From assembly GCA_016929415.1 (NCBI GenBank), contig JAFGIW010000089.1:1-64000 (forward strand): a stretch of DNA of 64,000 bases. Direction: 5' to 3'. This document shows, piece by piece, positions 1 through 64,000 of this stretch. Below the pieces are notes generated by a model, which saw only the letters and a program-made list of their open reading frames with translations, made no database searches and was not told the origin of the DNA. Position 1 is the first letter of the stretch, and the number at the start of each line of letters is the position of its first letter. The DNA comes from Chitinispirillaceae bacterium (GTDB lineage: Bacteria; Fibrobacterota; Chitinivibrionia; Chitinivibrionales; Chitinispirillaceae). The position numbers and the translations under genes were made by a program.

Positions 1-527
1 CCCTCCCCCATCTCTTCGTCGCCGCGCTTCGAATGTTCGATGTGTCCGGCAACGCCTCCGACGCTTGTATCGGCGAAATTTCTGACGATTGCGGTCAAAC
101 ATTCGTGACGATGTTTCGTATTCGCATCGGTAAAAAGAATAATATCGGCGTCGATAAGCGGTGCCAGTCCGTTCAGCACGCCGGTTTTACCGCCGCGTGT
201 GGGTGCTGTCCAGAGGTGGACGCGTTCGTCGCCGTAACTTCGCACGATCGCTTCCGTGGCGTCGGTTGAACAATCGGAACCGACCCACACCGAAAGCAAT
301 TCGGGCGGGTAATGGAGCGAAAGGATATTGTCGATTTTCCGCCCGATTACCTTTTCTTCGTTGTGTGCGGGCACCAGTGCGCCGATACGAAGCAGGCAAT
401 GGGGGTCCTGACGGATCGGCTTGCCGAAAAGATGGACAAACAAGAACAACGACGCCGGATAGAGCGTATAGGAGTAAATAAGTATAAAAAGGGAAACCCA
501 GAAAATTATTTCACATGTTCTGATCAT
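1..527 (-). CDS. Family 2 glycosyltransferase, N-terminal part (cut by window edge)
   Basis: Reading the minus strand from an ATG at 527 gives an open frame to base 1; an in-frame TAA lies three codons upstream, so the start is well bounded. The first about 30 residues form a membrane segment (IFWVSLFILIYSYTLYPASL). A GT-A fold follows: VPAHNEE, a GSDCSTDAT nucleotide-binding segment, a GGKTGVLN loop and the metal-binding DXD-like FTDAN. This is the pattern of membrane-anchored processive or polysaccharide-assembly GT2 enzymes that use nucleotide sugars. The catalytic C-terminal half lies outside the window, so the sugar and product cannot be stated. It follows trxA on the same strand, about 120 bp downstream, with a hairpin between. 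Confidence 0.85.
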   Translation of the reverse strand, partial: MIRTCEIIFWVSLFILIYSYTLYPASLFLFVHLFGKPIRQDPHCLLRIGALVPAHNEEKVIGRKIDNILSLHYPPELLSVWVGSDCSTDATEAIVRSYGDERVHLWTAPTRGGKTGVLNGLAPLIDADIILFTDANTKHRHECLTAIVRNFADTSVGGVAGHIEHSKRGDEEMGE

Positions 528-632
528 CGCGAATTAACCATTGTATCACGACAGGAATATCCCCTTAACGGGGCGATTCGTATGACTGCACGATAACCTG
601 CACTCAAGGCGGTGCGCTTCAGGAGGCATATC

Positions 633-649
633 CGCCGGGTCAGCCGGCG
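633..649 (-). terminator. Hairpin directly after trxA
   Basis: A perfect 6-bp CGCCGG/CCGGCG stem with a 5-nt loop lies immediately after the trxA stop codon (650-652). No clear U-tract follows, so it may be a weak terminator, a 3' mRNA-stabilising structure or an attenuator before the glycosyltransferase gene. Confidence 0.35.
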
Positions 650-985
650 TTATAGTTTGAATACTTTATTGATTTTGGCTTTTAGAGCCGCTTGCGCCAT
701 AAGGCCGGTATGCTGTTCGGCGATGGTACCCCGGTTGAAAAAAAGCAGCGACGGAATACTCACGATACCGTATTTAGCGGCAATCTGGGGATTATCGTCG
801 ACATTTACTTTGCCCATGCGGATTTTACCTTCAAATTCAACGGACAACGCTTCAAAAATCGGGGTGAGCATTTTACACGGGCCGCACCACTCCGCCCAGA
901 AATCGACAACAACCGGCAGGTCGCTTTGAAGAACATCATTCGAAAAAGTACTGTCGGTAAATTCCATCAATGTTCCATGAGCCAT
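650..985 (-). CDS. trxA: Thioredoxin
   Basis: A 111-residue thioredoxin of normal length. The redox motif WCGPC is at residues 33-37 (Cys34/Cys37), the buried Asp at residue 28 (VVVDFWA) and the cis-proline at residue 78 (SIP). It is a cytoplasmic disulfide reductase acting with thioredoxin reductase, which is not in the window. No signal peptide is seen. It lies 22 bp downstream of the small exported protein and upstream of the glycosyltransferase, so the three may be co-transcribed. Confidence 0.96.
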   Translation of the reverse strand: MAHGTLMEFTDSTFSNDVLQSDLPVVVDFWAEWCGPCKMLTPIFEALSVEFEGKIRMGKVNVDDNPQIAAKYGIVSIPSLLFFNRGTIAEQHTGLMAQAALKAKINKVFKL

Positions 986-1007
986 GGGTGTCTCCTTGTC
1001 TATTGCG

Positions 1008-1322
1008 TCATTTAATTGAATCCAGCGAAGACGAAAATGTCTGCTGCATTATGTCATACATTTCTTTTCCTTTTTTCGGATCGTTACGGATACCCTCCAG
1101 AAAAGCCAGGACTTCATTCGTCGGTAAACCGGTGATCTTCTTAAGCCTCCGGAAACAGGCCGCCCGTCCGCCTTGATAACGCGCCACTGGTGCCGTCCGT
1201 AAAAGCGAGCAGCCGGCTATAAACTCTGCATAGGGTACGAGGTCATTGGAGCGATCGGCGGCAATGCAGAGTGTAAAAATAAAAATTATCGTAAAATAAG
1301 TGACTAAAAAGCGAGTAACCAT
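1008..1322 (-). CDS. Small exported protein of unknown function
   Basis: A 104-residue protein beginning with a hydrophobic signal peptide (VTRFLVTYFTIIFIFTLCIAA) and a probable cleavage site near residue 22. The mature part has two cysteines (GCSLL, AACFRR) and an LPTNEVLAFLEGIRNDP segment that looks helical. An AGG lies about 6 nt before the ATG and a TATAAT-like box lies upstream. The family is not recognised. Its position just before trxA would suit a periplasmic protein with a redox-active cysteine pair, but that is only suggestion by context. Confidence 0.6.
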   Translation of the reverse strand: MVTRFLVTYFTIIFIFTLCIAADRSNDLVPYAEFIAGCSLLRTAPVARYQGGRAACFRRLKKITGLPTNEVLAFLEGIRNDPKKGKEMYDIMQQTFSSSLDSIK

Positions 1323-1632
1323 AAAGCCTATTTCTTCAAAACCTGTTACTTGCCCACGGAATTATAACTCAATACGCTGAAATGCAATAAGATACATCGA
1401 TCTCTTATAGCGCGGGTTGACATCTAATGGACCTCTTCAAAATAGCTAAAAAGCTGAAGATTATCAAGTCTTTTACGTCGGTCCGGTTGTAATCGTCATT
1501 TGACATAAACGGCTTCAGTGGGTATTTTCCACTAATAACGGATATTCTCATCTGACGGAACGGTATCGGCATGACAATGCAATTTTTCCGAAAATTTCCT
1601 GTAATCCTTCCCCGTTGTGGACATATTTCCCC
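1323..1632. other. Divergent intergenic region, 310 bp
   Basis: It separates the minus-strand trxA group from the plus-strand asnB pair. Apart from the TATAAT box facing left and a TTGACA at 1417-1422 without a convincing partner, I see nothing. The minus ORF covering 1405-1767 runs into asnB and is a shadow. Confidence 0.6.
1361..1387 (-). promoter_or_regulatory. Possible sigma-70 type promoter for the 1322 gene
   Basis: The minus strand carries a perfect TATAAT (1361-1366) with TTGCAT 15 bp upstream (1382-1387). The -10 is good; the -35 and the spacing are poor. It is about 40 nt before the ATG at 1322. Confidence 0.3.
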
Positions 1633-3507
1633 ATGTGCGGCATAACGGGTGTTCTGGGTTCCGGGATCGATGCACGACGGATCGTTGAGCATGCCGCTGC
1701 GCTGCAACACCACCGTGGACCTGATTTTTCCGGTTCGGTCGCGACCGAAAACTACTGTGTCTGCCATAACCGTCTCAGCGTCATCGATCTCTCGCCCCGT
1801 TCAAATCAACCGTTTGAAAATGATAAGGGAATTCTCGTTTTCAACGGTGAAATCTACAATTTTAAATCATTAAGCAGGGAGCACCTGTCGGATGATGCGC
1901 CCTTCTCCGATGCCGTCGTTCTTTTCAGACTGCTTCAGTTAAAAGGAGCGTCGGTCCTCCCCCTTCTTGACGGAATGTTCGCTTTTTCCTGGTATGATAA
2001 GAAAAAAAACACACTGCTTTGTGCACGCGACCGGCTTGGCATCAAACCATTCTACTATTCGCTGCACGATCGGATGTTTTTTTTCGCCTCTGAAATTAAA
2101 ACGGTTCTGCATCTTCTCGAGAACTTAACGGGGTATAGCCGTACCGATGATATTAACGATGGATTTATCGCCGATATCGTCGCCTTCGGACATGCGGAAT
2201 TCCAGCGGACCCCCTGGCGTACCATACGGGAGCTTGCACCCGGCACCAGCCTTTCAATTCGGGTACAGGATATGCGGGCAAGTCACCGGACATGGTTTTC
2301 AATTCCTGAAACAATCGCTGCGGGAAGAGACGAATTCATCGGTCGGGCGTCGATTGATCAATGCATAAACCGTCTCGACGCCCTGCTCTCGGAATCAGTA
2401 CGAATGCACCTGATCAGCAATGCGCCGATCGGCATTCTCTGCAGCGGAGGCATCGATTCCAGTCTCATCACGGCAATTGCCGCACGCGAACGGGCTGATG
2501 CAGGCATTTTTCATGCTGCGGTCGAGGGTCAAACGGGAGAGCTTCCCTATGCGCGCATGGTTGCCGCGAAATACGGGCTGCGACTCCATACGATAACGAT
2601 GAACAGATCGCTGTTTCTTGATGCTCTCGTTGATTCCGTTTATCATCTCGATGTACCGATGTATCATCCGAGCGATATTTCCCTCTATGCCATTTCACAA
2701 AAAGCCCATACGCAGGGGATCAAAGCGCTTCTCTGCGGAGAAGGGGCCGACGAACTGTTCGGGGGATACGGCTGGCATGTGGTTTTCAATGCAACGGTGA
2801 AACGCTATTCACTCCTGAAAAGGATCTCCCGCCTGATCAACAACGGTTACCGTGCGTTCAAACTGTTCCGCTATGCCGACTTCTTTGATTCGGAGGAATT
2901 TTATTTTTATTCCGGCAACTACCTTACCTATACGAACCGGAACATTCCTGTTTTCGCAAAGCGAAACGCGCTGCTCGGTAACGCGCAGTCGTGGCAATTG
3001 TTGCGCGGGCTGCACCATGCCTACGAAAACCTCGACCGCTCGCCGCACCTTGCGGCATTCTGCACCTCGAATCTTTTCGGGCATCTCTCAACACTCCTTC
3101 AGCGAAACGACCGCATGTGCATGAGGGCAAGCATCGAATCGCGGGTCCCGTTTCTTGAGAACGGGGTGATCGACTTTGCGCTGAAACTTGACAGCAGCTA
3201 TAAAGTGCGGGGAAGGTGCGGTAAATATGTCGTTAAAAAACTTGCGGAACGATACCTTCCCCGTTCCGTTATCTACCGGAAAAAGGCCGGTTTCCCTGTT
3301 CCGTGGCAGAAGTATATCCGGGACATCGACCGCCGTATCTTTCAGGATGGTTTCATGCAGGAATATTTTCACCGTTCGTTCGAAGATATGCTGTTCTGGA
3401 CCACCCACGATGAAAACCTCCTGTTTACCGCAATCGCCCTGGAACTGTGGGGAAGGCTTTTTGTGCGGAAAGAGCCAAGGGAACAGATCAGAGAGCTGCT
3501 TCGGTAA
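1633..3507 (+). CDS. asnB: Asparagine synthetase (glutamine-hydrolysing)
   Basis: A 624-residue class II glutamine amidotransferase/synthetase. The ATG at 1633 gives MCGITG, which places the nucleophile at Cys2; the open frame extends six codons further but would bury it. The glutaminase domain has HRGPD, RLSVIDLS and NGEIYN. The synthetase domain has the PP-loop SGGIDS (residues 271-276) and CGEGADELFGGY, then SRVPFLE and a Lys-rich KYVVKK segment. It adenylates a carboxylate and transfers ammonia from glutamine. Classic substrate is aspartate. The tandem partner and a nearby glycosyltransferase leave room for a role in amidating another carboxylate, such as a surface sugar. Confidence 0.92.
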   Translation: MCGITGVLGSGIDARRIVEHAAALQHHRGPDFSGSVATENYCVCHNRLSVIDLSPRSNQPFENDKGILVFNGEIYNFKSLSREHLSDDAPFSDAVVLFRLLQLKGASVLPLLDGMFAFSWYDKKKNTLLCARDRLGIKPFYYSLHDRMFFFASEIKTVLHLLENLTGYSRTDDINDGFIADIVAFGHAEFQRTPWRTIRELAPGTSLSIRVQDMRASHRTWFSIPETIAAGRDEFIGRASIDQCINRLDALLSESVRMHLISNAPIGILCSGGIDSSLITAIAARERADAGIFHAAVEGQTGELPYARMVAAKYGLRLHTITMNRSLFLDALVDSVYHLDVPMYHPSDISLYAISQKAHTQGIKALLCGEGADELFGGYGWHVVFNATVKRYSLLKRISRLINNGYRAFKLFRYADFFDSEEFYFYSGNYLTYTNRNIPVFAKRNALLGNAQSWQLLRGLHHAYENLDRSPHLAAFCTSNLFGHLSTLLQRNDRMCMRASIESRVPFLENGVIDFALKLDSSYKVRGRCGKYVVKKLAERYLPRSVIYRKKAGFPVPWQKYIRDIDRRIFQDGFMQEYFHRSFEDMLFWTTHDENLLFTAIALELWGRLFVRKEPREQIRELLR

Positions 3508-3512
3508 CCCGT

Positions 3513-5189
3513 ATGCCCGGTCTATGCGGCTTCACTATTGCACCCTCCTGCAGCGTTCCTCCCGCCGCGGTGCTCAAACGTATGCAGGAATCACTCGTCT
3601 ATCGTCCCCACCACCGGTGCGATCGTCTGTTTGACGACGGTTCAATCGCCGCAACACGCGTTCACACCGGAATCGTTCAACGGGAAGAGCAACCTTTTAC
3701 AAACGATGAAATCTCGATATGGCTTGACGGCGAATTTTATTCACCATCCCTGTCGGTAAAAGCCTCTGCCCCTGATGTTCTCAATACTCACTATTCACGC
3801 AGTAACATCCATCCCTTTCTCCACGGTCTCGACGGTATTTTCTCCGCCGTCATCTATGACAAAAAAAAACAGCTGCTTTTTCTGATATCAGACCGTTACG
3901 GCCTGCGGCACCTCTATTTCAGCAACAATAACGGCATGCTCGGATGGGCATCGGAGGTAAAGGCGTTCAGGCACCATCCGGCGCTCTCGCTCGACATCAA
4001 TCCCGACCGAATCGCGGAGTTCCTGCGCATCGGCCATCTCACCGGAAATACGACCTGGTTCGATACGATCGAACTTCTCGCACCGGCGACCGTCATCACA
4101 TGGGACCTTCAAACCTCCTCCTTATTAACACGGCAAGAGTACTGGAACTGGGACGAAATCAAGAGGAAGAAGGACCTGAATGACAGCGGATCCGTTGCTG
4201 AAGCCCTGGGTGCGGCCTTCAGGAAGGCGGTAGCGAAACGGTGTATGCCTGGGGAACGGATCGGCGTCGGTCTGAGCGGAGGACTCGATTCCCGGGCGAT
4301 TTTTGCAGCTCTCCCCGACTTTCTTGAACCTATATCGGTTTTTACCTTCGGCAAGACCGGATGCAACGATATCCGGATCGCACAAAAGGTCGCGGCGCTC
4401 AGGCCATCGCATCATATTTTTCAACTGATAAATGCCGACAACTGGTTTAGCAATCGACTTGAAGCTATCTGGCTTACCGACGGACAATTCAACATGCTGC
4501 ATATGCACGGCATTGAACAGATCGATGATTACCGCAACCGCTTCGACATCCAACTCAACGGATTCCTGGGCGACGCACTGCTTGGCGGATCGTACAGCAG
4601 CCACCCCGACGGTGAACTGGCACGGTTTCGCAACCGCGGACGAAGGTTTATCGCGATGGGATTGAGTCTCGACAACATTGCCGTGCACACGCGGATTCCC
4701 TTTTTCGATAACGAACTGATGGAATTGACCATGTCGATTCCGCTACGGTATCGACGGGGCTCATTTATTTACAACAGGATGCTGCTTACAACCTTTCCGG
4801 AATTCTTCCAATCGATACCGTGGCAGAAAACGGGGTTGCCCATCTCAGCAACCGGCCTGCAGTGGGACATTGTCCGCCTGCTGCGGAAATGCTGCCTTAA
4901 AGCACAACGCATGATTTCTTTTCCGCCGGGGGATGTCGGTTATACCGATTACCCGGATTGGATACGGCGTGAACCGGCCCGGAAGTTTTTTTCGGACGTA
5001 TTGACATCAAAAACTGCCCTGCTGCACAATTTCATCAATGCGCGTACGATTGAACGCCGCCTTTCCCGCCACTTCTCCGGTGCCGATTATTCGGAAGTGC
5101 TCGGCCGGTATGTAACGATCGAGGTGTGGATGCGGCAGTTTTTTGAGGGTGGGGTGCGGGAGGCTTTAGGAAAGCGATATATCACTTAA
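3513..5189 (+). CDS. Asparagine-synthetase-like protein with a degenerate glutaminase domain
   Basis: A 558-residue AsnB paralogue starting 5 bp after asnB (ATG at 3513, MPGLCGF). Aligned with MCGI, position 2 is Pro instead of the catalytic Cys; RGPD is replaced by RPHH and NGEIYN by DGEFYS, so glutamine hydrolysis is probably lost. The synthetase PP-loop is intact (SGGLDS, residues 255-260); the GEGADELFGGY segment is altered to FLGDALLGGSYSS. Known AsnB-like proteins without glutaminase (beta-lactam synthetase, lasso-peptide cyclase) use an internal or other nucleophile. It may use free ammonia, an amine, or channel ammonia from its neighbour. Its end overlaps the convergent hybrid kinase gene by 24 bp. 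Confidence 0.8.
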   Translation: MPGLCGFTIAPSCSVPPAAVLKRMQESLVYRPHHRCDRLFDDGSIAATRVHTGIVQREEQPFTNDEISIWLDGEFYSPSLSVKASAPDVLNTHYSRSNIHPFLHGLDGIFSAVIYDKKKQLLFLISDRYGLRHLYFSNNNGMLGWASEVKAFRHHPALSLDINPDRIAEFLRIGHLTGNTTWFDTIELLAPATVITWDLQTSSLLTRQEYWNWDEIKRKKDLNDSGSVAEALGAAFRKAVAKRCMPGERIGVGLSGGLDSRAIFAALPDFLEPISVFTFGKTGCNDIRIAQKVAALRPSHHIFQLINADNWFSNRLEAIWLTDGQFNMLHMHGIEQIDDYRNRFDIQLNGFLGDALLGGSYSSHPDGELARFRNRGRRFIAMGLSLDNIAVHTRIPFFDNELMELTMSIPLRYRRGSFIYNRMLLTTFPEFFQSIPWQKTGLPISATGLQWDIVRLLRKCCLKAQRMISFPPGDVGYTDYPDWIRREPARKFFSDVLTSKTALLHNFINARTIERRLSRHFSGADYSEVLGRYVTIEVWMRQFFEGGVREALGKRYIT

Positions 5190-8100
5190 TATTAGTGCCG
5201 ATACCTCACTTTCCAGTACCTCCCGGACGGCAACGAGCAGCGATCGTATTGTATACGGCTTTTGCAGAAAGCGGTAATTTTTCTCCCGAATGAGGCTTAA
5301 ACATGATTTATCATCAGTGTAACCGCTGCTGAACAGCACATGGAGCTTGCGGCCGGAAGACAGCTCTTCGACCAGCCGGATTCCCGATACGTCCGGGAGT
5401 ACTATATCGCTGAATACCAGGGCAAAATCTCCCTTCTCGCGGGCAAACAGCTCCCTCGCCTTTTCGGCGGTTTCCGCATCGAAAACCGTATAACCGTTCG
5501 TCGTGAGCACTTCAATGGCCAGCTCCCGAACCTCTTCCTGATCTTCCACCACTAGAATGCGTTCTCCCGCCCCACGGTAGTTCTCTATCCGGAATACATC
5601 CGCCGTCTTGTGCGCTATTTTTTTAGAAGAAGACGGAAGGTAGATTTGAAAGGTCGTACCCTGTTCCGGATTGCTTTCCACGCTAATCCAGCCTTTATGT
5701 TGTTTGACGATGCCGTAAACCACCGATAGCCCCAACCCCGTTCCTTTTCCCTTTTCTTTCGTCGTGAAAAACGGCTCGAAAATATGCGCCATAGCCTCCG
5801 CACTAATGCCGGTCCCGGTGTCGGTTATTGACAATAAGACAAATTTACCGGGCCGTGCTTCGCTTTTCCTTCTGCAGTATTTCTCGTCAATATCCACGTT
5901 TTGGGTTCCGATGGTGATCGTTCCGCCCTGCGGCATGGCGTCACGCGCGTTGACCGCAAGGTTCATGATCACCTGCTCGATATTGCCTTCGTCCCCCTCA
6001 ATGGCACATCCGTCCGGATCGAGTTGCATATCTATGGTAATATCCTCGCCGATGAGCCGATACAGCATTTTAAAAAGACTGGTAACAATATCGTTAAGAT
6101 TGAGCGATACGGGTTCCATAGGCTGCTTGCGGCTGAAAAGAAGCAACTGACGTACAACCCCCCCGGCCCTGACCGCCGCATTGCTTGCCTGTTTTAAATC
6201 CCGGTGGACCGGGTCCGATTCTTCAAGTTTCATCATAGCCAGACTGATAAAGCCGCTGATTGCGGTCAAAAGGTTGTTGAAATCGTGAGCTACACCGCCG
6301 GCGAGCGCGCCTATGGCCTCAAGTTTCTGCGCCTGGACAAGCTGGGCATTGAGGTGCTCCTTTTCCTTTTCCATGTTACAACGCCCGGTGATATCGTTGA
6401 ACACGCCGGCCATATAGAACTTGCCTTCAAGGTTGAGAGGAAACGAATTGACGTCCGCGTAAAATACGCCGCCGTCTTTCCTCAATACCGGGAGGTTCGG
6501 GGCAACTTCGATCTCGCCCCGCGCCTGTTTATCAAATGCATCGAAAACGGCTGTGAGATCTTTCTGCGGGTGGATATCGTTGACCGAAAGGTTCCCAAGC
6601 TCATCGGCGGTGTAACCCAGCATCCGGCTGATGGCCTGATTGCCGAACAGTAACTTTCGGGTGGATATGTCCGCTACTAGTATCCCGTCGCGGATATTGT
6701 CAACAATAGCCTTGAAACGCTCCTCGCTTTCCCGCAGCGCATCCTCGGCCAGCTTATTCCCGGTAATGTCGCGGAAGTACCAGACGCAACCGTAATACTT
6801 ATTATCGGCACCGAACATAGGCGCGCTGTAACGGTCGAATGTCCTGCCGTCTTTGAGCCCGATCTCGTCCCTGCTTGTCTCGTGACGGTTTGCATATAAC
6901 TGTTCGACCCGCCCGATGAACTCTTCAGGGTCGGCGAGCTTGTCGAGTACCGACCGCAGGACGCGTTCGTCGGATTTCGATTCCATCACCTCCTGGGGAA
7001 TGGCCCACATGGCGACGAACCGCCGGTTGTATGAAATTATTTTTCCGTTTTCGTCCACGATGAGAATGCCGTCGATGGAAGTCTCCTGCTGCGTCGAAAG
7101 AATAAGGTTCCTGAACCTTAATTTCTCTTCGGCGTGCTTGCGGGATAACGCTATGCCAATTGCCGCACCAAGCCCTTCAAAATAGTGAACAATTTCTGTT
7201 GTAAACCTGTTTTCCCGGTGATCGTTGAGCTGCAATAGTCCGATTATATCGTATCCCGATCGCAGCGGTATCAGCGCTACCGATTCATAGCCCTCACCGT
7301 TGCAACGGTTCCGTGTAGGCGATTGACGGTCTTTTTCCGTGGTGGATGCCAGTAGCTCAGAAGTACCGTTGCTCCAGAAGCTTCCGCTTTTGGTGAAGAA
7401 CGGCAGTTCTGGATCGGTCCGGCCGCATATGATGTTTCCGCACATGCACTCCAGCAGCGGGTTACCTAATCCGTCGCTTATACAATTCCCATTCGCGTCG
7501 TACGCGCAAAGGTAGCGCTCGGCTTTCACGAAATGATCGGGAAAACCCTCGGTTTTGTAGTAAGGATAATCGTTTCCTTCCCGGAGCCTGATTCCAACGG
7601 CCTCAATGCCGGTACTTTTCTTGATAAGTTTCAGTATATCTTCGATTGTTTCCGTGGTATCTTCCACACGGTTGAGCAATTCCAACGTATCCCGCGACAA
7701 TTGCACCCGTGAATCCGCCTGTATTCGCTCGGTGATGTCCATAATAAAGGTCATGTAATAAAGCAGTTTACCATCTTTATTGTACTGTAATACCGTATTA
7801 ACATCTGCCCACAATACGGTACCGCTCTTCGTGATATATCTTTTTGTAAATCTGACGGATTTTTTTTCTCCGGTCTGCAAGCTTTCAATGTTTTTCCGGG
7901 TCAATTCGATATCGTCAGGATGAGATATTTCCTGCCATTTCAATTGCGACAGTTCCGCAGAGGTATACCCGAGCATCCGGCAAAATGCAGTATTTACGTT
8001 AACCGTACCGTCGAAAGAGGTGATTGATTTTCCAATTGCGGAGTTATCGAATACGTTCCTGAATTTTACTTCGCTTTCTCTCAGCTCCTCCACGGCCCGT

Positions 8101-8642
8101 TTATGGTCCTCCATCATACTGAGCAAAGCCCGGCGGGAACGCTCGGCCTTTTCAAGGGAACGGTGCAGTTCGTCTTCCCTCAGCTGTCTCTTTGTGGCCT
8201 CGTCATGCAGAAGCTCGTTTGCCTTTTGGAGCGCAGCCGCCTGTTTACGGAGTTCATTTACTGCCTGGCTAATGGTAAGCTGTGTCTTGACTCGCGCCAG
8301 TAGTTCTTCGGCCTGGAACGGTTTGTTGATATAATCCGCCGCACCAAGTTGTAAGCCGGTTACCCATTCCTTCGTGTCGACAAACGCGCTTATCAGGATA
8401 ATGGGAATATGCTTTGTTGATCCGTTCGCCTTAAGCCGCCGGCACACTTCAAGCCCGTCCATACCGTTCATTTTTATGTCAATAAGTATCAATTCCGGCG
8501 GGTCGACGGCAACGGCGGCCAAGGCCAGCTCGCCGCTATCGGCTGTCTGCACCAGATAACCGGCATCAGTCAATAAATTGACCATCAGCGTCAGCGAGGT
8601 TGCAGTGTCGTTGATCACCAAAATGTCGGTTTTATTGTTCAT
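5166..8642 (-). CDS. Large hybrid histidine kinase (REC-PAS-GAF-PAS-PAS-HK-REC)
   Basis: A 1158-residue soluble sensor kinase; the frame opens 37 codons earlier, but MNNKTDILVIND at 8642 is a natural receiver start. Order: receiver (1-120, Asp55), coiled coil (120-190), PAS (190-310), GAF (320-500), PAS (515-635), PAS (640-760), HisKA with AHDFNN (His786), HATPase with NARDA, DTGTGI and GTGLGL, and a C-terminal receiver (1027-1150, Asp1079). The GAF domain has a cysteine cluster (Cys379, 387, 399, 401, 406), which may bind a metal or sense redox. No transmembrane segment is seen, so it senses internal cues. Receivers at both ends suggest a phosphorelay; no DNA-binding output is encoded in it. 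Last in the minus-strand signalling island. Confidence 0.93.
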   Translation of the reverse strand: MNNKTDILVINDTATSLTLMVNLLTDAGYLVQTADSGELALAAVAVDPPELILIDIKMNGMDGLEVCRRLKANGSTKHIPIILISAFVDTKEWVTGLQLGAADYINKPFQAEELLARVKTQLTISQAVNELRKQAAALQKANELLHDEATKRQLREDELHRSLEKAERSRRALLSMMEDHKRAVEELRESEVKFRNVFDNSAIGKSITSFDGTVNVNTAFCRMLGYTSAELSQLKWQEISHPDDIELTRKNIESLQTGEKKSVRFTKRYITKSGTVLWADVNTVLQYNKDGKLLYYMTFIMDITERIQADSRVQLSRDTLELLNRVEDTTETIEDILKLIKKSTGIEAVGIRLREGNDYPYYKTEGFPDHFVKAERYLCAYDANGNCISDGLGNPLLECMCGNIICGRTDPELPFFTKSGSFWSNGTSELLASTTEKDRQSPTRNRCNGEGYESVALIPLRSGYDIIGLLQLNDHRENRFTTEIVHYFEGLGAAIGIALSRKHAEEKLRFRNLILSTQQETSIDGILIVDENGKIISYNRRFVAMWAIPQEVMESKSDERVLRSVLDKLADPEEFIGRVEQLYANRHETSRDEIGLKDGRTFDRYSAPMFGADNKYYGCVWYFRDITGNKLAEDALRESEERFKAIVDNIRDGILVADISTRKLLFGNQAISRMLGYTADELGNLSVNDIHPQKDLTAVFDAFDKQARGEIEVAPNLPVLRKDGGVFYADVNSFPLNLEGKFYMAGVFNDITGRCNMEKEKEHLNAQLVQAQKLEAIGALAGGVAHDFNNLLTAISGFISLAMMKLEESDPVHRDLKQASNAAVRAGGVVRQLLLFSRKQPMEPVSLNLNDIVTSLFKMLYRLIGEDITIDMQLDPDGCAIEGDEGNIEQVIMNLAVNARDAMPQGGTITIGTQNVDIDEKYCRRKSEARPGKFVLLSITDTGTGISAEAMAHIFEPFFTTKEKGKGTGLGLSVVYGIVKQHKGWISVESNPEQGTTFQIYLPSSSKKIAHKTADVFRIENYRGAGERILVVEDQEEVRELAIEVLTTNGYTVFDAETAEKARELFAREKGDFALVFSDIVLPDVSGIRLVEELSSGRKLHVLFSSGYTDDKSCLSLIREKNYRFLQKPYTIRSLLVAVREVLESEVSALILSDISLS

Positions 8643-8822
8643 AGGATAGATTTCTCTTTCAACACACCAATGAGGCATTTCTGCAATGCACGCAAAATGT
8701 CGGTTTACCGGAACCGGTTCATACAATCCTCCAGAATACCGTCCGTATTGCACTGGCGCAAAAAACGATCAGTAGAACAGCACAATGGTGACACCGGTTC
8801 CACAATGTTGTCCGGCTCGGTC

Positions 8823-9401
8823 TCATGAATTCGATCTCTCGGTGGGGGAATCCGCGGAGCGATTTTCCTGACTGGGGTAACGAATCTTCTCCCCTAATCG
8901 GCAACAGAGTTCGTTTACCTCACTTTTGAGTTCCTGCACGCGATCCTCACGGCCCAGCATCACATCCTGCCAGCGTTGGAGTTCCGCCAGTTGGCCCTTG
9001 ATCTTTTCTTCCGCCCGTTTGCGCTCGGTAATGTCGCGTATGTTGCATTGGATTACTTCCTCGCCATCTACCAGATATAGATTGCTGACAAACTCCACCT
9101 CGATTTTCCGACCATCCGATGTTTCAAGCGGCATATTTTCATAGCGGACGTATTTTTTTTCCTGCAGTTCGATAAAAGATGCTTTGGACGCCGCAATGTC
9201 CTTGAATACGCCAACCTCCCAGAGGTTCTTTCCCATAAACTGCTCCTTTGAATATCCCAGCAGTCCGGTGAGGAATGGGTTGACATCAACAACCATCCCG
9301 TTATCGGCATCAAGGATCAGGATGCCGTCTTTGGCTGATTCAAAAAGTCGCCTATAACGGGTTTCGGATTCGATCAATTGTGTTTCCGCATTCATATTCA
9401 T
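8823..9401 (-). CDS. Stand-alone PAS protein with coiled-coil tail
   Basis: A 192-residue protein with one PAS/PAC domain (about 10-135; FESAKDGILILDADNG, GLLGYSKEQFMGKNLWEVG, CNIRDITERKRAEE) followed by a coiled coil (135-175) and a polar tail. No kinase, cyclase or DNA-binding domain follows. A single-PAS protein of this sort probably acts as a sensor subunit or dimerising partner. It lies between the diguanylate cyclase (226 bp upstream) and the large hybrid kinase (180 bp downstream), all on the same strand. It could be a detached sensor module of either neighbour. Confidence 0.82.
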   Translation of the reverse strand: MNMNAETQLIESETRYRRLFESAKDGILILDADNGMVVDVNPFLTGLLGYSKEQFMGKNLWEVGVFKDIAASKASFIELQEKKYVRYENMPLETSDGRKIEVEFVSNLYLVDGEEVIQCNIRDITERKRAEEKIKGQLAELQRWQDVMLGREDRVQELKSEVNELCCRLGEKIRYPSQENRSADSPTERSNS

Positions 9402-9627
9402 GGTACGAACTCATTTCCCTTCCATTGATTTCAGCCGTTACGGGTTCTTCGCAAACCTTCCCGTCACCATGGTCAAGCCATCCGCTTTCTTTTTGATATC
9501 TTCCGGGAACGCGGGTGTTTTTTGCCGTCTAGTGCGGGAAAGTTTTTGCCGAATACATCCCCTCCCGGCTTTCCTCAGGCGGACGAAGTCGCCGCCGTAT
9601 TGCCGTCGATCGGCCGCCCGGTGAAGT

Positions 9628-10491
9628 CTATCCTAGGGTGGTCATGTTTTTCCCGCCCTTTTTCGATGCATATAAAGCTTTATCCGCTTTTTTTATAATA
9701 TCTTCTAAGTCCGTCGAACTTTCCGGACAATTCGAAACTCCCAGACTGATCGTTATTTTGATGTCGTTTTGAAAGCAATCTTCGACCTTCTTTCTCAATC
9801 GTTCAGAAATCGTCCCGGCGGCGTTTCTGTTCGTATGAGGCAACAAGATGGCGAATTCTTCCCCGCCGTACCGTGCGCAGGTATCCAGATCGCGTCTCGA
9901 TGAATTGAAAACGGCTCCCAATTTTCGTAAAACATCGTCTCCTTTTTGATGGCCGTAACGATCGTTTACATTTTTGAAATCGTCGATATCCAATATCGCC
10001 AGGGAGAAAGTCGTTTTATATCTTTTATACCTGTTCAGTTCTTCTTTGATTTTTATCAATAAAAACGCCCGGTTGTATAGTCTCGTCAACCCGTCACTCG
10101 ATGATAGTTCCGCCATCCTTCCTATGAAAGCCTCGCCGATCAATTTCGGATTTTCAATCTTGCATTTGATATTCGTCAAATAATCCAGCGTGGCGACGGT
10201 AATTTCGATATTTCGATCAAGTTTTTTCGAGAGATAATATTTATGCAGCAATATTTCTTCCCATAATTTTTTCGAATCCGCTTTCAGGAACAGTTGATGG
10301 GTTATATAAAACAATATTTTTACGTATAAATCGTCCCCTATTTCATCAAGTAAATTATTATACGTTTTTTTGTCTTCATCGGACAACGGTATGTCCCCTG
10401 CAATGCCAGAAATAAAATCCGAAGTGAAAAACTTGTTGGTCACTATTTCAACTAATTGACCGCTGATATCTTTTTCGGATTTAATCGCCAT
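9628..10491 (-). CDS. Diguanylate cyclase (GGDEF) with uncharacterised N-terminal domain
   Basis: A 287-residue protein. Residues 1-120 form a helical domain I do not recognise. Residues 130-285 are a GGDEF domain with DGLTRLYNR, DIDDFKNVND, the active-site GGEEF (209-213) and KADKALYASKKGGKN. An RxxD inhibitory site (Arg200-Asp203) sits five residues before GGEEF, so product inhibition by c-di-GMP is expected. It should make c-di-GMP from two GTP in the cytoplasm. It begins 3 bp after the preceding hybrid kinase and is surely translationally linked to it. Confidence 0.93.
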   Translation of the reverse strand: MAIKSEKDISGQLVEIVTNKFFTSDFISGIAGDIPLSDEDKKTYNNLLDEIGDDLYVKILFYITHQLFLKADSKKLWEEILLHKYYLSKKLDRNIEITVATLDYLTNIKCKIENPKLIGEAFIGRMAELSSSDGLTRLYNRAFLLIKIKEELNRYKRYKTTFSLAILDIDDFKNVNDRYGHQKGDDVLRKLGAVFNSSRRDLDTCARYGGEEFAILLPHTNRNAAGTISERLRKKVEDCFQNDIKITISLGVSNCPESSTDLEDIIKKADKALYASKKGGKNMTTLG

Positions 10492-10494
10492 ACT

Positions 10495-12849
10495 TTATCC
10501 CATCGTATCCGATATTACTTTGGCCAGTTTTTCCATCTGAAACGGCTTTTGCAGGAATCCCTTTACACCCGCATCAACGATATTCCGTATTTCCGTATTC
10601 ATGCCGAATCCCGAAGTCGCCAGAACGGGGACCGTATTGCTGATCTCCTTGATGCGATTGTAGCAATCAAGTCCGTCCATTTTCGGCATGATCATGTCGA
10701 GAATGATCAGATCGACATCACGCCAATTCTCGCCGAAATATTCGATCGCCTCCGCGCCGTCTCCGCAGCAGGTTACCCGATAGCCGAGCTCCGTAAGGAA
10801 TAAGAAACCGATCTTACGGAGTGCAGGTTCATCGTCGACGAACAGAATGTGGCCGTGTCCTTTTACCGTTTCAACGATAACGGGCGTTTTTACGGCTATT
10901 TCCGTTTTTACGGCGGCCGGCAGATGGAATTTGATCGTCGTCCCTTTTCCCGCAACGCTGTAAACGTTTATAAATCCGTTGTTTTGCTTTACAAAGCCGT
11001 ACACGCCGGCCAGCCCCAGGCCCGTTCCCTTTCCGGCTTCTTTTGTCGTGAAAAAGGGCTCGAAAAGGTGCTTCTGCGTTTCCTCGTCCATGCCCGTTCC
11101 CGAGTCGCTTACGCAAATCCGCAGGTAATTTCCCGGTATGCGTTCAACCGGTTGCCGCCGGCAGTATGCCGCGTCCAGCGAAACATGGTCGGTCTCAAAC
11201 GTCAGAACTCCTCCGTCCGGCATGGCGTCCCGGGAGTTGATTCCCAAATTCAGCAGGGCGTTTTCAAGCTGGTACGCATCGGCAATCACGATACTCGGCT
11301 CCGCCCGGTATTTTCTTTCGATGTTAATGCGTCTGTCAATAGAATGCCGGAGCAGATCGATCACGGAATCCATGACGCCATGGACGTCTACCATGGTTGT
11401 TACATATTTTCCCTTGCGTGCAAACGCGAGGAGCTTCCTGGTAAGTTGACCGCCTTTTAAACTCGTTTCGACGATCTGCTGTGCGAATTTTTGTAAACCG
11501 TTGTCTTCCGGCAATCCGGATTTGATCAGATCCCCGTACCCGGAAATGATCATGAGCAGGTTGTTGAAATCGTGGGCCACCCCTCCCGCCAGCTGCCCTA
11601 TCGCTTCCATTTTCTGGGCTTGATGAAATTGGTCCGTTAACTTCGTTATTTCGGAAATGTCCCTTACGATATGCACCAGACCCGTCATGTTATTTTTCTC
11701 GTCGAAACGCGGAAGGGCTTTTATTTCCAGAAATTTATTCAGGTGCGGTTCGAACAGTTCAACCGTGGAAGGTTTGCCGGTTTTCAAACTCTCAGCGCAG
11801 GGGCAACCCTGAAGCGGACATTTTTTATCGTGATAGAGAGAAAAACATTTTGCGGATAAAATTTCCCTCGCGTTTTTACCGAGCATTATTTCGCTCGTTT
11901 TATTTGCCCGTACGACGTTAAAATCGGTATCGTGAATGGTGATTGCCTCATTAATCGTATCAAAGGTTTCCTGCCAGTCCTTGGTTATCCGCCGATAACG
12001 TTCTTCGCTTTCATGCAGGGCTATTTCCGTCTGTTTGCGTTCGGTGATGTCCTGGAAGGTTCCGAAGATTTTACCGTGTTCTCTATCAGCTTTTCCTGCC
12101 ACACGGACCCAGCGAAGGTTGCCTTTAACGGTAATGAATTCCAGTTCCAGGTCAAACGGATCGCCATGTTCGATGGCGCGTTGCACGGCCTGTTCAATGA
12201 TCGGCCTGGATGCGGGTGTATAAAAATTCATTCCTTTACGCACCGTCGGCTTATAGGTCATGTCGACTTCGTGGATGCGATAGACCTCTTCGGTCCAAAC
12301 CTGTTCCAGCGTCTCCACGTCAAATTCCCACCCTCCGATTTTAGCCGTTTCGCTGGTATCCCTTAAAAGTCGGGCGTTTTTCTTCTGCGCTTCTTCCGCA
12401 TATTTGCCTTCCATGATATTTCGAGTCGATATAAGATCACAGTCTTCACCTTCCCATTCAATTGTTGCGGTATGCATTTCGGCAATGTCCGGCCGGTGGG
12501 CGTTATGGAGGATTTCACTATCGGTTTTTTCGCCGGATGTTACCGGAAAACCTAAAACCTCGCCTTCTAAATCTTCCCTCTTGCTTCACCAAAGGGCTTC
12601 GGCTGCAGGATTAACAAAGCGCGTTATCCCGTTTTTATTGACAATTACAATAGCATCCGTTTGATTCAGTATATGGTTCAGCAATCGCGCCTCGTTTTTC
12701 CGGCGCATCTTATACATCCGTTTATACCCGTTGAGATCTCGCTTTAACGATTGGTTCGGTGAATCCGGTTGTTCGATTTTTTCCCGGTTTCTTGACTCAC
12801 CGGGGTAAAGGATAATGTCGTGCATTTCAGCATTTTGTGCCGTAGTCAT
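10495..12849 (-). pseudogene. Hybrid histidine kinase (PAS-PAS-PAS-HK-REC) interrupted by one in-frame TGA
   Basis: The gene starts at the ATG at 12849 with a good AAGGAG. Codon 88 (12586-12588) is TGA, and the frame then stays open through 36 codons to the next ATG and on to 10495. The stop falls in the first PAS domain, between NPAAEALW and SKREDLEGEVLGFPV, where relatives have Gly; a single GGA-to-TGA change explains it. Downstream parts are intact: PAS (about residues 165-280), a PAS with cysteine-rich CPLQGCPCAESL, HisKA with AHDFNN, HATPase with NSRDA, DSGTGM and GTGLGL, and a receiver with FVDDEP and DMIMPKMDG. The fragment from 12477 (660 residues) would lack a ribosome site. It is a recent nonsense mutation, a read-through case or a sequence error. 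Confidence 0.85.
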
Positions 12850-12997
12850 GTTTTTAACGCTCCTTTTCTCGGTCGCCGCGGTTAACAAACAACCGCGAAG
12901 CGCACTTTGGCGGATGGCGACACCGCGCCAACCGCCGGTTTGTTTTTCTCAAGGCGGCTCGGTCGGCTTTCATTCCCCCGCATTTTTGCCTTCCGGT

Positions 12998-13381
12998 TCA
13001 TTTGTCTGACAACGGTTTTTTTATGCCAAAAGCTCCTTGCAGGACGTCGCTCAGTTTCCTAAGATCGTAAGGTTTGACCATATAATAGAAAATTCCCAGT
13101 TGCCTCACGGATATCTCTATATCCGGTGTCGTATCCGTAACGATGACGATAACGGGGACCTTTTCATCGTATGAATTCTTCAGGGTAATGACGTCCCGGA
13201 GTTCATTGATATCAGTCCGGCGCATATCGATTAGAACCACCTGAGGTCGGAAATCACGATAGATGTCTTCAATTCCCCGGCTGTCGGCCATGATTTTCAT
13301 CTCATACGAATCCGCAAAAATCTTGGAGAAAACATCCCTGTCAAAAGGGTCCGGTTCAATAATGAGAATTCCGTTATTCAC
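12998..13381 (-). CDS. Single-domain response regulator (receiver only)
   Basis: A 127-residue receiver from the GTG at 13381 (NNGILIIEPDPFDRDVF). It has the acidic pocket (EPD), phospho-acceptor in VLIDMRR, Thr in VIVTDTTPD and the Lys in MVKPYD. No output domain follows, as in CheY/Spo0F-type phosphorelay carriers. The frame stays open to a GTG at 13468, but a sigma-54 promoter lies at 13416-13432 inside that extension, so the short form is preferred. It precedes the interrupted hybrid kinase by about 150 bp and probably starts the operon running down to the large hybrid kinase. Confidence 0.8.
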   Translation of the reverse strand: MNNGILIIEPDPFDRDVFSKIFADSYEMKIMADSRGIEDIYRDFRPQVVLIDMRRTDINELRDVITLKNSYDEKVPVIVIVTDTTPDIEISVRQLGIFYYMVKPYDLRKLSDVLQGAFGIKKPLSDK

Positions 13382-13415
13382 GATTTGTTTCTTGTTTAGT
13401 TTGAAACTGATAATA

Positions 13416-13432
13416 TGCAAAAAGAGTGCCAA
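13416..13432 (-). promoter_or_regulatory. Sigma-54 (-24/-12) promoter
   Basis: The minus strand reads TTGGCAC-N5-TTGCA, matching the sigma-54 consensus at every conserved base, with the exact -24/-12 spacing. The predicted start of transcription is near 13405, about 24 nt before the GTG at 13381. The gene just upstream on the same strand encodes a sigma-54 activator. The 290 bp between them could hold its binding sites; I did not find a convincing activator palindrome. Confidence 0.78.
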
Positions 13433-13723
13433 TTTGTCGTGCACATAGGTAACATGTTTCAGTTTCACGAAATACGGAGATTATGAAGAATAACCAACGG
13501 TAGGACTGAAATGCGTTATTGTTACTTTTTCAGCACACGAGAGGTTGGGGGCGGCCGGAACTGCTTACTGATACAATCTCGGTTCCAATGCAGGCGTATA
13601 CCCGGTACTACACTATATGGTATCATCGGCATAGGGGCGGTAGGTAAATATAGGGCCCTGTATGAATGGAAGGCCGGGCCGGGCCCTCAGTTACGGTGTT
13701 TTTAAAGGAGTGTGACAAATATA

Positions 13724-16700
13724 TCACACATTTATGGTCGTGCGATCATGTTCTATGCCATACGTTTTCAACTTCTCATACACTTGCCGCCGGTGAATAC
13801 CCGCAAGCCTTGCGGCCTTTGAGATATTTCCCTTTGCAACGCTCAACAAGAATCGGAAATACTCGGCCTCATTTTTATTGGAAACCTGTTTCTTGAACTG
13901 GCTATAGGTCAACGTACGGTTTTCGATAACGGCCGGGGAGGAATGAGATTCGAGGATTTTATAGATGTCTTTTTTGTCGATTGCTTTTTTGATGCAGTTT
14001 CCTTTTAATGTTTCCGAAACCATTTTAAGTTCCCTGACGTTTCCCGGCCACTCCTGTTGCTTCAATATTTCCATTGCCTCGGGTAAAACGGGCGGCGCTT
14101 TTTCCCCAAGAAAATGATGAACAAGGAAAGGAATGTCCTCCCTTCTGTCCCGGAGCGGAACGAGAGTGATTTGAGTGCCGCAAATCCGGTAGTAGAGGTC
14201 TTTCCGAAACCGTCCGTCCGCGACCATCTTTTCAAGTTCCTGATTGGTGGCGCAGATCAAACGTATATTCGCTTTTCGCGTTACGGTGCCGCCTACGCGC
14301 TTGAATTCGCCTTTGTCGAGCACTTGAAGGAATTTGGTCTGTAAATCAAGGGCCAGCTCCCCGATTTCATCGAGAAACAGGGTCCCCTCGTCGGCCGACT
14401 CAAAAAGTCCGATCGTCGATTTCATTGCCCCGGTAAAAGCACCTTGTACATGGCCGAACAGCTCCGATTCAATCAAATTCGGCGCCAGGCTCGTACAGTT
14501 CACGACGATAAACGGCTTTTCGGCACGCAAACTGTATCGGTGAATGCAGTTCGCAACCACATCCTTGCCGGTACCGGAACCTCCTTGAATAAGCACGGGA
14601 ATTTCCAAACGTCCTATAGCCGCTATTTTCTTTCTCAATTCCAGGATAAACGGCGAATTTCCAACGAGTCCGAAGAATTCCTTACCCACCAACGTATCGT
14701 ATTCCAGACTTTTTTTAAACATATCCTTCATCTGAAGCGCGCCAAGAACCGTATAGCGAATATGGTCCGCGCGGATCGGCTTGGCCAGAAAGCTATACGC
14801 GTACTGTTGAATTGCCTTGTCAAGCATCTTTCTGTCCGGAAATCCGGTGACAATGATGAATTGGGTTTCCGGAGAATGCTTCGCAATCTCTTCGCGCAGT
14901 TCAAAACCGTTCTTTCCCGGCAGTACGATATCAATGATCGCAACATCATATTTTTCCCGGAGTACCTGTTGACCGGATGTATCAGGATCGTATTCGACAA
15001 CCGTGCAGTCTTCCTCTTCCAAAACCTCACATACAAACTTTCGAAAAAATTTATCGTCATCCGCGACAAGTATACGACCTATCGGTGTTGCCGTCACGTC
15101 CTTATTCCCCGGTGCGGTATGCGGATCCGTTTCCTTTTCATTTATTGCGGTTTTTAATACCTCGTCAATTTTTTCGGCCCGAAAAGGCTTCTGCAAAAAT
15201 GCATTCGCCCCCTCGTTTAATGCTGCCTGCACATTGTCATCATTAATATCTCCCGAGGAAAACACCACCGGAACCGAAAAACTGATTTCCCTTAAGCGGG
15301 AGAGGCACTCATGACCGTTCATTTCAGGCATGTTCAAATCCAAAATAACGGCATCGATATCATTGTGGTGTTTCAGGTAGTGGTTAACGGCCTCCTTTCC
15401 ATTTTGGCAACAGGTTGTCGTATAGCCTAAATCGGCAAGAATTTCGGAAGCGAATTCACGTACCGCCGCTTCGTCATCCACAAACAGAATGCGCTTCCCC
15501 CGGCCTGTTTTCTTTGAGGTCGGCAACTCTTTATGCTGATATTCCACGACATCCGTATGAGGCAGGTATATTTTGAAGGCCGAACCTTTGGAACCATCTA
15601 AATATATATATCCCTTATGTTCCCGGATGGAAACATAGACCCCGGCCAATCCATGGCCCGGTCCGCTTCCCGTTTTTTCGGATCCGAAGAAAGGCTCAAA
15701 TATCCTCTCCGCGGTTTCCTTGTCGATTCCGTATTCACTGTTGCTGATCGTGAGCAACAAGTATCGACCGGGTTTGCATTCACCGCCAAGGTCCTTGCAG
15801 CGCTCCTCGTCGAGGAGAACATCCTCGGTTGTGAATGTTATCTCGTCGCCGTTCGACCCTGTATCTCCCATGTCAATGGACAAATCCAACAGTGCGTTTT
15901 CCAATTTTGCCGGGTTTCCGACTATAACATTGCCGACGGCATTCAGGCGCTGGATAATTTTGATTTTGCCTTTGGTTGCATCTTCCAGCAATTTTGTCAC
16001 GCGATCTATTTTTTTGTGAATATCGACCGGTATTGTCGGATTTTCCTCCCTTCTCGCGAAACGGGAAAGCTGCAGCGTAAGATTCGCGCCTTTTTCCGCC
16101 GCTTCAATAATACGCCGCGCATATTTTTGAATATGTTCGCTGGAAGAGAGCTTTTTATGAAGAAGATCCGCGTTTCCCTCTATTTCCCCCAGGATATTGT
16201 TGAACTTGTGTGTAACGTTTTTTGCCAACATTGACAATGCTTCCATCTTCTGGGTTTGGCGTAGTCGTTCTTCAAGGGCCCTGTTTGCGTCCTCCGTATG
16301 TTTTTTTTCCGTGATATCGCGCTCAACGGCAACGATGCTCTTACCGTCCTGATGCAAGTCAAGGTTTACCGAAAACCACCGCTCCGTTCCGTTGATGTCG
16401 AGGCCGTATTCATATTTCGCGTTTTTCCCAGTAGCTCTGACCTTTTTCGACGCTTCATCGTATGGAGCGTATGATTGCGGCGGCATGAGGTCATTATGTT
16501 TTTTCCCTAGGAATTCCTCGGACGGCCTGTATAAAGGGTTTTTTGTTGATATATGATACTCGGAAAAACGGTCGTTTTCATCGCAGACGAAAATCAAATC
16601 GCTCATTGCCCGGATGATGGTGCGGGCTTTTTCTTCTTTGTTCACCGCCTCGCGCTCAAGCTGCTTTCGCCGCATATTTTCAATGACCGCCCAGTCGTTC

Positions 16701-17257
16701 CAATGACGGATAAGGGAAAATTCGTGGTTGCTGACGACGTCAAGGACATCCGAAGTCTCGCATTTGCCGACAGCATACGCGCATACGGCGATCATTCGAT
16801 GTTTTCCGATGACATCGTTCAGGACATGCTCATATTCCACGTTTTTTTTCCGATCCCAACTCTCGGTCCAAAGCGGGCTGACTGCCAGGCGAAGCCCTTC
16901 AAATCCTTCTTCCAGCGCCTGACTTTCCTTTTGAATCCAACCATCCATAATCTTTTGGGCGTCGAATCGCCCTAACTTTTCGTACCATTGGCTGAAATCG
17001 AGTATTTCCGGCCGGCTTTTCGTACCATACCGGCCGGGTTCCCCCGTTATTTTTTCAAGCGCAAGCTCCGCCATTTTTGAATCCAGGGGACTGGAGGTTA
17101 CCCATATGCAGTATTCATTCGATTCCAATCCTTGCTTGAAATACGGCGGTAAAATATCAAGCAGGTCTTGTTCCGTTTGATAAAAAGCGCTAAAGTGCGT
17201 ACCCCATGGCACATCACCCACTATGTCGATTCCCGTTTTCCTTGTTTCCCGCGCCAT
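13724..17257 (-). CDS. Fused MEDS-PAS-pseudo-histidine kinase-REC-REC-sigma54 activator
   Basis: An 1177-residue protein. Order: MEDS/DcmR-like sensor (15-185), PAS (210-320), HisKA (335-405), HATPase-like (430-570), receiver 1 (588-702), receiver 2 (727-840), sigma-54 AAA+ (860-1090; Walker A GGSGTGKD near 892, GAFTGA 939-944, GTLFLDEIGE), Fis-type HTH (1140-1172). The kinase half is degenerate: His350 is followed by Lys (THKFNN), the N-box reads DLSIDMGDT, the G1 box NSEYGI and the G2 box GPGHGL. Both receivers look intact. So it is an enhancer-binding transcription activator fused to a likely pseudokinase, perhaps phosphorylated in trans by the neighbouring kinases. A sigma-54 promoter lies 0.3 kb downstream. 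Confidence 0.93.
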   Translation of the reverse strand: MARETRKTGIDIVGDVPWGTHFSAFYQTEQDLLDILPPYFKQGLESNEYCIWVTSSPLDSKMAELALEKITGEPGRYGTKSRPEILDFSQWYEKLGRFDAQKIMDGWIQKESQALEEGFEGLRLAVSPLWTESWDRKKNVEYEHVLNDVIGKHRMIAVCAYAVGKCETSDVLDVVSNHEFSLIRHWNDWAVIENMRRKQLEREAVNKEEKARTIIRAMSDLIFVCDENDRFSEYHISTKNPLYRPSEEFLGKKHNDLMPPQSYAPYDEASKKVRATGKNAKYEYGLDINGTERWFSVNLDLHQDGKSIVAVERDITEKKHTEDANRALEERLRQTQKMEALSMLAKNVTHKFNNILGEIEGNADLLHKKLSSSEHIQKYARRIIEAAEKGANLTLQLSRFARREENPTIPVDIHKKIDRVTKLLEDATKGKIKIIQRLNAVGNVIVGNPAKLENALLDLSIDMGDTGSNGDEITFTTEDVLLDEERCKDLGGECKPGRYLLLTISNSEYGIDKETAERIFEPFFGSEKTGSGPGHGLAGVYVSIREHKGYIYLDGSKGSAFKIYLPHTDVVEYQHKELPTSKKTGRGKRILFVDDEAAVREFASEILADLGYTTTCCQNGKEAVNHYLKHHNDIDAVILDLNMPEMNGHECLSRLREISFSVPVVFSSGDINDDNVQAALNEGANAFLQKPFRAEKIDEVLKTAINEKETDPHTAPGNKDVTATPIGRILVADDDKFFRKFVCEVLEEEDCTVVEYDPDTSGQQVLREKYDVAIIDIVLPGKNGFELREEIAKHSPETQFIIVTGFPDRKMLDKAIQQYAYSFLAKPIRADHIRYTVLGALQMKDMFKKSLEYDTLVGKEFFGLVGNSPFILELRKKIAAIGRLEIPVLIQGGSGTGKDVVANCIHRYSLRAEKPFIVVNCTSLAPNLIESELFGHVQGAFTGAMKSTIGLFESADEGTLFLDEIGELALDLQTKFLQVLDKGEFKRVGGTVTRKANIRLICATNQELEKMVADGRFRKDLYYRICGTQITLVPLRDRREDIPFLVHHFLGEKAPPVLPEAMEILKQQEWPGNVRELKMVSETLKGNCIKKAIDKKDIYKILESHSSPAVIENRTLTYSQFKKQVSNKNEAEYFRFLLSVAKGNISKAARLAGIHRRQVYEKLKTYGIEHDRTTINV

Positions 17258-17384
17258 AAACTGAATCTCATTTGACAGTTGACTATGGAGTCGGTTACAC
17301 GGTCGTTTTCCGCCTTAAACACTCTTGCCCGACATCGCCCGGACAACAATTATTGACATATACACTCTTGACGATCAGGTAAAC

Positions 17385-17399
17385 GCTCCACCTGTGCCA
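17385..17399 (-). promoter_or_regulatory. Weak sigma-54-like site upstream of the activator gene
   Basis: The minus strand reads TGGCAC, then GC at the exact -12 position (TGGCAC-N7-GC), but lacks the TT before GC. It lies about 130 nt before the activator's ATG at 17257. It would fit autoregulation, but the match is weak. Confidence 0.25.
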
Positions 17400-17529
17400 T
17401 CCGAATCATTTTTTACAGAGAAGTACAACATGTCAACACCCAAGCATCGATCGTTTAAATTACGGCGCCACAATCAGGAGCAGTTTACTTTCGAAGAGTC
17501 TGCCTGCGGACATACTTCCGTCGTAAATA

Positions 17530-17745
17530 CTACAACACTTCTTTGGAAATTTCCAGTACATTGAATAATTTGATTGATTCCGGTATTATCAGTTTCCTCA
17601 ACCGGATGAATTCCTTCGTCCGGGTTCTGTTCATGTAGGCACACACGGTACGGTTCTCGATATCACGTAACCCGCCATCACGTTCCGTCGATTGACAATA
17701 TAGTTTTTTAATCAGCTTATCGTCAATGATAGAAACGCGGTTCAT
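17530..17745 (-). CDS. Possible small protein (71 residues), unsupported
   Basis: An ATG at 17745 gives 71 residues (MNRVSIIDDKLIKKLYC...) ending LFNVLEISKEVL. The frame opens eight codons earlier. There is no ribosome site. The C-terminus has a faint likeness to the last helix of STAS domains, so this may be a remnant of an anti-sigma antagonist. Nothing else supports it. Confidence 0.22.
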   Translation of the reverse strand: MNRVSIIDDKLIKKLYCQSTERDGGLRDIENRTVCAYMNRTRTKEFIRLRKLIIPESIKLFNVLEISKEVL

Positions 17746-17832
17746 CTTGAAGAAGCGGGTTCTTTTCACCGACGTTACTTATCATTGCCAATTATCCGTG
17801 AACCGGTTCCATCAATCCGGCAATCACCACAT

Positions 17833-17856
17833 CCGGGCGTATCGGGATACGCCCGG
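17833..17856. repeat. Perfect inverted repeat upstream of the Ser/Thr kinase
   Basis: CCGGGCGTATC and its reverse complement are separated by 2 bp. As RNA it folds as a 9-bp stem with a 6-nt loop, but no T-run follows on either strand, so a protein-binding site is as likely as a terminator. It is about 130 bp before the kinase start. Confidence 0.5.
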
Positions 17857-17987
17857 GGTTAAATTGTTGTGGTAATATACAAGCTTTATCTATATTATTT
17901 ACCGGTTAGAATACATCAACGAAACGAGCTGTCGCCAACGTTTATGCTTCTCCCGCCTCAATTTTACTACTTCAAGGGATAATGATC

Positions 17988-19097
17988 ATGGACCTTCAAT
18001 CTGAAACACCCGCCCCGCAACACCTTAAAGTGACTGATCAGGTCGTCAATCCCTATAAAGCCGACCAACTCCCGATGCCCGGACCGGGGGAAAAAATAGG
18101 GCCGAACAAGATCCAGGCACTCATCGGCGAAGGCGGCAGCGCACAGGTTTATAAGGTATGGCATGAAGGGCTTGAGGTGGTCAGGGCGGTAAAGGTACTT
18201 AAAAAATACAACCACACCGAAGCGCGTGAACGGTTTATGACCGAGGCAAAAATCCTCGCCGATATTCACCACCCGAATATTATCGAAATCCATAACATCG
18301 GTTATGTGAACCAGCAGATCCCCTTTATTGAAATGGAGTATGTCGATGGGCTGTCGATCAAGACGATGCTCTCCCAGACGCAACGGCTTTCCCTCCCCGT
18401 CGCCCTTTCGATCGCCTATTTCCTATGCCAGGCTCTCCATTATGCCCACACCAAGGATTATACCCTGTACGGCAAGGTGTACCGCGGTCTCATCCATCGC
18501 GATATAAAACCGGACAACATTTTCATCTCAAAAGACGGGATCGTGAAACTGATGGATTTCGGTATCGCGCGCCCGAGCGAGGTGAGCCTGCATACCGTCG
18601 GAGCAAAAATAATGGGGACACTTGTGTATCTAAGCCCCGAACAACTGAACGGATCGTCGCTTGATCACCGGAGCGACATCTTCTCGCTTGGAACGGTTCT
18701 TTACGAAATGATCTCCGGAAAAAGGGCCTTCCCGCAGAAAACGCTCTCTGAAATCGTTCAAAAAAAGACCAAAGGAATTTATCGGCCTATCGGTGAGACC
18801 AATGTCGCGGTTCCCCCCGAGCTTTCCCGTCTTATTGATAAAAGCATGGCGCTCAATCCTGCGGATCGTTATAATACCATCGCCGATTTCGGTCACGACC
18901 TTTTCGCCGTTTTCCGTTCCATTTCAGACCGTTCGCCAAACGATATCATTTTACGGTATCTCCATGATCCACACAGTATTCCCGTATGGACCCCCGCGAA
19001 AAAAACAATCCGGCCCAAATGGCCTGTTATCAGTGGAGGCATTATCTTGCTCCTGATAGTACTTCTGCTCATTCTTCGCTTGCTGCAGGTTGTATAG
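17988..19097 (+). CDS. Tail-anchored Hanks-type Ser/Thr protein kinase
   Basis: A 369-residue kinase. AAGGGAT lies before two close ATGs (17982, 17988); the second has better spacing. The kinase domain (about 40-310) has the Gly-rich loop GEGGSAQVYKV, the VAIK-type Lys in RAVKVLKK, the catalytic HRDIKPDN, DFG in LMDFGIA and SPEQL in place of APE. A single membrane helix (VISGGIILLLIVLLLILRLL) ends the protein at once, so there is no external sensor: unlike PknB there are no PASTA repeats. It should phosphorylate cytoplasmic or membrane proteins at Ser/Thr. The insertion TKDYTLYGKVYRG before HRD is longer than usual. Convergent with the peptidase gene. Confidence 0.93.
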   Translation: MDLQSETPAPQHLKVTDQVVNPYKADQLPMPGPGEKIGPNKIQALIGEGGSAQVYKVWHEGLEVVRAVKVLKKYNHTEARERFMTEAKILADIHHPNIIEIHNIGYVNQQIPFIEMEYVDGLSIKTMLSQTQRLSLPVALSIAYFLCQALHYAHTKDYTLYGKVYRGLIHRDIKPDNIFISKDGIVKLMDFGIARPSEVSLHTVGAKIMGTLVYLSPEQLNGSSLDHRSDIFSLGTVLYEMISGKRAFPQKTLSEIVQKKTKGIYRPIGETNVAVPPELSRLIDKSMALNPADRYNTIADFGHDLFAVFRSISDRSPNDIILRYLHDPHSIPVWTPAKKTIRPKWPVISGGIILLLIVLLLILRLLQVV

Positions 19098-19108
19098 GAG
19101 AAGATTGC

Positions 19109-19972
19109 TTACTGTTCGGCAATCAGATCGTGGGGGAAAAGATACTCTTCCGGATCGACCACTTTTCCGTCGCGCCACATTTCATAATGAACGTGTGGTC
19201 CGCTGGTCAAACCGGACAGGCCGATCTCACCGATTACCTCTCCACGGCCGACCCGTCTTCCCTGAGATGTTTTAATCGCCCCCAGATGGGCATAGGTGGT
19301 GCTGTAACCGGTGCTATGATTTATCACCACCTTATTTCCCCATAGTGCATGTTTTTCGACACGCCGAACAATTCCTGATGCTGTTGCCATGACCGGGGTA
19401 CCCGGTTCAGCAACAAAATCAGTCCCATAGTGAAGACGCTTTTTACCGGAAAAAGGATCGAGCGACAATCCAAACCGTCGTGAAATGACGGCCGGTAAAG
19501 CGATGGGGGGTACCACCGGTATCAAATCGAAGAAATTACCGCTGTCTGATGTCGGGACAATGAACGGAGAGAACCGCCCTTCGATTTTTTCAATATACGA
19601 CAGGAGCTCATCGGACCTGACTTGTGTAAAATCGATATTCCCCTGTGGTTGAGCAGGCGGTGCGACTTCGTTCCCGCTCACCTCAACGACATCCATTTTT
19701 TGCTCTTCAAGTCGTGATATCTGGGTCTTGAGGTCTTTGAGCATCCGCAACGTTGTAATGATTTTCTGAAGAAGCGCTCTGTTTTGTTCAATAAGATTTT
19801 TACGATGATTCTGTTCGGCGACGTCATTTGATAAGAAATCGAAGGGAAGAAACAGCCCGGCAAAACCTAAAAGAATGACAACCGCCAAAAAAAACGCCAC
19901 CGAGAGTCTGATTCTGAATGCCTTGAGGGGCACTCCCCGTGGCGGGACGATAAGAATAGTCCTTTTCTTCAT
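19109..19972 (-). CDS. M23 (LytM-type) peptidase, membrane-anchored
   Basis: A 287-residue protein: short basic N-terminus, one membrane helix (about 20-45), a coiled coil (55-95), a linker, and a C-terminal M23 domain (about 165-280). The zinc ligands are visible in HYGTDF and the HVHYEM end motif, with the usual TYAHLG between, so the enzyme appears active. M23 enzymes cut peptide cross-links in peptidoglycan; coiled-coil members of the EnvC/MepM kind act or regulate at septa. It faces the periplasm. It lies 3 bp after the coiled-coil gene, making a two-gene unit. Confidence 0.92.
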   Translation of the reverse strand: MKKRTILIVPPRGVPLKAFRIRLSVAFFLAVVILLGFAGLFLPFDFLSNDVAEQNHRKNLIEQNRALLQKIITTLRMLKDLKTQISRLEEQKMDVVEVSGNEVAPPAQPQGNIDFTQVRSDELLSYIEKIEGRFSPFIVPTSDSGNFFDLIPVVPPIALPAVISRRFGLSLDPFSGKKRLHYGTDFVAEPGTPVMATASGIVRRVEKHALWGNKVVINHSTGYSTTYAHLGAIKTSQGRRVGRGEVIGEIGLSGLTSGPHVHYEMWRDGKVVDPEEYLFPHDLIAEQ

Positions 19973-19975
19973 GGA

Positions 19976-20326
19976 TCAAATGCCGTTCACCTCGTCTTCG
20001 TCATCCTGCGCCTCATGGTCTTTCTTCGCGTTCTCGGAAACTTCTTTCATCTTCCGATCGAGTTCGGCGATTTCTTCACGGAGCGCCGTAATGTTCTCAA
20101 ACGCTTTTTTTAACGTGAGATCATCGGCGACGGTACCTCCCTTGCCCTCTTCAAAAAGGTCGAAGACACGTTCGCCAATGTCAATAAAGTTCCTCTCGAT
20201 TTTTCGTTTTGCCGCCATTTCTTCGACCTTCAGCTTGCCGAGCTTGGTGTACTCCTCTATTTTTTCCATGGAGAGTGCGGCGCCTTCCTTTAAACTTTTT
20301 TTAATTTTTTCCCACATGCCATCCAT
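19976..20326 (-). CDS. Acidic coiled-coil protein of unknown function
   Basis: A 116-residue cytoplasmic protein with two helical stretches (about 5-60 and 70-105; ITALREEIAELDRKMKEVSE) and an acidic tail (EAQDDEDEV). The ATG at 20326 follows AGGAGG by 4 nt; a second ATG at 20317 is 13 nt away. The open frame runs further up but without a ribosome site. There is no enzyme motif. It directly precedes the LytM-type peptidase and might be its cytoplasmic partner. The family is not recognised. Confidence 0.75.
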   Translation of the reverse strand: MDGMWEKIKKSLKEGAALSMEKIEEYTKLGKLKVEEMAAKRKIERNFIDIGERVFDLFEEGKGGTVADDLTLKKAFENITALREEIAELDRKMKEVSENAKKDHEAQDDEDEVNGI

Positions 20327-20463
20327 ACGACCTCCTGTTTCTGACGGATTAGGATTGTTCATCATTGTTCGACCTGTTGAATACTATCATAAAAATGGTA
20401 AAAGGTGTAGTCCGCAGGGGAATTTTTTTTATTTTAGGGGATGACCTGTGATATATTTGAACC

Positions 20464-22776
20464 GTGGACCCGACAACTACCCAGCGCTGCTTTCTTCTTA
20501 CCCATAACAGCCGTGATAATGCCGGACATTTCAAGATGGATCTGTTCGCCGTGAACAGTGAAAGAGAGCCGGTCCATATAATTGTTACCGATTTCCGGCC
20601 GCTTTTTTTCACGCTTCCTTCCGTACCGTCTGAACACACGCGTGTCGCAGCGGAGCGCAAACCGCTGCCGCTGAAGACATTCAACGGAACATCGGTTGAC
20701 TGCCTTTACTTCTCAACACACTCCGCGCTCAAGGAGTGTGCACGGAACTTTTATTCCGCTTCATTGCCGGTTTTCGAATCGGACATCCATCCGGTCGACC
20801 GTTTTCTCATGGAACGGTCGGTATTGGGAGGATTTGAAGCAACCGGCGCCACCCTTCGAAGCGGCGGGAATGTCCGGATGGTTAACCCCCGCATACGGGG
20901 AATTGAGATGACGCCGAAGCTCACCGTACTCTCGCTTGATATCGAAACGAATGTGAAAAGCGGTTCCCTTTACAGTATCGCCTGCGCCGGCAAAGTCGAA
21001 GTCGTTTTTATCGTCGGATCGGGAATCGATCGTCCGCCGGTTGTTTATTGTCGAGACGAGAAAACGGTTATCGGGCGTTTTTTGCTTCATCTGCGCGACG
21101 AAGACCCCGACGTCGTCATCGGATGGAATGTGATCGATTTTGATCTGAAGACGATCGCCGAACGGTGCCGGGCGTTGGGAATACCTTTTATCGCCGGGCG
21201 TGACAACGGCGTCGCTGCGGTTTTTTCATCCCGTACCGGCAACCGCACCGTTGCACGTGTTGACGGCCGCGCCATCATCGACGTGCCGGCGCTCCTGCGC
21301 GCCTATTACCATTCATTCGAAGAGTACTCGCTCAACCATGTGGCGGCGACGCTGCTTAAAAAAACAAAAGACATCACGCTTTCAGGCGTTGAAAAAATCG
21401 CCGCGATCGATCGCCTTTACTCAACCGATAAAGAGGCGTTCGCGCAGTACAACCTACAGGACGCACTCCTCACCCGTGAAATTTTCGAACGCACCGAAAT
21501 GCTTCCCAATGCGATCGAGCGCTCACGTCGTTCGGGGCGCCTGCTCGACCGATCAGGCGGCAGTATCGCGGCATTCGATTACCTCTACCTCCCCCGACTG
21601 CACCGTTCCGGATATGTCGCTCCCGATGCTCCCGGCTCCCCGGCGACTGAAGTCGCCCTGCCGGGGGGATATGTCATCGAACCGAAACCGGGTATCTATG
21701 ATAATGTGCTCGTCCTTGATTTCCGAAGCCTCTACCCGTCGATCATCATGAGTTTCTTGATCGACCCTCTCGGACGCCGCCTGCCTTCCGATGAAAGAAT
21801 CCGGGGGCCTGCCGGACCATCGTTTGCACGTGCGCCCGCCATCCTTCCCGGTATTATCGGTGAACTCCTCGAAGCGAGAAATGAGGCGAAACGCAACAAC
21901 AACCCCCACTTGTCACAGGCGATAAAAATCCTCATGAACAGTTTTTACGGCGTCCTCGGCGCGAGAAACTGCCGCTTTTTCTCGGCGGAACTCGCTTCAA
22001 CCATTACGCAGACCGGCCAGTATATTCTGAAAAATTCAATTGAACTCATCGTCAAATCAACGACCTACCCCGTCATCTACGGCGACACCGACTCGCTTTT
22101 CGTTCTGCTCGGTCCCGGACATGACCACGATGCCGATGCGATCGGTCACGACATCGCCCGTCGGGTGACTGAATGGCTCGAAGGGCACCTCGCCGGGAAG
22201 TTCAACGCCGCGTCGGCGCTGCTGCTCCAATTCGAAACCCATTACCGCTTCTTTCTCATTCCGGCAGTTCGCGGGGGCGAGTACGGCAGCAAGAAGCATT
22301 ATTGCGGCGGCAGCTATCTCGGCAACGACCTTAAACTGTACTTCAAGGGAATGGAATCGGCGCGCAGCGACTGGACCGATCTCGCGAAGGAGTTCCAGCG
22401 GGAACTTGTCAGGCGCATCTTCGCAAAAGAACCGGTCGATTCATACATCCTTCAGACGGTGTCCGACGTTGCCGGCGGCCGTGCCGACGGGAAACTGCTC
22501 TATAAAAAACGGATGAGAAAACGGATCGACGAATACACGCAATCGATTCCTCCCCACGTCCAGGCCGCGAAACTGCTCGACCGTCCGCCGCATCTTGTCC
22601 GTTACTACATCACTATTGACGGACCGCAGCCGGTTGAAAAGCTGGACGCACCCATCGACTACCGACACTATATCGATTGTCAGTTGCAACCCATCGCCGA
22701 TTCGGTGCTTGAATTGACGGGGAAAAGTTTCGCGCGGATTATTTCAGGACAGCAGGATCTCTTCGGGAGGCCGTGA
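20464..22776 (+). CDS. polB: DNA polymerase II, family B
   Basis: A 770-residue polymerase, close to the 783 of E. coli Pol II. The start is a GTG. The N-terminal domain is followed by a 3'-5' exonuclease with Asp159/Glu161 (SLDIET), GWNVIDFD and a YNLQDALLT segment. The polymerase domain has motif A DFRSLYPSI (about 418-426), motif B KILMNSFYG and motif C YGDTDS (539-544), with KKRY-type KLLYKKRMRK later. All catalytic acids are present. Family B enzymes in bacteria act in replication restart and damage tolerance. It is monocistronic and convergent with a hybrid kinase. Confidence 0.95.
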   Translation: MDPTTTQRCFLLTHNSRDNAGHFKMDLFAVNSEREPVHIIVTDFRPLFFTLPSVPSEHTRVAAERKPLPLKTFNGTSVDCLYFSTHSALKECARNFYSASLPVFESDIHPVDRFLMERSVLGGFEATGATLRSGGNVRMVNPRIRGIEMTPKLTVLSLDIETNVKSGSLYSIACAGKVEVVFIVGSGIDRPPVVYCRDEKTVIGRFLLHLRDEDPDVVIGWNVIDFDLKTIAERCRALGIPFIAGRDNGVAAVFSSRTGNRTVARVDGRAIIDVPALLRAYYHSFEEYSLNHVAATLLKKTKDITLSGVEKIAAIDRLYSTDKEAFAQYNLQDALLTREIFERTEMLPNAIERSRRSGRLLDRSGGSIAAFDYLYLPRLHRSGYVAPDAPGSPATEVALPGGYVIEPKPGIYDNVLVLDFRSLYPSIIMSFLIDPLGRRLPSDERIRGPAGPSFARAPAILPGIIGELLEARNEAKRNNNPHLSQAIKILMNSFYGVLGARNCRFFSAELASTITQTGQYILKNSIELIVKSTTYPVIYGDTDSLFVLLGPGHDHDADAIGHDIARRVTEWLEGHLAGKFNAASALLLQFETHYRFFLIPAVRGGEYGSKKHYCGGSYLGNDLKLYFKGMESARSDWTDLAKEFQRELVRRIFAKEPVDSYILQTVSDVAGGRADGKLLYKKRMRKRIDEYTQSIPPHVQAAKLLDRPPHLVRYYITIDGPQPVEKLDAPIDYRHYIDCQLQPIADSVLELTGKSFARIISGQQDLFGRP

Positions 22777-22795
22777 CCGCCGCGGCTTGATACGG

Positions 22796-24571
22796 TTACC
22801 CCCGACGGCGACGCAACCCTGATAATGCATTACGGATCTCGGAATAAGTAAACGGCTTCTGGATGAATCCCTCTGCGCCCAGATCGAGAATGCTCCGGGC
22901 CTCGCCGTTGAGGCTGTACCCTGAGGCAAGCAACGCGACGATCTCCGGATTGATCCGTTTTAACGCGATAAACGTATCTTTACCGTCCATGACCGGCATG
23001 ACCATATCGAGAATAACAATGTCCACCGATTGCCAGCTATCCCGGTAAAAATCGACCGCTTCCCTGCCGTTGTTGCAGAGCGTTACGGTAAAGCCCATCA
23101 TCTGAAGCAGCTTTTTGATACTCACGGCAATGTTCTGCTCATCATCGACAAGCAGAACATGTCCGTGACATTTTTCCGTGGGAGCGGTTTCCGCTTCTTT
23201 CGCGACGGCGACGTGGGCGTCATCTTTTAACAGCGGCAGGAAGATGCGGAAGGTCGACCCGCGACCGGGTTCACTGCAGACGGTTATGGCGCCTTTATGG
23301 CTGAGGACCGTGCCGTAAACCGCCGGCAGACCCATTCCGGTTCCTTTTCCCTGCTCCTTGGTGGTAAAGAACGGTTCGAAGATGCGGGTGATGATTTTCC
23401 GGTCCATTCCGAAGCCGGTATCGGCAATGCTCAAACGGAGATAATCGCCGGGAACGATATCGTTATGGAGTGTTTTGCAGAACGGCGCATCAAGTCTGAC
23501 CGTCTCGGTGGTGAAACGCAGCTCCCCGCCCGACGGCATGGCGTCGCGTGCGTTAAGCGCCAGATTGAGCAGCGCGTTTTCGAGCTGTACCGGATCACCG
23601 AGTACCATCGACGGATTCGCGGCAAGTTCGCGCTGAATGATAACGCGCTTGTCGAAGGTATGGATTATGAGCGAAATAACCTCACCCACCACGTGATGAA
23701 TATTCACCGGTAGTGCAAGAATATTCGCTTTCCGTGCGAACGCAAGGAGTTGTCCCGTAAGTTCGGCGGAGCGACGTGAAGCGTTAAGGATGCCTTCGGC
23801 GCATTCCCGTATCTCGTCACTGTCTTTTGCGTTTTCCCGGATGAGGTCCGCAAATGCCATGATCCCGGTAAGCTGGTTGTTGAAATCATGAGCGATGCCG
23901 CCCGCAAGCAATCCTATCGCTTCCATTTTTTCAGCCTGATGGAGCCGGCTCCGGCTCTCTTCAAGGGCTTTGGTCTTCTCCTCGACACGCTGCTCCAGCG
24001 TCATGTTGGCCGTGCGGATTACCGCGAGAGAGCGGACCCGTAATGATTCGTAATAATACGCCAGAATCGAAATGACGACCATTACCTCTGAGTAACGGAT
24101 GGCATATGCGTAACCATAAAGGACATGCTTAATGCGGATATCAAAAAAAAATACGCCTATGACACCGATATTGAAAATAATAAGAACAATGCCCCCACGC
24201 TTGCTTCCGAGAAGAAACACCGCAAGAAGCGGAAAGGGAAAACACCAGAGTATGATGGGAGGTTCGGGGAACTGTGTGGCCAGCAAAACAAGAAAAACCG
24301 TACCGATAAGAAATACAAATACGATATCAAACATGGTTCTGAAACGGGGGACGAAAAAATTCAACCATAGCGCCAGGCCGAATACGATAATTGCGACAAA
24401 CGATACAAAGAAAGGGAATGTTTCGTGCCGGACAATATGATAGATAAAGAAATACAGCGTCGACAGGATTCCTATTGCCAAGGCTATATTCAGCGTCACC
24501 GCGCGCAACCGCGCGTCGGTTTCATCGAGAGGCGAACGCCCGGATGTCGAGAGATTATCCTTCGGTTTCAT
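22796..24571 (-). CDS. Six-helix membrane hybrid histidine kinase
   Basis: A 591-residue protein with six predicted membrane helices (about 25-190), a coiled-coil linker (195-225), HisKA with AHDFNN, HATPase with NARDA, DTGFGM and GTGMGL, and a C-terminal receiver (VDDEQN, DMVMPVMDG, KPFT). There is no PAS domain, so the membrane bundle is the only sensor. The kinase core resembles the others in the window, pointing to one expanded paralogous family. It ends 20 bp from convergent polB. No DNA-binding regulator is nearby. Confidence 0.93.
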   Translation of the reverse strand: MKPKDNLSTSGRSPLDETDARLRAVTLNIALAIGILSTLYFFIYHIVRHETFPFFVSFVAIIVFGLALWLNFFVPRFRTMFDIVFVFLIGTVFLVLLATQFPEPPIILWCFPFPLLAVFLLGSKRGGIVLIIFNIGVIGVFFFDIRIKHVLYGYAYAIRYSEVMVVISILAYYYESLRVRSLAVIRTANMTLEQRVEEKTKALEESRSRLHQAEKMEAIGLLAGGIAHDFNNQLTGIMAFADLIRENAKDSDEIRECAEGILNASRRSAELTGQLLAFARKANILALPVNIHHVVGEVISLIIHTFDKRVIIQRELAANPSMVLGDPVQLENALLNLALNARDAMPSGGELRFTTETVRLDAPFCKTLHNDIVPGDYLRLSIADTGFGMDRKIITRIFEPFFTTKEQGKGTGMGLPAVYGTVLSHKGAITVCSEPGRGSTFRIFLPLLKDDAHVAVAKEAETAPTEKCHGHVLLVDDEQNIAVSIKKLLQMMGFTVTLCNNGREAVDFYRDSWQSVDIVILDMVMPVMDGKDTFIALKRINPEIVALLASGYSLNGEARSILDLGAEGFIQKPFTYSEIRNALSGLRRRRG

Positions 24572-24860
24572 CTGGTCCCCCTCTGCACAATCAGAGCATC
24601 GCTGTTCGTCGGATACCGCGACCTCCCGTGGATGGGCGTGCCCGCCGATCGTTTCATTACAACCGGGAGCCGAATGCTCAATGCAAATATACTTGCATGA
24701 GCGAAGTTCAGGCTAATAAAGAGAGGGTGACGACGAGGAAAGGGATGGAGGCATTTCCACGACCGATCCTTTTTTCCCGGGTTTTATCCGCAAGCGGATG
24801 GCAATATTTATATTGAATAACGACACGGTAGCGCGCTTTAGCATAAAATAGCAGGTTTTA
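24572..24860. other. Divergent intergenic region, 289 bp
   Basis: It lies between the minus-strand hybrid kinase and the plus-strand binding-protein operon. I see AT-rich boxes near 24844 but no promoter pair that I would defend, and no repeat. Confidence 0.5.
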
Positions 24861-25862
24861 ATGGAATTTATCGGTAAAAGATATACAACTCTCGCCTACC
24901 GATTTCTGTTGGCCGCGGTGGCGCTCTTTGCGGGGTGCGGAGGAAAAACGCCGAAAATATATCATGTCGGCGTTCTTTCCGGTTTGGATTTCTTTTACAC
25001 CATCACCGACGGTTTCAAAGAGCGAATGAACGAACTGGGGTACAAAGAAGGAACGAACATTACCTATGACATACAAAAAACCGATTTCAACATGGCTGAA
25101 TATAAGAAAATCCTCAACAAATTCGTTGCGGACGGAGTGGACCTCATCCTGGTTTTCCCCACTGAAGCATCAATGGAAGCGAAGGTGATCACGAAGGGGA
25201 CCGGCATACCAATGGTTTTTGCCAATGCATTTACCGAGAACACGGAGCTTGTCGCAACGATCCGCGCGCCCGGCGGAAACGTGACGGGCGTCCGTTGGGA
25301 CGGCCCGGATCTGGCGCTCCAGCGTTTTGAAATCATGCTGGAAATAGTACCTCACGCCGGATGCATGTGGGTGCCGTATCAGCGGGGTTACCCTATTGTG
25401 AAAAACCAACTGGAGGCGCTGCGTCAGGCATTCACGGCGGCGGACATGGAGATGACGGAAATTCCCGCCGACAACGCGGCCGACCTTGAAACGGCTCTGC
25501 AAAAGCAGCTCGGTATAACCCGTATTCCCGACGCCATTCTGGTAATTGCCGAGCCCCTGATTGCCAGTCCGGAACCGGCGACGGTTCTGGCCGCCTTCGC
25601 GGCCGCGCACCGTATTCCGGTCGGCGGTAACATCATACCCTCCGAAGGAAATGAATCCATTTTCGGAATCATACCCGGGAACATCGCGCAAGGCAGGCAG
25701 GCTGCATTTATCGCCGATAAAATATTCAGGGGCACGTCGGCGGGAATCATTCCGGTGGTTACGGCGGAAAATTTTCTGACGATAAATTACAAAGCGGCCG
25801 TTCGGCTCGGGCTGCAGGTAAATGAAGGGCTCCTGGGCAGGGCGCATACCATACTTCGATAG
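24861..25862 (+). CDS. ABC-type solute-binding lipoprotein (ABC_sub_bind family)
   Basis: A 333-residue protein with a lipoprotein signal (LFAGC, Cys about 27). The mature part has the ABC_sub_bind (PF04392/COG2984-like) pattern: IYHVGVLSG start, FKERMNELGYKEGTNITY, DLILVFPTEASMEA, IPMVFANAF and NVTGVRWDG, then a C-terminal lobe with IPVGG and RQAAFIADKI. No ABC permease or ATPase is adjacent; the next gene, 19 bp on, is a sensor kinase with a periplasmic dCache domain. So it may serve as a periplasmic ligand receptor for the kinase. The ligand is unknown; relatives bind purines, amino acids or organic acids. Confidence 0.9.
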   Translation: MEFIGKRYTTLAYRFLLAAVALFAGCGGKTPKIYHVGVLSGLDFFYTITDGFKERMNELGYKEGTNITYDIQKTDFNMAEYKKILNKFVADGVDLILVFPTEASMEAKVITKGTGIPMVFANAFTENTELVATIRAPGGNVTGVRWDGPDLALQRFEIMLEIVPHAGCMWVPYQRGYPIVKNQLEALRQAFTAADMEMTEIPADNAADLETALQKQLGITRIPDAILVIAEPLIASPEPATVLAAFAAAHRIPVGGNIIPSEGNESIFGIIPGNIAQGRQAAFIADKIFRGTSAGIIPVVTAENFLTINYKAAVRLGLQVNEGLLGRAHTILR

Positions 25863-25881
25863 ACAAGGCCGATTCGGGTTG

Positions 25882-28113
25882 ATGCGCATTCAAAGCGGGA
25901 AAAAAACAAGGGGATATCGAAGCCTGCCGGTCACATTGACGCTCGCCTTTCTCGTAGTGAGTCTCTCCATTCTGATTGTTTCAAGCGGCCTGGAAATATT
26001 CTTCAATTTCAAGCGCCAGCAGCTCAATATCGGTATGCAGCAGCACCTTGCCGCCCTTAATGCCGCCGGAAGCGTCGGAAGTTATATACAGGAACGGATC
26101 GGACTGTTAAACGCAACGGTCCGGCTCGGCAAACTTCTGAATGTTCCTTTGAATGATCGCAAAGTGATAATTGACAAACTCCTAGGCATTGAACCGTCCT
26201 TTCGCCGGATTGTTCTCCTTGACGCGGAAGGAGAGGATCTGTCGTGCGTATCCCGCCGATCGCAATTCGGCCTCCAATCGACCGCCAACGCAACGAAGAA
26301 AGAAATTCTTCACGCCGTGAAAGAGGGAACGACCTTCATCAGTCCGGTCTATATCGACAGCGCAAGCAGTGAACCGCTGGTAATGGTTGCCGTGGCGGTC
26401 ACCGACGCCTTCGGCGATTACAAAGGCGCGTTGCTTGCCGAAGTAAATCTGAAGTTCATGTGGGACGTTGTCGACCGCATGGAAATCGGGAGGACGGGAC
26501 TGGCTTACGTCGTCGACCGTAGGGGCAATCTGATAGCGGCAAGGGATATCAGCCGTGTTTTAAGAGGAGAAAACCTGCTCCGGTTGAAGGATGTCGCGGA
26601 GTTTTCCCGGCGAACGGAGGGATCGCCCGGCAGACGGATCGGTATTTCACGGGGATTTGCGGAAACCTATGTCGTTTCCGATTATGTCGCTCTCGGAATG
26701 CCCGACTGGGCGGTAGTTGTGGAACTGCCCGTTAAAGAGGCGTTCGAACCGGTCATTTCAACAATTCTGATCACCATGGGGATCGTTATCGGATGCTTTC
26801 TTATTGCAGCGTTCGTCGGCATCTATCTTTCACGAAGGATTTCACAGCCGATCATCATGCTCAGAAATGCCACGGCGAAAATCGGCGAAGGCAGATTCGA
26901 CACGCGTATCTCTGTCAAATCCACTGACGAAATAGGTGAACTGGCCCAATCGATCAACCGGATGTCGAACGACCTGCAACGGACCACGACCTCCCTCGAC
27001 AATCTGAACCGGGAGATCGAGGAACGTAAGAAGACCGAGCGTGCGCTTGCCGAGTCGGAAAAAAACTTCAGGAGGATGTTTGAAATAACCTCCGAAGGAG
27101 TGGCTCTCATAAACCCGGAAACGGGCCGCTTCATTGCCGCGAACCCGGCCATGTGCAGCCTGTTCGGCTATTCGGAGGAGCAATTCCGCCGGCTTACCCT
27201 GGAAGACATTACCCCCGAGGAGGCGAAGAAGACCGTGCGGCAGTCGATGCAGACCCTTGCCGACAGGCGCGACGTACCGGACCACGAGGAAACGGCCGTG
27301 TGCAAAGACGGCTCACGGGTCAATGTTATCGCGGGCATGCATCACATGTCGTGGAACGGGGAACCGGTCTGCCATATCACCTTGACCAATATCACCTTTT
27401 TGAAGGACATCCAGGAGCAGTTGCGGAAAAAGAATCGTGAAATACTTGAATTCACCAACATGGTTACCCACGATCTCCGCAAACCGCTTACCGCGATGAA
27501 AATAATCCTCGAACTTGCCGGCAAAGGATCGTTCGGTGCGCTTGACAGCGACGGCGCCGAGGCGATCAGCACCGGACTGGAGGCGTCGAGGTACATGCAG
27601 GAAATGCTCGAAGACCTCATGTCCTGCGCGCGCCTCGAATCGGGAACGCAGGAACTGATCATGGAGGAAGTACGTTTCAGGGAATTAATCGCCGCCGTCA
27701 TTGCGCGCCTGAAATACCTTATCGGAGAGAAAGAGATCATTTTCGACCTGCCGAAGGAGGATCCGTTGATACGGGCGGATAAAAAGCAACTGACGGGCGC
27801 GCTTATGAATCTGGTGGGTAACGCGATAAATTATATAGGCACCGGTCCGGACAGGCGCATCCGCATCGGCTGGAAACAGGGAGAAGGTCCGCCGGTTTTA
27901 TTTATTGAAGACAATGGAATAGGAATTCCTGAAGCATCGCAGAAACATCTCTTCGAAAAATTCACACGGGGAGGCAATGTACACGACACGGTCGGATCAG
28001 GCCTCGGACTCTTTATCGTGAAATGCATCGTGGAGGCCCACAACGGAAAAATATGGTTTGAAAGCGAAGAAGGAAAAGGAACGACGTTTTATTTTACACT
28101 GAGCGGCGACTGA
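25882..28113 (+). CDS. dCache-HAMP-PAS histidine kinase
   Basis: A 743-residue membrane kinase from the ATG at 25882, 19 bp after the binding-protein stop. Membrane helix (about 15-38), periplasmic double-Cache domain (40-300), second helix (about 310-335), HAMP (335-390), PAS (415-530), HisKA (THDLRKP) and HATPase (NLVGNAINYIG, DNGIGI, GSGLGLFI). Unlike the other kinases here it has no receiver and belongs to the HDLRKP subtype, so it must pass phosphate to a separate regulator not seen nearby. Linked to the upstream lipoprotein, it probably senses a small extracellular solute. Confidence 0.93.
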   Translation: MRIQSGKKTRGYRSLPVTLTLAFLVVSLSILIVSSGLEIFFNFKRQQLNIGMQQHLAALNAAGSVGSYIQERIGLLNATVRLGKLLNVPLNDRKVIIDKLLGIEPSFRRIVLLDAEGEDLSCVSRRSQFGLQSTANATKKEILHAVKEGTTFISPVYIDSASSEPLVMVAVAVTDAFGDYKGALLAEVNLKFMWDVVDRMEIGRTGLAYVVDRRGNLIAARDISRVLRGENLLRLKDVAEFSRRTEGSPGRRIGISRGFAETYVVSDYVALGMPDWAVVVELPVKEAFEPVISTILITMGIVIGCFLIAAFVGIYLSRRISQPIIMLRNATAKIGEGRFDTRISVKSTDEIGELAQSINRMSNDLQRTTTSLDNLNREIEERKKTERALAESEKNFRRMFEITSEGVALINPETGRFIAANPAMCSLFGYSEEQFRRLTLEDITPEEAKKTVRQSMQTLADRRDVPDHEETAVCKDGSRVNVIAGMHHMSWNGEPVCHITLTNITFLKDIQEQLRKKNREILEFTNMVTHDLRKPLTAMKIILELAGKGSFGALDSDGAEAISTGLEASRYMQEMLEDLMSCARLESGTQELIMEEVRFRELIAAVIARLKYLIGEKEIIFDLPKEDPLIRADKKQLTGALMNLVGNAINYIGTGPDRRIRIGWKQGEGPPVLFIEDNGIGIPEASQKHLFEKFTRGGNVHDTVGSGLGLFIVKCIVEAHNGKIWFESEEGKGTTFYFTLSGD

Positions 28114-28138
28114 AGCCGTCCTTGAACCGTAGTGGACC

Positions 28139-29644
28139 CTACCCCTTCGGCGCCCTCCCGTAACGTTTCGCCATGTCTGAAAGTTCAGCTACCGGCAATT
28201 GCCGCATTTGTCCGGGAGCAAGCCGCCATTTCCAGTTTCCCTCCTCGACCGCGGGGCGGTTCATGCGGGATTCGGCGCCGAGCATCAGCAAATCCTGCGC
28301 CGGGATGATCGCGCAAGCGGCGACGCTTTCCTGTGCAAGGCGGATCATTTCTTTTACAACCGATTCCGCGGTCCGGCCTTCGATTCCGGCGTAGCGGAAG
28401 AACCGTTCCCTTTCGTCATCGCCGGCCTCCTTCTCGTACCATCCGCGGATCGTGTTGTTGTCGTGGGTGCCTGTGTAGACGAAACAGTTTTTGTTATAAG
28501 TGTGCGGCAGATAGGGATGATCCGGATCGTCGTTGCCGAACGCGAAAAGCAGCACTTTCATTCCGGGGAATCCGTAATGGTCCATCGCCTCCCGCACATC
28601 GTCGGTGATGGTGCCGAGATCCTCTGCGATCACCGGCAGGCCCGGAAGACGGGCTTTCAGGGAATCGAACAACTCATACGCGGGCACCGGTTGCCACAAA
28701 CCGCTGATCGCCGTCTTCGCTCCCGCGGGCACCTCCCAGTACCGGACGAGACCGCGGAAATGGTCGATCCGTACGATGTCGAACCGGTCGAGCATCGTTT
28801 TCATCCGGTCGATCCACCAGGAAAAGCCGTCTGCCCGGAGGTTGTCCCAGTTGTACACAGGATTGTTCCAGAGCTGGCCGGTTTCGCTGAAATAATCGGG
28901 GGGAACTCCCGAGACGCCCAATGGATCGAGGTTGCCGTCGAGCTTGAACATGGCGGGGTTCGCCCAGACATCGACGCTGTCGTAACAGACATAGATCGGC
29001 AGGTCGCCGATAATACGGATGGAACGTTCATTGCAGTACCGCTTGAGAGCCGTCCACTGCCCGGAAAAAACATACTGATACCACTTCTGCCGCTCGATTT
29101 CCTTCCGGCATTTCCTTTCCATTTTTTTAAGTTCCGCCGGCCGGCGAAACCTGATCGGTTCCGGCCATTGGTTCCACGAACCGCCCTTGAAACGTTTTCT
29201 GAGCGCCATGAAGAGCGCGAAGTCGTCAAGCCATTTTTTCTCCGTTTCACAGAATTCAGAGAACCGCTCTTTCGCGCCGCTGCCGCCGAATCGTCTGTAG
29301 GCGGTTTCGAGAAAATGACGCTTGTATTTGGTGACCGCGGGGAAATCGACCTCTTTTTCCGGAAACCCGCGTGACGGGATATTGCCCCGTTTGAGCAGCC
29401 CCGACTCCGCGAGCTTATCGGGACTGATCAGAAGTTCATTGCCCGCGGCCGACGAAGAGCTGAAATAGGGGGAATTGAAACTCCGGATCTGCGTCGGATT
29501 AAGCGGCAGCATCTGCCAGTAGGTTTGCGACGCTTCATGCAGCAGATCGGCAAATGCGTACGCCTCAGAACCAAGATCGCCGATGCCGTAAGGAGAAGGA
29601 AGAGATGAAATGTGGAGCAAAATGCCGCTGCCTCGGGGAAACAT
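28139..29644 (-). CDS. malQ: 4-alpha-glucanotransferase (amylomaltase), GH77
   Basis: A 501-residue enzyme of normal short-form length. It has RGSGILLHISSLPS at the start, SPYFSSSSAAGN, the nucleophile Asp in VRIDHFRG, the acid/base Glu in IAEDLG and the third acid in THDNNTIRGW. It transfers alpha-1,4-glucan segments between maltodextrins in the cytoplasm for glycogen or maltodextrin turnover. No other maltose or glycogen gene is adjacent. Convergent with the dCache kinase. The antisense strand carries a 391-codon open frame, a shadow. Confidence 0.96.
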   Translation of the reverse strand: MFPRGSGILLHISSLPSPYGIGDLGSEAYAFADLLHEASQTYWQMLPLNPTQIRSFNSPYFSSSSAAGNELLISPDKLAESGLLKRGNIPSRGFPEKEVDFPAVTKYKRHFLETAYRRFGGSGAKERFSEFCETEKKWLDDFALFMALRKRFKGGSWNQWPEPIRFRRPAELKKMERKCRKEIERQKWYQYVFSGQWTALKRYCNERSIRIIGDLPIYVCYDSVDVWANPAMFKLDGNLDPLGVSGVPPDYFSETGQLWNNPVYNWDNLRADGFSWWIDRMKTMLDRFDIVRIDHFRGLVRYWEVPAGAKTAISGLWQPVPAYELFDSLKARLPGLPVIAEDLGTITDDVREAMDHYGFPGMKVLLFAFGNDDPDHPYLPHTYNKNCFVYTGTHDNNTIRGWYEKEAGDDERERFFRYAGIEGRTAESVVKEMIRLAQESVAACAIIPAQDLLMLGAESRMNRPAVEEGNWKWRLAPGQMRQLPVAELSDMAKRYGRAPKG

Positions 29645-30017
29645 GAAAGAATCCTTAATGTTGCGGGTGAGATAAAATTGAAAATCTACATTATACCATT
29701 ACGCTGCGGAAGGGGAAGGAGGAATGGAAAGGGTGGAGATACCGGTTGCCGTATCGATCCCGGTGAGTGTCGTGCGTTAATGAAACGTTCGTTGCAGGTA
29801 AATCCGGACGGCGCCGCCTCTTCCGCGGAAAGTCGATCGCACGCCGACATTGCCGCCTGTTTTCCACTGGAAAACGGTTTTTACGTTTTCTGCCGATAAA
29901 CCGTTCAAAACGGAAGTATAATTATTATAGAGCAGCCCGGTTGTCCGGGTTATTTCATTGAAAATCGATTGATGAGGCCGTTCGATGATTCAGTACTTTT
30001 GCAGAAAAGGATATACC
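29645..30017. other. Intergenic region, 373 bp
   Basis: It separates divergent malQ and the secreted-protein gene. A perfect TATAAT (29917-29922) faces right without a clear -35, and two small hairpins (CCGTT/AACGG at 29901-29913; CCCGG/CCGGG at 29936-29949) lie beside it. There is no gene I can support. Confidence 0.5.
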
Positions 30018-31718
30018 ATGAAAGCAGCGCCGTTGATCACTGTAATCACCATCCTCTTTTCCGCACACCACATACCCCGCGCCGCGGCTCAAGCCGACGC
30101 CTGTTTCCGGCAACTGCCCGGCGTGATACACCTTCTCGGCGGAACCGATATCGATATGGTGTTTCACGACACGGTCTCCTGCAGGCAGGCGCCACGGTTG
30201 TTCGTTTACGAAAATGTCGAAAGGATGTCGGGCTCCCTTTCCGGCGTTGCTGCTTTCGTGACCCACGAAAACGAACTGCTGATTTCATATCCTTCGAGAA
30301 TTTACTGTCCGCTGTGCGTCGGCTGCAAATGCGTCAAGGAGTTCAGCGCCCCTCTTTCCCTGACGTTTCCCGAAGTTGATGTTTCGCGGATCAGCGGATT
30401 TGCCGTAATGAAGGTTAAAAAGATTAATATTGCGAGTTCAATCGACACGCTGGCGATTACTGTTGCGGTAAATTCCGGGTTGACGGAACTGCTGATCGCC
30501 GAAATAATTCTGTGCAACCCCTTTCCGACCGCAGCCGCTTATACCATCGATACGACAATACGTTATACCTTGAAAACAACGGCGGCCGGACAGGTGATTC
30601 GCGGCCTGTCGCCCTTTGACGGCAGCGGCGCCGTTGCCGTATTCGGCAGCAAAGGACTGCTCCGCGTTGTCGGCATCGGCGACACCGTATCGGAAATCAA
30701 TCACGACGCGGATCCCTCGGAAGAACTGGTGTGTGCGGGCGGGGGGTACGCCGGTTCGTCGGACGGAACCGTGTATCGGATCGGCGAAAAAGAGCCCGTT
30801 GCGGAGATCGGCGCTCCGTTGCGCACCGTTTCCGCCGCCGGAGCCGGGGGCGACGGCGGGTTACTGGCGGAATATGCAGGGACGGTATGGAACCGGTTCG
30901 ACGCGGGAGATATGTCGGTGCGTCATTTTCAATTTCTTCGTACTGAACAGGGAAAAGAGGCGCTTATCGTCGACGAAGCGTACGGCCTGCACCGGGTCCT
31001 TCTCTGCGACTCGGCGACACGGCTCGCGGTTGATTCGCCGGCGGCGCTTGTTCCCGCACTCAACGGCCCGGTATTCCGCCACAACGGCGGCGATTTGCTT
31101 AAAGCACGGTTCAGCCTCAGCGATCCGGAAGGCAATATAGAACCGCCGCGTATCATGCAGCATACGGCGGACACGGTCCGACCGGTCGTTATACTGGACG
31201 GCGTTGGGGAAAGTTGCGTCTGCGGACGGCAGAACGTGCTGAACGGGATGTCGTTTCCCGTGGACGTCACTTCCGACAGCGTGTTTTTCAATGGAAACTG
31301 CCGGGGAACGGTATGCCCTGTTCAGGGCGGAGAACTGGAGTGCTTGTGGGTTGCGGGAAACTGTTCGACCGCCGTATCATGGTCTCCGGGCGATACGGTC
31401 GTCATTTCCGTTGGAAACGACTATGTTAAAATTCTCAATTATGCATACACCCCGGCGGTCCGACATGATCAACATGGTTTCAAACCGGCGCCGGAACTCC
31501 GGGACGCGGCCGACGGAATCGTTGCCGCTTTACGGCACGGCACAGCGTCCGCAAAGCCGACCGACGGACTCACGATCCAGATTTATTCCTGTCAGGGAAA
31601 ACTGATGAATCGTGAGACGTTACTTCGTCCGTTACCTCCGGGACTGTACCTTGTCCGGATCGGATCGAAAAGCGGGGTGCTGTCGCGGAGAGTTTGTGTA
31701 GTCCGGCCGGGGCAATGA
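30018..31718 (+). CDS. Secreted protein with Por-like C-terminal sorting domain
   Basis: A 566-residue protein from the ATG at 30018 (AAAAGGAT before it), 11 codons inside the longest frame. The signal peptide ends near AAAQA. The mature protein is rich in beta strands, with a CPLCVGCKC cysteine motif around residue 97 and further cysteines in CVCGRQN. The last about 65 residues (IQIYSCQGKLMNRE, LPPGLYLVRIG, SRRVCVV) resemble the type A sorting domain of type IX secretion substrates (TIGR04183-like), widespread in Bacteroidota and Fibrobacterota. The middle region matches no family I know. Probably surface-attached or secreted. Confidence 0.8.
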   Translation: MKAAPLITVITILFSAHHIPRAAAQADACFRQLPGVIHLLGGTDIDMVFHDTVSCRQAPRLFVYENVERMSGSLSGVAAFVTHENELLISYPSRIYCPLCVGCKCVKEFSAPLSLTFPEVDVSRISGFAVMKVKKINIASSIDTLAITVAVNSGLTELLIAEIILCNPFPTAAAYTIDTTIRYTLKTTAAGQVIRGLSPFDGSGAVAVFGSKGLLRVVGIGDTVSEINHDADPSEELVCAGGGYAGSSDGTVYRIGEKEPVAEIGAPLRTVSAAGAGGDGGLLAEYAGTVWNRFDAGDMSVRHFQFLRTEQGKEALIVDEAYGLHRVLLCDSATRLAVDSPAALVPALNGPVFRHNGGDLLKARFSLSDPEGNIEPPRIMQHTADTVRPVVILDGVGESCVCGRQNVLNGMSFPVDVTSDSVFFNGNCRGTVCPVQGGELECLWVAGNCSTAVSWSPGDTVVISVGNDYVKILNYAYTPAVRHDQHGFKPAPELRDAADGIVAALRHGTASAKPTDGLTIQIYSCQGKLMNRETLLRPLPPGLYLVRIGSKSGVLSRRVCVVRPGQ

Positions 31719-32311
31719 TGCGGCAGGACGGCGAAGGCAGGCGGAACAGAGGCCTTCAGCTCATCGATCGATAACTGAGGAAGCATACTTTCACTTATTT
31801 AATCGGTGGTGTCTCAAACCTCGTCCATTATATTCATTTGAATATAGGGCGGTCTCATTTGCCGTTTCGTCATTTCATTTGCCGTTTCGTCATTTCATTT
31901 GCCGTTTCGTCATTTCATTCCCCGTTTCGTCATTTCATTCCCCGTTTCGTCATTTCATTCCCCGTTTCGTCATTTCATTCCCCGTTTCGTCGTTTCATTT
32001 GCCGTTGCGCGATTTCATTATGCATTGCGCATCGTCAGCGGCCGTTTCGCCGTTTCATTATGCATTGCGCATCGTCAGCGGCCATTGCGAGATTTTATTC
32101 CTCGTTGCGTCATTTTATTATGCATTTCGCATCATCAGCGGCCGTTGCGAGATTTCATTCCCCATTGCACGATTTTTCTATTTCCCTCATCGCTTTTCCG
32201 AATCTTGCGGCGAAACCGCGAATATCCCTGTATTCCGCTGATCTCCGCAATTATTTTAATAACCATGCCATAATCCGTTCCACCACCTGAACATCCCGAG
32301 GAGTTGGTTTC
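31719..32311. other. 593-bp gene-free region containing a minisatellite
   Basis: Most of it is the 20-bp tandem array described separately. All three plus frames stay open across the array because 20 is not a multiple of 3; the resulting Arg/Phe/His/Ile-rich peptides are artefacts. No independent gene is supported. Confidence 0.7.
31861..32180. repeat. Tandem array of sixteen 20-bp units
   Basis: Sixteen units with exact 20-bp register. Units 1-8 are almost identical (core CGTTTCGTCATTTCATT, differing mainly at the junction TTG or CCC). Units 9-16 diverge and form a higher-order pattern in which a TGCATTGCGCATCGTCAGCG unit recurs three times. The gradient from identical to degenerate suggests growth at the left end. 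It lies between the Por-tail gene and the acyl-CoA synthetase fusion. There is no spacer structure, so it is not CRISPR. Confidence 0.95.
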
Positions 32312-34972
32312 ATGAATGAACATGTCTACACCGATCTGCTTGCGGAATCCGTTAAAAAGCACGAATCGCTTCCCTGCCTCCATATTAAACGCGAAGGAAC
32401 CTACACAAGCTGGACTTACGGTGAATTTCACCGCGACCTGAACCGTCTCTCCTCGGTCTTGAAAAAACACGGGCTGCAGAAGGGCGTTAATGCAATGGTC
32501 ATCGGTGAAAATACTCCGGAATGGATCATTGCCTATCATGCCGTCATATTGACCGGTGCATGTACGGTGCCGGTTGATCCCAATATTCCCGCGGCGGAAA
32601 TAGAGTACATCCTCTCGACGACTCAATCGAAGATCGTCTTCTGTTCGATGGTGTATCTCGGGCTTTTCAGGGAGCTCAAAACGAAGTACCGTTTCCTTGA
32701 GCGGATTGTTCTTCTTGATACCGTTTCGAAGGAAAAGGAACCGCGATTCGATCAGTATATCGCCGGCGGCGATGAGTCGATCGACGCCTTTTCATTCCCG
32801 TTCGAACCCGACGATCCGATGGTCGTCATATTTACATCAGGAACCACCGGAAAAGCGAAGGGAGTGGTTCTCTGCCAGAAAAATTTTACCGCGGTCTGCC
32901 GCCATGCCGTACCGCGGATGCACATCACCAATGACGACACGGTGTGCGCCGTACTTCCTCTGCACCATGTATTCGGTTGTGCCGCCGGTCTCGTCGGGCC
33001 GCTTTACTCCGGCATGGACATCGTTTTTGTGCCCTACCTGAAAGGCCCGCTCATTCTTGAGGCGCTGATCGATAAGGGCGTCACCTACCTTCCGGCGGTG
33101 CCGAAGCTCCTGCAGCTCTTTTACGACAGCATCATCCATAACGTCGGGAAAAAAGGCCCCGCGGTCAAGGCGTTGTTTTCCGGCATGCAGTCGGTTTCAG
33201 CCGCCGTGGGCGACCGGCTCGGCGAAACATTCAAGCGGAAGCTTTTTTCGAGCGTGCATAAGGGGTTCGGCGGACATTTGCGTCTGATAATATCGGGGGG
33301 CGCGGCGCTGAGCAAAACCTACTGGAACGGTTTCCGCCGTCTCGGATTCACCATTGTCGAGGGGTACGGCCTTACCGAGACATTCGGTCCGATAACCGTC
33401 TGTCCCGGCGAGCATCCGCGTCTCGGATCGGTCGGTCCGGTCCTTCCGGAAAACGAACTGCGGATCATCGACCCCGACAGCTCCGGTATCGGTGAAGTAT
33501 TGCTCCGGGGAACCTGTGTCTTCAAAGGGTACCACAACAACGAGGAACTCACCCGCGAGGTTATCGATGCGGATGGGTGGTTTCACACGGGGGATCTCGG
33601 CAAGGTCGATTCGAACGGTTACCTGTACCTTTCCGGCAGGAAAAAAGACGTCATAGTTCTTGACTCAGGAAAAAACGTGTACCCCGACGAACTCGAGGAT
33701 TATTACGGCGGTTCCCCGATTATCGAAGAGATCGGCATTTTCGGCATCGAACATGGCCGCAATGAAATCGTCGCGGCCGCGATCGTACCCGAAGCTTCGA
33801 TACGGAAGACCAGATCCCCGCGACAGGCGACGGACCTGCTTCACGACGAGCTCCTGCACCTGGGAAAAAACATGCCGGTCTACCGTCGCATCACCGACTT
33901 CGTCGTCTCCTATACGCCGCTTCCCCGCACGACGACGCGCAAGCTGAAAAAGAACGATCTGCGCCGGATGTATCATGCCGTCAAACACAAAGAGGACCTC
34001 CGCTCCCATGTCCGGGAAGAGCTGTCGGTGATCGAGATGGCGATCATGGAGACCGATGAGTACAACCGCATCGTAGAGGATATCCTGCGGCTGGCTCCCA
34101 AGAACAAGCCGGAGAGAATAACCTCGCGATCGCATCTGGAGATCGATCTCGGGCTCGATTCGCTCGACCGGCTTGAACTCTTAAGCCTGCTGGAAAAAGG
34201 GTTTTCGATTACCATTCCCGAACAGGTATTCGACAAAATGGAAACGATGATCGATCTGGTGTCGCTTGTCAGGGATTCCGTCGGTGCGCGGCGGGACGCT
34301 TCAATCGAACGGACGCTCGGCATCAAGGAACGTATTTTTACCGATGCTTCGGTAGAGGTATCAACGCAACTGCCGAAAAGGCGGCCTCTCGCCGATTTCG
34401 CATCAGGCATTGCCGGCGCCATGGCCGCGGCTGTGCGGCCCCTGTCAGCCACCGGAAAGGAGCGGGTCGTTTCGGCACCTTCTCCTTTCATTTTTGCGGC
34501 GAACCACGTCCACCGCGGCGACCTGTTCGACCTCCTCATCGCTCTACCGTCGGCAATCCGGCGCCGCACCGTATTTCTCGGCGACCGGGAAGCGGCGGCT
34601 TATCCGGCGTTTCCTTACATGATGTTCCGCAATGCGATGATTCCTCTGCTGAATCCCGGCGACCCGATTGAAATTTTGAAAGTTTCAACGGCCGTATTGC
34701 GTAATGGCAACAACATCGTCCTGTTCCCCGAAGGAGAAATCTCCGATGACGCCGTGGTAAAGCCTTTCAAGCCGGCTATCGGGCTTCTGGCGCTTGAATC
34801 GAATGTTTCAATCGTGCCGGTAAGGATAATGAGAACGACGCGGCAAAAAACCGTTATCCGGTTCGGCGAACCAATAACCGTTCAATCGATGATCGCCGAC
34901 AGGGTGATCGAAGCGCAACCGAGCGCTGAAGCAGTCGCCGAGGCGGTGAGGAAAACGGTTGAGGGGTTGTGA
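32312..34972 (+). CDS. Trifunctional acyl-CoA/ACP synthetase - ACP - acyltransferase fusion
   Basis: An 886-residue protein in three parts. Residues 1-570 are an AMP-forming adenylating enzyme (FTSGTTGKAKGVV, GYGLTE, GWFHTGDLG, catalytic Lys region RKLKK). Residues 585-655 are an acyl-carrier domain with the phosphopantetheine Ser in DLGLDSLDRLEL (about 617). Residues 700-886 are a PlsC-type acyltransferase with HX4D (His732-Asp737) and FPEGEIS. It could activate a fatty acid, load it on its own carrier and transfer it to a lysophospholipid or glycerol-phosphate acceptor. E. coli Aas joins two of these activities in the other order and without a carrier. Membrane-associated lipid recycling is the likely role. 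Confidence 0.92.
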   Translation: MNEHVYTDLLAESVKKHESLPCLHIKREGTYTSWTYGEFHRDLNRLSSVLKKHGLQKGVNAMVIGENTPEWIIAYHAVILTGACTVPVDPNIPAAEIEYILSTTQSKIVFCSMVYLGLFRELKTKYRFLERIVLLDTVSKEKEPRFDQYIAGGDESIDAFSFPFEPDDPMVVIFTSGTTGKAKGVVLCQKNFTAVCRHAVPRMHITNDDTVCAVLPLHHVFGCAAGLVGPLYSGMDIVFVPYLKGPLILEALIDKGVTYLPAVPKLLQLFYDSIIHNVGKKGPAVKALFSGMQSVSAAVGDRLGETFKRKLFSSVHKGFGGHLRLIISGGAALSKTYWNGFRRLGFTIVEGYGLTETFGPITVCPGEHPRLGSVGPVLPENELRIIDPDSSGIGEVLLRGTCVFKGYHNNEELTREVIDADGWFHTGDLGKVDSNGYLYLSGRKKDVIVLDSGKNVYPDELEDYYGGSPIIEEIGIFGIEHGRNEIVAAAIVPEASIRKTRSPRQATDLLHDELLHLGKNMPVYRRITDFVVSYTPLPRTTTRKLKKNDLRRMYHAVKHKEDLRSHVREELSVIEMAIMETDEYNRIVEDILRLAPKNKPERITSRSHLEIDLGLDSLDRLELLSLLEKGFSITIPEQVFDKMETMIDLVSLVRDSVGARRDASIERTLGIKERIFTDASVEVSTQLPKRRPLADFASGIAGAMAAAVRPLSATGKERVVSAPSPFIFAANHVHRGDLFDLLIALPSAIRRRTVFLGDREAAAYPAFPYMMFRNAMIPLLNPGDPIEILKVSTAVLRNGNNIVLFPEGEISDDAVVKPFKPAIGLLALESNVSIVPVRIMRTTRQKTVIRFGEPITVQSMIADRVIEAQPSAEAVAEAVRKTVEGL

Positions 34973-35032
34973 GAGGTGAGCGGGTAATTAGGCAATAGGT
35001 GGTAATGAGTAAGGGGGTTTTCTTCCTTCCGA

Positions 35033-35060
35033 CTACTGACTCCCGACTCCTGTCTCCTGT
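35033..35060. repeat. Short tandem heptamer repeat at a gene end
   Basis: Four 7-bp units (ctactga, ctcccga, ctcctgt, ctcctgt) in register. On the minus strand they encode the last residues and the TAG stop of the neighbouring hybrid kinase. The 34973-35020 stretch beside it is a looser GGTAAT/GAGTAAG-type repeat. Confidence 0.7.
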
Positions 35061-37153
35061 CCGCCCCCCTCACCCTCCGCTGCTTCCGGCTTCCTTACCT
35101 GGGCCTTATGGAGGGCCCGTTGAATTTCGATATCGAGCAGATTGTTATCGTACGGTTTTGTGAACCAGCGCGATATCTGCATCAAGGAGATGCTCTTCTC
35201 CTCGGGGGGATATCCCGACACGACGATCACGATCAGATCGCGTTTGATTGCCCTCAGCCGTTTAATGACATGGTGCGGATCCTCATTACCCAGTTTCCAG
35301 TCCATGACAAGAACCGTACAGGTATCGATATTCCTCTTCAGCTGTCGCAACGCTTCATCACCGCTGGTCGCTTCCAGCACGGAATATTTGAACTCCTTGA
35401 GAAAAACCTTGAGCACGTCGCGTATTTTCCAGTCATCATCGAGAAGCAGTACCGATGCGGAAATCCGGTTGAGCATGAAGGCTTTGGTATCGCTGTCAAG
35501 GGCTTTTTCGTCGCTGAGCGGCAATTCGATCAGAAAAACGGTTCCCTCGTATCCGGACTTTTCAATCGTGACGCTTCCATTGTGCAGCATGAGGATACGT
35601 CGGACAAGGGCGAGTCCGAGCCCGGTGCCTTTCCCCGGTTTTTTCGTTGTAAAAAAGGGATCGAAAATCTTCTCGGTCAATTCCGGCGGGATACCCGTTC
35701 CCGTGTCGCTCACGCGGATACAGACGACGCTGTCGCTTGAGGAACGGACCACTTTCTCACAGGAGACGGTAATGTTTCCTCCTTCTGGCATCGCGTCGCG
35801 CGCATTGCCGACAAGATTCTGGAAGATCCTTTTCAAGTGATCGGGATCGCCCTCGATCCAGAGAGGCTCTTCCGGCGTTTCGAGGGCCAGGAGAAAATTG
35901 TGGCCCAGCTGCTTGCTGAAATGGGGAATAATCTGTTCGAGCAGTGAATTAAGATTTATATGGCGTGAATCGAGCGGTTTTTTCCGGCCGAGCGCGAAGA
36001 GTTCGGAAATGAGAAACTTCGCATCGGCCATTGTCTCGTTGATCAGCTCCATGCGTTTAAGCGTTTCCTCTTCCCTGCTTTCCCGCTGTATCATTGCGGT
36101 GATGTCGTTGACCGTCTGCAGAATGTTGTTGAAATCATGGGCCATGCCGCTTGCCAGCATTCCGAGCGATTCCATTTTCTGGTACTGGAACAGCCGCTGC
36201 ACCATCTCTTCACGCTGCGATATCGCCTTTTCCCTGTCGGTGACATCCGACATGATCCCGTCGAATGCGCCCTGCCCGTTGTCTTCAACGACCGGTTGTA
36301 TGATGCAGTCGACGAATTTTTCGTTGCCGTTGAAATCGGTAATGCCGAACGTGCCCCGCACGCCGTTGGAATCGAGCTTCATGCTGTCGGGTTGTGAAAG
36401 GAAACCGCGCAGGTTCCTGCCCGGAAGGGTTTTCGCGGGAACGCCGAGAATTGCCGACGACGCCATGTTCGCCCAGACGAAATTACCGTGACCATCAAGC
36501 GTAAAGAGCATTTCGGGCAGCCGGTGTACAAGGCTGTGATAACGGGTCTCCGAGGAGATCACTTTCTGTATTGTACGTGAATTATTGCGCGAAACGATTC
36601 CCCCCAGCAGGGCGGCGGTCAAAATAAGCAGCACCCTCACCGTGTAATCATGGAAGGGCTGCGGAGACGCCGTTCCGTGGGCATATATAAAGTAAAGAAT
36701 GGAATAGGCGATGACCGACAGGATGCCGCAGAAAATGGAGAGGCTTGTCTTATGGTGAAAAGCGGTGAATATGATAACGATGAAATAGAGGCTCGCCGCC
36801 GCACTGTTGAGGATGCCGATCCCGGCTCCGTTGAAACGATAAGACCAGAGAATGACGGTAATTACAAGAACATCGAGAAAAAGCAGGACATAGAGAAAAT
36901 AGCCGTGAGAAATACGCCTTCCCGGTTTGAGCAGAAAATGGATGCTGTAGGAAAAGACGACCGCCAGCGCAATCGCCTGTACCGCAAACGCTTTCATGCT
37001 GGTGGATCCCAGCAGCAGGCTGAAAATGGCGATAACGCAAAAGAGGGCGGCGGCGGTAAACCGTACGATAGAAATCAGACGTTCGGATTGTATCTCGGCC
37101 TGAAGAAGCGTCTGATCTTTTCCCAGAAATGTCTTTTGCGTCTGGAAGGTCAT
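35033..37153 (-). CDS. Six-helix membrane PAS hybrid histidine kinase
   Basis: A 706-residue protein with six predicted membrane helices (about 28-185), PAS (200-315), HisKA with AHDFNN, HATPase (NARDA, DTGTGI, GTGLGL) and a C-terminal receiver (LLDDDW, phospho-Asp in LVMDWKLG, KPYD). The acceptor loop MDWKLGNEDP is unusual. The Gly/Gln/Glu tail after residue 690 is partly encoded by a heptamer repeat and probably has no function. It lies 28 bp after the DUF4139 gene on the same strand, so the two may be co-expressed. Confidence 0.93.
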   Translation of the reverse strand: MTFQTQKTFLGKDQTLLQAEIQSERLISIVRFTAAALFCVIAIFSLLLGSTSMKAFAVQAIALAVVFSYSIHFLLKPGRRISHGYFLYVLLFLDVLVITVILWSYRFNGAGIGILNSAAASLYFIVIIFTAFHHKTSLSIFCGILSVIAYSILYFIYAHGTASPQPFHDYTVRVLLILTAALLGGIVSRNNSRTIQKVISSETRYHSLVHRLPEMLFTLDGHGNFVWANMASSAILGVPAKTLPGRNLRGFLSQPDSMKLDSNGVRGTFGITDFNGNEKFVDCIIQPVVEDNGQGAFDGIMSDVTDREKAISQREEMVQRLFQYQKMESLGMLASGMAHDFNNILQTVNDITAMIQRESREEETLKRMELINETMADAKFLISELFALGRKKPLDSRHINLNSLLEQIIPHFSKQLGHNFLLALETPEEPLWIEGDPDHLKRIFQNLVGNARDAMPEGGNITVSCEKVVRSSSDSVVCIRVSDTGTGIPPELTEKIFDPFFTTKKPGKGTGLGLALVRRILMLHNGSVTIEKSGYEGTVFLIELPLSDEKALDSDTKAFMLNRISASVLLLDDDWKIRDVLKVFLKEFKYSVLEATSGDEALRQLKRNIDTCTVLVMDWKLGNEDPHHVIKRLRAIKRDLIVIVVSGYPPEEKSISLMQISRWFTKPYDNNLLDIEIQRALHKAQVRKPEAAEGEGGGQETGVGSQ

Positions 37154-37181
37154 GGGAACCGCTCACGTGTTGACGGCGCTG

Positions 37182-38516
37182 TCATTTTTCCTTCTTTTTG
37201 AGGCTGTAGGTAATCTTATAGACTTCATGAGATTTTACCACAATGTTCCATTCAAGGGAAGAGCCCCGGACGAGAAGGTGTTTTTTTGTCGCATCAATGA
37301 CTTTCCTGTCGCCGGTGGCAACGCAGAGCCTCAATGGGGCCGGTTTATCTTTATCGTTGCGAATCTCCAGCACATAGGATTCCCCTCCCGATCCCGGTTT
37401 TTGCGATACTGTTATTTCATCCTCCCTTCCTATAGTCGCGAAAAAAGACTGCCCGGTTTTCGTGTCATCGAACCTATTCTCACCGATGAAACGATTATCA
37501 TCGTTAGCATCCCGTTTGAAAATACGGACGATCCCCTCGGGGAGCGGGAGCCCCAGACCGTTCGATGCGCCGTTTTCAACTTCAACGGCGGCATACACCG
37601 CCGCGGGAACCGCTCCCGCTTCATCGTCGGCATTTACTTCGGCGACATAGTGCCGCGTTAACCTGACCGGTGTTCGCGGGATCCATTCGACCTGCTTCGA
37701 GTGTTTCGAGAAAACAGTGACCCGCTGGTTCATCGCATAAAAATTATAATCTCCATACCGCTGCACGGCCCGGTGCGCGTCGTGCCCCGTTACCGCCGAC
37801 GAATGTTCCTCCCTTATCCTCCGTACATCGCCGGCGACAAAGGTCATCCGGGCGTTTTTGCAGTCGAGTCCCGACTCGTTGTTGAAAGTGATCCAGCCGC
37901 TGAATATTCCCGCCTCATCTTTCTTGTCAATCTGAAGAAGATACCCGGCTTTCCAGGAGATCCCTTCGGTCAAATAGGTCGCGACGATTTCCGTTTCCTG
38001 GCGCTTCGGTATGAAGACGTTCCACAGCAGGGTCGGTTTCGTATAGAGATTATCGGGCATATACGGAAACAGAATTCTGCCTATATCACCGAAGGTTATT
38101 TTCGTACCGATACGGAAAACCGGTTCTTTCCCGTCGATACTGATGAGTTCGGCGGTCTGGAGCGCCGTGTCGGGCCACTGGTCTTTACGGGGAACAATCT
38201 CAATCTCTTTGCCGACGTATTTCTCCATCAATTTGACGGGGCTGACAAGGTCGAATTCATAACTCTGTCCGATAAGCTCGATTCCCGACCCTGATTTCCA
38301 ATCAAGATTGACCGATTCCGCATTGATTCCGGTGGCGACGCCTTCAAAACGGATACGGTTCGCCCCTTCGGGAAGGTTTATTTTACGGATGTCTTTTACG
38401 ACGCCGAAATCCCTGTAAACGGTGAGTTGCAGATCTTTACGCGCATCAACGGTAACGGCTATGTCGGCAAGAAGTGAATGTGTCAGTAAAAAAACAGTTA
38501 CACAAAAAGAACGCAT
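37182..38516 (-). CDS. Exported DUF4139-type protein
   Basis: A 444-residue protein with a signal peptide (MRSFCVTVFLLTHSLLA). The sequence follows the DUF4139 (mucoidy inhibitor-like) pattern: VTVYRDFGVV-type start, PEGANRIRFEGVA, AESVNLDW, an ETEIVATYLTEGISWKAGYLL core, ENGASNGLGLPLPEGIVRIFKRD and a beta-rich end. Function is unknown; members are periplasmic or surface beta-sandwich proteins. Upstream in the same direction as the hybrid kinase. No catalytic residues are evident. Confidence 0.82.
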   Translation of the reverse strand: MRSFCVTVFLLTHSLLADIAVTVDARKDLQLTVYRDFGVVKDIRKINLPEGANRIRFEGVATGINAESVNLDWKSGSGIELIGQSYEFDLVSPVKLMEKYVGKEIEIVPRKDQWPDTALQTAELISIDGKEPVFRIGTKITFGDIGRILFPYMPDNLYTKPTLLWNVFIPKRQETEIVATYLTEGISWKAGYLLQIDKKDEAGIFSGWITFNNESGLDCKNARMTFVAGDVRRIREEHSSAVTGHDAHRAVQRYGDYNFYAMNQRVTVFSKHSKQVEWIPRTPVRLTRHYVAEVNADDEAGAVPAAVYAAVEVENGASNGLGLPLPEGIVRIFKRDANDDNRFIGENRFDDTKTGQSFFATIGREDEITVSQKPGSGGESYVLEIRNDKDKPAPLRLCVATGDRKVIDATKKHLLVRGSSLEWNIVVKSHEVYKITYSLKKKEK

Positions 38517-38587
38517 GACTTCTCCAATGGCGTGTGCCGGGATGAAAGAGTAGGTGAAAATACCTCCCCGACACCATTTACCGCCAG

Positions 38588-39460
38588 TTAAAACCGCTCA
38601 TTCCAGTAAAATCCGTTGCTCTTCCACAGGAGCGATCCGCTGCCGGAAGTGGTAACACAATTGATTGAAAGGTGAAAAAGCATGGCGAGCACCTCTTCCG
38701 AAGGATGACCGTATGAATTTCCCTCTCCATACGAGATCGCCGCTTGATACGGCCGTATATACCCGTAAAAAAGCGGATACACCGCGCTCGCACTTCCGTG
38801 ATGCGGTATAACCACGATGTCCGACCTGAGTTGTGTAGTGTAGCGCCGTGTGATAAAACGTTGCGCAACCGAATCGATGTCTCCGGTAATCATGACGCTG
38901 TTGTTTCCATGGGTTAACCGGCAGACAATGCTGTAAAAATTGGTCTTCGTATCGGGTACGGGAACCGTTTCGTCGATTATCGGCGGCGGCCAGAGGCATT
39001 GGATGGAGCACTCATCGGTAAATTCAACCGCATCATCCTGTACGATGGTCTCGAACCAAACGGGACGGAGCCGGTTCGAACACTGCCGCCGCAGGAAAAC
39101 CGTGTCCTCCCAGCGGCTGACGACAAGTTTTCCGGACCAGGTTATTTCGTCGTTTAAAAAATGCAGGCCCCCGCTGTGGTCAAGGTCGCGATGCGAGATG
39201 ACCACCGACGATATATGCGGTTTCCCTATCGAGGCATAGGCGGTTTTCCACTCCTGCTCCGCATCGACGGGTCCCATGTCGAACAACAGCGCCTCGTTTC
39301 CCTGCACGATAATCTGAGAGAGCCCCTGCCCGACATCGATCAGCATAAACGATACTTCATCGACGGAGGTATCCAGGATGGAAGTGGAGCATCCCGCCAT
39401 GAGGATGATTGACAGGATATATAAACGGTCAATAAAAGAACGAAGCCCTTCCTTCGACAC
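38588..39460 (-). CDS. ComEC-like metallo-beta-lactamase-fold lipoprotein
   Basis: A 290-residue protein. I choose the GTG at 39460, which follows GAGGAG by 8-9 nt and gives a lipoprotein signal ending LMAGC; the ATG at 39529 would put 23 extra residues before it. The domain is of the ComEC/Rec2 type: FMLIDVGQGLSQII, SHRDLDHSGG (metal site), MITGDID and IPHHGSASAVY. ComEC's domain degrades the non-transported DNA strand during uptake; free-standing relatives are nucleases or phosphodiesterases. Being lipid-anchored, it would act in the periplasm. It overlaps the upstream outer-membrane-protein gene by 32 bp. Confidence 0.85.
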   Translation of the reverse strand: MSKEGLRSFIDRLYILSIILMAGCSTSILDTSVDEVSFMLIDVGQGLSQIIVQGNEALLFDMGPVDAEQEWKTAYASIGKPHISSVVISHRDLDHSGGLHFLNDEITWSGKLVVSRWEDTVFLRRQCSNRLRPVWFETIVQDDAVEFTDECSIQCLWPPPIIDETVPVPDTKTNFYSIVCRLTHGNNSVMITGDIDSVAQRFITRRYTTQLRSDIVVIPHHGSASAVYPLFYGYIRPYQAAISYGEGNSYGHPSEEVLAMLFHLSINCVTTSGSGSLLWKSNGFYWNERF

Positions 39461-41117
39461 GAAGCCCGCTCCTCGAAGATGGTGGCACAATATTTCTTTG
39501 AAAAATAAACTCTGTATAGGTCCGGTCAAAAAGGATTGTCCTCTGACGGCAACCGATCAGGAGAGACGGCCCGCCGTTCTCCTTTGCCATGAAGGTAATC
39601 GAAGGCTCGATCCGATTGGATGAAAAAAACACTATCGCGGGTGCGACGGTCCCGTTGTAGTTCCATTTTCCGGAATCGGTAAAAGAACAGCGATGCCTGG
39701 TTGTTATTATGAGAAGCGGCGGAATGACACCCCACTCCATCCGACCCTGAATAATGCTCCGGCGCGCATCGCCGTTATCCACCCCGAATTCCTGCGACAA
39801 GAGCAATGTGCTTTTCAACCGCCGCCATCCGCCGTCACCCCGAAGGAAAAAAACTCCGTGATCGATATCGGTTCCGTTGAACCAGAGTTCCACCTGCGGC
39901 CGGACCTTAACCGCTCGGTCGGTACGCTGCCCGGCGGTTATTCTGACGAGTGAAACCGCTCCGCGCAGGGTATCGTCGAATTCCATTTCATTTGCAAAAC
40001 GGTGCAGCAGACCGCTCCGGGGAGCGGAAAACCGTGACGGCAAACTGATCATCTGCAATTCGATGGTACGCTTGTCGTTGTTGACAACCGTCCTCCATGA
40101 AAAAGGGATACGCGATGGATGGTTCTTCTCCATCCCGCAATGGAACTCGGAATTGAATAATGATGTCCGAAGCTTCACTAAACCGTGAAAATATAACAAT
40201 GCCGCATTGGTGCCGTCAGACGACAGCCGTGACGTACCCAGTGAAACCGACATTGTTTTTTTTACTGTCCCCGCGACATTGCATCCGATAATTCTCTCCG
40301 AAGTTCGCTCATGAAAAAAACAGGAGAGTTCCGGTGTGAATCTGTTTCCTTTTTTTGCCCCGGAGCATGTCAGGGCACAACCGTTCCACGTCGGGGTTCC
40401 TCCGTACAGCCAATTCGACTTCAGATCGGTCCGGGAAAATGTATCTGCGGGAAAATAACCGTATAACAACCCTTGTTCCGGAAATAAAAGCGCATTCCCC
40501 AGTTGCAGTGACATCCATGTTGCAGGTTTGAACAAAAGGGAGCGGCGTTCCCAGCGCGCATAATCCGAAGTGAAATCAATGGTGCCATTGAAACCCGCCT
40601 GGTGTATCGGCGTAACCAGAAAGCGTGCCGAATGCCTCGCCGAAGTATCATTCCCCGAACGGTTCATGTAAAAGGAGACAGCACCGGTACGTTGCGCGGG
40701 GTGATGATCGAACTGAAGGATCGGTTTGAATCTGGTCAGTATTGGGTAGTCCTGAAAAAACCGGGTTATCTCCCTGGTACCCCACGGCAGATAACGGTCC
40801 AATTCCAATTGCTCGACAGGGAGCAGCCCGGCCAGATCCGGAAAGGCCTCACCGAGCTGTAAAAGCTCCCCTGAAGGCACCTCTAGCGGACGGCGGTAGA
40901 AAGGCAGCAACACCTGCCAAATTGCAGAATCCAAAATCCCCTCCTCCAGAAGAAGCGCCGCTTCGGTTTCATCGAGGGGCAGTTCCCGTTCGGCGGGAGT
41001 GAAGGCTGAAAGGTTTATGCTGCAGAAAGCGAGCAGTACCGCCATGCGAAGGGCAGCTTCAATGCATCCCGGGAAGTGAACGGGAAGAAATGATCGGATT
41101 TTTACTGCAGGATCCAT
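39429..41117 (-). CDS. Putative outer-membrane protein
   Basis: A 562-residue protein from the ATG at 41117 (the frame begins with a TTG at 41141; an ATG at 41045 is also possible). A hydrophobic signal segment (ALRMAVLLAFCSINLSAF) ends near residue 40. Residues 50-125 are helical (LLQLGEAFPDLAGLLPVEQLELDRYLPW) and faintly recall helix-hairpin-helix repeats. The remainder alternates in short amphipathic strands rich in aromatic residues, as in outer-membrane barrels. Its end overlaps the ComEC-like lipoprotein gene. The pair recalls DNA-handling proteins, but this is weak inference. Confidence 0.65.
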   Translation of the reverse strand: MDPAVKIRSFLPVHFPGCIEAALRMAVLLAFCSINLSAFTPAERELPLDETEAALLLEEGILDSAIWQVLLPFYRRPLEVPSGELLQLGEAFPDLAGLLPVEQLELDRYLPWGTREITRFFQDYPILTRFKPILQFDHHPAQRTGAVSFYMNRSGNDTSARHSARFLVTPIHQAGFNGTIDFTSDYARWERRSLLFKPATWMSLQLGNALLFPEQGLLYGYFPADTFSRTDLKSNWLYGGTPTWNGCALTCSGAKKGNRFTPELSCFFHERTSERIIGCNVAGTVKKTMSVSLGTSRLSSDGTNAALLYFHGLVKLRTSLFNSEFHCGMEKNHPSRIPFSWRTVVNNDKRTIELQMISLPSRFSAPRSGLLHRFANEMEFDDTLRGAVSLVRITAGQRTDRAVKVRPQVELWFNGTDIDHGVFFLRGDGGWRRLKSTLLLSQEFGVDNGDARRSIIQGRMEWGVIPPLLIITTRHRCSFTDSGKWNYNGTVAPAIVFFSSNRIEPSITFMAKENGGPSLLIGCRQRTILFDRTYTEFIFQRNIVPPSSRSGLRVEGRASFFY

Positions 41118-41240
41118 ACCACATAAGGTTTTATTGTACAAAATGGATTAATTATATTTTTATCACTTCTCACCTTGGCTGTAATCGTTCGTTGACTGGA
41201 ATCGATAAATGTTAAAAAATACCTTCCGGAAACCGGTGGA

Positions 41241-43607
41241 ATGAAAAAAAGGGGTTTTCACTGCCGATGCTGCTGCAGAGTGATGCTTCTGTTCTTTTTA
41301 TTCATCTCTTCCTCTGCGGCGGCACCCCGCTTTGCCCTCATTCTCAGCGGCGGAGGCGCGCGGGGTTTAGCCCAGATAGGCGTGCTTAAGGCCATGGAAG
41401 CCAATGATATCAAACCTGATCTTATCGTCGCCACCAGTATGGGCGCCATTATCGGTACGCTCTATGCGGCGGGATATTCCGCCGACAGCATAGAATCACT
41501 TGCCCGCATGGTCGATTGGAATAAAATATTCAGCAACAGTTCACATCGGAAAACACTCTTCGTCAGCCAGAAGAACGAGCCGTCAAGCGCGTTGTTCGAA
41601 TTGCGGTTCAATTACAATTTCAAACCGATCCTCCCCACCTCAATTTCATACGGGCAATCGTTTTATGATGAGTTGGCGCCGCTGCTGGTTATTCCTCAGG
41701 CACATGCACTGTTTGATTTCGACTCCCTGCCGATCCCGCTTCGCATCATCGCCACCGATCTGTTGACAGGCAACAAAGTCATTTTTTCAGAGGGCAATTT
41801 ATGCACCGCCATCAGGGCATCTTGTTCCGTGCCGCTGGCGTTTTCTCCGGTGGAGACGGGTACGACGCTCCTTATCGACGGAGGCGTATCGGAAAATATT
41901 CCGGCGGCAACCGCCCGGCAGATGGGCGCCAAGATCGTTGTCGCCGTCGACGTAACCTCGCCCTATGCCGGAAAAGAAGAGCTTGACAACCCGGTAAAGC
42001 TCATCGACCAGATCATGGCGATCGGTGCAGCGCAACAGAAAGCGCGGGGAAGAAGTCAGGCTGACATGATCATCACCCCTCACCTTTTCACGATTAAAAA
42101 TACCGATTTTGAAAAAATTGACTCCCTTATCGCGTTGGGTTTCAAGAGTGCGCACCCGCTGTGTGATTCGATCATTTCACTTCTCCGCGCAGATGTCGCG
42201 CCCTTGGCCATTGCCACCGATACCGACGGACCGCACCCTGGAACCTTACAACCACACAAACCGGCATCAACCGAAAAACCATCCCTGTCGTCGCCAGCCG
42301 AAACGCCGCCGCTCTTACGCCGGAATACGTCCGCCCCGATAATCCGGGGGACCATTACTCAGGGAAACCGGCGAACATCCGACCGTGTTCTGATCAATGG
42401 ATCAGGGCTCAAGACCGGCGATACGATTACCTCTTCCGCCATACGGAAATCCATCTCATCGCTCTACGCGACCACCCTTTTTGAAAACGTGAATCTGGAC
42501 ATCGATTCCGCAGGAACGTGCAGGATCATGGTTGAAGAGAAAAAATACTGGCGTGTCCGGATGGGACTGCGGTTTGATGAATTTCACCTCGGAGAAGGGT
42601 ATCTTGAACCCGCATTCGAAAACTGTTTCGGCCTTGGAATAATCGCCCTTCTGCATCTGCACTATGGACTGCGCCGCGAAAAATACACTGTTGAAGTTCA
42701 CAGCAATCAATTTTTTTCCCGTAATTTTACGAACAATATCCAGATGCAGATTTACTCCTCGAAAGAAAAAATCCAGGAAGTAGTCACCACCATCGGCGAC
42801 TCGACAACCATGATTTCAACGACATCGCTCATGGAACATACACTCCGGAAAACAGGATTCAGTCTCTATTTAGGCGCACAGTTAGGCCGGTTTACTCTTT
42901 TAAGCGGCGGAATGCGATTTGAGCGGTTCAAGGTCCAGCAGAAAGAGCCCGATATGCTGCGAGATCTTCTGGGAACGGGCTTTAAAAAATTTCTCCCCTA
43001 TTTTTCGATCAGGTTAACCATGGATTCCATGGATAAATACCCGTATGCAACGAGCGGTATACGGCAATTTCTCTCCATTGGAGGTGCCAACAGGGCATTA
43101 GGAGGAGGCAGATATTCCTTTCTCAAATGCTCCGGGAGCGTAGGCAGATATTTTACATTATTCCGCTACCATACATTTTTTCCAAGTTTCAGCTTTTCCT
43201 GGGCAAATGATAAGCTTCCGCAGGTGGAACGCCCTTACCTGGGCGGAGCAATCACGCAGGAGCGTTATCAGGAAATGAGCGTTTATAACTATACCCCTTT
43301 TTACGGATTGCCGCCGCGTGCTGTAACCGGAGACCTTTTTGGTATCTGCCATTTCGAATACCGGTGTGAACTTAAAAGGAATTTGTTCGCTCATCTGCTC
43401 TTCGACTGGGGAACAGCATGGGATCATGGAATAGATGACTACCGGAACCTTATCAATGACGCACCCCTCGGTATCGGAGTAGGTTTGTCGTATATGACGC
43501 CGCTCGGACCTCTGCGGCTTTCTTACGGCCAGCTTTTGAAGAACAGCGAACATTACCTGTTGAAGCGCAGTGAATTCTTTTATTTTTCAGGTGGATATGA
43601 TTTTTAA
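41241..43607 (+). CDS. Patatin-Omp85 fusion (type Vd autotransporter, PlpD-like)
   Basis: A 788-residue protein with a signal peptide (cleaved near residue 28). Residues 30-310 are a patatin lipase: oxyanion loop GGGARG (37-42), nucleophile Ser66 in ATSMGA (Ala replaces the first Gly of GXSXG) and the Asp213 of IDGGV. A Pro/Thr-rich linker (320-375) leads to a POTRA-like domain (about 378-455) and a C-terminal Omp85/BamA barrel (460-788) ending in Phe (GGYDF). In PlpD-type proteins the barrel carries the lipase across the outer membrane. The likely job is a surface or secreted phospholipase A. Confidence 0.9.
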   Translation: MKKRGFHCRCCCRVMLLFFLFISSSAAAPRFALILSGGGARGLAQIGVLKAMEANDIKPDLIVATSMGAIIGTLYAAGYSADSIESLARMVDWNKIFSNSSHRKTLFVSQKNEPSSALFELRFNYNFKPILPTSISYGQSFYDELAPLLVIPQAHALFDFDSLPIPLRIIATDLLTGNKVIFSEGNLCTAIRASCSVPLAFSPVETGTTLLIDGGVSENIPAATARQMGAKIVVAVDVTSPYAGKEELDNPVKLIDQIMAIGAAQQKARGRSQADMIITPHLFTIKNTDFEKIDSLIALGFKSAHPLCDSIISLLRADVAPLAIATDTDGPHPGTLQPHKPASTEKPSLSSPAETPPLLRRNTSAPIIRGTITQGNRRTSDRVLINGSGLKTGDTITSSAIRKSISSLYATTLFENVNLDIDSAGTCRIMVEEKKYWRVRMGLRFDEFHLGEGYLEPAFENCFGLGIIALLHLHYGLRREKYTVEVHSNQFFSRNFTNNIQMQIYSSKEKIQEVVTTIGDSTTMISTTSLMEHTLRKTGFSLYLGAQLGRFTLLSGGMRFERFKVQQKEPDMLRDLLGTGFKKFLPYFSIRLTMDSMDKYPYATSGIRQFLSIGGANRALGGGRYSFLKCSGSVGRYFTLFRYHTFFPSFSFSWANDKLPQVERPYLGGAITQERYQEMSVYNYTPFYGLPPRAVTGDLFGICHFEYRCELKRNLFAHLLFDWGTAWDHGIDDYRNLINDAPLGIGVGLSYMTPLGPLRLSYGQLLKNSEHYLLKRSEFFYFSGGYDF

Positions 43608-43866
43608 GTATATTGCAGTATCTTTCCTCAAACTGAAAGTATATTTTTTATTTATTTATCTTTCACGGCAGGAGGGGAGGAATACGTTCCGTTTAATTCA
43701 ATAGTATTACGAAAATCCGGCATCACGAGGCAGCCGACAATTTTCCTTGAAATCAGGTAAGGGTGCATCGTATTCCGGCGGCATGCGTCCGCACCTGAAA
43801 TCGCGGGGCGGTGTTTTATTATTTACGGGTTGTAAAAACTATTCACCATGGTATAATAGATACATC
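43608..43866. other. Intergenic region, 259 bp
   Basis: It follows the patatin-Omp85 gene. GAAAG and CTTTC arms with a T-rich middle (about 43635-43670) may form a weak 3' hairpin. The open frame starting at 43747 that leads into the next gene lacks a ribosome site and is not taken as its start. Confidence 0.4.
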
Positions 43867-44979
43867 ATGCGTATAACTATCGCACCAAAGCTGTTTTTTG
43901 GTTTTGTCGTCATTATTGTTCTTAATGTCTTCTTTATAGTTATCGTCTCGAATTTGGAAAATGTCAACAGTATCGCCGCAATCCTGAAACGTCAGAATGA
44001 CATCAAAAACCGCATGCTCCGTCTTAAAACGCTTCACCGGGTCCAGGCACCCAGTGTCGCTAGTTTCGAACGTCTCGGCAGACAGGAATCGGTCGACAAT
44101 TTCGATCATACCCAGAGGGAAATTATTTCCCTGTGCGATTCCATCAGTGTAAAACTCGACTCGATCAATGATCGTCCGGCGGGCGCAGTCGATGAAAACC
44201 GTTCTACGATCAACCCCACTACGGTACAGTCACTAAAATCATCGATGGATGCCCTCCGTCTTTACAACAGTCTGTATTCCACCATGTTCGACAGCATCGT
44301 CCAGGCACGCAACAACGCCGTCCCCAAAAAAAAGATCGTAGTCTGGCACGAAATTCTCGACTCATCGGGGACCAAGCTGACCCGTGTCATCGACAGTGCG
44401 GAAGCCATTCTTGATTACCAGACCAATGAGCGGATCAAGGAAGTCGAGCTGAGAGTATCCAATGTGAGATCGATGACGATCTATATCCTGATCTGCGTTA
44501 CCGTGACGGCAATGATTTTCGGTCTCTGGTTCTCTACCTATATCACGAATTCCCTGCGCCGGCTGACCGTTTCGGCCAGCAATATAGGAAAAGGCAATTT
44601 CAATGTCGATCCGCACGGCTATCCCGGCGACGAAATCGGCGATCTGGCGTCGGCCTTCTTCCAGATGTCGGTTGACCTTAAAAACGCACAGGAAGCACTG
44701 GTGCGTTCGAAACGCCTGGCGGCCATCGGCGAAGTTGTCGCTTCCGTCAACCATGAAATAAACAACCCGCTGATGATCATTTCGGGAAACGCCCAGTTTT
44801 TACAGATGACCATGAATGAGTATCCGGAAGAGATGCGCGAGAGGGTCCGCACGATCATCGAGGAAACCGATCGTATTTCCCGCGTTACCCGAAAACTTCG
44901 TGAGATCAAAAATCCCGTCGTCGAGGATTACACTTCGAGCGGAGAACAGATGATCAACCTCGACAAATCATCAAGCTGA
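43867..44979 (+). CDS. HAMP-HisKA membrane protein lacking a kinase ATPase domain
   Basis: A 370-residue protein from the ATG at 43867. Helix 1 (about 8-30), a periplasmic four-helix-bundle-like domain (30-195), helix 2 (about 198-220), HAMP (220-275) and HisKA (280-345) with His296 in NHEINNP. It stops 74 residues after the histidine with DYTSSGEQMINL; no HATPase domain exists in any frame downstream, because a lipoprotein gene follows at once (TGATG overlap). So it can be a phospho-acceptor and dimer but not phosphorylate itself. It may work with a separate ATPase or modulate other kinases. Confidence 0.88.
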   Translation: MRITIAPKLFFGFVVIIVLNVFFIVIVSNLENVNSIAAILKRQNDIKNRMLRLKTLHRVQAPSVASFERLGRQESVDNFDHTQREIISLCDSISVKLDSINDRPAGAVDENRSTINPTTVQSLKSSMDALRLYNSLYSTMFDSIVQARNNAVPKKKIVVWHEILDSSGTKLTRVIDSAEAILDYQTNERIKEVELRVSNVRSMTIYILICVTVTAMIFGLWFSTYITNSLRRLTVSASNIGKGNFNVDPHGYPGDEIGDLASAFFQMSVDLKNAQEALVRSKRLAAIGEVVASVNHEINNPLMIISGNAQFLQMTMNEYPEEMRERVRTIIEETDRISRVTRKLREIKNPVVEDYTSSGEQMINLDKSSS

Positions 44980-45599
44980 TGATGATGATGAAGACCGTAA
45001 TTCTAATTATCAAAGAACGACATTCATCCTTTATCGTGGCGGTCGCGGTCGTCGCGCTCCTCTTTAACGGCTGCGGCGGAAAGTATGTCACCTACGAACA
45101 GCAGTTGCTCGGGGAAGCCGACTCGCTTTTCCGTGCCGGCAATTACGAGTATGCGAAAGTCAAGTTCGACAAGGTACGCGCGCTGAAGCCGTCTTCGCCG
45201 GCGGCCCGCAGTGCCCAATATTACCTCGGATTCATCAATGTCTATTACGAAAACCCTTTTGCAAGCTGGGAAGCCGCGCTGCGCGAATTCAGGCTGTTTG
45301 TCAGCATGTATCCCGACGATGCGCGCGTCGACGAGGTCAATTCCTGGATAAAATTGCTGGTGGTCATGCAGTCATTTAAAAAAGAGTACATCGGGACTTC
45401 AGGCCGACTTGAAGATCTCGAACAGAAGAACTCCAAACGTGAATCCGTTCGAATTAAACCTTCAACCGTCAACATCGACGCTCTCACCGAATCGTTGCGC
45501 AGTTGTTATCATGCGCGGGACTCACTGAACCAGAAGAGCAAGGACCTTGAAAGATTTATCCTTTATCTTGAAAAAGAGTGTCAGGAATCCGTCAAATAA
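44979..45599 (+). CDS. TPR-containing lipoprotein (BamD/YbgF-like)
   Basis: A 206-residue protein with a lipoprotein signal (LLFNGC). Residues 45-125 form TPR-like helices (GEADSLFRAGNYEYAKVKFDKV, PAARSAQYYLGFINVYY). A coiled coil (about 165-205) ends the protein. The gene starts with four ATG codons in a row overlapping the previous stop, so the exact start is uncertain and translation is coupled to the HAMP-HisKA gene. Probably an outer-membrane-anchored periplasmic scaffold; it may report envelope state to the upstream membrane protein. Confidence 0.85.
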   Translation: MMMMKTVILIIKERHSSFIVAVAVVALLFNGCGGKYVTYEQQLLGEADSLFRAGNYEYAKVKFDKVRALKPSSPAARSAQYYLGFINVYYENPFASWEAALREFRLFVSMYPDDARVDEVNSWIKLLVVMQSFKKEYIGTSGRLEDLEQKNSKRESVRIKPSTVNIDALTESLRSCYHARDSLNQKSKDLERFILYLEKECQESVK

Positions 45600-45618
45600 T
45601 CTATTTTCTCTCCCGCCC

Positions 45619-46773
45619 ATGCATCTACCAATCAGAAAAGAACTGCCGCGGTTATTGACTGTTGTCGTTAAAATCGGCAGCAGGATTCTTACCGCTCCCG
45701 GTCATGAAAAAAGGGTCTCCAATCTGATCAAAGACCTGACGGCGCTTCATGCATCGGGGTGCCGGGTCATACTCGTCTCGTCGGGGGCGATCGCCTACGG
45801 CATGGAAGCGCTCAAATTAAAAAAAAGGCCGTCATCCATCCCGTTGCAGCAGGCATGCGCCGCCATCGGACAGCACCGTTTGATGCAGCGGTACGAACAC
45901 TTTTTTTCCACCGCCGGAATCCTTATCGGACAGGTATTGCTCACGTGGGACGATCTTCGCTGCAAGAAACGGTATCTTAACCTCCGCAATACGCTTTTCC
46001 GGTTGCTTGACCTGAAGGCTGTTCCAATCGTCAATGAGAACGATTCGGTCGGCGTGGAGGAGATCAGGTTCGGCAACAACGACATGCTCGGAGCGCAGAT
46101 CGCCCTGCTCGCCCAGGCCGACCTTTTTGTCAACCTTACCGATGTCGGCGGCCTGTACGATCGCAATCCCCACACCGAAACGGCGGCCCGTCATATTCCG
46201 GTGGTCGCATCGATGTCGGCATCCCTGCGTAAAATGGCCGATGACCGGAAAAAGGAGTTCAGTGTCGGCGGCATGACCACCAAGCTTAAAGCAGCTGAAA
46301 TCGTCACCCGTGCCGGAATATATGCTCTTATCGGCGACGGTTTCGATCATTCGTTCCGCGAGGCACTCTCCAAACCGCAGTCCGCCACGCTTTTTCTTCC
46401 GCAGCAGAGGAAAATGTCCTCACGCCATCGCTGGATCGCTTTCACCGGACAAAGCAGCGGCTCGCTCATTATCGATGACGGCGCCCGCACTGCGGTGGTA
46501 AAACTCGGAAAGAGCCTCCTCCCCGCCGGCGTCCGATCGGTGACGGGAACATTTAAAGCCGGCGACACGGTTGATATCGACTCACCAGACGGCAAAACAA
46601 TCGCCCGTGGAATGGTAAACTACGGCGCCGATGAGATACGAGCCATCCGAAACTGTAAAAGTTCCGAAATCGCCGCACGGCTCGGCGGGAAACCGTTCGA
46701 CGAGGTCATCCACCGGGACAATCTGGTGGTGCTCGTTTCCCCGCATGACTCACCCTCACTACCGAAGGATTGA
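45619..46773 (+). CDS. proB: Glutamate 5-kinase with PUA domain
   Basis: A 384-residue enzyme from the ATG at 45619 (the open frame extends 24 codons into the previous gene). The amino-acid-kinase domain has VVKIGSRIL, VSSGAIAYGM, the NENDSV glutamate site, FGNNDMLGA and SVGGMTTKLKAA (usually GTGGM). A C-terminal PUA domain (about 285-370) is present, as in enterobacterial ProB. It phosphorylates glutamate for proline synthesis; the next gene encodes the partner reductase. Proline feedback is expected from the family. Confidence 0.95.
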   Translation: MHLPIRKELPRLLTVVVKIGSRILTAPGHEKRVSNLIKDLTALHASGCRVILVSSGAIAYGMEALKLKKRPSSIPLQQACAAIGQHRLMQRYEHFFSTAGILIGQVLLTWDDLRCKKRYLNLRNTLFRLLDLKAVPIVNENDSVGVEEIRFGNNDMLGAQIALLAQADLFVNLTDVGGLYDRNPHTETAARHIPVVASMSASLRKMADDRKKEFSVGGMTTKLKAAEIVTRAGIYALIGDGFDHSFREALSKPQSATLFLPQQRKMSSRHRWIAFTGQSSGSLIIDDGARTAVVKLGKSLLPAGVRSVTGTFKAGDTVDIDSPDGKTIARGMVNYGADEIRAIRNCKSSEIAARLGGKPFDEVIHRDNLVVLVSPHDSPSLPKD

Positions 46774-46841
46774 CGAACCGCATCCGTATGATTGTTGCAC
46801 CTTGTTGTAGCGTCGAAGGTCCACATTGTAATTTTCCTACA

Positions 46842-46883
46842 GCACCCTTGGTTTACGAAACTTTTTCGAGTTTCTCCGGGTGC
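46842..46883 (+). promoter_or_regulatory. Nested hairpin in the proB-proA spacer
   Basis: An outer stem GCACCC/GGGTGC (46842-46847 with 46878-46883) encloses an inner stem GAAACT/AGTTTC (46857-46862 with 46869-46874). It lies 32 nt before the proA ATG, in a 141-nt spacer without an ORF of its own. It could modulate proA translation or stabilise the transcript. Confidence 0.45.
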
Positions 46884-46914
46884 AGGAAACCGCACTTCCC
46901 TGGAGCTAATCAAA

Positions 46915-48177
46915 ATGCAGCTTAATCTCGAAAAAACCGTCACACTGATTGCGCAGCGCGCCAGAAAAGCCGCCTATGAGCTTCAATGCGTCTCTGTAAA
47001 GAAGATCGATGCCGCGCTTTTCGCCATGGCACGGCTGCTCGAAGCTGAAACATCATCGTTGCAGAAAGAAAACCGGCGCGACCTCGATGCCGCGCGGAGT
47101 AAAGGGCTTTCCTCCGCGATGATCGACCGCCTGACCCTTTCCGATAAAACCATTGCGGCCATGGTGCGCGGCCTCAGGGAAGTCGCGGCGATCGATTCCC
47201 CCATCGGCACCGAATACGAACACCGCATACGGCCCAACGGGCTGTCGATCTGTAAGGTCAAAGTGCCGATCGGCGTCGTCGGCATCATCTACGAATCGCG
47301 GCCCAATGTCACCGTCGATGCCGCCGCGATCTGCCTGAAATCCCAGAACGCGGTGATTCTCCGCGGAGGAAGTGAAGCCTTCCATTCCAACTGCGCCCTT
47401 ACCGCGCTGTTTAAAAAGGCGATCAAAAAAGCGCGGCTCCCTCCCGACGCCGTTCAGATTGTCCCGACCGTCGACCGGCGTGCGGTCGAATTGCTTTTAC
47501 GGAAAAACGAGCTGATCGACCTCATCATTCCCCGCGGCGGCGAAGACTTGATCCGCATGGTCGTCGAGAAATCACTCATTCCGGTGATCAAACACTACAA
47601 AGGCGTCTGTCATGTTTACATTGCACAGTCTGCCGATATCGATAAGGCCGTCAGCATTGCCGTCAACGCCAAAGTGCAGCGCCCGGGAGTCTGCAATGCA
47701 ATGGAGACGCTTCTGCTCGATGCAAAGCTGCCGCTTGCGAAACGCCGCTCCGTCATTAACGCCCTGCTGAAAAACGGCGTTACCATGTTCGGCGATCCCG
47801 CAACGAAAAAGCTTTCTTCACGGATAAAACAAGCGACCGTCGATGACTGGAAAGCCGAATATCTCGATCTGCGGCTTGCGGTACGAACCGTAAAAAACCT
47901 CGCCGAAGCAATCGACCACATCAACACCTACAGTTCCCATCATACCGATGCGATCGTCACCGGATCAAAAAGGGAAGCAGCCACTTTCATACAACAGGTC
48001 GACTCCTCGTCGGTCATGGTCAACGCCAGCACCCGCTTTTCCGACGGCGGCGAATACGGCATGGGCTGCGAAATCGGCATCTCAACCGATAAGCTCCACG
48101 CCCGCGGCCCCATGGGTGTCGCCGACCTCACGACGTACAAATGGATCGTGTACGGATCGGGACAGGTGCGGGGGTGA
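46915..48177 (+). CDS. proA: Gamma-glutamyl phosphate reductase
   Basis: A 420-residue enzyme of normal length. The ATG at 46915 is preceded by TGGAG; the longer open frame through the hairpin leader is rejected. It has VPIGVVGIIYESRPNVT, the NAVILRGGSEA region, IDLIIPRGGEDLI, the catalytic Cys in RPGVCNAMETLL and SDGGEYGMGCEIGISTDKLHARGPMG. It reduces glutamyl 5-phosphate with NADPH to the semialdehyde, the second step to proline. A hairpin follows the gene. Confidence 0.97.
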   Translation: MQLNLEKTVTLIAQRARKAAYELQCVSVKKIDAALFAMARLLEAETSSLQKENRRDLDAARSKGLSSAMIDRLTLSDKTIAAMVRGLREVAAIDSPIGTEYEHRIRPNGLSICKVKVPIGVVGIIYESRPNVTVDAAAICLKSQNAVILRGGSEAFHSNCALTALFKKAIKKARLPPDAVQIVPTVDRRAVELLLRKNELIDLIIPRGGEDLIRMVVEKSLIPVIKHYKGVCHVYIAQSADIDKAVSIAVNAKVQRPGVCNAMETLLLDAKLPLAKRRSVINALLKNGVTMFGDPATKKLSSRIKQATVDDWKAEYLDLRLAVRTVKNLAEAIDHINTYSSHHTDAIVTGSKREAATFIQQVDSSSVMVNASTRFSDGGEYGMGCEIGISTDKLHARGPMGVADLTTYKWIVYGSGQVRG

Positions 48178-48190
48178 GGAGAAGGATGAA

Positions 48191-48227
48191 GGCGGAAGGA
48201 GGAAGAATAGTTGATTCCTCCCCCGCC
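48191..48227 (+). terminator. Likely terminator after proA
   Basis: GGCGG-AA-GGAGGAA pairs with TTCCTCC-C-CCGCC (48191-48204 with 48215-48227), a 12-bp stem with a small internal loop and a 10-nt hairpin loop, followed by the T-rich ACTTTGGTTATTT. It begins 13 nt after the proA stop. Confidence 0.55.
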
Positions 48228-48278
48228 ACTTTGGTTATTTGAGGATCCTTGATCTTAACACTAATTTACCCCTTTCCC

Positions 48279-48806
48279 ATGGAACAATTCTCATTCATTA
48301 CCGACCACGAGATCTACGAGAAGGTCATCCTCGAGGCCATCCCGAAATGCACCCGTTTTCTCTGGCTGGCGACTTCGGATCTTAAAGACCTTTACGTTCA
48401 TGAGGGACGGGAAATGGTCCCCTTTCTGAAGTGTCTGTCGGATCTTGCTGAGGCCGGAGTCTCAATCAGGCTTCTGCATGCAAAAGAACCCGGACCGGCC
48501 TTCAGGAAGGATTTCGACAGGTTCCCGAATCTGATTAACGGCATGGAGAGGATTCTCTGCCCGCGCGTCCATTTCAAGGCGATGGTTGTCGACGGGCTTT
48601 TCGCTTACAGCGGCAGCGCCAATCTCACGGGCGCCGGTATGGGTGCGAAAAGCGAAAAGCGCAGGAATTTCGAGTCGGGGTTCATTACTACCGACCCTCA
48701 CCTGATCCAGCGGATCATGGATCAGTTCGACCGTATATGGATGGGAGAGCATTGCGACGGGTGCGGGCGGAAACAATTTTGCGCGGATTATATTGATCTG
48801 CAATAA
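48279..48806 (+). CDS. Phospholipase-D-like domain protein with C-terminal Cys cluster
   Basis: A 175-residue protein with one PLD half-site: HFKAMVVD (HxK), then [12 protein letters not shown]. Single-motif PLD proteins such as Nuc form dimers to complete the active site and act as nucleases or phosphodiesterases. The C-terminus [15 protein letters not shown] carries a CxxCxxxxxC pattern that may bind zinc or a cluster. No signal peptide is seen, so it is cytoplasmic. The ATG at 48279 is preferred over the TTG at 48249. It follows the proA terminator and may be transcribed separately. Confidence 0.82.
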
Positions 48807-48950
48807 GGATGCTGATATCCTTTCGGCTGCTGTTATTTTGAATCGCACCACGCACAATTCCCATCGACACACCTCCCTCAAACCAGAATTTCCCGCTACT
48901 CCTCTGCATGCATTGAGAATAAAGTATTTTTATTTAAATACCAAACATGC

Positions 48951-48985
48951 GGTTGGCTTTTTCAGCCAACCCTTTCCGGAAAGGG
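48951..48985 (+). promoter_or_regulatory. Two overlapping hairpins covering the hisI ribosome site
   Basis: Hairpin 1 is GGTTGGCT/AGCCAACC (48951-48958 with 48964-48971) with a 5-nt loop. Hairpin 2 is the perfect palindrome CCCTTTCCGGAAAGGG (48970-48985), whose right arm GGAAAGGG is the ribosome site of hisI, 5 nt before its ATG. The two share bases 48970-48971, so the first could compete with the second. It looks like a translational control element. Confidence 0.55.
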
Positions 48986-48990
48986 TGTTA

Positions 48991-49350
48991 ATGGACATTC
49001 TTGATGTCGTTAAATTCGACTACCGGGGACTCGTCAGCGCCATTGCGCAGGATATCAAAAGCAACGAAGTCCTCATGCTTGCCTATATGAACCGCGACAC
49101 GCTTGCCGAGACGCTCGAAAAAGGGGTCATGGTCTATTTCAGCAGGTCGCGCCGAAAACGGTGGTTAAAGGGAGAAACGTCCGGGCATACTCAAAAAGTC
49201 CGTGAGGTCTATGTCGACTGCGATGGAGATTCGCTGCTTTTTAAAGTCGAGCAGACGGGTGCCGCCTGCCATGAGAACTATTTCAGCTGCTTTTTCCGGC
49301 AGTATGACGGCGACGGGTGGCGCATTGTCCGTACGAAAATCGAGGAATGA
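48991..49350 (+). CDS. hisI: Phosphoribosyl-AMP cyclohydrolase
   Basis: A 119-residue single-domain HisI (no HisE fusion). The ATG at 48991 follows GGAAAGGG; the frame is open for 66 more codons upstream but without family likeness. It has [22 protein letters not shown], the metal-binding DCDGD and the Cys ligands in [13 protein letters not shown]. It opens the adenine ring of PR-AMP in histidine synthesis. No other his gene is in the window. Its stop lies 17 nt before the alr start. Confidence 0.96.
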
Positions 49351-49367
49351 ACCGGGAGGAGTTGTCC

Positions 49368-50519
49368 GTGCCGCACACTTACGCCCCGTCGGTCGTCGTA
49401 TCGCTCGATAATCTGCTGCATAACCTGCAGCAGCTGCGTTCCCGTATTCCCGCAACAATAAAGGTCATCGCGGTCGTTAAGGATTGCGCCTACGGCTGCG
49501 GGGCGTCTATGATTTCAAGGACCCTCGAAAAGGAGGGTGGTGTCGACATTTTCGCCGTTGCGAGTCCGGATGAGGCATTCGCCCTGCGGTCGGCCGGAGT
49601 CAGGAGCGAAATCCTGGTGCTGGGCAAGGCGACCGATGCCCAGCTGCGCCGCGGCGCAGCGAATCGTGTTCTCTTCACCTGCAATGACAATGACGATCTC
49701 ACGAGGTGGATGCAGTGTGACTTCCCCATCGATTTCCATTGCAATGTCGATACCGGCATGCGCCGGCTTGGCCTGAAGGTTGACGAGGTGCCGCGCCTGG
49801 TCGAAGCGTCTCAAAAGTGCGGCAATTTACACTGCCGCGGCGTGTTTACGCACATGGCATCCGCCGATGTACCCGGTACCCCGACGGTTAAGGGGCAATA
49901 TTCCCTTTTTCAATCGGCGCTTGCGATGCTGCACGACGGAAGAATACGTCCGGACCATATCCACGTCGCCAACAGCGCAACGTTATTGCGCTTTCCTCCG
50001 TTTTCATGCACCCACATCCGTCCGGGAATTGCTCTTTACGGGTGCAATCCCGATCCGGCGCAGTCGTTCGGCGTTGAGCTGAAGCCCGTCATGTCACTGC
50101 GGGGGGCCGTTGTTTCGCTCCGGGAGGTCCCCGCCTCAACACCGGTAAGCTACGGCGGCAACCATGTCACTTCGCATCAAACATGGATCGCCACCGTCGG
50201 ACTCGGTTACGCACACGGTGTCCCCCGCTCCCTGAGCAAACGCGGCGACGTGCTGATCGGCGGCAGACGGTACCGCATAGCCGGCAATATCACTATGGAT
50301 TACCTCATGGTTGACGCCGGGGCTCATCCGGCAATGAACATCGGCGATGAAGCGGTCATCATAGGGCAGCAGGGCTCCGAAACGATCACTCCCGACGAAG
50401 TGGCGCTTCATGCCGATACCATCGGTTACGAAGTGCTTTGCAATATCGGAACCGCAATCGAACGGACCTGGCTGCTGCGAGGAAATATAATCGGCAAAGA
50501 ATCAGGCAGTATCTTCTGA
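49368..50519 (+). CDS. alr: Alanine racemase
   Basis: A 383-residue PLP enzyme. I choose the GTG at 49368, which follows GGGAGGAG by 6 nt; an ATG at 49347 overlapping the hisI stop lacks a site. PLP Lys38 is in AVVKDCAYGCGA (usual: VVKANAYGHG), so the residues around the lysine are altered. The second catalytic base Tyr262 is in VSYGG; NVDTGMRRLG, THMASAD, NSATLLR and RPGIALYG are conserved. It converts L- to D-alanine for peptidoglycan. Confidence 0.94.
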   Translation: MPHTYAPSVVVSLDNLLHNLQQLRSRIPATIKVIAVVKDCAYGCGASMISRTLEKEGGVDIFAVASPDEAFALRSAGVRSEILVLGKATDAQLRRGAANRVLFTCNDNDDLTRWMQCDFPIDFHCNVDTGMRRLGLKVDEVPRLVEASQKCGNLHCRGVFTHMASADVPGTPTVKGQYSLFQSALAMLHDGRIRPDHIHVANSATLLRFPPFSCTHIRPGIALYGCNPDPAQSFGVELKPVMSLRGAVVSLREVPASTPVSYGGNHVTSHQTWIATVGLGYAHGVPRSLSKRGDVLIGGRRYRIAGNITMDYLMVDAGAHPAMNIGDEAVIIGQQGSETITPDEVALHADTIGYEVLCNIGTAIERTWLLRGNIIGKESGSIF

Positions 50520-50530
50520 CCGGAGGGCAT

Positions 50531-51019
50531 ATGGATGGAGTAATTAACGAAATCGAATTGCGGGGAGTGGTGAGCGCCTGCGCGGAGGGAAAAGTCTGGG
50601 TCGTTCCGTCGGCGTGGTGCAGTGAACAAGCGGGCTGCAACGGCGGCTGCGGTTCATGCGGCGGCAAAAAGCCGCGGCGACGGATCATGGTCGAAACCGC
50701 CCTCAATGACCGGTTTGCCCCCGGGGCTTCGGTCACCCTACGTTCTTTTCAATTAAATGAGGCGATCGGCGCGCTCATTGTTTTCGGCATCCCGCTACTG
50801 TCGGCACTGACGGTTTTCCTCGTCTGGTATGCTATTGATCCTTCAACCGTCGAATCGGGGGGCGCCCTCCTCGTTGCCGGGAGTGCATTTTTCTGCGGGT
50901 TCATCATCGTCCGGATCATCGACCGGATTTTCCGTAAACGTTTCCCTTCAAAGATCGTTCCGGCGGAAGTCCTCCCGGTCTTTTCAGCACCTCCCGAAGG
51001 GATCAAGGGTCATGGATGA
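50531..51019 (+). CDS. rseC: RseC/MucC-type membrane protein (SoxR-reducing family)
   Basis: A 162-residue protein from the ATG at 50531 (GGAGGGC before it). The N-terminal domain has the RseC cysteine motif (CSEQAGCNGGCGSCG, residues 35-50), then two membrane helices (about 75-97 and 105-125) and a basic C-terminus. RseC proteins accompany the Rnf electron-transfer complex; the cysteines suggest a cluster. No rnf gene is in the window. It overlaps the start of the TPR gene by 8 bp. Confidence 0.88.
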   Translation: MDGVINEIELRGVVSACAEGKVWVVPSAWCSEQAGCNGGCGSCGGKKPRRRIMVETALNDRFAPGASVTLRSFQLNEAIGALIVFGIPLLSALTVFLVWYAIDPSTVESGGALLVAGSAFFCGFIIVRIIDRIFRKRFPSKIVPAEVLPVFSAPPEGIKGHG

Positions 51020-52574
51020 ATGGCTCGACCTCGGTGACCTTATTGATAAATCAGAGGAGTTCATCGAGCTCGGGCTCTACGATGAGGCGACAAAGCTCCT
51101 CAACCGGTATTCCCGCCTTTACAGCGACGCATGGGAAATCTGTGTGCTTTACGGCAGGATCTGCACCGACCTGAATAAACCTGTCGAGGCGATTTCCTGG
51201 CTTCGGAAAGGATTGCGCCTCGACCGTACCAGCACCGACTGCCTGTTGGGGTTGTTTTATGCCTATGCAATGCTTCATCAGGTCAAACGGGGAGGAAAAT
51301 ATCTGCTGCGCGCCGAAAAATATCATCCCGACAATGAAATAGTACTCACCGCGCTTATCTGGTACTATACCGAGCTTCATTCCCTCCCTCTTGCCATCAG
51401 CTATTTCGAGAAACTGCAGCATAACGGGGTAAGCAATCCGGAAACCTTTCGCAACGGCGCCATAGCCTATCAACGGAGCGGGCTTTACGATAACGCGGAA
51501 CACTGCTTTAAGATCGCCCTCGAGCTCAACCCGCAGTACGATGAAGTTCTCGACATGCTGGCCGATCTCTACGTCTTTCTGGAGCAGGAAGAGAAGGCGA
51601 TCCAGCTGTATCAGGACGTTCTGCGCGACTCCCCGCGCAACGTCAGAATTCTCTCACGTCTTGTTTTTTGTCACACACAGGCGAACCACCTCGAAAAAGC
51701 GGCGTCGCTGGCGAAGGAGTCCATCCGTCTCTACCCCAATTCACCCATCGGGTATGTTGACCTGGCATACGTTCATCTCAACGACAACCGGCCGCAGCAG
51801 GCAATCGAATGCGCCGATCGTGCACATGACATTTCGCCGCTGGACGCCGAAGCATTCAGAATAAAAGGGATCGCCTATTCGGACCTTGGCGAATGGGAAA
51901 AGGGGAAAGGTGCATTTAAAACGGCAATCGATATCGATCCCGAAAACACCGAAATCATGCGCGACTATTACCACCATTTGCGCAATGCGGGCGATACGGT
52001 CGCCATGGAAGCCGTGGTACATGAAGTTATCAGGATCGAGCAGCCCTATTGCGTTGAGGATTACTGGTTCCTGGCCGATTACTACCGGGAAAACGGCCGC
52101 GACCTGGAAGCGTTTCATTTCCTCAAAAAAGCTTACAAAAGCATGCCCGGGGAGAAGGAGCTCATTCCACCGATGGTCGATATTCTGCTTGAACGCGGTC
52201 ACACGGGGTATTCGCTGCCCTTCCTGCTGCGCTATATCGGCCAGGGCGGGTGGAACGATACCATGAACGACTTCGCACGCCATAGCCGGTTCAGGGGCAA
52301 ATGGTCGCAGGAAGGGATCCGTTTTCTGCGATTTCACGGGCAGCGGCCGAAAGAGTACCGAAAGTATATTTTCTCGCGTTACCTCGAACTGTTCCTGCTG
52401 CTGTCGGTGAGTGGTATCGTCGCTGCCGCGCTCGTGCCGGTCTATTTCCTTTCCGGTATGAAAGCGGTGGTTATGACGGGAGTGGCCTATGCGTTTCTGC
52501 TGTTGATCTATCGGCTGGTCCGTTTTGTAGTCCACCGTCGACGTGCGTTACCGGTCCACGTATCCTCATTTTAA
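51012..52574 (+). CDS. TPR protein with two C-terminal membrane helices
   Basis: A 520-residue protein from the ATG at 51012 (AAGGGTC just before), overlapping the rseC end. At least ten TPR-like helical pairs run from about 15 to 430 (examples: EAISWLRKGLRLDRTS, AEHCFKIALELNPQYDE, GKGAFKTAIDIDPENTE). Two membrane helices follow (about 447-470 and 475-497) with a basic tail. No enzymatic motif. A cytoplasmic protein-interaction scaffold held at the inner membrane is likely; partners are unknown. Confidence 0.88.
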   Translation: MDEWLDLGDLIDKSEEFIELGLYDEATKLLNRYSRLYSDAWEICVLYGRICTDLNKPVEAISWLRKGLRLDRTSTDCLLGLFYAYAMLHQVKRGGKYLLRAEKYHPDNEIVLTALIWYYTELHSLPLAISYFEKLQHNGVSNPETFRNGAIAYQRSGLYDNAEHCFKIALELNPQYDEVLDMLADLYVFLEQEEKAIQLYQDVLRDSPRNVRILSRLVFCHTQANHLEKAASLAKESIRLYPNSPIGYVDLAYVHLNDNRPQQAIECADRAHDISPLDAEAFRIKGIAYSDLGEWEKGKGAFKTAIDIDPENTEIMRDYYHHLRNAGDTVAMEAVVHEVIRIEQPYCVEDYWFLADYYRENGRDLEAFHFLKKAYKSMPGEKELIPPMVDILLERGHTGYSLPFLLRYIGQGGWNDTMNDFARHSRFRGKWSQEGIRFLRFHGQRPKEYRKYIFSRYLELFLLLSVSGIVAAALVPVYFLSGMKAVVMTGVAYAFLLLIYRLVRFVVHRRRALPVHVSSF

Positions 52575-52594
52575 CCTCAGCGGCTGGTACAGAT

Positions 52595-53164
52595 ATGAAA
52601 CCTCCACTTCTTCTTCACATCTGTTGCGCGCCCGATGAAGCATGGGTCGTGAGCACCCTCAAGGAAGCGCATTCGCTCCACTGCTTTTTTTGTAACCCGA
52701 ACATCTCACCGGAAAGCGAATACAGGCTGCGCCTTGCCGAAGCGCAACGGGTCGCTCTTCATTACAATGTTCCGTTTACCGCCGACAGCTACGATCCTGT
52801 CTCATGGGAAACGGCCATCGCTCCGGTTGCCGCCACACCGGAGGGGGGTGAACGGTGCCGCCGCTGTTATGACCTGCGTCTGCGGAGGAGCGCACGATTC
52901 TGCGCTGAAATCGGGTTTCCGGCCTTCACCACCGTCATGAGCATTTCGCCGCACAAACGGATCACCATGCTCAACGAGGCGGGCGAGGCGGCTGCCGCTG
53001 CGTTCAAGGTCAAGTATTGTCCCTTCGATTTTAAAAAGAAAGACGGTTTCAAAAACAGCATCGCGCTCAGCAGGGAACTGGGGCTTTACCGGCAGGATTA
53101 CTGCGGCTGCCGTCTGAGCCGCGACGAGCGCGACGAACGGCTGCGGCTGAAAGCGGTACAATAG
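52595..53164 (+). CDS. queH: Epoxyqueuosine reductase QueH
   Basis: A 189-residue protein from the ATG at 52595 (98 codons inside an artefactual longer frame). It has the QueH cysteine pairs: HICCAPD, CFFCNPNISPESEY, ERCRRCYDLRL, KYCPFDFKKKDGF and DYCGCRLS. QueH is a metalloenzyme with an iron-sulfur cluster that reduces epoxyqueuosine to queuosine in tRNA. It ends the plus-strand metabolic run, 20 bp after the TPR gene. Confidence 0.95.
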   Translation: MKPPLLLHICCAPDEAWVVSTLKEAHSLHCFFCNPNISPESEYRLRLAEAQRVALHYNVPFTADSYDPVSWETAIAPVAATPEGGERCRRCYDLRLRRSARFCAEIGFPAFTTVMSISPHKRITMLNEAGEAAAAAFKVKYCPFDFKKKDGFKNSIALSRELGLYRQDYCGCRLSRDERDERLRLKAVQ

Positions 53165-53290
53165 AAATGGTGCGCAGCACCGGATACCTTACGCTTAAAG
53201 AACGACAGAGACAAAGCTTCGCGGGGGTAATGGCGTGCGGGCAAAAGCTTAAAAAATAATATCGACCCGTTTGCCGTGTAATGGCCGGCA

Positions 53291-54598
53291 CTACACCGAA
53301 GCCTCCCGTCCGGTGTGGGCGATGTTGAATCGTTCGATGCGCTGCGCGAGCAGTCTCGCAAGCAGCAGCGCGTAGTGCGGTTTCTTTTTAATCGCCTCGA
53401 CGAACTCTCTTTTAGAGACTTTGATCAGCCGTCCCGCGCTCTTTGCCAGGACGGTCGCCGTACGACGGTGCTCCAGTAAAAACGACATTTCGCCGAGAAA
53501 GATGTCCTCTTCGGAAAGGGTCGATACCGTATGTTCGCCGACGAGTATCTCGAATCGGCCGCTTACTATGTAAAAAATGAAATCGCTGATATCGCCTTCA
53601 CGAAGTATCACATCGCCCGCTGCAACGATTGTCGGTTCAATGTCCCTGAATATGCCCGGCATGACACAGTGCTCGGGGAGCGTGTGTGCGACTTCGAATT
53701 CAACCAGGTTCCCTTTTTCGTTGAAGGAAAGACTTTTCGTAAACGCCCGCGCCATGAGGATTCCCCGGCCGTGCGACATGAGACAATTGGTCTCGCTGGT
53801 CGGATCGGGCACGGCACGCCAGTCGAACCCGACTCCCTGGTCGGCGATACGGAATTTCGAGGATTCGTCGGTGATGGTATACTCAAAAAGCACGCGACGT
53901 TTCGCAATGACGGGGTCGGTACATCGATTCCGTATCAGCCGCTGGATATCGCCTTCTCTTTCAAGCTCCCGCGTTTTCTCATCATAGGTGATTCCGCAAT
54001 TGCCGTGTTCGATCGCATTGGTCAACAGTTCATGCATGACCATTGCGAAGCGCGTCTTTCCGTCGCGGTCGATTTTGTTGGTGGTATAGAGAAAATTGGC
54101 GAGCAGGTTCGCGTAGCACGATGAGGCGTGCAGGTCGTTTTCGAGCTGTATCGCCGCGCTTATGTTGCTCGGGATATCCATGCCGATAACCCGCTGGAAA
54201 AGGATCTGACGGTTTGATTTGATGATGCCCATGATTTTCGGCACGATTTCTTCGATCTCTTCGCTGCTGACGACATCAATAATGTTCGCTTTTTTCAATT
54301 CATCAAGGCGCTGTTCCTCAACCCGTGAATCACAGAAGGCGATTATCCCGGCGTGCAGCAGCCACGGATCGCCGATGACGGTATCGAGCAGTTTGTACGG
54401 TTTGACTCCGCAGGAAGAAAAATCGATGCACGCGAGATCGGGCATCTCCATATTGAGATAATCAAGCGCCTCATCATACGTGTCCATCGGAACGGTCTGC
54501 ACCGTATCGGAAGGAGACAGCCCTTTTCGCAGTGCGCGTTCGATGGCCGTAACCCGGTTTCGATTATCGGAAATGAGCGGTATGGTAAACACCGTCAT
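53291..54598 (-). CDS. Partner-switch protein: pseudo-receiver, RsbW-like ATPase and cNMP-binding domain
   Basis: A 435-residue cytoplasmic protein. Residues 1-135 resemble a receiver fold (TIPLISDNRNRV, LACIDFSS, IIAFCDSR) but without the acidic pocket. Residues 150-305 are a HATPase_c_2 domain (HELLTNAIEHGN, ADQGVGFDW, SHGRGILMAR) as in anti-sigma kinases RsbW/SpoIIAB. Residues 310-425 are a cyclic-nucleotide-binding domain (REGDISDFIFYIVSG, LGEMSFLLEHRRTATV) with the phosphate-binding Arg. It could phosphorylate the adjacent STAS proteins under cyclic-nucleotide control. Its ATG overlaps the STAS stop (ATGA). The sigma factor or target is not in the window. Confidence 0.88.
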   Translation of the reverse strand: MTVFTIPLISDNRNRVTAIERALRKGLSPSDTVQTVPMDTYDEALDYLNMEMPDLACIDFSSCGVKPYKLLDTVIGDPWLLHAGIIAFCDSRVEEQRLDELKKANIIDVVSSEEIEEIVPKIMGIIKSNRQILFQRVIGMDIPSNISAAIQLENDLHASSCYANLLANFLYTTNKIDRDGKTRFAMVMHELLTNAIEHGNCGITYDEKTRELEREGDIQRLIRNRCTDPVIAKRRVLFEYTITDESSKFRIADQGVGFDWRAVPDPTSETNCLMSHGRGILMARAFTKSLSFNEKGNLVEFEVAHTLPEHCVMPGIFRDIEPTIVAAGDVILREGDISDFIFYIVSGRFEILVGEHTVSTLSEEDIFLGEMSFLLEHRRTATVLAKSAGRLIKVSKREFVEAIKKKPHYALLLARLLAQRIERFNIAHTGREASV

Positions 54599-54960
54599 GC
54601 TCCGGACGCGGGGGCTGCCGGAGCGATCCTGTCGAGCGAATCAACAATGGAAAACACCTGCTTCAGGTCGGAAACGTCGATCAGCTTGTCGATGTATGAG
54701 TTACCGTTTCCCTTTTTGTTCACGATATATACCGTAGTATGCCGTCCACGGGCGCTGTTACAGTAGTAAATAATCTGCCCTAATGCATAGCTGTCGATAT
54801 AGGCGATATCGGTAAGATCGATCGCTTTCAGCGGTGCGTCGCCGCCCATCAACTGTTCGATATGTTTACGAAGCGCAACATTGTCTCTCGCAACCACACG
54901 GCCCGTTAACGTGAGAACCGCCGCCGAACCGCCGTTCATGATCTGAATCGATATTGCCAT
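54595..54960 (-). CDS. STAS-domain anti-sigma antagonist
   Basis: A 121-residue STAS protein (SpoIIAA/RsbV fold): AAVLTLTGRVVARDN, AIDLTDIAYIDSYALG with the phosphorylatable Ser in the IDS turn, and an Ala/Pro-rich tail. GGGAGATGGT precedes the ATG. Its stop overlaps the start of the RsbW-like gene, so the two are translated in step. Expected to be phosphorylated by, and to bind, that partner. Confidence 0.93.
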   Translation of the reverse strand: MAISIQIMNGGSAAVLTLTGRVVARDNVALRKHIEQLMGGDAPLKAIDLTDIAYIDSYALGQIIYYCNSARGRHTTVYIVNKKGNGNSYIDKLIDVSDLKQVFSIVDSLDRIAPAAPASGA

Positions 54961-54973
54961 ACCATCTCCCGTT

Positions 54974-55312
54974 TCACCCCTGGCGCGTCGGATTGACGAT
55001 CCGTATCATCTCGTTAAGCCGTGTCGAGTCCAGAAGCCGTGTCATATAAAATGATGGATCATTGTTCGAGTTGATGAGAAACAGTTCGCGGCCCTGACGC
55101 TGCAGGGTTAAAAAGTGAGATACCAGGATCCCCAACGCATGGCTTTCCATGAAATCGATCTGAGAAATATCAATCGCGATACGGTCTGCCCCCTGCTGGA
55201 CCAGGTCGCGGATTGCGCGGGAAAACCGATAGACTTCCATTTCGCTTACCGAACCGACGACGCGCAGTATCGACGTCGTTTCCGATTGATATACCGATAA
55301 TCCCAATTCCAT
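54974..55312 (-). CDS. Second STAS-domain anti-sigma antagonist
   Basis: A 112-residue STAS protein. The phosphosite turn is FMESHALGI, with Glu for the usual Asp before Ser. Only 13 bp separate it from the next STAS gene. GGAGGTGG precedes the ATG, and a 7-bp hairpin sits just above it. Two antagonists feeding one ATPase would let two signals meet. Confidence 0.92.
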   Translation of the reverse strand: MELGLSVYQSETTSILRVVGSVSEMEVYRFSRAIRDLVQQGADRIAIDISQIDFMESHALGILVSHFLTLQRQGRELFLINSNNDPSFYMTRLLDSTRLNEMIRIVNPTRQG

Positions 55313-55325
55313 ACCACCTCCGCTC

Positions 55326-55342
55326 TTCCCGGCAGCCGGGAA
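55326..55342 (-). promoter_or_regulatory. Hairpin in the STAS operon leader
   Basis: TTCCCGG and CCGGGAA with a 3-nt loop, ending just before the GGAGGTGG ribosome site of the 55312 gene. It might limit ribosome access or mark an upstream end. Confidence 0.35.
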
Positions 55343-55454
55343 ATACGGAAACGTAAATGCATTACCGCAAATAATTGATATATAGTCTACTATTGTTCGT
55401 CGGAGAGGTCAATTACTGAAGCGGCTTCCGCCGGCGGAGGATCGTAAATCGCGG

Positions 55455-55495
55455 TTGGCCGGCAGTTATAAGAACAGATGTGAGCTGCCGGCCAA
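55455..55495 (-). terminator. 11-bp perfect hairpin between cytochrome b5-like and STAS genes
   Basis: TTGGCCGGCAG (55455-55465) and its reverse complement (55485-55495) are separated by 19 nt. It begins 13 nt after the end of the cytochrome b5-like gene in the direction of transcription. No U-run follows, so factor-dependent termination or mRNA end protection is more likely than a classic terminator. Confidence 0.5.
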
Positions 55496-55508
55496 TGGTC
55501 AGTAAAGA

Positions 55509-55913
55509 CTACTCGGCGGCGGGAACCAGCTTCCCCACAACCTTCAGATTCTTCAAAACCTTGAGTCCATGCGGGCTTTTCTTCCTGATGGCATCGCCGA
55601 GTTCGGTTCCGGCGATATGCCGGCCTTTATGTTTTCCCTTCCTCCACGCCTTGATGGGAGATACGTCATAGATAACCCCGTCAATGGCGACATACGCCGC
55701 TTTCCCGTCAGCGCCGTTGTATCCGGCAAGTTCTTCGATGGTAAGTGAACGAAGCGGCGCCGCGCCGCCGCTTTCCGCTTTCTTCGTAGCCGACATGCTT
55801 GCTGAGGTAATGCTGTCGGGTGCAGGTGCATCGGGCTGCTTTTCTGCGGCAAAACACAGAACAGCAGCAAACACGATTAACGCGGTTTTAACAAAAAATA
55901 CGGTTTTACTCAT
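55509..55913 (-). CDS. Exported cytochrome b5-like heme-binding domain protein
   Basis: A 134-residue protein with a signal peptide (VFFVKTALIVFAAVLCFA), an Ala/Ser/Pro-rich linker (25-55) and a cytochrome b5-like domain (60-130; LTIEELAGYNGADGKAAYVAIDG, VIYDVSPIKAWRKGKHKGRHIAG). The short MAPR/steroid-binding kind, rather than the HPGG type. GAAGAG precedes the ATG at 55913; an ATG at 55928 is also in frame. Probably periplasmic, binding heme. Confidence 0.82.
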   Translation of the reverse strand: MSKTVFFVKTALIVFAAVLCFAAEKQPDAPAPDSITSASMSATKKAESGGAAPLRSLTIEELAGYNGADGKAAYVAIDGVIYDVSPIKAWRKGKHKGRHIAGTELGDAIRKKSPHGLKVLKNLKVVGKLVPAAE

Positions 55914-55994
55914 CACTATACTCTTCATTGCTTATTTTTTTATCACAAGACGATTTGTTATAAAAGGCTTCACTTGGCCATTGCAGGTTGCCCT

Positions 55995-56435
55995 TCACGC
56001 CATATACTTTCCGGTAATATACTCCACAAGCCGTTCATTTTCGGTCGAGATGGCGTCGATAAGCGTGCGGTTGATGTCGCGCATGGAAATCATGGCTTTG
56101 ACCTTACCATCACTTTTCAACGGGATGTGCCTGATATGGTTCTTTCGAAAAGTTTTCATCACTTCTACGAGGTCATCCTCCATATCGGCATAAACGATGT
56201 TGGTGGTCATGACTTCACTCACTTTCATGCTGCATATATAATCGTTCTTGCAATGGGAACAAACGGTAAGAATATCCCGTTCGGAAATGATACCGAAGAC
56301 TGTTTCTCCTTCGGCCACCAATAACGCACCAATTTTAAAATCGGTTAATTTTGTAATAGCAGCATGTATGGTCGTATCTCTGTCGATTGTATGCATTACC
56401 GAATTTTCGACACCGATGAGTTCCTTTGCTTTCAT
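55995..56435 (-). CDS. CBS-pair protein
   Basis: A 146-residue protein of two CBS motifs (about 8-65 and 75-135; TTIHAAITKLTDFKIGALLV, GIISERDILT, VMTTNIVYADMEDDL, HIRHIPLK). AAAGGAGG precedes the ATG at 56435. Such stand-alone pairs bind adenine nucleotides and regulate enzymes. CSHCKNDYIC between the motifs adds three cysteines. It lies just after the ferritin-like gene in the hydrogenase-related cluster. Confidence 0.92.
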   Translation of the reverse strand: MKAKELIGVENSVMHTIDRDTTIHAAITKLTDFKIGALLVAEGETVFGIISERDILTVCSHCKNDYICSMKVSEVMTTNIVYADMEDDLVEVMKTFRKNHIRHIPLKSDGKVKAMISMRDINRTLIDAISTENERLVEYITGKYMA

Positions 56436-56473
56436 AGGCAACCTCCTTTTACATCGATTTTTTATGAAACATG

Positions 56474-56965
56474 TCAAGCTCCCGTTACTTCCTTTAATTT
56501 ATTGCTGAGCATCGTAACGTGCTGCATCTCTTCTCTGATGATCGATTCCACCTTATCCTTTCCGGCGTTTCGCGGAACCACTTCCTTCATACCAAGATAA
56601 AAAACAATGGAATCTTTTTCGAGTCCGATCGCAATACGGAGAATATCCGGCAGGCTCTCGGAACCGTTCAGCATGGCCGATGGATCGTTATGGGTATCGA
56701 ATACATACCCTCCGGCCATAGTATTCAGATATGCCGACGCTTCATTGTCGGGATCTGCAGCGAAAAGTTCGGATTCATGCGAGGTTACCAGCAGATGCAT
56801 ACCTTGAAACCGTCTGAGATGGCTCTCTTCCATTTCAGCAAGTTCCAGAAGGAATTGCTTCGCTTCCGGAATGATTTCGGCGCAGTTACGGTAAAACGCC
56901 GCGCCGTTTCGTTCAATCTGCTCGGCCAGTGTAAAGACTTCATCGGCATTAAAAGTAATGGGCAT
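56474..56965 (-). CDS. Ferritin-like (rubrerythrin-type) diiron protein
   Basis: A 163-residue helical protein with the four-helix diiron pattern: LAEQIERNGAAFYRN, LAEMEESHLRRF (ExxH), IGLEKDSIVFYLGM and REEMQHVTML (ExxH). No rubredoxin C-terminus. Likely an iron oxidase or peroxide scavenger. It sits between hypA and the CBS gene; in an anaerobe it would protect oxygen-sensitive enzymes. Confidence 0.88.
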   Translation of the reverse strand: MPITFNADEVFTLAEQIERNGAAFYRNCAEIIPEAKQFLLELAEMEESHLRRFQGMHLLVTSHESELFAADPDNEASAYLNTMAGGYVFDTHNDPSAMLNGSESLPDILRIAIGLEKDSIVFYLGMKEVVPRNAGKDKVESIIREEMQHVTMLSNKLKEVTGA

Positions 56966-56994
56966 GGTATGCGCTCCTTTTCTTTTTGGTAGTG

Positions 56995-57345
56995 TTATCC
57001 CTGCAGTTCTATGTGGTCGATATACAGTTCCCGTCCTCCGGTAATTTCCCCTTCATTCGCACCGCACTGTTGACATCGGAAACAACGGCCCGTTACCATG
57101 CTGGTTGATCCGCATTGTCGGCATTTACCGTTTGCCGGTGGGCGCCTGACAGCCAATTCCGATCCTTCGGCGATAGTACCTTTTGTCAGATGCGCATAGG
57201 TTAAAGTCAGATACTCGGAAACAATCGGACGTAATGCGCCGATAACAACCGTGGTTTTTATGACTTTGCACTTTTCTCGTCCCCGGGCGGTTAATTGTTT
57301 ATTCACGGTATCGACAATAGACTGGCAGACGTTGAATTCATGCAT
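56995..57345 (-). CDS. hypA: Hydrogenase nickel-incorporation protein HypA
   Basis: A 116-residue protein starting MHEFNVCQSIV at 57345 (the MHE start binds nickel in the family). The zinc domain has CRQCG and CFRCQQCG. It delivers nickel to the hydrogenase large subunit together with HypB. Its start overlaps the protease gene by 8 bp, so both serve the same enzyme. No hypB is in the window. Confidence 0.94.
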   Translation of the reverse strand: MHEFNVCQSIVDTVNKQLTARGREKCKVIKTTVVIGALRPIVSEYLTLTYAHLTKGTIAEGSELAVRRPPANGKCRQCGSTSMVTGRCFRCQQCGANEGEITGGRELYIDHIELQG

Positions 57346-57865
57346 GCTGGAATACCTGTAAAAAAACGTATGCAAGTGCATCGATCGCGTGTTGCACCTT
57401 TCGGCTTATCAAAGCGTTGAATTTCAATGCCTGTGACTGAATGCCAATGACAGTGAGTCGCACGCCGGGTATTCGACGACGCAGATAGGCGGTAATCAGT
57501 TCCATCGATCCTGTATGGGTAGAACAGATGCCGTCGCATACGGCTTCGGGACTTAACATCCTTATTTCACCGGGCAGTCCATAGAAATTGGCGGCATCGA
57601 TAAATAAAATCGTTTGCGGTTGAAGGGCTGCCATTTTTTCGAGATAATTTTCCGGTACCGATCCGGCATTAATACATTCTGCGGAGATTCTATCGACAAT
57701 GCTATCGATCAGAGCGGGTCCGGCCCCATCATCGCCACGCATGCTGTTACCGATACCCACAAGTATTGTTTTACCGGAGATGATTTCTGTGATTTCGGTA
57801 TACAGTGAGGTGACACTGTTTTTGTCAACAGTTACCGGCGCTGGAAAAAGGGCTGTCACTTCCAT
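57338..57865 (-). CDS. Hydrogenase maturation protease (HycI/HyaD family)
   Basis: A 175-residue endopeptidase: GIGNSMRGDDGAGP at the start, SVPENY, LFIDAANFYGLPGEIRML and STHTGSMEL hold the nickel-sensing acidic and His residues of the family. SVPENY and PGEIR are like HycI, the protease for group 4 hydrogenase large subunits. It cuts the C-terminal tail after nickel insertion. The 30-residue stretch before ILVGIGN is longer than usual. Confidence 0.92.
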   Translation of the reverse strand: MEVTALFPAPVTVDKNSVTSLYTEITEIISGKTILVGIGNSMRGDDGAGPALIDSIVDRISAECINAGSVPENYLEKMAALQPQTILFIDAANFYGLPGEIRMLSPEAVCDGICSTHTGSMELITAYLRRRIPGVRLTVIGIQSQALKFNALISRKVQHAIDALAYVFLQVFQHA

Positions 57866-57937
57866 TGTTCACCACCTCTGCAAAGCAATTGTGCATGATG
57901 AAATTGTGCACTTCCGATATACTTGATATGATGATTG

Positions 57938-58549
57938 CTATACGGTCATAGCGGTTTTCCGGCGGCAATGAGGACATTGAATATTTATCCGCCGGGCACG
58001 AATCGGATATTCATTTCCCGATTCGAAACCTTTATCGACCACCTGAAGGTTTGTATGCGATACAAGCATAAGGGTAGGATTACAGAATGCAAGGGCGCCG
58101 AGGCGTTTTACCAGCCACAGTATCTGGTCCACCGGCGCAAGAACTTTACCGCATACTTCGCAGAGAAGAAGCTTCTTTTCGACACGTTCTTCAAAATCTT
58201 TCCTTGAAAACCCGGCATAATCCCATTCGGTGGTGAGTTTGATTCCCTTCTCGGAAGTACAGTACCGTTCGCATTGCCCGCATTGAATGCATGTATCCAG
58301 ATGCTGGACCAGTCGACGAACCGGTGTATCAAGCTTTGTATCATCCACCACTTCAATTGCATTGGAAGGACACACCTCGGCACAGGCACCGCAGCCGATA
58401 CACTCTTTTTCATCGTATCGCGGTCTTCCACGATACCGTTCTATCGGTTGATAGCCGCCCTTTGGAAACGGGCTGGTATAAGGACGCCCGAAAAGTGATG
58501 AAAGCGCAACTTTAAGTATTCTGAACTGAAAAAGACAAGGAAGCTTCAT
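57938..58549 (-). CDS. Ferredoxin-type hydrogenase subunit (two 4Fe-4S)
   Basis: A 203-residue protein from the ATG at 58549 (AGGGA before). Two clusters: CIGCGACAEVCP and CIQCGQCERYC, preceded by RGRPRYDEKE. The C-terminal part adds CEVCGK, as in HycF/HyfH/MbhN-like electron-input subunits of group 4 hydrogenases and complex I NuoI relatives. It would carry electrons from ferredoxin to the hydrogenase. Located between mrpG and the protease. Confidence 0.88.
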   Translation of the reverse strand: MKLPCLFQFRILKVALSSLFGRPYTSPFPKGGYQPIERYRGRPRYDEKECIGCGACAEVCPSNAIEVVDDTKLDTPVRRLVQHLDTCIQCGQCERYCTSEKGIKLTTEWDYAGFSRKDFEERVEKKLLLCEVCGKVLAPVDQILWLVKRLGALAFCNPTLMLVSHTNLQVVDKGFESGNEYPIRARRINIQCPHCRRKTAMTV

Positions 58550-58568
58550 TACCAATCCCTATGATATT

Positions 58569-58901
58569 CTATTCGTTCGGATAATCCTCACGATACTTAT
58601 CAATAACGCTTTTATCCCAGAGTTTGATTCCCGATTTATGAGCCGCACGTGACAATGCATGGGCCGAAACCGGCGCGGTAAGGGCGACAAAGACGATACA
58701 GAGCAATGCCTTTACACCTGTCGAGCTGAATCCGACCATGAGAAATGTACCGAACATAATACTGCACGTACCGAAGGTAACGCATTTGGTTGCAGCCTGC
58801 AGCCGGTTGTAAATATCTGGCATCCGCACCAAGCCGATACATCCCAGCAGATCGAACAGCAGCCCTATGGCGATACAAGCCATTCCCGCGATTTCAATCA
58901 T
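58569..58901 (-). CDS. mrpG: Mrp/Mbh antiporter subunit G
   Basis: A 110-residue membrane protein with three helices and the MrpG pattern GLVRMPDIYNRLQAATKCVTFG, then VKALLCIVFVALTAPVSAHALSRAAHKSG. The ATG at 58901 overlaps mrpF by 8 bp. Small subunit of the Na+/H+ antiporter module (MbhC in Pyrococcus). Confidence 0.93.
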   Translation of the reverse strand: MIEIAGMACIAIGLLFDLLGCIGLVRMPDIYNRLQAATKCVTFGTCSIMFGTFLMVGFSSTGVKALLCIVFVALTAPVSAHALSRAAHKSGIKLWDKSVIDKYREDYPNE

Positions 58902-59265
58902 CAAGGTTCTTCCCTTCAAGGTATTTTGCCAGTGCGATGGTTGCAATGAAACTCTGCAGGGCCCATGCAATGGCTATATCCATATACCAACCGCGTCCGG
59001 TCGGAATATTCAATATCGCGCAAAAACCAACAATAAGGATACCGAGTATATCTACCGCAACGATCCGGTCGGCGGCAGTCGGCCCGAGTGCAACCCGTAG
59101 AAGGCACAGCGCTGAGGAAAGCAGCAGTACATAGAAGCACCGTCCATAAAAAGAGAGATGCGGCAACTCCGGAAAGAATGAAAACGGGAACGGATGATAA
59201 AAAATGATATAGAGCACCGCCAAAATGCCTATTGTACCTGCCAGCCATATAATCGTCCGTTTCAT
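58894..59265 (-). CDS. mrpF: Mrp/Mbh antiporter subunit F
   Basis: A 123-residue, three-helix membrane protein with RVALGPTAADRIVAVDILG, the MrpF signature, and an extra N-terminal helix. Equivalent to MbhB. Confidence 0.93.
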   Translation of the reverse strand: MKRTIIWLAGTIGILAVLYIIFYHPFPFSFFPELPHLSFYGRCFYVLLLSSALCLLRVALGPTAADRIVAVDILGILIVGFCAILNIPTGRGWYMDIAIAWALQSFIATIALAKYLEGKNLDD

Positions 59266-59288
59266 GCGATCCGTTTGCTTTCGATATG

Positions 59289-59783
59289 CTATTCGAAGAT
59301 TTTCGCCAAAACACGTTCAAATCGGGATACGATACGCTCGGTCGCTTCATCGATATCCGTCGATACCACATTAATCCAATGGATATATATGATGCCGTTT
59401 TCCTCGTCGAGATCAACGGACATCGTTCCCGGCGTCAACGTGATGGAATTCGCCAGGAATGTCAATCCCGTCTCCGATTTCAGCCTCGTTTTTACTTTTA
59501 CAATACCGGGCTTGATGGGACGCATCGGATGAATCACCCGGTATGCCACATCGATGTTCGCTTTCAAACACTCCCATATAAATAGCGGCACGTAGTACAT
59601 GAACCACAGATACCGGAAAGGGTTTTTCAGAACATAAGGTCGCGTGACGAACATATCTCCGGCAACAAGCGAGATAAAACATGCGATCACTACGCCCGAA
59701 ACAACATGCACCCAGTCAAATGTCATACAAAGAAGAAGCCACAGGATAAATACCACAACGAAAAATGCGATTCTGCTTTTCAC
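59289..59783 (-). CDS. mrpE: Mrp/Mbh antiporter subunit E
   Basis: A 164-residue protein with two or three N-terminal helices and a cytoplasmic part holding SETGLTFLANSITLTPGTMSVDLDEEN, the MrpE signature. Equivalent to MbhA. Confidence 0.94.
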   Translation of the reverse strand: MKSRIAFFVVVFILWLLLCMTFDWVHVVSGVVIACFISLVAGDMFVTRPYVLKNPFRYLWFMYYVPLFIWECLKANIDVAYRVIHPMRPIKPGIVKVKTRLKSETGLTFLANSITLTPGTMSVDLDEENGIIYIHWINVVSTDIDEATERIVSRFERVLAKIFE

Positions 59784-59799
59784 TGTATGAACCTTCTAT

Positions 59800-61305
59800 T
59801 TACCGCAAAGATTGAAATACAATCTTTGCGTATTCCTTTCCGTTGGTAATGACATCGACGGCCGATTGCAGAAAGTCGCCTGAAACAGCCGGCACCAGCA
59901 GCAGACCACCTAAAAAGCAGATCAAAGCAAGAAGCACCATCGAGAATTGCATCGCGAACGGGACTTCTCGGATTGCTTTGAACTTTTCCTTCAGTTCACC
60001 GAAAAAGACGTATTTCTGAACTTTCATAAATGATGCCAGGGTCATGATACTCGCCAGTACCGCCCAGGCCGCGTACACCGGACGTCCTGCATTGACACAG
60101 GCAATAATAATGATCAGTTTGCTCCAGAATCCATTAAACGGCGGCAGTCCTGCGATTGACATTGAAGCCACCATACTGGTGGAAGCGCTTATCGGCATGC
60201 GTTCCCGCAATCCGCCAAGCTCTTTCAGGTTACGGGTACCTGTCGCGTAATCGACCGCTCCTGAATTGAGAAACAGAAGCGACTTGAACATGGAATGATT
60301 AAACAGGTGAAAGAGTCCGCCCATGATGCCAAGCGGTGTGCCAAGTCCGATGCCCAGCATTATATACCCCACCTGGCTTATGGAATGATACGCAAGAAGC
60401 CTCTTGAAATCCCACTGTCCGACCGCAAGAAACACACCTATAACCATCGACATGGTTCCGAGAACCATTAAAACCGGCAGCAAAGACGTAGCATCCAACA
60501 CACTGAAAAAAACACGTATGAGCGCATAGACGCCAAGCGCTTTAATCAATAATCCCGACAGCATTGCCGAAATAGGGGCGGGAGCCGACGGATGCGCATC
60601 TGGAAGCCACCAGTGAAACGGAAAGAGAGCACCCTTCAAACCGAAACCGACCAGAAATAAGACCGATACGAATCCTATCAGTTTTGATCCGCTCTTTTCA
60701 CTCACTACCTGCGCCATATCCGCCATATTCAGCGTCGAAGTGTATGAATAAAGAAGCCCGATACCCAGAAGGATAAAAAGTCCGGCAATAGAACCCATGA
60801 TCATATATTTGAAGGAAGCTTCCAGCTCCTCCTCTTCGGTTCCAAAGGCGACCAGTCCATAACTCGCAATAGAACCTATTTCCAGAAAAACAAAAAGGTT
60901 GAACATGTCACCGGTGACAATGACGCCGTTCATTCCGGCCAGCATAAGCAGGAACAGAGCGTAAAACTTGTTTTTAGCCGTATATCTTTCCATATAGTTA
61001 ATAGAGTAAATCGTTACGATCAACGTGATACTGTTCACTATCACCAGCATAAAACAGGAAAGCGAATCGAGCACCAGGCATATTCCCACCGGAGGAAACC
61101 ATCCGCCGACCTTGTAAATTAAAGGCGCATGGCCGTTGACTACCCCGATTGCATAAAAAGACAACAGACAGAGAACAAACGTGCACAGCGTACAAAGAAT
61201 ATCGCTTATCCAGCGCACCCGGTTTCCAAGAAGCATAATAAGGAAAGAAACCGTCAAAGGTAAAGCAACGAATAGAGGAATCATTGTATAATTCATATCT
61301 GTCAC
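59800..61305 (-). CDS. mrpD: Mrp/Mbh antiporter subunit D (NuoN/NuoM-like)
   Basis: A 501-residue membrane protein with about 14 helices and the proton-pumping complex-I motif: the Lys of GLKGALFPFHWWLPDAHPSAP and the Glu in NLFVFLEIGSIASYGLVA, with HSISQVGY and FNHSMFKSLLFL. Equivalent to MbhH. It exchanges Na+ and H+ or pumps ions coupled to the redox module. Confidence 0.95.
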   Translation of the reverse strand: MTDMNYTMIPLFVALPLTVSFLIMLLGNRVRWISDILCTLCTFVLCLLSFYAIGVVNGHAPLIYKVGGWFPPVGICLVLDSLSCFMLVIVNSITLIVTIYSINYMERYTAKNKFYALFLLMLAGMNGVIVTGDMFNLFVFLEIGSIASYGLVAFGTEEEELEASFKYMIMGSIAGLFILLGIGLLYSYTSTLNMADMAQVVSEKSGSKLIGFVSVLFLVGFGLKGALFPFHWWLPDAHPSAPAPISAMLSGLLIKALGVYALIRVFFSVLDATSLLPVLMVLGTMSMVIGVFLAVGQWDFKRLLAYHSISQVGYIMLGIGLGTPLGIMGGLFHLFNHSMFKSLLFLNSGAVDYATGTRNLKELGGLRERMPISASTSMVASMSIAGLPPFNGFWSKLIIIIACVNAGRPVYAAWAVLASIMTLASFMKVQKYVFFGELKEKFKAIREVPFAMQFSMVLLALICFLGGLLLVPAVSGDFLQSAVDVITNGKEYAKIVFQSLR

Positions 61306-61310
61306 GATCG

Positions 61311-61646
61311 CTAACCTCTCAGTTTCCTGATTTTCGTGATATCGAATGTCCCATACTTCTCATAAATCCTTACCGCAAGAGCCACCATGAGCGCCGTTGT
61401 AGCCAATCCGATCACGATGGCCGTCAGAATAAGTGCCTGCGGTAACGGATCAACGATATTTTTAATTTCCTGAAACCTTTCTAAAATCGGTGAACGTCCT
61501 CCCTGCCGGTAGCCGAATAATACGAACAACATATTCAGTGCATACTCCATTACCATGATGCCGATTATGATTTTAATCATGTTTCTTTTGGCCACTACGG
61601 CGTAGAGTCCTACGGCAAAAATGATCATGCAAAGGAAGTAGGTCAT
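61311..61646 (-). CDS. mrpC: Mrp/Mbh antiporter subunit C (NuoK-like)
   Basis: A 111-residue, three-helix protein with GIMVMEYALNMLFVLFGYR and DPLPQALILTAIVIGLATTALMVAL, as in MrpC/NuoK. The ATG at 61646 overlaps the mrpB stop (ATGA). Equivalent to MbhG. Confidence 0.95.
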   Translation of the reverse strand: MTYFLCMIIFAVGLYAVVAKRNMIKIIIGIMVMEYALNMLFVLFGYRQGGRSPILERFQEIKNIVDPLPQALILTAIVIGLATTALMVALAVRIYEKYGTFDITKIRKLRG

Positions 61647-62083
61647 TTTTTTTTCTCTTTTCCAGCCAGAGCAATGGAAACCAGCACAAGAAAAAGACCG
61701 CATCCCACTTTTAAACTGATTGAGATGTTGGAAAAAAGTACCGTGTATGCGCTGAACAATGAAAAGGGTTCACCTGTTCCAAGTGTATGGAAAAAAAAGT
61801 ATCCGCCGAGAAGTCCCAGAAACGCAATCGAAATGAACATAATCGCTCCGATGCTTTCAAGCACCGACGCGACCGGCAGACTGATCTTTTTCAATGCCGC
61901 CTCTTTACCATAAGCAAGCATAAGATGGACGAAGGAGAGGGCGATGATCACACCGCCCGCGAATCCCCCTCCGGGAGAGAGATGGCCGTGCAGGACGATG
62001 TAAATGCCGTACATGAGGATAATCCCTACGGTAAGCCGCGTTACGGTCTTGACAATAAGAGTCATGCCTGGTTCTTTATTCAT
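61643..62083 (-). CDS. mrpB: Mrp/Mbh antiporter subunit B
   Basis: A 146-residue, four-helix protein with HGHLSPGGGFAGGVI, the MrpB signature. The ATG at 62083 overlaps the upstream gene by 4 bp; the longer frame is rejected. Equivalent to MbhF. Confidence 0.95.
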   Translation of the reverse strand: MNKEPGMTLIVKTVTRLTVGIILMYGIYIVLHGHLSPGGGFAGGVIIALSFVHLMLAYGKEAALKKISLPVASVLESIGAIMFISIAFLGLLGGYFFFHTLGTGEPFSLFSAYTVLFSNISISLKVGCGLFLVLVSIALAGKEKKK

Positions 62084-62622
62084 GCTTCCGTTTCCGATTC
62101 TCCGCTTTTCTTTCTTCCCGTTTTTCTCAATACGATAAGCGCTCCGCATACCGCCGTAAAGAGCACGACCGCTTCTCCCAATGTATCATACGCACGAAAA
62201 TCAAGGATGACGGCACTTACCAGATTGGTGGCGCCGGTTGCCTTCATGCCGGTTTCTATATATTCTTTTGCCACTCTCATTATTGGATATCCGAACTCCG
62301 GCAGTTCATGAATGATCGGATAAACGAATAGAAGGACCAGTGCCGCAAGGGATATCCCTACCACCATAGGAAAATAATCGGGGTGGTGCTGCGGTTCAGG
62401 CGCTTCTTTTCGTAGTATAACACGTAGTAGAATCACCAAACTTAATATCTCGACGACTAACTGCACAATTGCCAGATCGGGCGCCTTGAGAACAAGAAAC
62501 GCAAGCGATTGAAAAAGTCCTACCACTCCCACGACGACGACACAGGAAAGTATATCCTTCGTTTCGATGGCAATGATTGATCCGAAAATCATCAGTATCA
62601 GAATGAGATTGATATCCATCAT
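62080..62622 (-). CDS. MbhD-MbhE fusion (MrpA C-terminal domains)
   Basis: A 180-residue membrane protein joining two domains. Residues 1-75 match MbhD/DUF4040 (LILILMIFGSIIA, LKAPDLAIVQLVVEIL). Residues 90-165 match MbhE, including TNLVSAVILDFRAYDTLGEAVVLFTAVCG. In Bacillus MrpA these domains end the large antiporter subunit; here they form a separate protein. Starts 9 bp after the next antiporter gene. Confidence 0.9.
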   Translation of the reverse strand: MMDINLILILMIFGSIIAIETKDILSCVVVVGVVGLFQSLAFLVLKAPDLAIVQLVVEILSLVILLRVILRKEAPEPQHHPDYFPMVVGISLAALVLLFVYPIIHELPEFGYPIMRVAKEYIETGMKATGATNLVSAVILDFRAYDTLGEAVVLFTAVCGALIVLRKTGRKKSGESETEA

Positions 62623-62631
62623 TTTAAAACC

Positions 62632-64000
62632 TTATTTCAGCAACCATAATAAAATAACCAGACCAAGAATGTACCACGAAATATAATGTCTCAACACACC
62701 GGTATGGAACAATTGGAATATTTTCGAAATGCCGAACGAAACATGAGTTCCCACCTCATAGATATCGAAAAGTTTCATCTCCGCCATCGCATAAGCCTGT
62801 TTAAACGGCGACATTTCTCTGATTGTCTGATAAAAATCGACACCCGTTACCTCCACATCACGGGCCGCACCCTTATTGGTATTCGAAATATAGACCTCTT
62901 CGAGGTATTCACCGCCGATATAGGTACGGCATACCCGCGGTTTTTTAGCGGTTCCGATAAGATACAACAGAAAACCGCCGAAAGATGCGGCAAGGAGCAT
63001 TATTGTCGCCGGACCGACAAACCATTTGCCGGTAAAGGAGACCGGGGCATTGACTGCGGGAAGAATAAACCGATTGAGCGGAATCATGTAGCGCACTCCG
63101 AATGCAACGCACATTACTGCAAGAAAAGCCATCGGCAACCACATGCTGAATCCGACTTCACGTGGTTTTGCCGCCAAGACTTCGGGAGAAGGCTGCCTGA
63201 AGAACGATGCATGAAGCAGTTTGGCAAAGCTGGCCAGTGTAAGGGCAGAACCGACCATGGCAGCAGTCAACCAGATGATCCACAGCACGCCGCCACCCCT
63301 GCCGCTTTCGATAATTCCCTGGTAAATCATCCATTTCGACGCGAATCCGTTAAGGGGCGGAATCCCGGAAATTGACATTGAAGCAACGATGCAGGAAAAA
63401 AGAGTCATCGGCATAGTCTTTGCCAGACCTCCTAATTTATCAAGATCCGACGTGCCGGTTTGTTTCTCGATTGATCCGGCGCAAAGAAACAGGCACGATT
63501 TGTACATTGCATGGTTTAACATGTGAAACAGAGCACCGGCCAGACCCAGAGGCGTACCGGTACTTATCCCCAATACCATGTATCCTACCTGGCTTACCGC
63601 ATGATAGGAGAGCAGCCGCTTTAAATCGTGTTGTACCAGCGCCATCATTACTGCACAGATGATTGTTACCACGCCTATAAAAGCGAGTGTAGTATTTATC
63701 GCAACGTTCATCGCAAACAGAGTCGTGGTGCGGTACAGAAAATAAATCCCGAGCAGTTTATCGAGCGATGCGGGAAGGAAAGCCGCCACCGAGGCGGGTG
63801 CTTTTTCACCGCAATCCGGTACCCATGAGTGAAAAGGCATTGCGCCTGCTTTTGCAAACGCTGCAATAGCAAGACAGAAAAACGCTATATAGGAGAGTGG
63901 CCCGCTGAATTCCACCGGTGCTCCCTGCATTTGAGTGGTATGCCGGAGTACCCCTAAAAGCGCTATCCCTAAAATAAGAATACTGTCGGATCCTCCAATA
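62632..64000 (-). CDS. NuoL/MrpA-MrpD-like antiporter subunit, cut by window edge
   Basis: The frame is open to base 64000, beyond the Met at 63930. It has AAFAKAGAMPFHSWVPDCGEKAPAS (pump Lys), HAVSQVGY and LNHAMYKSCLFL. The C-terminal half (after about residue 330 of the visible part) carries the GEYLEEV..GVDFYQTI extension and a last helix, like group 4 hydrogenase antiporter subunits. The N-terminus is missing, so length and assignment to MrpA- or MrpD-type are open. Confidence 0.9.
   Translation of the reverse strand, partial: IGGSDSILILGIALLGVLRHTTQMQGAPVEFSGPLSYIAFFCLAIAAFAKAGAMPFHSWVPDCGEKAPASVAAFLPASLDKLLGIYFLYRTTTLFAMNVAINTTLAFIGVVTIICAVMMALVQHDLKRLLSYHAVSQVGYMVLGISTGTPLGLAGALFHMLNHAMYKSCLFLCAGSIEKQTGTSDLDKLGGLAKTMPMTLFSCIVASMSISGIPPLNGFASKWMIYQGIIESGRGGGVLWIIWLTAAMVGSALTLASFAKLLHASFFRQPSPEVLAAKPREVGFSMWLPMAFLAVMCVAFGVRYMIPLNRFILPAVNAPVSFTGKWFVGPATIMLLAASFGGFLLYLIGTAKKPRVCRTYIGGEYLEEVYISNTNKGAARDVEVTGVDFYQTIREMSPFKQAYAMAEMKLFDIYEVGTHVSFGISKIFQLFHTGVLRHYISWYILGLVILLWLLK

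Follow-up and report, generated by a model that had tools for sequence, protein, structure and literature searches.

The window, comprising bases 1–64,000 of the 67-kb contig C148 in a 5.1-Mb draft genome with Chitinispirillaceae and Fibrobacter MAGs (phylum Fibrobacterota) as its closest named relatives, contains three ORFs on the minus strand between 55312 and 53291, where the first-pass annotation had located a three-gene module. In gene order, these ORFs encode STAS_B (112 aa; 54974..55312, minus strand), STAS_A (121 aa; 54595..54960, minus strand), and an ATPase of 435 aa (53291..54598, minus strand) comprising a pseudo-receiver, an HATPase_c_2 domain, and a cyclic-nucleotide-binding domain. 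The STAS genes were identified by ORF and Pfam analyses, and the assignment of the ATPase was additionally based on its orthologues, a predicted model, and a fold match to LvrC. A gap of 13 bases separates STAS_B from STAS_A, and the previously noted overlap of the ATPase gene with one STAS gene corresponds to four bases (ATGA) shared with STAS_A.

A sigma-70-like promoter, TTGACC-17-TAGACT, was readable upstream of the module (55384..55412, minus strand). Chance alone should yield promoter sites this good in the region, and the evidence for this one lies in its conservation: TTGACC, a spacer of 17 bases, and then TAGACT, TAGAAT, TACACT, or TAAACT were found upstream of all four orthologous operons (the window, L040, L039, and L041). 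The conserved TTGACC-17-TA element fits a housekeeping promoter. Further upstream on the same strand (55509–58555) are genes for cytochrome b5-like, CBS-pair, rubrerythrin-like, and HypA- and HyaD-type hydrogenase maturation proteins, of which the rubrerythrin-like, HypA-, and HyaD-type names derive from sequence reading. In L039, too, a CBS-pair gene lies ahead of the STAS pair.

Domain architecture of the ATPase

The AlphaFold model of the ATPase (mean pLDDT 82; pTM 0.84) comprised alternating strands and helices at residues 2–128, a Bergerat domain at residues 146–304, and a cyclic-nucleotide domain at residues 316–425. The Bergerat domain (53687..54163, minus strand) was supported by a Pfam HATPase_c_2 match above the curated cut-off (E = 5e-11; residues 174–300) and by phmmer alignment to the PDB entry 9QIH. 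Alignment of 15 orthologues with identities down to 31% showed that E190 and N194 of the N-box ELLTNAIEHGN (53999..54031, minus strand), D253, G255, and G257 of the G1 box DQGVGF (53825..53842, minus strand), and the G2 glycines G277 and G279 downstream of the G1 box were invariant, as were E370 and R379 of the cyclic-nucleotide domain. The ATPase was 90, 79, and 75% identical to its counterparts in three relatives and 31–49% identical to the others, with the catalytic motifs kept, indicating that this architecture is not a product of chance. A Bergerat fold carrying the N-box Glu and Asn together with the G1 and G2 glycines is that of RsbW and SpoIIAB, and the intact ATP-site residues throughout the orthologues agree with the earlier description of an anti-sigma-type ATPase.

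The top fold match of the model in the PDB was 9QIH (Foldseek; E = 5e-16; 314 columns), which covered both the receiver and the Bergerat domains; at the sequence level, too, the ATPase part matched this PDB entry alone (residues 156–302). The entry, named SenB in the deposition, was described in print as LvrC (LIC11110) of Leptospira, a protein consisting of a canonical Rec domain, which is phosphorylated by LvrB, and a Bergerat domain, and proposed to be a putative Rec-regulated anti-sigma factor (PMC13269768). The ATPase in the window resembles LvrC in that a Rec fold precedes the same subtype of Bergerat domain, including an insert of ~40 residues between the N-box and the G1 box. In contrast, the receiver of LvrC is canonical and LvrC has no cyclic-nucleotide domain, whereas the receiver in the window is degenerate, a cyclic-nucleotide domain is appended, and the operon carries two STAS genes. 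The domain order receiver–ATPase–cyclic nucleotide domain given by the first-pass annotation was thus correct, as judged from Pfam matches above cut-offs, the (βα)5 fold in the model, and the fold match to LvrC; what the annotation had missed was the kinship to this Rec–Bergerat protein. Judged by its anatomy, the ATPase would work like an RsbW- or LvrC-type protein. The ATPase tree, with its long branches, does not fix the deep order and accordingly gives no direction of transfer between phyla.

No Pfam model matched the N-terminus of the ATPase, and the pseudo-receiver (residues 1–128; 54215..54598, minus strand) was recognized by DSSP of the model, by alignment, and by Foldseek comparison with LvrC Rec. 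The predicted (βα)5 fold at residues 2–128 lacks the acidic pair after β1 and the Lys at the β5 position, and the β3 Asp is replaced by Asn or another residue in several orthologues. The receiver fold is kept and the residues of a phosphorylatable canonical receiver are not, in line with its initial designation as a pseudo-receiver, and we rejected an active receiver on these three grounds. The ATPase is consequently a relative of LvrC rather than an LvrC-type response regulator. One could still suppose that the receiver takes two-component input, as that of LvrC does, and that the cyclic-nucleotide domain is secondary, given that the N-terminal fold has been retained and matches LvrC Rec. The missing acidic pair and Lys and the variable β3 Asp speak against this, as do the canonical receivers of L048 and L049, two proteobacterial relatives without the cyclic-nucleotide domain, and we consider such an input highly improbable.

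The cyclic-nucleotide pocket and class III cyclases

The cyclic-nucleotide-binding domain (residues 316–425; 53324..53653, minus strand) was assigned by Pfam, PDB sequence matches, and Foldseek. Its match to Pfam cNMP_binding (PF00027; E = 9e-15; residues 325–405) scored 54.8 bits (cut-off, 27.5), and its PDB sequence matches were PKG, SthK, PKA, HCN, and CRP, with PKGs being the best. The phosphate-binding cassette GEMSFLLEHRRTATV (53450..53494, minus strand) contains Glu370 and Arg379 at the PKA/PKG spacing. Both residues were invariant in the 15 orthologues, and the cassette was altered in two genomes, G005 and G014; over every readable copy, the contact Glu was kept and the Arg was lost in one. 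The domain thus has the fold, the score, and the Glu and Arg contacts of the PF00027 family. It shares the fold and the cassette with the domains of PKG, SthK, and CRP and differs from them in its output, which is a Bergerat kinase instead of a protein kinase domain, a channel, or a DNA-binding domain.

The window genome encodes two class III cyclases, and a ligand would accordingly be available. Class III cyclases were present in 14 of the 17 genomes encoding the full three-domain ATPase and absent from G005, G014, and G030 (completeness 99, 82, and 68%, respectively). In G005 and G014, none was found even at a loose threshold; G030 contained a cyclase fragment of 57 residues at E = 0.1 and had kept its pocket. 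The pocket was also kept in all 14 cyclase-bearing genomes and was altered only in G014 (R379G, T380N, and A381T, with loss of Arg379) and G005 (R378E and T380N). This association between pocket change and cyclase absence (Fisher 0.022) is post hoc, relies on n = 2, and ignores kinship, and the restriction of altered pockets to these two cyclase-less genomes hints that the ligand may be the product of a class III cyclase. The motif RTATV in the window resembles that of PKG without deciding between ligands. We dropped the attempt to call cAMP or cGMP from the pocket, as the residue after Arg379 is Thr, Ser, or Asn in the orthologues.

These data also bear on whether the domain binds a nucleotide at all. 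It could be a structural or dimerization module, with dephosphorylation of the STAS proteins by SpoIIE phosphatases being the actual input. That G005 and G014 keep the domain despite an altered pocket is in favor of this possibility, since it indicates that the domain can persist without the standard contacts. It is opposed by the invariance of Glu370 and Arg379 at the same spacing over 15 divergent orthologues and by the confinement of pocket changes to genomes in which no class III cyclase was found, and we regard a domain without nucleotide as unlikely. The link from cyclic nucleotide level to a partner switch, as originally suggested, is reasonable in view of the invariant contact residues and the pattern of pockets and cyclases.

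The STAS pair and its linkage to the ATPase

Pfam STAS (PF01740) matched both small proteins above the curated cut-offs (E = 1.9e-5 and 3.5e-11), and NCBIfam TIGR00377 matched them below its cut-off (E = 3e-10 and 2e-12). Sequence comparison pointed to Ser57 of STAS_A (54790..54792, minus strand) as the predicted phospho-acceptor. Ser57 is conserved in both proteins, so that each has the Ser expected of a STAS partner, and the residues before it differ, with the motif being IDS (Asp56-Ser57) in STAS_A and MES (Glu56-Ser57; 55142..55147, minus strand) in STAS_B. The Glu in place of Asp, already noted at first reading, was found in all four STAS_B orthologues, whereas the related STAS proteins, including those of tandem pairs elsewhere, almost all have Asp-Ser. 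It is accordingly a fixed trait of the clade rather than an anomaly of one gene. With Ser57 kept, a working STAS_B whose kinetics or specificity has changed is more likely than an inactive one. A dead STAS_B was not supported, given the retained Ser57 and the Glu fixed in the four orthologues.

The STAS pair adjoins the ATPase in four operons only, those of the window, L040, L039, and L041; in L041, from a Fibrobacter MAG, a frameshift that may be an assembly error interrupts STAS_B (7201-7700). A profile of seven STAS sequences defined a subfamily marked by a small insert ahead of the final helix, with members in the genomes sampled from families f1, f2, f3, f5, and f6. In the tree of these proteins, STAS_B grouped with the first member (support 98/91) and STAS_A with the second member (support 94/89) of a tandem pair in G027, G032, and G036, genomes of another family in which the pair has the same order and lies away from the ATPase. 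The STAS pair therefore appears to predate its linkage to the ATPase in the clade of the window, unless the other clade once had this linkage and lost it. Single STAS genes with the inserted loop occur at L110, L113, L116, L120, and L123 and in the window genome (C96:18014-18322). Those of family f1 often lie between MazG/YrdC-like genes and an aminotransferase gene, as named by sequence reading.

The full three-domain ATPase was found in 17 of the 101 searched genomes, and all 17 belong to a set of 40 genomes of the same order. It was also present in Spirochaetota MAGs and in one Riflebacteria MAG; some of these sequences are interrupted by a contig end or a stretch of N, and in L046 the break falls inside the cyclic-nucleotide domain. 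Relatives without the cyclic-nucleotide domain were found in G009, G015, and family f11. Beyond the close relatives of the window, the surroundings of the ATPase gene yielded no STAS gene. A survey for the trio in other genomes, as recommended by the first-pass annotation, thus had a divided outcome: the three-domain ATPase is widespread, and the adjacent STAS pair is restricted to close relatives. A universal trio was rejected because the distant orthologues have no STAS gene nearby. The inserted-loop subfamily was not detected at E = 1e-8 or 1e-5 in the ATPase-bearing genomes G037 and G039 or in five of the six non-Fibrobacterota genomes, and pairing with it is hence not obligate; an obligate need for an inserted-loop STAS was discarded on the basis of G037, G039, and the spirochaete genomes. 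Other STAS proteins were encoded in nearly all genomes with an orphan ATPase.

This distribution raises the question of whether STAS_A and STAS_B are partners of the ATPase or adjacent to it incidentally in this one clade. The ATPase is an orphan in most genomes, and 10 of the 17 ATPase-bearing genomes are without the pair, as expected for incidental adjacency. However, the overlap of STAS_A with the ATPase gene is of the kind associated with translational coupling, and gene order and promoter are common to four genomes. Moreover, among the 28 genomes searched, the ATPase was present in all seven with the pair and in 10 of the 21 without it; this co-occurrence (Fisher 0.023), being uncorrected and drawn from related genomes, is only a hint. 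Taken with the shared operon structure, it leads us to view incidental adjacency as quite improbable. More than one STAS per kinase has a parallel in mycobacteria, where a single anti-sigma-type kinase, RsbW, has more than one STAS antagonist, RsfA and RsfB (PMC7693655, PMC8256260). The module in the window differs from this system in its lack of a linked sigma factor, its predicted cyclic-nucleotide input, and the Glu before Ser in one STAS.

Several neighborhoods of orphan ATPase genes contain phosphate-related genes. In family f7, the gene immediately before the ATPase is DUF47/PhoU-like (L063:2851-3504, a weak match), or else the ATPase is preceded by PhoU-like and phosphate-transporter genes (L064:10678-12284), and in family f5 it follows genes for Ppx, polyphosphate kinase, CHAD, and histidine-phosphatase proteins (L054:5513-11355; in part L052:3173-3682). 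A tie of orphan ATPase loci to phosphate or polyphosphate is possible. ATPase-bearing Spirochaetales genomes have very few STAS genes (one to three), and their main STAS is a conserved protein of 183 aa with a C-terminal zinc-ribbon-like CxxC pair (L159:1516-2067, L161:3942-4493, and L162:1859-2410).

Target, reset, and proposed mechanism

RsbW and SpoIIAB are single-domain proteins and are usually encoded beside the gene for their sigma factor. The module in the window shares with them and their partners RsbV and SpoIIAA an HATPase_c_2 domain with the N-box Glu and Asn, Ser-bearing STAS proteins, and a STAS–ATPase operon; it differs in its additional input domains, its two STAS genes, and the absence of a linked sigma factor or phosphatase. 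Consistent with the earlier remark that neither was adjacent, contig C148 gave no match to Sigma70_r2 or the SpoIIE phosphatase along its 67 kb, and no sigma gene was seen next to the ATPase orthologues that were read. Elsewhere, the window genome encodes 18 Sigma70_r2 proteins and seven SpoIIE phosphatases, the latter all located off contig C148. Among five mid-sized sigma proteins scanned, one was of the FliA/WhiG type above the cut-off and four scored best against RpoD/RpoS-type models; none passed the cut-off of a SigB-, SigF-, or SigG-type model. The FliA/WhiG-type protein, whose locus has a MinD-like gene, was the only group-3 sigma factor found.

The ATPase might, alternatively, act solely as a STAS kinase, with no sigma factor involved and the STAS proteins as the output, docking on a transporter or on an enzyme (for instance, a diguanylate cyclase). 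HsbA–HsbD and SiaC-type systems are reportedly of this kind, with a paper on the Pseudomonas diguanylate cyclase HsbD said to provide the precedent. The absence of a sigma gene from the contig and from the surroundings of the orthologues read is in accordance with such a switch, as is the failure of all five scanned sigma factors to pass as SigB-, SigF-, or SigG-type. On the other hand, the genome does encode one FliA/WhiG sigma factor, missing linkage is compatible with a distant sigma factor, and LvrC, the closest relative, has been read as an anti-sigma factor (PMC13269768). We therefore consider a sigma-free switch somewhat unlikely and a sigma factor to be the likeliest class of target, for which the FliA/WhiG sigma factor is a candidate by elimination only.

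Our best reading of the module, held with moderate confidence, is that a cyclic nucleotide directly gates the kinase of a partner switch. We infer ligand binding, phosphorylation, the direction of the switch, and the identities of ligand and target. In the proposed mechanism, an LvrC-like ATPase would have lost the input by receiver phosphorylation, leaving the receiver as a scaffold or dimerization part, and would now receive its input through the C-terminal cyclic-nucleotide domain. On binding there, the product of a class III cyclase (probably cAMP) would switch the dimeric ATPase between two states. In one state, it would phosphorylate STAS_A and STAS_B on Ser57 and hold the target; in the other, it would be held by the unphosphorylated STAS proteins, and the target would be freed. 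Unlinked SpoIIE-type phosphatases would reset the STAS proteins.

In well-studied partner switches, the signal enters through a phosphatase to the STAS protein or, as in LvrC, through a receiver to the kinase. We advance tentatively, as plausible but somewhat short of probable, the broader proposal that a cyclase-made messenger binds the kinase itself and sets the switch without phosphatase or receiver input, and that this arrangement arose from an LvrC-like regulator through loss of the phosphosite and gain of the cyclic-nucleotide domain and operates in Fibrobacterota and Spirochaetota as well as in at least one Riflebacteria genome. We found no description of an anti-sigma kinase with a cyclic-nucleotide domain in a literature search that covered subscription journals thinly. 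If the proposal is true, a kinase that reads cyclic nucleotides would join two of the commonest bacterial signaling systems in one protein, and the control of a Bergerat ATPase by a cyclic-nucleotide domain would become testable. The window genome also contains a second partner-switch cluster on contig C6 (4167-5755; L004, L095, and L096), where consecutive genes encode an HATPase protein, a STAS–HATPase fusion, and a STAS protein.
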